The position numbers and the translations under genes were made by a program. The notes under the pieces were generated by a model that saw only the letters and a program-made list of their open reading frames with translations, did not search any database and had not been told where the DNA came from. 21,417 nucleotides of DNA from a virus. The stretch spans positions 1 to 21,417 of the IMG/VR virus record IMGVR_UViG_3300044825_000094; one strand, 5' to 3'. Below, piece by piece: positions 1 through 21,417 of this stretch. How positions within the stretch are numbered: position 1 is the first letter of the stretch; the number at the start of each line of letters is the position of its first letter.

Positions 1-39
1 GTATCCGTGCATTTTTGCTAGGGAAAAAACGCATTTGTT
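1..39. other. Left edge with imperfect AT hairpin
   Basis: There is no convincing gene in these 39 bases. Positions 8-16 and 24-33 form an imperfect inverted repeat: TGC, a mismatched A/C, then a T run pairing with an A run, around the loop GCTAGGG. On the minus strand an ATG at 34-32 opens 11 codons (MRFFPSKNARI) that run off the window without a clear ribosome binding site. It could be the start of a truncated gene, a terminator-like element after the last gene, or part of a genome end. None of these can be decided from this edge. Confidence 0.3.
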
Positions 40-297
40 TTAAGTTTGTGCGCTAATAATGACATAAAGATCACCGGTGCCAGATTCGGTGACTGCCCAA
101 AGAGTGTCACCTTCAAACACCGTCAGACGGATCTCATCGCCATTATCCATTAAGTACCCGTTGCCGAAAGTAACCCCTTCACCGCCGATGTGACACGCTT
201 GCTTTGCGTGCAACAAGACATCGCGCCGAACATTGTCGGTATCTACGATTCTTTGACTCGTTGTCGTGACTGTAATGTGTTTAGCTAAGACTGACAT
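40..297 (-). CDS. Small beta-rich decoration-like or head-fibre-like protein
   Basis: This 85-residue protein starts at MSVLAKHITV. The ATG at 297 is preceded by AAGGAA with 7-nt spacing, which argues against the longer frame starting at 357. It reads as short alternating beta strands: a VTVTTT-type opening, an RRDVLL segment, a HIGGEGVTFGNGYLMDNG turn, then an LTVFEGDTLWAVTESG strand pair. This pattern (a strand ending in RR, a 'GG.GVT..NGY.L..G' turn, and a 'G..LWAV' strand) is common in short structural or decoration proteins of phages. It overlaps the 3' end of the glycosyltransferase gene by 17 bp, so the two are probably co-translated. No catalytic motif is visible. The role is inferred from fold-like resemblance only. 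Its position far from the capsid genes is unusual for a decoration protein, so an adhesin or tail accessory role remains possible. Confidence 0.5.
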   Translation of the reverse strand: MSVLAKHITVTTTSQRIVDTDNVRRDVLLHAKQACHIGGEGVTFGNGYLMDNGDEIRLTVFEGDTLWAVTESGTGDLYVIISAQT

Positions 298-1024
298 CTT
301 GGACTTCCTTATCGGTTGAGTGATGTCTCGGTAGGTTAAATCTGCGGAAATCCGCATGATGTTCTTTGGTCATCCAGAAGCGTCGCTCGTGTGCTAACTG
401 CACTCCCGTATGAGCCCATATCTTATAGCCGAATGACTTGGCTCGAAGGCAAAAGAGCAGATCTTCTCCGACCCATTGACCTCCGAGTGGCATGTCTTGG
501 AAGAATCCCCAGTTCGCCTGTTGATGCACCTCATCAGCCTCTTTGCGGAAGCGATTCAGAACGCTTCGATGAATCAGTAAGCAACCCGTCCCAGCCGCAT
601 CAATCTCGATGATCTTGTCATCCTCGTACTCATGCACCGCATAAAGGCCACCATTCTCAGCTCTGCGGAAGATGCACGGCACGGGCTCAGGATAGATAGC
701 GCCCTCGACTTCCCACGCGCCATGAACCACGCCGCTCACTATCTGGCGCTCTTTGGCGTCTGCTGCACCGATTAGCTTCTTAAAGCCCTCGATGGTCAGG
801 ATCTCATCGGTGTCAATCATGAGCAACCAGTCATCCTTTGTCTTGTCCAAAAAGGTCGAGACAACTTGATTGCGAAGTCGTGAGATAACCCCAGAGCCCT
901 GCAAGCTAATCAACTGACCTAACTGCCTTTGGCTTCTGGCGATGTCAAGGATGCTCGTCATGAACATGGTCGCCACTTGTCCCGGCGAGCAGATGCCGAT
1001 TGTTACCTTTTCAGTCTCTCTCAT
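281..1024 (-). CDS. GT-A-type glycosyltransferase
   Basis: This 247-residue protein has a nucleotide-sugar transferase (GT2-like, GT-A fold) layout. The N-terminal strand VTIGICSPGQV is followed by an SRLRNQVV helix and the segment WLLMIDTDEIL, in which D71-x-D73 is the expected metal and UDP-sugar binding DxD. Later come GTGCLLIHRSVL, a GEDLLFCLRAKSFGYKIW segment (the family's acceptor/base region, with an E-D pair) and a histidine-rich tail. The ATG has an AAGGGA Shine-Dalgarno 4 nt upstream, and the gene begins 8 bp after the transglycosylase-like gene. There is no membrane segment, so it is probably a cytosolic enzyme acting on phage DNA, phage proteins or host glycans. The substrate cannot be inferred. 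It is the third sugar transferase in the window, distant from the pair at 5971-7586. Confidence 0.75.
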   Translation of the reverse strand: MRETEKVTIGICSPGQVATMFMTSILDIARSQRQLGQLISLQGSGVISRLRNQVVSTFLDKTKDDWLLMIDTDEILTIEGFKKLIGAADAKERQIVSGVVHGAWEVEGAIYPEPVPCIFRRAENGGLYAVHEYEDDKIIEIDAAGTGCLLIHRSVLNRFRKEADEVHQQANWGFFQDMPLGGQWVGEDLLFCLRAKSFGYKIWAHTGVQLAHERRFWMTKEHHADFRRFNLPRHHSTDKEVQDVSLS

Positions 1025-1032
1025 GATGTCCC

Positions 1033-1494
1033 TTAGTGGTAGTTATTCTTTTGAAAGAATCTTAGTGCTTTGCATTGAGAACCGTAGCGATGAAGGTTAT
1101 AGCGGATTCCCCACTCAACTTGTTTGAATCCATCCACCGTTGCCAGATATTTCGACCTTCCTTGCGGAATGCCGAAGTGCGATCCATTTCGAGCGCTTGG
1201 CGACCAACGACTTTCCTTTTCATAAAGCTCAACAAGGCAGATGAACTCATCCCAATCTTTAAGGATGTTATGAGCGTGTAGTTTGTAGTTCATCTCATGA
1301 TGCTTCCAGCTCGAACCTGTGGCATTTAATGGCAATAGAAGGCTGAAAGTGATAGCGGTAGCGAACACGAATAGAGCTCGCCCCAAAGATTCGTGTCTCG
1401 TTCCTCCGGTGTCTTTCAGCCGGAGGCGAGTCCGAATCGTACTGGGCTCGTCAAGTCCATTAACAAAACCGCAGGTCAGACGGCGTGTCGTCAT
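1033..1494 (-). CDS. Secreted transglycosylase/lysozyme-like protein
   Basis: The protein has 153 residues. Residues 39-60 (ALFVFATAITFSLLLPLNA) form a hydrophobic stretch that fits a signal anchor or signal peptide, preceded by an arginine-rich N-terminus. Residues 82-153 resemble the lysozyme-like domain of actinobacterial secreted muralytic proteins (aggregation-promoting-factor C-terminal type): YEKESRW with E94 as the likely catalytic glutamate, then FGIPQG, an EWGIRYNLHRYGS segment, and the terminal 'CKAL..FQKNNYH', which corresponds to the usual '..A..H......W/Y' ending. The start at 1494 is supported by an ATGA overlap with the methyltransferase stop. It may cleave host peptidoglycan during lysis or alter the wall during infection. 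It lies 6.4 kb from the M15 lysin and the holins, so it is not part of the lysis cassette. The long N-terminal arm before the hydrophobic segment is odd for a signal peptide; a downstream non-ATG start is possible. Confidence 0.65.
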   Translation of the reverse strand: MTTRRLTCGFVNGLDEPSTIRTRLRLKDTGGTRHESLGRALFVFATAITFSLLLPLNATGSSWKHHEMNYKLHAHNILKDWDEFICLVELYEKESRWSPSARNGSHFGIPQGRSKYLATVDGFKQVEWGIRYNLHRYGSQCKALRFFQKNNYH

Positions 1495-1931
1495 CGTATT
1501 TTTCCCCAGTCAGTTTTTTTAAGAGCTTCGATATTAGATTCACCAAAAGCACAAACAGCCACTCGCCAACGCATAATCACCGGATTGCCCGAAGCTCCAA
1601 CAAACTTCATGTTTGGACGCATATAAACCCAAGCAGCCTCACTATTCCATAAACGATTCATCCACTTGCCATTAGAAGCCAAAGGCACCAAACAGACACC
1701 ATTTTGATGATCTAGCCACTTATCCATAAAGGGCGTAATATCGCTAAACGGTGGATTCATCCAAACTCGACCAAACCATTCTTTTTCAAGACTGTTATCT
1801 TCGACCGTGTAACGATGCTTTGCCGGGACAATGATTAGATCATCGTAAGAACTGCAAACATCTAAATCAAAGTGCAGTCCAAGATCATCAAAAACCCATT
1901 GTGGCGTGTAACACTCATCATTTTTTGCCAT
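1491..1931 (-). CDS. Dam-type DNA N6-adenine methyltransferase
   Basis: This 146-residue protein matches the phage DNA N-6-adenine-methyltransferase family (phage Dam, PF05869 type). It opens with NDECYTPQWVFDDL, followed by FDLDVCSSYDD (the 'D.C..' S-adenosylmethionine pocket region) and VWMNPPFSD, where N59-P-P-F62 is the catalytic (D/N)PP(Y/F) motif. The late GNPVIMRWRVAVCAF strand completes the domain. It is somewhat short for the family but has all core motifs. The start at ATG 1931 is preferred over the longer frame because it sits in a TAATG overlap with the 32-residue zinc-ribbon gene upstream. No partner restriction enzyme is visible, although a PD-(D/E)XK nuclease gene lies just upstream. 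It likely modifies phage DNA against host restriction; the target sequence is unknown. Confidence 0.85.
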   Translation of the reverse strand: MAKNDECYTPQWVFDDLGLHFDLDVCSSYDDLIIVPAKHRYTVEDNSLEKEWFGRVWMNPPFSDITPFMDKWLDHQNGVCLVPLASNGKWMNRLWNSEAAWVYMRPNMKFVGASGNPVIMRWRVAVCAFGESNIEALKKTDWGKIR

Positions 1932-2029
1932 TACGAAGCCAAGTCTTTCGGATAACACCGTTCACAAATCTCTCGATCATGAACCCAAGCACCGCACATA
2001 AGGCAGCGTCTAATCTTGCGTTCTTCCAT
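1931..2029 (-). CDS. 32-residue zinc-ribbon mini-protein
   Basis: This gene is very short. The protein begins MEERKIRR and contains CLMC at residues 9-12 and CERC at residues 22-25, followed by YPKDLAS. The two CxxC pairs, 9 residues apart, form a compact zinc-binding knuckle. The ORF overlaps the nuclease gene by 20 bp, and its TAA stop overlaps the methyltransferase ATG as TAATG, the same coupling used at six other junctions here. That supports real translation despite its size. The Shine-Dalgarno is weak (GAGTGGAT). The function is unknown; a DNA- or protein-binding accessory to the neighbouring nuclease or methyltransferase is only inference. Confidence 0.7.
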   Translation of the reverse strand: MEERKIRRCLMCGAWVHDREICERCYPKDLAS

Positions 2030-2357
2030 ATCCACTCGCTTTCAAAAGATAGATCAAGTCATCGAAGGTAACAATCGCCATAAAGTCACCGACGGAGGAT
2101 TCCCCTTGCCCGTCGATACGCATAACGACTACTCCGAGTCCAGTCTCTTTTCGTCGATTTCTAATCTGTTTGATAGCAGCCAAAGGACTGAATCCCTTGC
2201 GTGCTTTGACCTCGAAATCAATGCCGGTAACGCCACGAATGTCGCTGCCAGCAGCCGAAGAACTCGTTGCGTGCGCGGTAATGAAGCCGTTATTAACCAG
2301 ATATTGCGCAACCAATATTTCAGTTTCACGACCGCGCCTTCGCCTGTGCTGTGTCAT
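2010..2357 (-). CDS. PD-(D/E)XK nuclease, Holliday-junction-resolvase-like
   Basis: The 115-residue protein begins MTQHRRRRGRETEILVAQYL. It has the arrangement of small archaeal-type resolvase or VRR-like nucleases: E11/E13 in the first helix, then ATSSSAAGSDIRGV with D39, then IDFEVKARKG giving E49-x-K51. D39 and E49-x-K51 are the expected metal-binding and catalytic residues. The remainder (IKQIRNRRKETGLGVVVMRIDG) fits the helix and strand that follow in the fold. In phages such proteins resolve branched DNA before packaging or act in recombination. It sits between two zinc mini-protein genes in the replication-like cluster, and its 3' end overlaps the next one by 20 bp. A structure-specific nuclease is likely, but whether it cuts junctions or other branched DNA is not visible. 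Confidence 0.8.
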   Translation of the reverse strand: MTQHRRRRGRETEILVAQYLVNNGFITAHATSSSAAGSDIRGVTGIDFEVKARKGFSPLAAIKQIRNRRKETGLGVVVMRIDGQGESSVGDFMAIVTFDDLIYLLKASGYGRTQD

Positions 2358-2375
2358 AGCCGGTGAGCATAGTCT

Positions 2376-2573
2376 CTAATGCCAGCCAACGGCTCGACAC
2401 TCTTCGCATGTCCAAAAGATTGCTTCACCATCTCGGCTGATGAGTTTTCCACCTGTTCGTTCCTGTGGCTTGTTGCAGACATCGCAAAAAGTCCAGACAA
2501 ACTCACGCGGCTGTTCATCGCCTTCCATGCTGATGCCTGATCGATCTGGGAAGAACATGTGTAGCTCACCCAT
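2376..2573 (-). CDS. Small zinc-ribbon protein
   Basis: This 65-residue protein carries CDVC at residues 30-33 and CEEC at 56-59, a zinc-ribbon pair separated by ERTGGKLISRDGEAIFWT, which reads as a beta hairpin. The ATG is preceded by an excellent AAGGAGA site 6 nt away, lying inside the last codons of the preceding gene, so it should be strongly translated. The stop of the preceding gene is 3 bp away. No enzymatic motif is visible. It could be a DNA-binding or host-takeover factor. The role is unknown. Confidence 0.7.
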   Translation of the reverse strand: MGELHMFFPDRSGISMEGDEQPREFVWTFCDVCNKPQERTGGKLISRDGEAIFWTCEECRAVGWH

Positions 2574-2576
2574 GAT

Positions 2577-3275
2577 TTATCTCCTTGGTATCTCAAAAAA
2601 GCCGTGAGAACCCTGCACCCACCATAGGGCGCCATCTTTCAACGGCCGTTTGTCCCGTGTCTCAGAGCATTTCTCTGATTTCTCTTTAGCGATGCAGAAG
2701 CTCGCTTTCCATGCTTTGCCAGTCTTGGCAACGCCTTCCCGGATGCTCATCACGCCGTGCCGGCATGACAAGTCATCCGAGATGGCCTCAGCGCCCAACG
2801 ACTCTTTCAGGAAGGAGACTGTTTTCGAGTCGTCCCAGAGAGGCACGCTGGATGCCTCGACGACCGTAGGCAAAGGATCCTCAGCTTCGATGCGCCCGAA
2901 GCTCGACGGAAGATCCTCTGCGGTAGTCGCCGAAGGTTTGGTTTGACTTGCTACTTGTTTCATCGATTCTTTTGTTGCGGTCTTTGCAGAAGCTTTCAGC
3001 AAGATGATGGCTCTGGCGACTGCGCTGGTCGCACAATCTTCGACATACCATCGCTGCATGTTTTTCGGATATTCATCACGCTTGCCACGAGCCCAGTTCC
3101 TTACGGCTGGAAGTTTGTCATTCCAAGTGCGATACAGGTCACACCTAAACAACACCTCACCATTGACCGCATCAAAATGCTCACGGTCAATCAGAATCGA
3201 ACCATCCGGAAACTCTGACTGAAACCAGCGATTCAGACTGGCTGCATCCTCGTAATCGTCAAGATTCCATGCCAT
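2577..3275 (-). CDS. Putative ssDNA-binding/annealing-like protein with C-terminal zinc motif
   Basis: This 232-residue protein has two parts. Residues 1-100 (AWNLDDYEDAASLNRWF..., then YPKNMQRWYVEDCATSAVARAIILL) contain a 'TSA..RAI.LL' helix reminiscent of Erf/Sak-type annealing proteins, which have a comparable 'T.A.RYAL...G' helix. A low-complexity linker rich in Ala, Thr, Ser and Pro follows. The C-terminal domain runs from CRHGVMSIREG through KTGKAWKASFC to EKC and ends in a WWVQGSHGFFEI strand: a Cys/His-rich zinc module of a kind I recognise at the C-terminus of phage DNA-metabolism proteins. ATG 3275 is chosen over the TTG one codon upstream because GAGG lies 8 nt before it. Its place beside the prim-pol and resolvase genes fits DNA replication or recombination. 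The annealing assignment is inference and could be wrong. Confidence 0.5.
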   Translation of the reverse strand: MAWNLDDYEDAASLNRWFQSEFPDGSILIDREHFDAVNGEVLFRCDLYRTWNDKLPAVRNWARGKRDEYPKNMQRWYVEDCATSAVARAIILLKASAKTATKESMKQVASQTKPSATTAEDLPSSFGRIEAEDPLPTVVEASSVPLWDDSKTVSFLKESLGAEAISDDLSCRHGVMSIREGVAKTGKAWKASFCIAKEKSEKCSETRDKRPLKDGALWWVQGSHGFFEIPRR

Positions 3276-3531
3276 CAATCTGCCTCATTCCTCTCGCGTA
3301 TTCCTGCATTTGTTTGAAAGTCCAGATAGAGCCGTCTGGCCATGTTTGATACTCATTGGCGCACGGCTGGCAATATCCTCGCCTAAATCCTTTGTTAATC
3401 GTCTCTGAGACGGTAATCCAGACCGCCATGATTTGAGCGCGATGGTGCCAAGTGCCGTCTTTGAGTTTTCCATAACGCACTTTGCAGGGGTCGCACCAAA
3501 TACGACGGTCTGAGTTTTTATAGATCGCCAT
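3259..3531 (-). CDS. Zinc-binding small protein, two CxxC pairs
   Basis: This 90-residue protein has CDPC at residues 13-16 and CQPC at 54-57, about 40 residues apart, with a basic aromatic segment between them (RYGKLKDGTWHHRAQIMAVW). The C-terminus (YQTWPDGSIWTFKQMQEYARGM) looks helical. The layout fits a zinc ribbon with a long insertion, as seen in many phage accessory proteins. It overlaps the genes on both sides by 14-17 bp, so it belongs to the same transcript. The function is unknown. It is one of several cysteine-pair proteins in the 1.9-3.5 kb cluster. Confidence 0.65.
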   Translation of the reverse strand: MAIYKNSDRRIWCDPCKVRYGKLKDGTWHHRAQIMAVWITVSETINKGFRRGYCQPCANEYQTWPDGSIWTFKQMQEYARGMRQIDGMES

Positions 3532-3841
3532 CCTCGTCCTCGTGATCGCATTCGTTTGATTGAATGAGATCAGGAATCATGCCGAGATAAGCAATCGCAT
3601 CGATGTAATGGTCAAGTTTTCTCGGTGATTCGACGGAGCGCATGAGCTTGGTAATGACCATGATTCCGGCCACTTGGTCCGAACTGACATGCACTCCAAG
3701 ATAGGCGCTTATTCCCATCGCTATTCGTGCAAGGTTATCCTCATAATGGCCATAATCTGCGCCACGCTGGAAAATAATCTCACTTGCCGAATCGAACAAC
3801 ATTTGAGGATTTGTGCGCGTTTTCTGCGAGTCTCTTTCCAT
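3518..3841 (-). CDS. DUF6378-like phage protein
   Basis: This 107-residue protein contains the block ASEIIFQRGADYGHYEDNLARIAMGISAYLGV, then DQVAGIMVITKLMRSVESPRKLDHYIDAIAYLGMI. This 'R..YG....N..RI...W/ISAYLG....D......KL.R......DHYID...Y' arrangement is that of a widespread phage family (DUF6378) with an all-helical fold that I associate loosely with MazG-like nucleotide pyrophosphohydrolases; no enzymatic activity can be read from it. The C-terminus is acidic (ECDHEDEDGDL). The ATG has AAGGGG 7 nt upstream. It overlaps the preceding membrane-protein gene by 62 bp, which is long but consistent with the strong start site. Confidence 0.7.
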   Translation of the reverse strand: MERDSQKTRTNPQMLFDSASEIIFQRGADYGHYEDNLARIAMGISAYLGVHVSSDQVAGIMVITKLMRSVESPRKLDHYIDAIAYLGMIPDLIQSNECDHEDEDGDL

Positions 3842-3965
3842 CTTTCCACCCCTTCCAGTACCAATGCTCGGTAAAAGCAGTATAGAGAATGAGTAAGACT
3901 GGCAAAGAAAGGAAAATGATGGTGTAGTAAATCGCTATGGGATCAAAGCTGATCGCAGTCATCAT
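3780..3965 (-). CDS. Single-span membrane protein
   Basis: This 61-residue protein has one long hydrophobic segment, about residues 9-30 (PIAIYYTIIFLSLPVLLILYT), followed by a WYWKGWKDGKRLAENAHK tail that is basic and would lie in the cytoplasm if the N-terminus is outside. The start ATG overlaps the prim-pol stop as ATGA. No family is recognised. Small single-span proteins in early phage clusters can act in superinfection exclusion or host membrane modification, but nothing here shows which. Confidence 0.6.
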   Translation of the reverse strand: MMTAISFDPIAIYYTIIFLSLPVLLILYTAFTEHWYWKGWKDGKRLAENAHKSSNVVRFGK

Positions 3966-4477
3966 GCACCCTTCTTGACAAAGCTCATCGGTACTTCGAC
4001 GGGCTCTCGGTCATCGATGACGGTGTAGCGCTGACCGTTTGGATGCTCACTCGGAGCTGCGACGACATATCCTCGATGCTTAATATCGACACCTTGCCAG
4101 AGGGTTCCCGGAAAACGCATCGACGGATGAGCTTTGTAGTAGAGATGCAAACCGTCACCTGTTTTAACGGTGTAAGTAGCAGGAAAGAACTCGTTAAGCG
4201 CTCCACCATTTCGAAAGTCGATATCGACCACGACAAGGTTTGAAGCGATGCATGAGATTCCAAGATTGGCGATGGGATCTCGGTAAAACCACTCCATGAT
4301 TTTGTATTCATCGGTAGTCGCATCTAAATAAGCGCGACGAATCAAGTTGTGATTGGGTTCTTTTGAGCGCGGCGCGACCGGCATGACTGACCATCCGCGA
4401 CGAGCATAGGCTAAAGCTGCGTCAAGCCATCGTTGATCGGCTGGCTCGACTGGCGGTTCGAGTAGTTGAAGGCTCAT
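3962..4477 (-). CDS. Stand-alone prim-pol domain primase
   Basis: This 171-residue protein matches the bifunctional DNA primase/polymerase N-terminal domain (prim-pol, PF09250 type; archaeo-eukaryotic primase fold). Residues 20-40 (ALAYARRGWSVMPVAPRSKEP) are the typical entry helix and strand. VVVDIDFRNG holds the metal-binding D85-x-D87. TGDGLHLYYK has the conserved H111. VDIKHRGYVVAAPS (130-143) carries the third acid, D131, and the glycine turn. The protein ends straight after the domain, with none of the helicase or C-terminal primase regions that often follow. The ATG at 4477 overlaps the upstream stop as ATGA, and the longer frame to 4579 has no family resemblance. It probably makes primers, or short DNA, for phage replication, relying on host helicase and polymerase. 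Confidence 0.85.
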   Translation of the reverse strand: MSLQLLEPPVEPADQRWLDAALAYARRGWSVMPVAPRSKEPNHNLIRRAYLDATTDEYKIMEWFYRDPIANLGISCIASNLVVVDIDFRNGGALNEFFPATYTVKTGDGLHLYYKAHPSMRFPGTLWQGVDIKHRGYVVAAPSEHPNGQRYTVIDDREPVEVPMSFVKKGA

Positions 4478-4689
4478 GCTGAGACCTCCGCGCCGTTGCG
4501 AGTTAGGCGGTCTATGGCATTTTCTAGTTGAGATATTGCATTTTTCAAAGCCCTTACAGCGATGCCTCGCTCCGTCCATTGAATGTGAACATTTCGGCTT
4601 TTTGATTGCAAGTAAATCTCTGCTTTTTTGATTTGTGCATCGGCAATCTGTAAATGTCTTGCGACTGTCGAATCGTTATTGTGAATCAT
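4474..4689 (-). CDS. Small helical protein of unknown function
   Basis: This 71-residue protein is largely charged and helical, with a heptad-like region from RHLQIADAQIKKAEIYLQSK and a second from VRALKNAISQLENAIDRLTR, suggesting a helical hairpin or coiled coil. The ATG has AAGGGA about 5 nt upstream, and this is the first gene after a 245-bp non-coding gap, so it is the likely start of the early transcript. Its stop overlaps the prim-pol start. It could be a regulator or replication accessory. No domain is recognised. Confidence 0.6.
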   Translation of the reverse strand: MIHNNDSTVARHLQIADAQIKKAEIYLQSKSRNVHIQWTERGIAVRALKNAISQLENAIDRLTRNGAEVSA

Positions 4690-4743
4690 TTGTGTCCCTT
4701 TCGTGAAGCTACTGGGTTCGCCTCACTTCCATAACGGTAACAC

Positions 4744-4788
4744 TTTCGGGCAGTTTTGGAAGCATTTCGGCAAGTTTTTTGCAGTTTT
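4744..4788. repeat. Short phased direct repeats upstream of the early cluster
   Basis: TTTCGGGCAGTTTT at 4744-4757 is followed by TTTCGGCAAGTTTT at 4765-4778, starting 21 bp later, and by TTGCAGTTTT at 4779-4788. The GCA cores fall at 4750, 4770 and 4781, close to two and then one helical turn apart. This spacing puts them on the same face of the DNA, as for repressor operators or origin iterons. The repeats are short and imperfect, and the region is T-rich, so chance is not excluded. Confidence 0.4.
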
Positions 4789-4837
4789 CTATCATTTATT
4801 TTCTAACCGTCTAGTTAAGGTTGAGGGTATGCCAGAA

Positions 4838-4865
4838 AAAGCCCTGTAAGGCTATTAGAGGCTTT
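4838..4865 (-). terminator. Terminator-like stem-loops after the phosphoesterase
   Basis: On the minus strand, downstream of the stop at 4935, AAAGCC and GGCTTT (plus-strand 4838-4843 and 4860-4865) pair around a 16-base loop. An inner AGCC/GGCT alternative is followed directly by a short T run. A second hairpin, GGCTC-TAG-GAGCC, lies at 4909-4921 and is followed by TTT. The stems are short and the T tracts modest, so this is a weak intrinsic terminator call based on position at the end of a gene cluster. Confidence 0.4.
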
Positions 4866-4934
4866 GAAATAGCAGATAAGGTAAGGCGGTCAAGAATGGC
4901 ATTTGAAAGGCTCCTAGAGCCCTTCTAAGGCTTT

Positions 4935-5684
4935 TTAGCCGTATGTTTTGCCCTCTACTATGAATGACCCGTCACGCTCAATAGGGATAGCGACTGGCTG
5001 AATAGCCTTGCCCTTGATGTATATCAGGCCAAAGCCCTTCTGCCAGTTGAAGGTTCCTTTGGTGTAAAAGGCTTTCGTCTCGTCCATGACATGCCCGACT
5101 TCTAGGCCGAAGGTGCGGTTCGTAATCTTGCCTCCGCTAGAGGTCGTATGCCATGACACGCCAAGACGATGCGTGTGACCGCAGACTATTGAAAGGCCGT
5201 GACGCTTACTGGCCTCCAATGCGGTGGCTCCGGCTTGATGCTTAATGGGTTGTTCATCGCCATGCACCATTACGGCAGTCTCATGAAACTGATAAGGCTT
5301 GCGATGGTAGGTAATGCCGAGTTCTTTCAGTCCTAAGAACTGTTCATATTCAAGCTCTGGCAAGCCGATAAGACCGGGCAGACGAAGGCTCATGGCCTTA
5401 TAGAGACGGTCGCCATGATTAGACCGGGATAGGTGTTTAACCTGTAAGTCATAAAGAATCTCACGGCATCGATCACGGTCTTTGCCGATAGTGCCTGACC
5501 ATTCATCCCGACCGGATGACCAACGGCTTATTGTCTGGAGATCTAGCTCATCTCCTACGCAAAGGACATCATCCGGCTTATAGCGCCGAATAAAGGCCGA
5601 AAGGTTGCGGATGGCTTTGGCATCTTCAAAGGGTGCCTGAATGTCGGAGATGACGACAATGCGCTTAATCTTCGTCCTCATCAT
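4935..5684 (-). CDS. Calcineurin-like metallophosphoesterase
   Basis: This 249-residue protein shows the metallophosphatase motif series: VVISDIQAPF (D14, with Q in place of the common H), LCVGDELD (D45), SRSNHGDRL (N89-H90, a variant of GNHD), MVHGDEQ (H141) and VCGHTHRLG (H170, H172). These residues would bind a two-metal centre. The Q at the DxH position is a noticeable substitution but occurs in phage members. ATG 5684 (or 5681) is preferred to the TTG at 5699 because the family begins just before the IKRIVVISD strand. The Shine-Dalgarno is poor, and the gene overlaps the previous gene by 20 bp, suggesting translational coupling. The substrate may be a nucleotide, nucleic acid end or phosphoprotein, and cannot be told. 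Confidence 0.8.
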   Translation of the reverse strand: MMRTKIKRIVVISDIQAPFEDAKAIRNLSAFIRRYKPDDVLCVGDELDLQTISRWSSGRDEWSGTIGKDRDRCREILYDLQVKHLSRSNHGDRLYKAMSLRLPGLIGLPELEYEQFLGLKELGITYHRKPYQFHETAVMVHGDEQPIKHQAGATALEASKRHGLSIVCGHTHRLGVSWHTTSSGGKITNRTFGLEVGHVMDETKAFYTKGTFNWQKGFGLIYIKGKAIQPVAIPIERDGSFIVEGKTYG

Positions 5685-5943
5685 CTTCGTAAGGCTCAAA
5701 GATTTCCTCGTTATCGTTATGGCGAGGAATGATTTCCTTCCAGAAATCCACGATTGTCTCTTGGGCGACCCATCGAGCCTTGTCTTTGTCGTAGCCTTGT
5801 CGGATTAAAGCAGATTCAAGCTCGACGAAATAACATGCTAGGCGGTCTATGGCGGTCAAAGGTGTGCGCTTATCGCGTTGAGCAGATAGCTCTTTGCGAC
5901 GCCTGATTTTGGCCTTCTCGGCCTTAGTGAGTCTCTTAGCCAT
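5665..5943 (-). CDS. Charged small protein of unknown function
   Basis: This 92-residue protein has a strongly basic N-terminus (MAKRLTKAEKAKIRRRKEL), a central helical part (LACYFVELESALIRQGYDKDKARWVAQETIVDFW) and a very acidic end (EEIFEPYEDDEDED). Charge polarity of this kind suits a nucleic-acid or protein-binding adaptor. AGGGGG sits about 6 nt before the ATG. It lies between the GT10 gene (27-bp gap) and the phosphoesterase, with which it overlaps. No family is recognised. Confidence 0.55.
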   Translation of the reverse strand: MAKRLTKAEKAKIRRRKELSAQRDKRTPLTAIDRLACYFVELESALIRQGYDKDKARWVAQETIVDFWKEIIPRHNDNEEIFEPYEDDEDED

Positions 5944-5970
5944 GACACCCCCTAGCAGTCGCAGATTTTA

Positions 5971-6897
5971 TCAGTAAGCGTAGAGATAAACCTCTTCACG
6001 ATGTTGATTAGCCACGCCGTAGTTTTTGGCAATCTCGGCCATCCGAGTCGTCCAGTTATCCCGATCGGCTGCCTGATTTTTGGCTCGCATAAGGTCAGAG
6101 TAGTTTCGCTCTGCCATATCGGATTCGATGAGGTCAAGGATGAGCCGCTTAGAGCGCTTATAGTCATGGATATTGATGACTTGCAAAGACCACTCAGAAT
6201 AATAATGATCGACATTCGGAGCGCCGTAATAAATCGGCATAGACAATGCTAAGAATGAGTCATAGAGCTTCTCGGAAATGATGTCGTAGCCAAAGCGATT
6301 CTCAATCGCTAGGTGATAGCGATAGGGCGCAATCCCCGGCCATTTATCGGCGAGCGCATTGACGCCATTACCGAACCAATGCAATCTGTCGCCTAGATCT
6401 TCTTTGAGTTTAGAGACGAACTTAAGTCTTAGATAATGCTCTGGCGTAAAGGCTTTAGTTGAGCAGATAACCGATAAGTCATAAGTCTTTTCTACTTGTC
6501 GAAGATTGAGAAAATAATCCTTATCTCTGCCATTTTGCTCAAAGGATGATGAGCCATGATTAGAGTTAATCATCCAGTTTGTAAAAGGTCTGACATGAAC
6601 CTTTCGATCGTCAAGGATGTCATGCATCGTAAAGAGTTTAGAAAACTGGCTCAGATACTTCTTGCCTTTTGGCTCATCAAAGCGACCAATCGGATAGCAG
6701 ATTTCGGCAGTCATAAAGAAGATGTTGCGACGATCTATTAAAGCCTTGTCGCCTTCAACACCGTCATCAAAGACCATCCAGACATCGGGATTTTCTACTT
6801 CGGTATTAACGAAGAACTCTGCCGGTGAATCCTTGCCAGTCCATTCGGCGAGTGATGCATGAGTGCGAGCGCCGGGAATGGTGACCTTAATCTTCAT
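5971..6897 (-). CDS. GT10 fucosyltransferase-like glycosyltransferase
   Basis: The 308-residue protein has the clear C-terminal donor-binding signature of family GT10 (alpha-1,3/1,4-fucosyltransferases) at residues 191-230: PYRYHLAIENRFGYDIISEK followed by LYDSFLALSMPIYYGAPN. It corresponds to the family's 'YKF.LAFENS....Y.TEKL..A......P...G...' block. The N-terminal half (acceptor side) is divergent, ending in the KTYDLSVICSTKAFTPEHYLRLKF region. The ATG overlaps the preceding glycosyltransferase stop as ATGA, so the two should be made together. It likely transfers a GDP-activated fucose-like sugar. The acceptor may be a phage structural protein or a host surface glycan, which is inference. 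There is no membrane segment. Confidence 0.8.
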   Translation of the reverse strand: MKIKVTIPGARTHASLAEWTGKDSPAEFFVNTEVENPDVWMVFDDGVEGDKALIDRRNIFFMTAEICYPIGRFDEPKGKKYLSQFSKLFTMHDILDDRKVHVRPFTNWMINSNHGSSSFEQNGRDKDYFLNLRQVEKTYDLSVICSTKAFTPEHYLRLKFVSKLKEDLGDRLHWFGNGVNALADKWPGIAPYRYHLAIENRFGYDIISEKLYDSFLALSMPIYYGAPNVDHYYSEWSLQVINIHDYKRSKRLILDLIESDMAERNYSDLMRAKNQAADRDNWTTRMAEIAKNYGVANQHREEVYLYAY

Positions 6898-7586
6898 GCG
6901 ATTTTCAAAGCCTTTTTGATTTGCTCAATATCATCATGAAACTGCCCGGTCATGTATTCCGTAAAGACTCGCTCATCATGATCCCAAGTCTCGCGAGAGG
7001 CAGTCTCCATATAAGTCTCATCCATTTGAGCCTTTTTGTTAAGCCAATGATGATGCTCCATCATGACATTCGGCGCATAATGCGCTGAGTTAAGTTCTTG
7101 ACCGATACGGGCAAGGAAATCATCGACGAAAAGATGAATCAAGCCAGGAGGACAGATAAAGCCAAGCGCTTCGACGATGTTAGTTGTCATTGTCCATTTG
7201 GTAGGAACTCGGCCTTCTTGGATGGTGTCATTACCCCAAGACACGCCATAACCCTTTGCTTTCAAAGGAAGTGATAGCAATAAATCCCAACCGTCGGTTG
7301 TAACAACGGTGTCATCATCAATGCCAGAGACGGTGAAATAACCTTGATAAAGTTTTTGCTCAACAAAATAGTTAGCTTTAGCGCACGATGTTGTTCCATA
7401 TGATGCTGGGACAATAACGGTTTGAACGCCATCAATGGCTGGATATAAGTCTTTCTGATCTTCATTGATAAGAAGCATGAAGTCTGAAATGTGACTGACT
7501 TCTTTTAGATGTCTAAAACATCTTTCAACATTGTTCGGACGGTTACGAGAACCGCAGATTACTATGTTTGTGTGTCCCTGCTCCAC
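6894..7586 (-). CDS. GT-A-type glycosyltransferase
   Basis: This 230-residue protein starts with NIVICGSRNRPNNVERCFRHL, the nucleotide-binding beginning of GT2-like enzymes. FTVSGIDDDTVVTTDGWDLLL has the D90-D-D92 acid cluster that serves as the DxD metal site. A later segment, YAPNVMMEHHHWLNKKAQMDETYMETAS, fits the acceptor/base end seen in phage glycosyltransferases. The GTG start is preceded by AAAGG. The gene is adjacent to the lysis genes on one side and the GT10 enzyme on the other. The pair may build a short glycan, with this enzyme adding one sugar and the GT10 enzyme another. The target is unknown. Confidence 0.7.
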   Translation of the reverse strand: MEQGHTNIVICGSRNRPNNVERCFRHLKEVSHISDFMLLINEDQKDLYPAIDGVQTVIVPASYGTTSCAKANYFVEQKLYQGYFTVSGIDDDTVVTTDGWDLLLSLPLKAKGYGVSWGNDTIQEGRVPTKWTMTTNIVEALGFICPPGLIHLFVDDFLARIGQELNSAHYAPNVMMEHHHWLNKKAQMDETYMETASRETWDHDERVFTEYMTGQFHDDIEQIKKALKIA

Positions 7587-7588
7587 CT

Positions 7589-7783
7589 TTAACCTTTCGT
7601 GTGATTGTTAAGATGCTCGATAAAAAGCGAGCGCAGCTCCCTTAAATCTCTGATGACCTCTGGCGCAAAACCATTGGATACTGGTCGAGAGTTCTTTTCT
7701 GCTTTAGCGGCAAAGATAGCAGCCACTCCCGATATGACACTCGCGAAGATGACTCCGAGTGAAGTGATTAGCTCTGCGTTCAT
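7589..7783 (-). CDS. Small membrane protein, holin or antiholin candidate
   Basis: This 64-residue protein has one hydrophobic helix, residues 6-26 (ITSLGVIFASVISGVAAIFAA), followed by a charged cytoplasm-like tail with a helix (VIRDLRELRSLFIEHLNNH). Single-span proteins of this size with a charged C-terminus occur next to holins in actinobacterial phages. It overlaps the other small membrane gene as ATGA, and both follow the lysin, so a lysis-cassette role is likely. Whether it is the holin, an antiholin or an accessory cannot be told. Confidence 0.6.
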   Translation of the reverse strand: MNAELITSLGVIFASVISGVAAIFAAKAEKNSRPVSNGFAPEVIRDLRELRSLFIEHLNNHTKG

Positions 7784-7974
7784 GCGCCAAGTTGATCGTT
7801 CGGATTTAGGTAACGAAGAATGGGAGGAATCACCGCGCTGAGTGCGGCTGAGACGAGTGCTTTAACGCTCATGTCACCGGTAGCTAAGTAATAGGCCAGA
7901 GCAGCCGAAAGCGCAACCCGTGACCACGATGCGGCAAGTTGTTTAACGGTTCTTTTTGTTCGTGCGCTTATCAT
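7780..7974 (-). CDS. Putative holin, two membrane segments
   Basis: This 64-residue protein begins MISARTKRTVKQLAASW. Two hydrophobic stretches follow: about residues 19-31 (ALSAALAYYLATG) and 36-51 (SVKALVSAALSAVIPPIL), separated by GDM. It ends in RYLNPNDQLGA. The size, amphipathic N-terminus and two spans fit small phage holins that permeabilise the inner membrane to release the lysin. The gene overlaps the lysin by 32 bp, and AAAGG lies about 10 nt before the ATG. The first hydrophobic stretch is short, so a single-span topology is possible. Confidence 0.65.
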   Translation of the reverse strand: MISARTKRTVKQLAASWSRVALSAALAYYLATGDMSVKALVSAALSAVIPPILRYLNPNDQLGA

Positions 7975-8434
7975 CGAGATTTAACCTTTCAATGAGTTCT
8001 CTGGCTTTTTCCGGGCTTAATAATACTTCAAAATGCATCTCATCTGCACGAACTTGGTAATCGCCTCCCCATCGAAAGCCGTAATACTGGCAGAGCTCTC
8101 GGATTGTCTTTTCTTGGGATTTCGTAAAAGTGCCACGCTTGCCCAAAGGATGCTTTGTCGCATTGATATCAATGGCAGTTCCGGAAGCATGATTAGAGAC
8201 ATGAACATCTGATCCGCGAATGGTGCGGAAGGCATAACCCCAGTCATCAAGGTCGCCTTTGTCTATCTTCTCAACGAGATGATGAAACTCGGAAGCGAAG
8301 TTGATAAGCAACGGAGCAACGGCCTCGGCACATGCGAGTTTTATCTTTGTCCCCGGCACCGTAAATGACTTAATGCCGATTTCGGCCCGGTTCTTCGATG
8401 CTGGCCAGCCGTTATGACTGCGGATCAACCTCAA
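7943..8434 (-). CDS. M15-family peptidase, probable endolysin
   Basis: This 163-residue protein matches the D-alanyl-D-alanine carboxypeptidase / L-Ala-D-Glu endopeptidase family M15. Residues 80-89 (SNHASGTAID) give the S-x-H-x(2)-G-x-A-x-D zinc motif (H82, D89), and DEMHFE supplies H134, the third zinc ligand. The N-terminal SHNGWPASKNRAEIGIKSFTVPGTKIKL segment is typical of actinobacteriophage M15 lysins. The start is TTG at 8434, read from similarity of the N-terminus. The Shine-Dalgarno is weak, and TTG at 8428 is an alternative. There is no signal peptide, so export depends on the holin encoded just downstream. It cuts stem peptides of host peptidoglycan and is the likely main lysin, with a single catalytic domain and no evident cell-wall binding domain. 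Confidence 0.85.
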   Translation of the reverse strand: MRLIRSHNGWPASKNRAEIGIKSFTVPGTKIKLACAEAVAPLLINFASEFHHLVEKIDKGDLDDWGYAFRTIRGSDVHVSNHASGTAIDINATKHPLGKRGTFTKSQEKTIRELCQYYGFRWGGDYQVRADEMHFEVLLSPEKARELIERLNLDDKRTNKKNR

Positions 8435-8756
8435 CCCAATCTAGTTGTGACTCATCCCATACAAAGAAACCTTCGGGTTTAGGTTTAGGCGGCTGCCAAT
8501 CGTGATTGGCGTCCAATGTCCACGATGGGAAAGGTTGCGGTGAAATAAACACATCGGCAATCGCATCGTAGCGATCTCCAATGGCGGCATATTTTTTGCG
8601 AATCTTATTGTTATAAGAAGTGCGCTTAACCGTGTATGGCGTGCCCTGTGCATAATAAGTTTCAGTATCCATGCCGTCGATAAGTTCGGTTTCGTCTTTA
8701 CCGACTGTGACCGTGACGACGATGTTATTTTCGTCAAGATATGCGTAGTGCGCCAT
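8412..8756 (-). CDS. Accessory tail/structural protein with environmental-phage module
   Basis: This 114-residue protein begins MAHYAYLDENNIVVTVTVG. The second part (TSYNNKIRKKYAAIGDRYD, then VFISPQPFPSWTLDANHDWQPPKPKPEGFFVWDESQLDWVEV) matches a module I recognise from marine T4-like and other environmental phages: 'R.NYAGIG..YD...DAFIPP.PYPSW.LD....W.PP...P......W......W'. Its proline/tryptophan pattern suggests an extended beta structure, and it is often encoded among tail genes, though its role is undefined. ATG 8756 is used rather than the TTG at 8765 because it forms a TAATG overlap with the upstream adhesin stop. It may assist adhesin folding or attach to the tail tip; that is inference. 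Confidence 0.7.
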   Translation of the reverse strand: MAHYAYLDENNIVVTVTVGKDETELIDGMDTETYYAQGTPYTVKRTSYNNKIRKKYAAIGDRYDAIADVFISPQPFPSWTLDANHDWQPPKPKPEGFFVWDESQLDWVEVDPQS

Positions 8757-9679
8757 TATGACCAAGTTACCGTATCTGCTACACCAGCAGCCGTAATGGT
8801 GCTGATTTTGAATGATCCGCTTGTTTGTGTCGTTGATGTAACACCGCCAGAAAATGCGGCTGTATAAACATTGGGATAACGAAGAATCACGATGCCAGAA
8901 CCGCCATTTCCGCCCGTTCCATAAGCAACGCCTGTATGGGTCCCTTCACCACCACCGCCACCCCCTGTATTCGTAGTGCCAGCAGTTCCATTTTGAAAGT
9001 TTGACGGGCCGCCCAATCCACCCGCACCACCGCCGCCAGAGCCTCCGTTACCAGCCCGTGTTGGTGCAGTTTTTCCTGTGTCATAAGATGCACCGCCGCC
9101 ACCTCCGCCAGCATAAGTTGTTGATGATCCGCTAATGGAAGTTGCAGCACCATTTCCGCCATCGCCGCCAAGAAGTGAACCGCCAGCAGTTCCGGCTACG
9201 CCAGCACCTCCGCCACCGCCTGCCATATAAGTATTTGCAGGTGACTCAGCACCATTTCCGCCAGCGAAACCCTGATTACTAGTTCCGGATCCGCCAGTTC
9301 CAGTAACGCCGGGACGACTTGCTCCACCGCCGCCAGAGCCACCTGAAGCTGCTGTCGTGCCACCACCACCACCGCCGCCAGTTGATGTGATAGTGCTGAA
9401 AACTGAGTTAGCCCCATTTGCTCCTGGATCAATAACAGTTTTTCCAAGTCCACCGCCACCGACTGTGACCGTATAAGCAACGCCTGTTGAAAGATTTAAT
9501 GCAGATTCAAGGCTGCCACCACCGCCTGTTGCGGTTACTGTGCAACGCAATCCACCGCCGCCTCCACCGCCGCCAGCACCTTCACGACTACCACCGCCTC
9601 CACCGCCAGCGACAACAAGGTAATCAACAGTTAAAGCAGGTTTAACTTGTTGTTGAGCGACTATCCCAAGAATGTTCAT
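8756..9679 (-). CDS. Glycine-rich tail adhesin
   Basis: This 307-residue protein begins MNILGIVAQQQVKPALTVDYLVVAGGGGGG and is dominated by glycine blocks, about a dozen runs of 4-8 Gly, interleaved with Ser/Thr/Ala/Asn stretches. It ends in the conserved GGSGIVILRYP segment and a TSGSFKISTITAAGVADTVTWS tail. Such repeats form polyglycine-II sandwiches in T-even-type receptor adhesins (gp38-like), and the 'VDYLVVAGGGGG ... GIVILRYP' frame is typical of tail-tip adhesins. It is the likely host-receptor binding protein. The repetitive GC-rich codons also make long antisense open frames, which are artefacts. It follows the short fibre-like gene by 1 bp. Confidence 0.75.
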   Translation of the reverse strand: MNILGIVAQQQVKPALTVDYLVVAGGGGGGSREGAGGGGGGGGLRCTVTATGGGGSLESALNLSTGVAYTVTVGGGGLGKTVIDPGANGANSVFSTITSTGGGGGGGTTAASGGSGGGGASRPGVTGTGGSGTSNQGFAGGNGAESPANTYMAGGGGGAGVAGTAGGSLLGGDGGNGAATSISGSSTTYAGGGGGGASYDTGKTAPTRAGNGGSGGGGAGGLGGPSNFQNGTAGTTNTGGGGGGEGTHTGVAYGTGGNGGSGIVILRYPNVYTAAFSGGVTSTTQTSGSFKISTITAAGVADTVTWS

Positions 9680-9680
9680 G

Positions 9681-10094
9681 TTAAACGATACGCCCGACTA
9701 CGGTAAAAGAATCCCCACCGGTTTTGATAATCGATGCAGCTCCGGCAGTTGCGGTAATAACTGGATTGGTGGCAGTTGCGCCAGCGCTTGAAATAGTGAC
9801 GCCTGATCCTTGAACGATAGAGACGGTGCCAGTAGCGCCAGTCTTTAGAATGTTCACGATTGCGCCAGTAGTAAAGGCTACGCTTGATGAGCTTGGGATG
9901 GTAATAGTCGTCGTGCCGGTGTTCGAATAAGTAACAATCTTGTTATAGGAATCAGCCAGCGCCAAAGTGTCAGAAGTGCCAGTCACGGCACGGAAAGTCA
10001 AACGCCATAGGTCATTAATCTCGGTCGAAATCTCATCCATTTGAGCGGCGGTCAAGACTTGGCCGGTGGTGAAATCTTGCGCTGGAAAAGTCAT
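9681..10094 (-). CDS. Short tail fibre/tip protein
   Basis: This 137-residue protein opens MTFPAQDFTTGQVLTAAQMDEISTEINDLW, an N-terminal pattern ('F.TGQVLTAAQM') common at the start of tail fibre and tail-tip proteins. A Thr/Ser/Ala-rich beta-repeat region follows (TTTITIPSSSSVAFTTGAIVNILKTGATGTVSIVQGSGVTI...), as in fibre shafts or domains that carry the adhesin. AGGAGA lies 6 nt before the ATG. It sits between the tail-tip protein and the adhesin and probably anchors the latter. It is short for a fibre and has no catalytic motif. Confidence 0.65.
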   Translation of the reverse strand: MTFPAQDFTTGQVLTAAQMDEISTEINDLWRLTFRAVTGTSDTLALADSYNKIVTYSNTGTTTITIPSSSSVAFTTGAIVNILKTGATGTVSIVQGSGVTISSAGATATNPVITATAGAASIIKTGGDSFTVVGRIV

Positions 10095-10104
10095 TTGTTA
10101 TCTC

Positions 10105-11352
10105 CTAGTAGCTCAAAAAATCTTCGTCAAGAACACCATCGACGGAAGAATCTAGCACGAATCCTACCGCGAAAGGCTGCGCAGTTGTGAATATTGCCGT
10201 GAAGTTGTTAGGCGATATATCGTAGCCGACACCGGTGACAACGCTATTAACCGTGACCGCACCCGATGGCAGGGTTTGGGTAGCCCTGATTGGCGTAAAA
10301 ATATCCATATCAAGCCCTGCCACGACACGGCTTGGCTGATCGTCACTTGCCAGATTGACCGTGATGGATTGAAGATTGATGTCCGTGCCGATTTCCTTTC
10401 GGCTGGCAATAATCAGTTGAGCCTGAGATAAGGCATCCGCATCGGTCTGCATGATTCCGCTACGAATACGAGAATGCTCGAAATAGGCCAAAATGGAAGC
10501 TGAATCGGTGGCAGTTTGAGCCGTGCCTCCGGTGCGAGTGACCGTTGCTCGGTTAATAAGACCGGCATCCGAAAGGTCAAAGTTGATGGCTTGATAGGTA
10601 ATGGCACTCGTGGAAACGATATCGCTGAAAATATAGGGCGTCCCACCAGATGCCGAGATGATGTCATTGCGGCTTTTGAAGTTAGCAAAGCCACGCTCAT
10701 CCATATAAAAAGCACCAAGTTCAGTCTGCTCAACCGTCTGACAAGCCCCAAGAAGCGACCGAGAGGATGAGTCGTCGGCTTGCACCGTTGTCGTTGCCGT
10801 CGTGCTGATAGAGCGCATCGCTGGCCAGTCTCCGGCATCCAAAAGGCTCGTAATGCGTTGAGCAGTTGTCTGACCGGCCGAGCCGCCGGTTACGGTGTTA
10901 ATCGTCGTCAGATTAAGAAGCTGAAAACCATCAACGCAGTTAAGATCAACAAAGGCCGGAGTGACGCCTATGGGACTCGTATATTTCCACTCTTGAATAT
11001 ACATCGAACCAATGGCGTATTCGTTTCCCAGATAACTCCCAGAAAAACGAATCTTACGCATTGGCAAAATCTTTCCGTAGTTTGCTCCCGAAGTGTTGGC
11101 TGGGTTAAAAAGCCCTGTTTGGTCAATGAGCCTTACTTGTGCCGAGCCGCCTAAGAAGGAATCGCTCGTTCGGTTATAGGAGCGCCTGATTCGTGCCGAG
11201 ATAACATATTGAGTCACATCAAGGGTATCGGCTGCCGCCGTACCAAGAACCGCTAAATCAAGCGGAGTCGTCGGATCGTCAAGCACTAGCGCTGGGTCGA
11301 ATGTTGCTCCGTTGCTAAAGTCAATAACGCACTTAAAGACCGCGCCAGCCAT
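10105..11352 (-). CDS. Minor tail / tail-tip hub-like protein
   Basis: This 415-residue protein follows the tape measure gene with a TAATG overlap, the usual place for distal tail or hub proteins. It begins MAGAVFKCVIDFSNGATFDPALV, has VTQYVISARIRRSYNRTSDSFLGGSAQVRLIDQTGLFNP (typical of actinobacteriophage minor tail proteins) and a long beta-rich body. The region from VDLNCVDGFQLLNL to the 'FYMDERGFANFKSRNDI' stretch resembles the hub-type fold of baseplate proteins. No enzymatic motif is seen. It likely closes the tail tip and binds the short fibre. The exact component (Dit-like or Tal-like) cannot be fixed from sequence. Confidence 0.65.
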   Translation of the reverse strand: MAGAVFKCVIDFSNGATFDPALVLDDPTTPLDLAVLGTAAADTLDVTQYVISARIRRSYNRTSDSFLGGSAQVRLIDQTGLFNPANTSGANYGKILPMRKIRFSGSYLGNEYAIGSMYIQEWKYTSPIGVTPAFVDLNCVDGFQLLNLTTINTVTGGSAGQTTAQRITSLLDAGDWPAMRSISTTATTTVQADDSSSRSLLGACQTVEQTELGAFYMDERGFANFKSRNDIISASGGTPYIFSDIVSTSAITYQAINFDLSDAGLINRATVTRTGGTAQTATDSASILAYFEHSRIRSGIMQTDADALSQAQLIIASRKEIGTDINLQSITVNLASDDQPSRVVAGLDMDIFTPIRATQTLPSGAVTVNSVVTGVGYDISPNNFTAIFTTAQPFAVGFVLDSSVDGVLDEDFLSY

Positions 11353-12941
11353 TAGCGCCCCAGATTAACAAGCTGAGAGTTTGTGCCTTGTCGGTTGATT
11401 TGGAAGATGGCATCAACATAGTTATCAAAGAGTTCTCGCTCGGTAGTGACATTTCCTTGAATGTTTTGGATAACCGTTATCTGTTGTCCGACGGCAGTAG
11501 CAGCGCTTAAAGCGGCTGCGCCTTGTTGCTCTGCCTGACCAGCCAGCGAAAGCGCCATGAATGCTTCGGCGATATTGGCAGGGATTGTCGGTTCAATCTG
11601 CAAAGTGGGAGAGGTCACATTTTGCGCACTTACGGCCGTGCCGGTGATAGATGCAGCTCTCGCTTGCGATAACTTAACTAATGCATCAAGTTCGGCTTGA
11701 AGGTCTGCTAGTCGCTGATTCTTTACCGCAGCGCTGGCAATAATGGATTCGCGTGCTTGACGCTGGATTTCGGCTTCGCGCTTCTTCTCTAGCTCAATAA
11801 GTTTATTGAGTGCGGCCTCATCGTCTTTGACGCCTTCGGTCTTTAGAGCTTGCAAAGCCTCAACACGCGAGCGATCTGTTTCGCTTAGATTCCTTTGAGC
11901 TGCGGCTGCAAGGTTAATGTTTTCGATGTCGAACTTAGCCTCTAGGCGCTTCTTTAACCGGTCTGCCGCTTCTTCGGCTGCCTTTTGAGCTTTCTTTTTG
12001 CGCTCTAATGCGGCGGCACGAGCAGCCGATAACTTGGCCAATCGTTCAAGCTCTTCTCTATTGGCCTTTTCTTCCAAGAAGTCTTGACGACGCTGACGCG
12101 CCCTAGCTCTAACCTGAGCAGGATCGTCAGTCGGGTCAAGAAGCCCAAGTTTAACGAGAAGATCATAAATATATTGGATTGCTTTGCCTGACGCTTCAAA
12201 GGCTTTACCGATGCCTTCGGCAATCTTCACAATCTTGTCGAGTCCCTTTTGCAAGTTTCCATCGCCAAGAGCAGTCAATCCGTCAAGGATGCCTTTACCG
12301 ATTGCTTCGCCAGCTTCATCCAGACGGGTTTTTAGATATTCCATCTTGCCGGCATAAGTGTCCAGATATTGTTCGCCAGCCGTGCCATAGAGTTTTTCTA
12401 ACTCTTTGAGGACAACGCTGAAATCCTTGCCTTCAAGTGCAGCCTTGCTCAAACCGATTTGTAGTCGCTTTAACTGAGTATTGTTTCCATTAAATGCGCG
12501 AGTTAATGCCGTGATAATTGTTTCAAGGTCTTGCCCGGTGCCTCGACTGACATCAATGGCAATGTTAAGAAGTGCTTGGCTTGCACCGACATTTTTAAGT
12601 TCTCGAAGAAGTCTGCCGAATGCCGGACGAAGTTGATCGTCCACGACGCCAGTTAATGTTTGAAGTTTTCCTAAAAACTCTTCGACCCCTACGGCTTCAA
12701 AGCCTTTGCCAAGATTGTTAAGCAGGATTTCAAGCCGCTTAATCTCTTTGCCTTCATCAATAAAGCCACGCAAAGATTTAGCCAAGACAGTAAAGATTGC
12801 TCCGATACCAGCATAACGAAGCATGGTGCGACGAAGTGATTTGAACTTTTTATCTAATCCAAAAGTGGAGCGACCGAGTTGATCTAAGCCTTTGGTCTGC
12901 GTCTTGGTAAAGAAGTTGATGATGACATTACGGCTCAACAT
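11352..12941 (-). CDS. Tail tape measure protein
   Basis: This 529-residue protein is long, Ala/Leu/Lys-rich and largely helical. The N-terminal part, with MLRYAGIGAIFTVLAKSLRGFIDEGKEIKRLE, is typical of tape measure proteins (hydrophobic patch, then helices). About residues 285-435 are a charged coiled coil of KKKAQKAAEEAADRL type. The C-terminus (VGQQITVIQNIQGNVTTERELFDNYVDAIFQINRQG) has the usual 'I.I.G.VT.E.EL...V..A' tape measure ending. At about 0.15 nm per residue the tail would be roughly 80 nm, an estimate only. No muralytic domain is seen. It starts with a TAATG overlap after the gp10-like gene. Confidence 0.8.
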   Translation of the reverse strand: MLSRNVIINFFTKTQTKGLDQLGRSTFGLDKKFKSLRRTMLRYAGIGAIFTVLAKSLRGFIDEGKEIKRLEILLNNLGKGFEAVGVEEFLGKLQTLTGVVDDQLRPAFGRLLRELKNVGASQALLNIAIDVSRGTGQDLETIITALTRAFNGNNTQLKRLQIGLSKAALEGKDFSVVLKELEKLYGTAGEQYLDTYAGKMEYLKTRLDEAGEAIGKGILDGLTALGDGNLQKGLDKIVKIAEGIGKAFEASGKAIQYIYDLLVKLGLLDPTDDPAQVRARARQRRQDFLEEKANREELERLAKLSAARAAALERKKKAQKAAEEAADRLKKRLEAKFDIENINLAAAAQRNLSETDRSRVEALQALKTEGVKDDEAALNKLIELEKKREAEIQRQARESIIASAAVKNQRLADLQAELDALVKLSQARAASITGTAVSAQNVTSPTLQIEPTIPANIAEAFMALSLAGQAEQQGAAALSAATAVGQQITVIQNIQGNVTTERELFDNYVDAIFQINRQGTNSQLVNLGR

Positions 12942-13546
12942 TAGCGATTCCTCACAAACTTATAGAGACGCTCATCTAAGACCTTTTGAATGTCATCAAG
13001 TGCCTTCTTGCCTTTCGTAGCGGCTGCGCGATAAACAAGACGCTTTGGCTTGCCTCGACGATAATCCATCGCATTGACGAAATCGGTGCGTGAATCTGGA
13101 TTGCGGCTGACGCGTTTTGTGCGCCTGACGGACGAACCTTTTCCTGATCCGGTGAGTTCATAGATGATGCCCGGTGCAGTTGTGTTAATCAATGAGACGA
13201 CTGAAACTTCTTCTTTGCCAAAGGATGCTCGACCAGTTCTAAACTTAGCTCGGCTGACCTTAATGCCGCGCCTGACATCACTTGGCGACCATTTCCATCG
13301 AATGCCAGCGTCACGGCCTCGATGCTCATAATCATTTACCCATGAAGCGCTCGTGTAAGTAGGTTCTGACTGGCGCCAGTTACTTATCGGGTTTTGATCT
13401 GGGACGAGCTTGCGAGCTTCGTCTCTAACTGGCCTGACGGCTTTTGTTAAACCCTTCATCAAGTCACTTCGCAGTTTAGGATTCAAGGCTTTAAGATCCT
13501 TCAACAAGTCATCAAGATTGGCGACTTGAATCTGACTTTGAATCAT
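12941..13546 (-). CDS. HK97 gp10-like minor tail/head-tail protein
   Basis: This 201-residue protein starts MIQSQIQVANLDDLLKDLKALNPKLRSDLMKGLTKAVRPVRDEARKLVP, the family pattern of HK97 gp10-like (PF04883-like) proteins: an entry strand and helix, then 'A..V...A..LVP....'. A lysine/arginine-rich middle and a 'L..E.I.K.V....' helix close it. The perfect AAGGAGG site 7 nt before ATG 13546 fixes the start; the upstream frame to 13639 is actually the -1 frame of the chaperone. In most phages this gene lies before the major tail gene. Here it lies after the chaperones and just before the tape measure, so its role (tail completion or head-tail joining) is less sure than the family call. Confidence 0.65.
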   Translation of the reverse strand: MIQSQIQVANLDDLLKDLKALNPKLRSDLMKGLTKAVRPVRDEARKLVPDQNPISNWRQSEPTYTSASWVNDYEHRGRDAGIRWKWSPSDVRRGIKVSRAKFRTGRASFGKEEVSVVSLINTTAPGIIYELTGSGKGSSVRRTKRVSRNPDSRTDFVNAMDYRRGKPKRLVYRAAATKGKKALDDIQKVLDERLYKFVRNR

Positions 13547-13547
13547 C

Positions 13548-13966
13548 TCATCGCCTCCTTCTGACCTGTTGCGACTGCGCTTGGCCACGCTGTTGCAAAA
13601 TGGCCTTGATGGCCGTGTAAATCGCTGGATCGCATTCAAGCAAAGCGTTAGGAGCTATGCCTGTAAGCACCGCAACGGAAGCGACCTCGTAAATGTCTCC
13701 GTTACGGTCTATCCATTTTTTGCATCAAGGATGATGTCAATGTCATCGTATTGATCGATGAACTCATCGCCGAACTCCAAAGTGGTCTGACCTTTGGCCT
13801 TGACTAAGAAGTAAGCCAAGTGCCAAAGGTCGCGCTCCATTTGTTGCTCGACCAATCGCTTACGCCATCCCTGTTGATAGTGAGCCTCAAAGGCCACTCT
13901 CGCGCTTGCAGTCAAGTCATAGAGGGCTTCTGAGCCATCCTTCTTGACTATCTTGATCTGATGCAT
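13548..13966 (-). CDS. Tail assembly chaperone, -1 frameshift product (G-T type)
   Basis: Reading 13966 to 13715 in the first frame and then slipping -1 gives a 139-residue protein. The first 84 residues equal the 85-residue chaperone below (less its last Gly). The next 55 continue WIDRNGDIYEVASVAVLTGI then APNALLECDPAIYTAIKAIL and end QSQQVRRRR, stopping at 13548. The 'LLECDPA.Y.A...IL' segment is the hallmark of the T extension of actinobacteriophage chaperones, so the second frame is coding, not chance. The stop at 13548 overlaps the next gene's Shine-Dalgarno. The product would bind the tape measure protein during tail assembly and is normally absent from the virion. Confidence 0.85.
13709..13966 (-). 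CDS. Tail assembly chaperone, G-type
   Basis: The unshifted 85-residue product begins MHQIKIVKKDGSEALYDLTASARVAFEAHYQQGWRKRLVEQQMERDLWHLAYFLVKAKG and ends DDIDIILDAKNG. This 'AFE......G........R...LW.LAY.....' layout is that of the small tail chaperone located between major tail and tape measure genes of long-tailed phages. AAGGGA precedes the ATG by about 6 nt. It is the first member of the frameshifting pair; the slip occurs six codons before its TAG. It is preceded by the major tail gene (18-bp gap). Confidence 0.8.
   Translation of the reverse strand: MHQIKIVKKDGSEALYDLTASARVAFEAHYQQGWRKRLVEQQMERDLWHLAYFLVKAKGQTTLEFGDEFIDQYDDIDIILDAKNG
13715..13721 (-). promoter_or_regulatory. -1 programmed frameshift slippery heptamer A AAA AAT
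   Basis: On the minus strand the codons GCA AAA AAT GGA TAG contain the heptamer A-AAA-AAT in the zero frame, a canonical X-XXY-YYZ -1 slip site. The -1 frame then stays open for 55 further codons with recognisable chaperone-extension sequence. A weak GACC...GGTC and CCG-TAA-CGG pairing lies just 3' of the site and might act as a stimulator. The site is exactly where the G/G-T frameshift of tailed phages is expected. Confidence 0.85.
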
Positions 13967-13984
13967 ATTGTCCCTTTTCAGTTG

Positions 13985-14392
13985 TTAGGCAGTTGCCTTA
14001 GTGATTGCAGTTACCGGAAAGGACGCCGAAACCGAAGCGACTCCATCGATACTTCCGTTGATTGGCGTCCAGTTAGTGATCAAGCATGACATCGAGTAAG
14101 AAGGATTCGTCGTTGAGACGGTTCCTGATACTGGAATGAGCTTGATGTTGAGCTTTGTTCCAAGCGCATCTTCGAAAAGTGCGTTGACGGATGAAGCCGC
14201 AAAATCATTGTAAAGTTCAAGATTGAGAGTCGAGCGTTCGACTCCGGTGATGGCGTTAGCCACCGAATCAGTCATCGCAGTAATATCAACGACATCCAGC
14301 TCACGGTTTAGACTTACGGTATTAACGAAAGTCGTAATGGTGTTAGTGGTGCCGACGACGACCGCGACCTTGTTGCCCATGAATATAGCCAT
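13985..14392 (-). CDS. Major tail protein
   Basis: This 135-residue protein begins MAIFMGNKVAVVVGTTNTITTFVNTVSLNRELDVVDITAMTDSVANAITGVERSTLNLELYND. The 'L.RE.D.VD.T...D......TG......T..L..YND' segment is typical of tail-tube proteins, and the rest is alternating strands with 'NYS.S..I..W.P..G..DGVAS.SASF', a common finishing motif. AAGGAG lies 11 nt before the ATG. MGNK a few residues in is a possible later start. It should form the stacked-ring tube. It is flanked by the terminator-like gene and the chaperone, in standard order. Confidence 0.8.
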   Translation of the reverse strand: MAIFMGNKVAVVVGTTNTITTFVNTVSLNRELDVVDITAMTDSVANAITGVERSTLNLELYNDFAASSVNALFEDALGTKLNIKLIPVSGTVSTTNPSYSMSCLITNWTPINGSIDGVASVSASFPVTAITKATA

Positions 14393-14411
14393 GAGATGTT
14401 TCTCCTTTTGG

Positions 14412-14822
14412 TCAGCCGATGAGGGTCACTTCATACCGATAACTGAGGTAATCGATATTCGCGACGGTAATCATACCGCTAGTCGCTTGCGTAACACGAA
14501 GCGTCTGAACGGCTCCGCTAAGTGTCTTATCAGCTTCGATAGCGGCTTTAACCGAAGATGATCCGTCTGATGCCAAGTAAGCATCAAGACGATCTTGCGC
14601 TGCCGATTCGCTCATGCGACCGACAACGACAAGAATGCTGCAAGTTGCGGAATCGAATCCGCGATTGAGTGTGAAGTCATAGGTGAGATCTAACATTCCG
14701 ACGATTGCGACTGCGCCATTGGTCGGGATATTAACTGAATCTGGCACGGTGTCTAAGCAACGCATTCCAGAGATGGTCGCCAAAGCGGTTTTAAGGTTAT
14801 CTCGCACCGTTGAAGGGTTCAC
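14412..14822 (-). CDS. Tail terminator-like / head-tail joining protein
   Basis: This 136-residue protein starts with GTG (the stop of the connector overlaps it as GTGA). It reads MNPSTVRDNLKTALATISGMRCLDTVPDSVNIPTNGAVAIVG, a short helix followed by strands, then 'TYDFTLNRGFDSATCSILVVVGRMSESAAQDRLDAYLA', and ends in LSYRYEVTLIG. The size, the place between connector and major tail gene, and a beta-sandwich-like helix at 'SAAQDRLDAYLASDG' fit the tail terminator/head-tail joining proteins that cap the tube. The family call is by position and pattern, not by a diagnostic motif. Confidence 0.65.
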   Translation of the reverse strand: MNPSTVRDNLKTALATISGMRCLDTVPDSVNIPTNGAVAIVGMLDLTYDFTLNRGFDSATCSILVVVGRMSESAAQDRLDAYLASDGSSSVKAAIEADKTLSGAVQTLRVTQATSGMITVANIDYLSYRYEVTLIG

Positions 14823-15448
14823 GCCAAAGTCTCTTTTCGATAAGCGCGAACGATAGATGAGACATCTCTGCCCATCGCACTCATACGGATTGCGCCAAGA
14901 TCGCCAAGTCCAAGAATGCCACCGGGAGCGTCTTTGCGCTTATAGAGGTCAGCCGTCAGGATAAGACAAGCGGTATTGATGTCATCTGGCACCGAAGGCC
15001 ATCCCCATCGAGCGGTTACTTGAACTCCCGGTCTTAAACCGTTGCCAAACAACCCGGGAAAGATTGGAAATGATGTTGAGGATGAAACCATCGTGAGCTG
15101 CGTAAAAGGTCTGCCTTTAGCGGCGGCGGTTAATGGATCAAGAATGTAATCGGTGTTCAAAGTCAAAAGGGTTGAGTAAGTTCCGTTACCAGCCTCATCG
15201 ATGGAGACTGAAAGGCTTGAAGTCGTGCCGATGTCATCGGTATAAACAAAGACATCCGAATAGGCGCGATACTGGCGAGCAGTCGCGGAAGTGTCAAGGT
15301 AGAAGCGACGATTGGCGATACGGTCGATGCTGCGAGACGCTGATTCGACTAAACCTTCGAGCAGCGAATCATCTGCGGTGTCGCTGACTGGAATAGATAA
15401 AAAGTTTTTTATTTCGGTGAGTGTTGCGTAGCCGTTAGTTATAGCCAT
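14819..15448 (-). CDS. Head-tail connector (gp6-like) protein
   Basis: This 209-residue protein begins MAITNGYATLTEIKNFLSIPVSDTADDSLLEGLVESASRSIDRIANRRFY, the classic start of phage head-tail connector proteins ('YAT..E...L.....D..L....E.AS..ID...NR.F'). 'GWPSVPDDI..A..ILTADLY' closes the family pattern. GGAGG with 9-nt spacing supports the ATG. It would sit beneath the portal and link head to tail. The final residues (MGRDVSSIVRAYRKETLA) match the usual C-terminal helix. It is separated from the capsid gene by 127 bp that contain two hairpins. Confidence 0.8.
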   Translation of the reverse strand: MAITNGYATLTEIKNFLSIPVSDTADDSLLEGLVESASRSIDRIANRRFYLDTSATARQYRAYSDVFVYTDDIGTTSSLSVSIDEAGNGTYSTLLTLNTDYILDPLTAAAKGRPFTQLTMVSSSTSFPIFPGLFGNGLRPGVQVTARWGWPSVPDDINTACLILTADLYKRKDAPGGILGLGDLGAIRMSAMGRDVSSIVRAYRKETLA

Positions 15449-15488
15449 GATCGACTTCCTCCAAGAAAATCAAGTCTGGGACACGGGA

Positions 15489-15563
15489 CATGATCTGCCT
15501 GTCATACGAAAGCCGATCATGGATATAACTGTCTCCGGCGCGGAAAGGTGGCACGCCGGAGAC
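15489..15563 (-). promoter_or_regulatory. Two hairpins after the capsid gene
   Basis: Immediately past the capsid stop, a perfect 10-bp inverted repeat (GTCTCCGGCG at 15531-15540 and CGCCGGAGAC at 15554-15563, 13-base loop) forms a strong GC stem. A second pair, CATGATC at 15489-15495 and GATCATG at 15515-15521, follows in transcript order. Neither is followed by a T tract, so the strong stem is more likely a 3'-end stabiliser or partial terminator for the highly expressed capsid message than a full rho-independent terminator. Confidence 0.55.
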
Positions 15564-15575
15564 AAGGTGCGCCGC

Positions 15576-16928
15576 TTAGAAGCTAGGCGCTGCGAGTCCG
15601 TTTCCCTGAATGCGAGCAATCGCGCCGGGGTACCGAAGAGATGTAAAGGCTGACATTCCGAACATAACGATGTTCAAGGCAACCTTGCCATTTGGCTCTT
15701 CGAACTTAACATAAGTCGGAGAGTTAGCTTCTTCCCAAAGATGGCACTCGTTGAGATCAACGACATAAATGCGATCTTGGTCAGTTGAAGCGGTGGTGGT
15801 GACATTGGCATCGGTGATGATTGGAAGGCCGAGCAACGAGTAACCGGAGTTACCGTATGTCGGAGTTCCTGCGCCTGTTCCCATCGCGTTTTGTGGATTG
15901 TAAGCCTGAGGCACAACCAACGGACGGTTCGATGAATCAACGCCGGCAAGGAAGAATCCAAGACGACGAGGATGCATGACGATTGCGTTTGGATTCGCAT
16001 AGATGGTGCTTTGAATCTGTTGAATCGCATCTGCAATCTTCGGGAAAAGACCTGCGACGGTTCCGGTTGTCGCGGTGTATGTAACCACGATGCCGGTTGT
16101 CATGCCATCAAGTCCGAGAGGCTGACCATTAGCGCCAGTTCCATTCAAGAGCGAGTCATCGAGCTTGGTGTGATAAGCACGGAGAAGATCGCTAAGAACG
16201 ATGCTCTCAATGTTTGATCCACGAAGAAGCGCTTGCTTTGAGATGGAGTTCTGACCTGCGATGGTATTGACATCGACTGTCAGAGTTGTGTCATCTGGAT
16301 CGGTTGAAGTTGCGGCAGTATTTTGTGAAGTCTGATAAGCAACCGAAGTTCCTGTGGTGATTCGGCTGATAACGACTGACATGCCTTGCGCTGGAAGCGC
16401 GTGCTTGCGTGCTGCGTCAGCGAATGGACGGCCAGCGCGTGCGAGAGGTGCGTAGAGATCTACGAGATATTGAGGCACGACCAATCCTGCGAAGGATGAA
16501 GTCGAAGCTGCTCGCTTCTCGACAACCATTTCGCGCATGTGGCGTGCGATGCGCTCTTCTGCATCTGGATCACGACGAAGGTGCGCGTTGATTGCATCGG
16601 AGAGGAAGCCCTCTGCGGTGCGCTCTGAATAAGTCAGCTCTTCGCGAGTGACTTTGAATGCTGCGGTTTCGCGCTTCTCTGTTGCTGGCTTCGCAGCATC
16701 TACCTTAGCTGCGAGATCGGCAGCCTTAGCGTTGCGAAGTTCGATTTCAGAGATTTGCTCAATACGCTCATCGAGCTTCTTAACTTCAAGGTTAAGAGCC
16801 TCGACATTGGCGAGTTCCACTTCGCTCAGGTCGCGAACCTCTTCGGCAGCGCGGTTGATGATGGACTCGACCATTGAAGTCTTGCTCTCTCGCTTTTCGC
16901 GAAGAGAATCAAGGAAGGCATTTGCCAT
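15576..16928 (-). CDS. HK97-fold major capsid protein with delta domain
   Basis: This 450-residue protein starts at MANAFLDSLREKRE. ATG 16928 has GGAG 7 nt upstream, and the longer frame to 17024 has no family match. Residues 1-110 are a charged helical delta/scaffold region (coiled-coil rich), after which RAASTSSFAGLVVPQYL begins the mature domain. Further features are GMSVVISRITTGTSV, 'IDAL..G..I..', 'LLNGTGANGQPLGL' and the C-terminal 'NIVMFGMSAFTSLRYPGAIARI'. The prohead protease of this phage should remove the N-terminal domain near residues 110-140; the exact site is not visible. Mature capsid would be about 310-340 residues. It is flanked by hairpin-bearing gaps on both sides. Confidence 0.85.
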   Translation of the reverse strand: MANAFLDSLREKRESKTSMVESIINRAAEEVRDLSEVELANVEALNLEVKKLDERIEQISEIELRNAKAADLAAKVDAAKPATEKRETAAFKVTREELTYSERTAEGFLSDAINAHLRRDPDAEERIARHMREMVVEKRAASTSSFAGLVVPQYLVDLYAPLARAGRPFADAARKHALPAQGMSVVISRITTGTSVAYQTSQNTAATSTDPDDTTLTVDVNTIAGQNSISKQALLRGSNIESIVLSDLLRAYHTKLDDSLLNGTGANGQPLGLDGMTTGIVVTYTATTGTVAGLFPKIADAIQQIQSTIYANPNAIVMHPRRLGFFLAGVDSSNRPLVVPQAYNPQNAMGTGAGTPTYGNSGYSLLGLPIITDANVTTTASTDQDRIYVVDLNECHLWEEANSPTYVKFEEPNGKVALNIVMFGMSAFTSLRYPGAIARIQGNGLAAPSF

Positions 16929-16957
16929 GATTTTTCTCCAAGTGTCTAGGAATGGGT

Positions 16958-16986
16958 GATTGGCGAGATGGTGCCGATCGCCAATC
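16958..16986 (-). promoter_or_regulatory. Hairpin in the capsid gene leader
   Basis: A perfect 9-bp inverted repeat, GATTGGCGA at 16958-16966 and TCGCCAATC at 16978-16986, with an 11-base loop, lies in the 121-bp gap upstream of the capsid ATG. It is followed by no T run on either strand, so it is not a standard terminator. It may protect the 5' end of the capsid transcript or be an RNA processing site. No promoter consensus was identified in the gap. Confidence 0.5.
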
Positions 16987-17049
16987 GAAGCAAGGTGCCG
17001 CCGAATGCGGGGTGTTGCTTGCAAAGTGTCGGGGTGATCTCCAACGCTC

Positions 17050-17589
17050 TTATTCTATATCTAAGCCGCGTAAATCTTCTAATATATCTCGCGCCTTATC
17101 AATGCGAGTTTCATTAGCTTTTGAAATGCGATTAGCCCATGACTTTCCGGCATCGCCTCCCCAAAGCGCCCATGCGATGCGACCGTTCGATGGATAACCA
17201 TCTTCGCCCGGACTAAAACCTTTGCCCTGCTTATCGACTTCGTGACGAGCAAAGAATGACACCATGCGGCGAATAGTTGCCAAAGGTAACTGTCTGCCGT
17301 TCGCAATATCGCGAGCGCGTGCCAAACCAATCGCGGTGCCGCCTCGACCGAACTCTCTTCGCCATGCCAAGCCTCGCCGTGCTTCGGCACGCATTTCGGC
17401 AGTCGGTGAATAACTCTCTTGCCGTTCAATGGGTTCTTCTCGGTTGCCATATTCAGCGATATTGATGGCGGTTAGTTGATCCTGCGCCTGTTCTTTTGTC
17501 TTATGGCAGCCGATAACCTCGCGAGTCGAATCCTTGATGACGGCAAAGCCTTCGCAGTCTGGATGATTATTGACTACCGAGTAAGGCAT
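17050..17589 (-). CDS. Conserved two-part phage protein next to prohead protease
   Basis: This 179-residue protein has two separable parts. Residues 1-48 (YSVVNNHPDCEGFAVIKDSTREVIGCHKTKEQAQDQLTAI) are a small beta/helix module of the kind 'GWAVVK....VVGCH.T...A..QL.A', often attached to phage protease or head proteins. Residues 60-165 (YSPTAEMRAEARRGLAWRREFGRGGTAIGLARARDIANG, then 'TIRRMVSFFARHEVDKQGKGFSPGEDGYPSNGRIAWALWGGDAGKSWANRI') are a conserved phage domain of unknown activity that I recognise from environmental phages. The gene starts in a TAATG overlap with the protease stop, suggesting equimolar production. It could be a head morphogenesis or DNA-related factor. No catalytic residues are evident. 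Confidence 0.65.
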   Translation of the reverse strand: MPYSVVNNHPDCEGFAVIKDSTREVIGCHKTKEQAQDQLTAINIAEYGNREEPIERQESYSPTAEMRAEARRGLAWRREFGRGGTAIGLARARDIANGRQLPLATIRRMVSFFARHEVDKQGKGFSPGEDGYPSNGRIAWALWGGDAGKSWANRISKANETRIDKARDILEDLRGLDIE

Positions 17590-18131
17590 TAGCCACGCAG
17601 CTTCTTTAGAATCTCCGATGCAGCATCTAGGCGTGGAGTGCTAGGGCGTTCTTCTGAACGAGTTCCTGCAACCATCGCATGTTCGCCGTAAGCGCCGAAA
17701 GTAACCAGAGACACTTCGGCAAGATGAGCCTTGATTCGTTCGATGACTCCATCGGTACGCTTGCGATTCTTCAACGGCATAAACCCAATGGAAAGTTGAT
17801 CGAGTGCGCCGTCTTTAATAAGTTCAAGAGCTTCATCGCCTTCGCGTGTCTTGCTCACCTTAAACTCGGCATAAAGACCTTTATCGGTTTCGCGAAGCAA
17901 AGTAGCACGGCCAAGCGGATAAGCCTTTGCATCATGGCCACGAAGAAGTTTGACGCGGTGCGGTGCGCGAATGACATCTGCGAAAGCGCCTTGACGAAAT
18001 ACTTCGGTCGTGTCGCTAGAGACGCGCATCTCAACATCGTAAGGGACGGCGATGCCATAAATGGTGCGGCCATCGCCTTCGGCTCGATGTTCGAATCCTG
18101 CGGTCAGGAATCTTTGCTCAAAGGTCTGCAT
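17589..18131 (-). CDS. HK97-family prohead protease (S78)
   Basis: This 180-residue protein begins MQTFEQRFLTAGFEHRAEGDGRTIYGIAVPYDVEMRV, the family's opening strand. Then come EVFRQGAFADVIRAPHRVKLLRGHDAKAYPLGR, with the catalytic histidine in LLRGHD, 'LIKDGALDQLSIGFMPL', with the catalytic serine in LSIGF, and 'EVSLVTFGAYGEHAMV'. These are the hallmark segments of peptidase S78 prohead proteases. ATG 18131 (GGAG 9 nt upstream) is chosen over the ORF opening at 18254, whose extra N-terminus is a shadow of the portal gene. It cleaves the delta region of the capsid protein in the prohead. It overlaps the portal gene by 14 bp. Confidence 0.9.
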   Translation of the reverse strand: MQTFEQRFLTAGFEHRAEGDGRTIYGIAVPYDVEMRVSSDTTEVFRQGAFADVIRAPHRVKLLRGHDAKAYPLGRATLLRETDKGLYAEFKVSKTREGDEALELIKDGALDQLSIGFMPLKNRKRTDGVIERIKAHLAEVSLVTFGAYGEHAMVAGTRSEERPSTPRLDAASEILKKLRG

Positions 18132-19317
18132 CTTGGGTATCTCCGATCTCTGACGGCTGCTGCTCTTCGTCATCCATCTCTGGCGCTTCTTCTTCGTAAT
18201 CCTCGGTCGCTTCATGCAAGGATTCAAGATCTTCGTATTCGCGAACTTCATCAATGGTCAAGAAGCCTGACTCGATTGCAATCTTATGCGCTTGGTAACG
18301 GCTCAAAGTATCCGTGCGAAGAAGTGAGTCATAGTTGAACTTTGCATATTGACCACGAACAAGAAGATCGCTCATCGCTTGCTCGATGCGCTCTGCAATC
18401 GGCTGAATCGACCATCGAACAAGTTGAAGGTTTTCTTGCTCGACATTTGTATAAGTACGCGATGAGTTAGGCGCTCCCAAGTAATAGGCAGGAAGGCCAA
18501 GAATGTTCGCAGCTTCAACAAGTGATTGTTGTTGCGCTTCAATAAGCTGACTCTCTTGCGCGTTACTTGATAACACTTCAAAATCTGTGCTTGCGTTAAG
18601 GACTGCCGGTTGTCGGTTGCGTGCGCTATACATCGCCATCCATGCAGCTTTCAAAGCATCGGCTTCTTCTTGACTAAGATCTGGATTCGTTGATTTAATA
18701 ACTGCCGAAGGTAAAACACCGCCATCAAAATAACGCGCCGCATATTCGTTGATTGCAATACCCTTGCCGAGTGCTTGGCGTTGCATTCCGATAATACCTT
18801 CGCCGACTAATGAACCGGGCATCGTGAAATACTTGATATGCAAAATCTCTGACTTGTCATAAACTTTTTCGTCAATGCGATAAGTGATTCGTCCGTCGTC
18901 AGATCGATTGACATGGACGCGACTTGCTTCGACTGGATAAAAGAACTCTGGAAGGCCGTTAGCTCCTGGCTCTCCAAGTACGGCGATGTAGTTTCCATGA
19001 ATCAGAAGTGATGCAGCCATCGCCGAATAAGTTTCCATGCGAGTTTCGGTCGGGACTGGACGATCAAGAATCTTTGGTGTCGGTTCGACGAGTTCGCCTT
19101 TGCGATATGCATGGATTGGAAGCGCACCCAAAGCATCTGAAATAAGTGTGACACCGCGCCAGATTGCCGGAATGCCTAAAGCTGTTTTGTCATCAACATA
19201 AGTGCCAGACCATGAGCCTTGAAAGAATCGACCGACGCGACCTAGTGAATCAACATAACCTTGCGATGTATAAACCGTATTAGGTTGCAGTTGTCGCTTG
19301 AATAGTCGTCCGAGCAT
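18118..19317 (-). CDS. Portal protein
   Basis: This 399-residue protein begins MLGRLFKRQLQPNTVYTSQGYVDSLGRVGRFFQGSWSGTYVDDKTALGIPAIWRGVTLISDALGALPIHAYRKGE, the classic HK97-type phage portal (PF04860) start 'A...PA.WR.V..ISD..G.LP...Y'. The body includes 'EIMHI..F..PG..VGEGI' (seen as EILHIKYFTMPGSLVGEGI) and 'AKAAWM...SARNRQPAVLN', then 'GLPAYYLGAPNSSRTYTNVEQENLQLVRWSIQPI'. The C-terminus is very acidic (EDYEEEAPEMDDEEQQPSE), which is common. It forms the 12-mer DNA channel at the portal vertex. It starts with a TAATG overlap after the small membrane protein gene. Confidence 0.9.
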   Translation of the reverse strand: MLGRLFKRQLQPNTVYTSQGYVDSLGRVGRFFQGSWSGTYVDDKTALGIPAIWRGVTLISDALGALPIHAYRKGELVEPTPKILDRPVPTETRMETYSAMAASLLIHGNYIAVLGEPGANGLPEFFYPVEASRVHVNRSDDGRITYRIDEKVYDKSEILHIKYFTMPGSLVGEGIIGMQRQALGKGIAINEYAARYFDGGVLPSAVIKSTNPDLSQEEADALKAAWMAMYSARNRQPAVLNASTDFEVLSSNAQESQLIEAQQQSLVEAANILGLPAYYLGAPNSSRTYTNVEQENLQLVRWSIQPIAERIEQAMSDLLVRGQYAKFNYDSLLRTDTLSRYQAHKIAIESGFLTIDEVREYEDLESLHEATEDYEEEAPEMDDEEQQPSEIGDTQDADL

Positions 19318-19466
19318 TAGAAGAGTCTCCGTTCAAGCGCAATACCAAAGAAAAGCAGAAGAAGGCCGCCTAATGATACCGCAAGCACGACATTAACCAG
19401 AGAAGCGGCGATGACGATGCACGCAGCACCGATAAGTTGAACGATGGATCCGATGTATTTTTTCAT
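19317..19466 (-). CDS. 49-residue double-span membrane mini-protein between terL and portal
   Basis: This gene is too short for a routine ORF cut-off. The protein begins MKKYIGSIVQLIGAACIVIA and is almost entirely hydrophobic, with two predicted membrane segments (about residues 6-24 and 26-43) around SLVNV and a charged end, ERRLF. The terL stop and this ATG overlap as TAATG at 19466, and this stop and the portal ATG overlap the same way at 19317, so it occupies exactly the gap between two essential genes, with no other spacing. That is strong evidence for translation, although the Shine-Dalgarno is weak (TGGAGCAAAAT-like, inside terL). The function is unknown; a membrane role during head assembly is only speculation. 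Confidence 0.75.
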   Translation of the reverse strand: MKKYIGSIVQLIGAACIVIAASLVNVVLAVSLGGLLLLFFGIALERRLF

Positions 19467-20884
19467 TAGTAGATTTTGCTCCTTACGACCGGCTTTTCTT
19501 CCGGTTCATTGACTACGCCATAGCGCGCCAGCGTCACGGCCACGAGTGGCGTGATATTGGTCGTGCTTTGACGATTCCACGCCCAAGCATCTCCTAAGCG
19601 TCTTTTGCTTGATCCTAAAATCGCATCGCGAAGATTAGGGTCATCAAGATGGCAGATTGTCCGATTCTGCACTCCGTCAAAGAAGCTGCCGCACGCACGG
19701 GCATAATCGCGAAGTCCGACTGCAATAACTTTAATGCCAGAGTTTTCCAGTTCGCCGATGATTGACCCGGCTGGCGATCCACTATCGATGACCACCGGCG
19801 CATTCCACTTCTTCGCAATCTCGACAAGTCTAGGCACGAGCCAGCCCACGCCATCCCGAGCTTCGACGACTTCAAGAGGCGTGATGCCGCCTTGAATCGA
19901 ACACGCGCCAATCGATGCCTTGTCGCGCTCGCGTGAGATATCAACGCCTAAGACCATCCGATTGCCTACGATGATGTCAGTTCGAGCAAGCGAGTCCCAG
20001 AGGTCAGTCGGAATGACTTGCGCAGCTTCTTGCGATGGCCAGACATTGAGCCATTCCTTCATAAATATCTCTGGACTGTTTGTCAGCGCAGCTTCTCGAA
20101 CCGCTTCAACGATAACGCCATTCTTTTCGCTCAGCGATGGAATGGCCTGATACCAGACCGCTTCATCCATATAATCAAACTTATCCTCACTCGGCGCCCA
20201 TTCAAACCACGCCAAAGGATTATTTTTGTCTTGAAGGCCAGAATGACCAATATTGCGATAATGCTGCAAAAGCTCTGATTCGCCCGGAATGCCAGCATTC
20301 GAAAGAATCCAAAGTTGCCCGTTTCGGCGTGTTGCAAGCGTCGGTTGCAAAGCGGCAATCAAGGAAAGCGGATGAGTCAATGCCTCGTCAATGACCATCA
20401 AGTTCAAGCTCATTCCGCGAGCGCCTTTATCGTTAGGTGTGACGATGGTGTAAGTCGATCCGTTTTTCATATACAGGCGTTCGGAGCCATTCGTATTGCT
20501 AACCTTGCGAATGTATTTCGAGAGAGACGAGTTCTCAAAGTTATGAACATGCTCTTGCCATTTGAGTTTCGCCATATTTCGGTCTTGGGCTGTATAGGCG
20601 ACGGCTCTGTTGTTTTGCAAAAGTTCATACGCAATACGGGTCTCGATCAGTTTCGATTTGCCGGATTGACGACCTACGGCCGCGCAGACGGTTCGATAAC
20701 GATATCGGTCTCCGTCGCGTTCGAGCCCGACATCTGCGACCAATCTCTGCCATGCAAAGAGATCGAACCCCATAAGCCGGGCGACCTTTGCCAGCCTCTC
20801 GCCGTCAGTTTCATACGAATCGTCGCGACCGGTGGCCCATCTCGGAGGGCAGAGATGTTGTTGATTGGCTTCTAAGACTTCCAT
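19466..20884 (-). CDS. terL: Terminase large subunit
   Basis: This 472-residue packaging motor has an ATPase and a nuclease half. The ATPase half shows the divergent Walker A AVGRQSGKSKL (residues 69-79), Walker B LNLMVIDEAL (160-169, with E167 as the likely catalytic glutamate) and the coupling motif LSNAG (194-198). The nuclease half begins at MVLGVDISRERDKASIGACS (first metal acid, D315), has APVVIDSGSPAGSI (D367) and a later acid region 'RLGDAWAWNR'. It pumps DNA into the prohead and cuts it to unit length. The start has GGAG just upstream, and the gene overlaps the small terminase gene by 13 bp. Confidence 0.92.
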   Translation of the reverse strand: MEVLEANQQHLCPPRWATGRDDSYETDGERLAKVARLMGFDLFAWQRLVADVGLERDGDRYRYRTVCAAVGRQSGKSKLIETRIAYELLQNNRAVAYTAQDRNMAKLKWQEHVHNFENSSLSKYIRKVSNTNGSERLYMKNGSTYTIVTPNDKGARGMSLNLMVIDEALTHPLSLIAALQPTLATRRNGQLWILSNAGIPGESELLQHYRNIGHSGLQDKNNPLAWFEWAPSEDKFDYMDEAVWYQAIPSLSEKNGVIVEAVREAALTNSPEIFMKEWLNVWPSQEAAQVIPTDLWDSLARTDIIVGNRMVLGVDISRERDKASIGACSIQGGITPLEVVEARDGVGWLVPRLVEIAKKWNAPVVIDSGSPAGSIIGELENSGIKVIAVGLRDYARACGSFFDGVQNRTICHLDDPNLRDAILGSSKRRLGDAWAWNRQSTTNITPLVAVTLARYGVVNEPEEKPVVRSKIY

Positions 20885-21141
20885 AACTCCGCGATGTCAT
20901 CCGGAGGATTACCGACCGAATCCCATATCTCACGCATCTCTCGGCATATCGACGGAATGCTTGCAACATGCTGACCAGACTCTTCAATCAAGTCCCATGC
21001 ACGCGCTAGACCGCGAAGCATCTCGGCTTTGACTGGATCGATGTCACGCTTCTTGATTGAGCGCTTGACAATCTTCAAGTGCTTGCCGACTGGCTTCTTA
21101 CCATCTACGACTGTTTTTAGATCTTCGTCTTTCGTTGCCAT
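20872..21141 (-). CDS. Terminase small subunit-like protein
   Basis: This 89-residue protein is called from position and composition: it sits between an HNH gene and terL, is basic in its first half (KPVGKHLKIVKRSIKKRDIDPVKAEMLRGLARAWDLIEES) and helical after (SIPSICREMREIWDSV). In long-tailed phages of actinobacteria, short small-terminase proteins occupy this place and bind the packaging site. No helix-turn-helix motif can be proved by eye. The ATG has GAGG 3-4 nt upstream, and the gene overlaps the HNH gene by 44 bp. Confidence 0.6.
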   Translation of the reverse strand: MATKDEDLKTVVDGKKPVGKHLKIVKRSIKKRDIDPVKAEMLRGLARAWDLIEESGQHVASIPSICREMREIWDSVGNPPDDIAELWKS

Positions 21142-21352
21142 ACCTCGCCCCTCGTGAGTAGTTGCATTTCGAACATGCTGGCACTAGTGTCCCTCGCCAT
21201 AACTCCGGTGTCGGAAAGGATGCTAATGCTGGCTCGTGATCTAAAGTCGTCGCCGGAGCTAGTTTGCACCAATGGCATAGGGGGTTTTGCGCCAAAATCT
21301 TTTCTCTTAGTTTTCGGTACCTTCTTCCGTAACTTCTGTAGTTCTTGGACAT
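21098..21352 (-). CDS. HNH endonuclease at the packaging end
   Basis: This 84-residue protein has the small HNH layout: CHWC (C26, C29), then TTLDHEPAL with D38-H39 as the catalytic DH, and later PACSKCN with C60-x-x-C63 and N64, followed by SRGAR and a basic tail. The four cysteines form a zinc site and the D-H/N residues form the beta-beta-alpha-metal active site. HNH proteins encoded beside terminase genes are required for specific cutting at cohesive ends in several long-tailed phages. GGAAGG lies 11 nt before the ATG. It is the first gene in transcript order in this window. Confidence 0.88.
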   Translation of the reverse strand: MSKNYRSYGRRYRKLREKILAQNPLCHWCKLAPATTLDHEPALASFPTPELWRGTLVPACSKCNYSRGARYGNERRRSKNSRRW

Positions 21353-21417
21353 TTTTAGCCAAACCTTCCAATATCTTTTTTAATCAGTCCCTTCGGGGAG
21401 GGAGAAAAAACATGGGG
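21353..21417. other. Right edge, possible packaging-end region
   Basis: This 65-bp gene-free end carries a compact hairpin: TCCCT at 21388-21392 pairs with AGGGA at 21399-21403, and, alternatively, CCC-TTCG-GGG (21389-21398) forms a UUCG-type tetraloop. A GGGAGAAAAAAC stretch follows at 21400-21411. On the minus strand a nine-codon ORF (MFFLPPRRD) opens at 21413 and ends at 21384, with no visible ribosome site because the edge is reached. The location just ahead of the HNH gene makes a cos site possible, but nothing proves it. Confidence 0.35.

Follow-up and report, generated by a model that had tools for sequence, protein, structure and literature searches.

Programmed -1 frameshifting that yields the tail assembly chaperone proteins G and G-T is general in long-tailed dsDNA phages, and the chaperone ORFs of different phages share low similarity (PMC5009743). 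In phage lambda, two overlapping ORFs between the major tail and tape measure genes encode gpG and gpG-T, and a -1 heptamer close to the end of the first ORF gives the longer fusion from the second. Stimulators 3' of a shift site usually start 6-9 nt past it, and certain tailed phages seem to be without stimulators (PMC5009743). Bacterial -1 signals, such as those of dnaX and IS elements, consist of a heptamer, a short spacer and a stem-loop. Two fs-genes of an HK97-like chaperone cluster have been assayed by others, with values of 6% and 7% (PMC3711429).

The nearest named relative is the Pontimonas phage phiPsal1 (MG835450). Its gene 016 ends in A_AAA_AAA-TAA, is followed by an unannotated -1 extension and is syntenic with the gene studied in the window (the whole stretch of 21,417 nucleotides analysed, a 21.4-kb viral record). 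The two share the same gene order, with tail tube and tape measure annotated in phiPsal1, and their fused proteins aligned across the junction over the whole fusion (hhalign probability 96%, E 3.7e-9). Gene 016 differs in its identity of about 29%, in being annotated merely as hypothetical, and in a downstream fold with no obvious counterpart of the 10-bp stem found in the window. Gene 016 corresponds to 4323-4574 of locus L041 (MG835450 10817-11068), and the annotated start of gene 017 overlaps its -1 extension.

The window shares with lambda the two overlapping ORFs and the position of the heptamer, but the heptamer is another one, no sequence relation was detectable in the libraries used, and a gp10-like gene lies between the chaperone and the tape measure genes. 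The likeness to the dnaX and IS signals lies in the heptamer, spacer and stem-loop, whereas the heptamer of the window ends in AAT and not AAG, and no upstream Shine-Dalgarno-like stimulator was seen by eye. This kind of frameshift is known already; what is new is the family, the exchange of one heptamer for another at a single site, and the hairpin with its covariation. We hold with high confidence that the gene encodes a siphovirus G/G-T tail assembly chaperone whose fusion is made by a -1 slip at A_AAA_AAT, probably aided by a hairpin. The initial annotation had read the locus as a -1 programmed frameshift in a tail chaperone gene, and this is still the best reading in view of the two frames, the conserved heptamer, the selection in the -1 frame and the homology to phiPsal1.

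The two-frame gene and its proposed slip site

The gene spans 13548-13966, as had been annotated, and its features and neighbours are listed below.

13709..13966, minus strand: 0-frame ORF for a putative G-type protein of 85 aa, ATG to TAG (ORF list and sequence)
13715..13721, minus strand: slippery heptamer A_AAA_AAT, 0-frame gcA AAA AAT (sequence; a canonical heptamer is kept in relatives)
13709..13711, minus strand: 0-frame stop TAG, one codon past the heptamer
13725..13727, minus strand: -1-frame stop TGA, the upstream bracket of the slip site; the -1 frame is open from 3 nt before the heptamer onwards
13548..13715, minus strand: -1-frame extension, candidate T-type domain, 55 codons plus TGA at 13550-13548 (translation; signs of purifying selection in the -1 frame only)
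13699..13708, minus strand: hairpin 5' arm, 10 bp, beginning 6 nt 3' of the heptamer (RNA fold, covariation)
13669..13678, minus strand: hairpin 3' arm, 10 bp, with a 20-nt loop between the arms (RNA fold, covariation)
13985..14392, minus strand: major tail protein, upstream neighbour (phrog_4574, E 5.6e-15; phiPsal1 tail tube)
12941..13546, minus strand: gp10-like / tail completion (Neck1-like) protein, downstream neighbour (phrog_5, E 3.5e-5)
11352..12941, minus strand: probable tape measure protein, 529 aa (position; phiPsal1 synteny; similarity to EBPR siphovirus 6 gp11, E 2e-29)

The 85-codon ORF ends in GCA AAA AAT GGA TAG (13723-13709), so that the heptamer previously placed at 13721-13715 is indeed there, on the minus strand and in phase. 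It had been described as lying six codons before the TAG; a single sense codon (GGA) actually separates the two. Translation in the -1 frame gave KK-WIDRNGDIYEVASVAVLTGIAPNALLECDPAIYTAIKAILQQRGQAQSQQVRRRR-stop, with 55 codons beyond the slip codons, in agreement with the annotated length. AGGAGG immediately precedes the TGA of the extension, and the ATG of the next gene (13546) lies directly 3' of it.

A -1 shift would be confined to about four codons, because the -1-frame TGA lies upstream and the 0-frame TAG downstream. The heptamer sits exactly within the region bracketed by TGA 13727-13725 and TAG 13711-13709, in phase with the 0-frame ORF and within the overlap of both frames. Counted over 13 of the window's genes, in-phase X_XXY_YYZ heptamers occupy 0.31% of the codon positions, and since few positions are open in the four-codon bracket, a heptamer is expected there by chance in about 1% of cases. 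With its conservation in relatives taken into account, the probability of a chance origin is negligible.

In the proposed mechanism, most ribosomes would read the 85-codon ORF to its TAG and release the G protein. A minority would slip, the Lys-tRNA in the P site (AAA) and the Asn-tRNA in the A site (AAT) going back one base onto AAA AAA, and would read 55 more codons to give a G-T fusion of about 139 aa. The two products may then act as in lambda: G would cover the tape measure protein, and the rarer fusion would bring in the major tail protein through its T part (PMC5009743). In E. coli, A_AAA_AAC is reportedly much less shift-prone than A_AAA_AAG (PMC5009743), and A_AAA_AAT may by analogy be as little shift-prone as A_AAA_AAC, so the efficiency of slipping in the phage's own host is uncertain.

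Conservation of the heptamer and of the -1 frame

Alignment of related phages had been named in the initial annotation as a check on the heptamer and the frames, and in the relatives the -1 frame stays open and the heptamer canonical. All 38 relatives found with the fused protein had an in-phase A_AAA_AAT at the same place with both bracketing stops. A 17-base DNA pattern comprising the heptamer, the spacer and the first hairpin arm matched at least 120 loci, and every locus listed for it contained the same two-frame gene; the TAG was found one codon past the heptamer in 112 and ten codons past it in 8 of the 120 listed. In the clade L022-L040, the 0-frame stop lies ten codons past the heptamer and within the hairpin loop, rather than one codon past it. 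A second overlapping coding frame extending the first product was present in all relatives read.

These two samples partly select for the heptamer, and for this reason a search was made with the extension only, the heptamer being left out of the query. It returned 80 near loci, all with a canonical heptamer at the junction: A_AAA_AAT in 79 and C_CCA_AAT in one (L195). In L195 the swap puts PK in place of KK at the junction and still leaves a canonical heptamer, so that it is the slippery property that is conserved. A more distant set of 160 loci came from two additional searches, one starting from L195 and the other from the phiPsal1 extension; 156 of them had a canonical heptamer in phase at the junction (C_CCA_AAA 59, C_CCT_TTA 47, A_AAA_AAA 26, C_CCT_TTG 10, C_CCA_AAT 7, others 7), where chance alone would give some 10-13 among the 3368 positions tested. 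Because the locus sets share members and the loci are related to one another, these counts are not independent. Four of the 160 were without a canonical heptamer under the filter used: L292 is truncated by the end of its contig, L300 and L316 have CCCTTCC-like junctions, and in L359, which has an A7 run, the frame filter failed. Conservation of this kind, which includes replacement by other canonical heptamers, points to a slippery site maintained by function. A comparable unannotated -1 extension (NWRIASLAVDTGIAPSLLMAES...) was noticed in EBPR siphovirus 6 gp13 (L244 1481-1853), with an in-phase C_CCT_TTG at 1705.

The replacements also bear on transcriptional slippage, by which RNA polymerase would slip on A6 and both products would come from a mixed mRNA pool, the ribosome not slipping at all. 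In favour of this, the A run has six bases in the window and seven in some relatives, but C_CCA_AAT, C_CCA_AAA and C_CCT_TTA stand in place of the run in other relatives, and these are ribosomal heptamers and not long homopolymers. The A6 run is also shorter than the An runs with n>7 quoted for transcriptional realignment (PMC3711429), and a covarying hairpin lies downstream at ribosomal spacing. Transcriptional slippage is accordingly judged very improbable relative to a slip of the ribosome.

Selection on the coding frames was estimated in 14 representatives, as pN/pS across the 117 nt from the heptamer onwards. The -1 frame of the extension gave 0.093, the 0 frame 1.50 and the +1 frame 6.53. 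No stops were found in the -1 frame over the extension, compared to 35 in the 0 frame and 30 in the +1 frame. These values indicate purifying selection on the extension in the -1 frame only. The segment upstream of the heptamer followed a similar pattern for the 0 frame, with a pN/pS of 0.13-0.21.

A sequencing or assembly error, or decay of the gene, might have broken one longer ORF, and A6 runs are error-prone in some sequencing methods. The probability of this is close to nil: well over a hundred contigs, each assembled separately, show the same two frames with the stop and the heptamer, and selection acts on both segments, which together refute it.

The extension had further been said to have no start codon of its own. 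This holds for ATG, which is absent, but an in-frame GTG at 13670 opens an ORF of 40 aa. The extension might thus be a separate gene expressed from this or a similar internal start, with no fusion, and a GTG is found at extension codon 16 in 89 of 110 relatives. The start is, however, not conserved: codon 16 is GTT in the window, where the GTG is at codon 18, and 11 of the 110 relatives have no ATG, GTG or TTG within the first 30 codons. Some of the best-conserved residues of the -1 frame (WIDRxGxIYE) lie ahead of any such start, and an independent gene would leave the placement of the heptamer and the stop unexplained. We consider an internal start without fusion highly doubtful.

The hairpin downstream of the heptamer

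The RNA 3' of the heptamer folds well (z -2.5), with a 10-bp stem in which 13708-13699 pair with 13678-13669. The spacer from the heptamer is 6 nt, and its last three bases are the 0-frame stop. No mention of the hairpin was made in the initial annotation. Covariation was examined in 50 distinct sequences, i.e. the window and 49 from the extension-only set, and 99.6% of the stem cells were paired, with a covariation score of 0.305 against 0.123 for shuffled and 0.006-0.062 for slid controls. Changes were mapped on a tree built without the stem positions. Pair 18-49 underwent 16 inferred changes, 10 of them double, and pairing was kept in all 16; double changes that keep pairing were likewise found in pairs 19-48 and 21-46. 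The L195 locus, with C_CCA_AAT, retains the stem by its own compensatory changes. An inner 3-bp helix predicted for the window was rejected, as only 64% of its cells were paired and it is not conserved. A mutual-information scan for a pseudoknot revealed no contiguous second helix.

In codon terms, column 18 falls on an Arg third letter and column 49, 31 nt away, on an Ala/Ser first letter, so that protein constraint does not explain their linkage. The stem could otherwise be a by-product of codon or amino-acid constraint, with slipping at a low level driven by the heptamer alone, for which there are reports from some tailed phages. The distant relatives with C_CCA_AAA, which fold weakly downstream (mean z -1.06, compared to -4.8 for C_CCT_TTA and -4.3 for C_CCT_TTG), would agree with such an origin. 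We find it unlikely, given the pairing kept through double changes at three pairs, with Arg third letters tracking a distant Ala/Ser first letter, and the 6-nt spacing. The 10-bp hairpin is therefore likely to be a 3' frameshift stimulator, which would probably pause the ribosome and raise the slip rate.

By its covariation, the hairpin shows that a 3' structure accompanies at least some tail-chaperone frameshifts, whereas reviews describe certain tailed phages as seemingly without stimulators (PMC5009743). On balance, we lean slightly towards the view that a compact signal, made up of the heptamer, the stop-bearing 6-nt spacer and the 10-bp hairpin, sets the G : G-T ratio in a large aquatic, probably actinobacterial, phage group, and that the hairpin, kept by compensation even where the heptamer is swapped, gives the usual tail-chaperone frameshift a hairpin-stimulated form here. 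Hundreds of natural variants are available in which control of the ratio by heptamer and hairpin can be tested.

Gene identity and genomic context

The genes upstream encode a tail terminator (phrog_17840) and the major tail protein (phrog_4574), and the order continues with the frameshift gene, the gp10-like gene and the probable tape measure gene. The frameshift gene thereby lies between the major tail protein and the probable tape measure, with the gp10-like gene also intervening. The product of 11352-12941 had no phage library match and is probably the tape measure protein, an assignment made mainly by position and phiPsal1 synteny. We noticed that the gp10-like / Neck1-like gene (phrog_5, 12941-13546) is located between chaperone and tape measure and not upstream of the major tail protein, and that phiPsal1 has a gene of similar size at the corresponding place.

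The initial annotation had also proposed, as a check, a comparison of the extension with known chaperones. Searches of Pfam, PHROG and NCBIfam with the fusion, its parts and diverse relatives gave no tail-chaperone or other functional match, and tblastn of the fusion against named phages gave none. This silence does not exclude membership among the chaperones, because the known ones are too divergent. The N-terminal part has a compact predicted fold (mean pLDDT 87), for which a PDB fold search returned chance matches only and BFVD returned small uncharacterised phage proteins (best E 8e-7). The extension is likewise predicted to be compact (pLDDT 79), with two short strands and three helices, and in BFVD it gave weak matches, again to small phage proteins that are uncharacterised. 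Annotated chaperone pairs exist in Rhodococcus phages whose major tail protein is related, but no in-phase heptamer was found at their junction, and these phages were left out of the comparison. The name chaperone, and the function it implies, are thus drawn from synteny, the frameshift architecture and homology to the unannotated phiPsal1 gene. With that assignment, a chaperone pair is supplied for a large phage group in which the gene has no name, and the window gene is a large, very well conserved example of the tail-chaperone frameshift.

An actinobacterial host is likely, because the terminase of the window has relatives in actinobacteriophages and Pontimonas is the host of the nearest named relative. 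Genome contigs searched for relatives contained none, and provided no host or prophage.

The DNA of the window is 75-87% similar to that of five near relatives (L003, L008, L010, L018, L021), except at the start of the tape measure gene (window 12006-12904), where the similarity is lost and beyond which it returns, a pattern suggesting that this part was exchanged or changes fast. Adjoining the tail genes, 8756-9679 encodes a glycine-rich domain protein (Gly_rich_2, E 9e-14), possibly a tail tip adhesin. Outside the tail genes, a fucosyltransferase-like family 10 glycosyltransferase (Pfam E 2e-7) is found at 5971-6897, and the structural region of phiPsal1 likewise carries glycosyltransferase genes.
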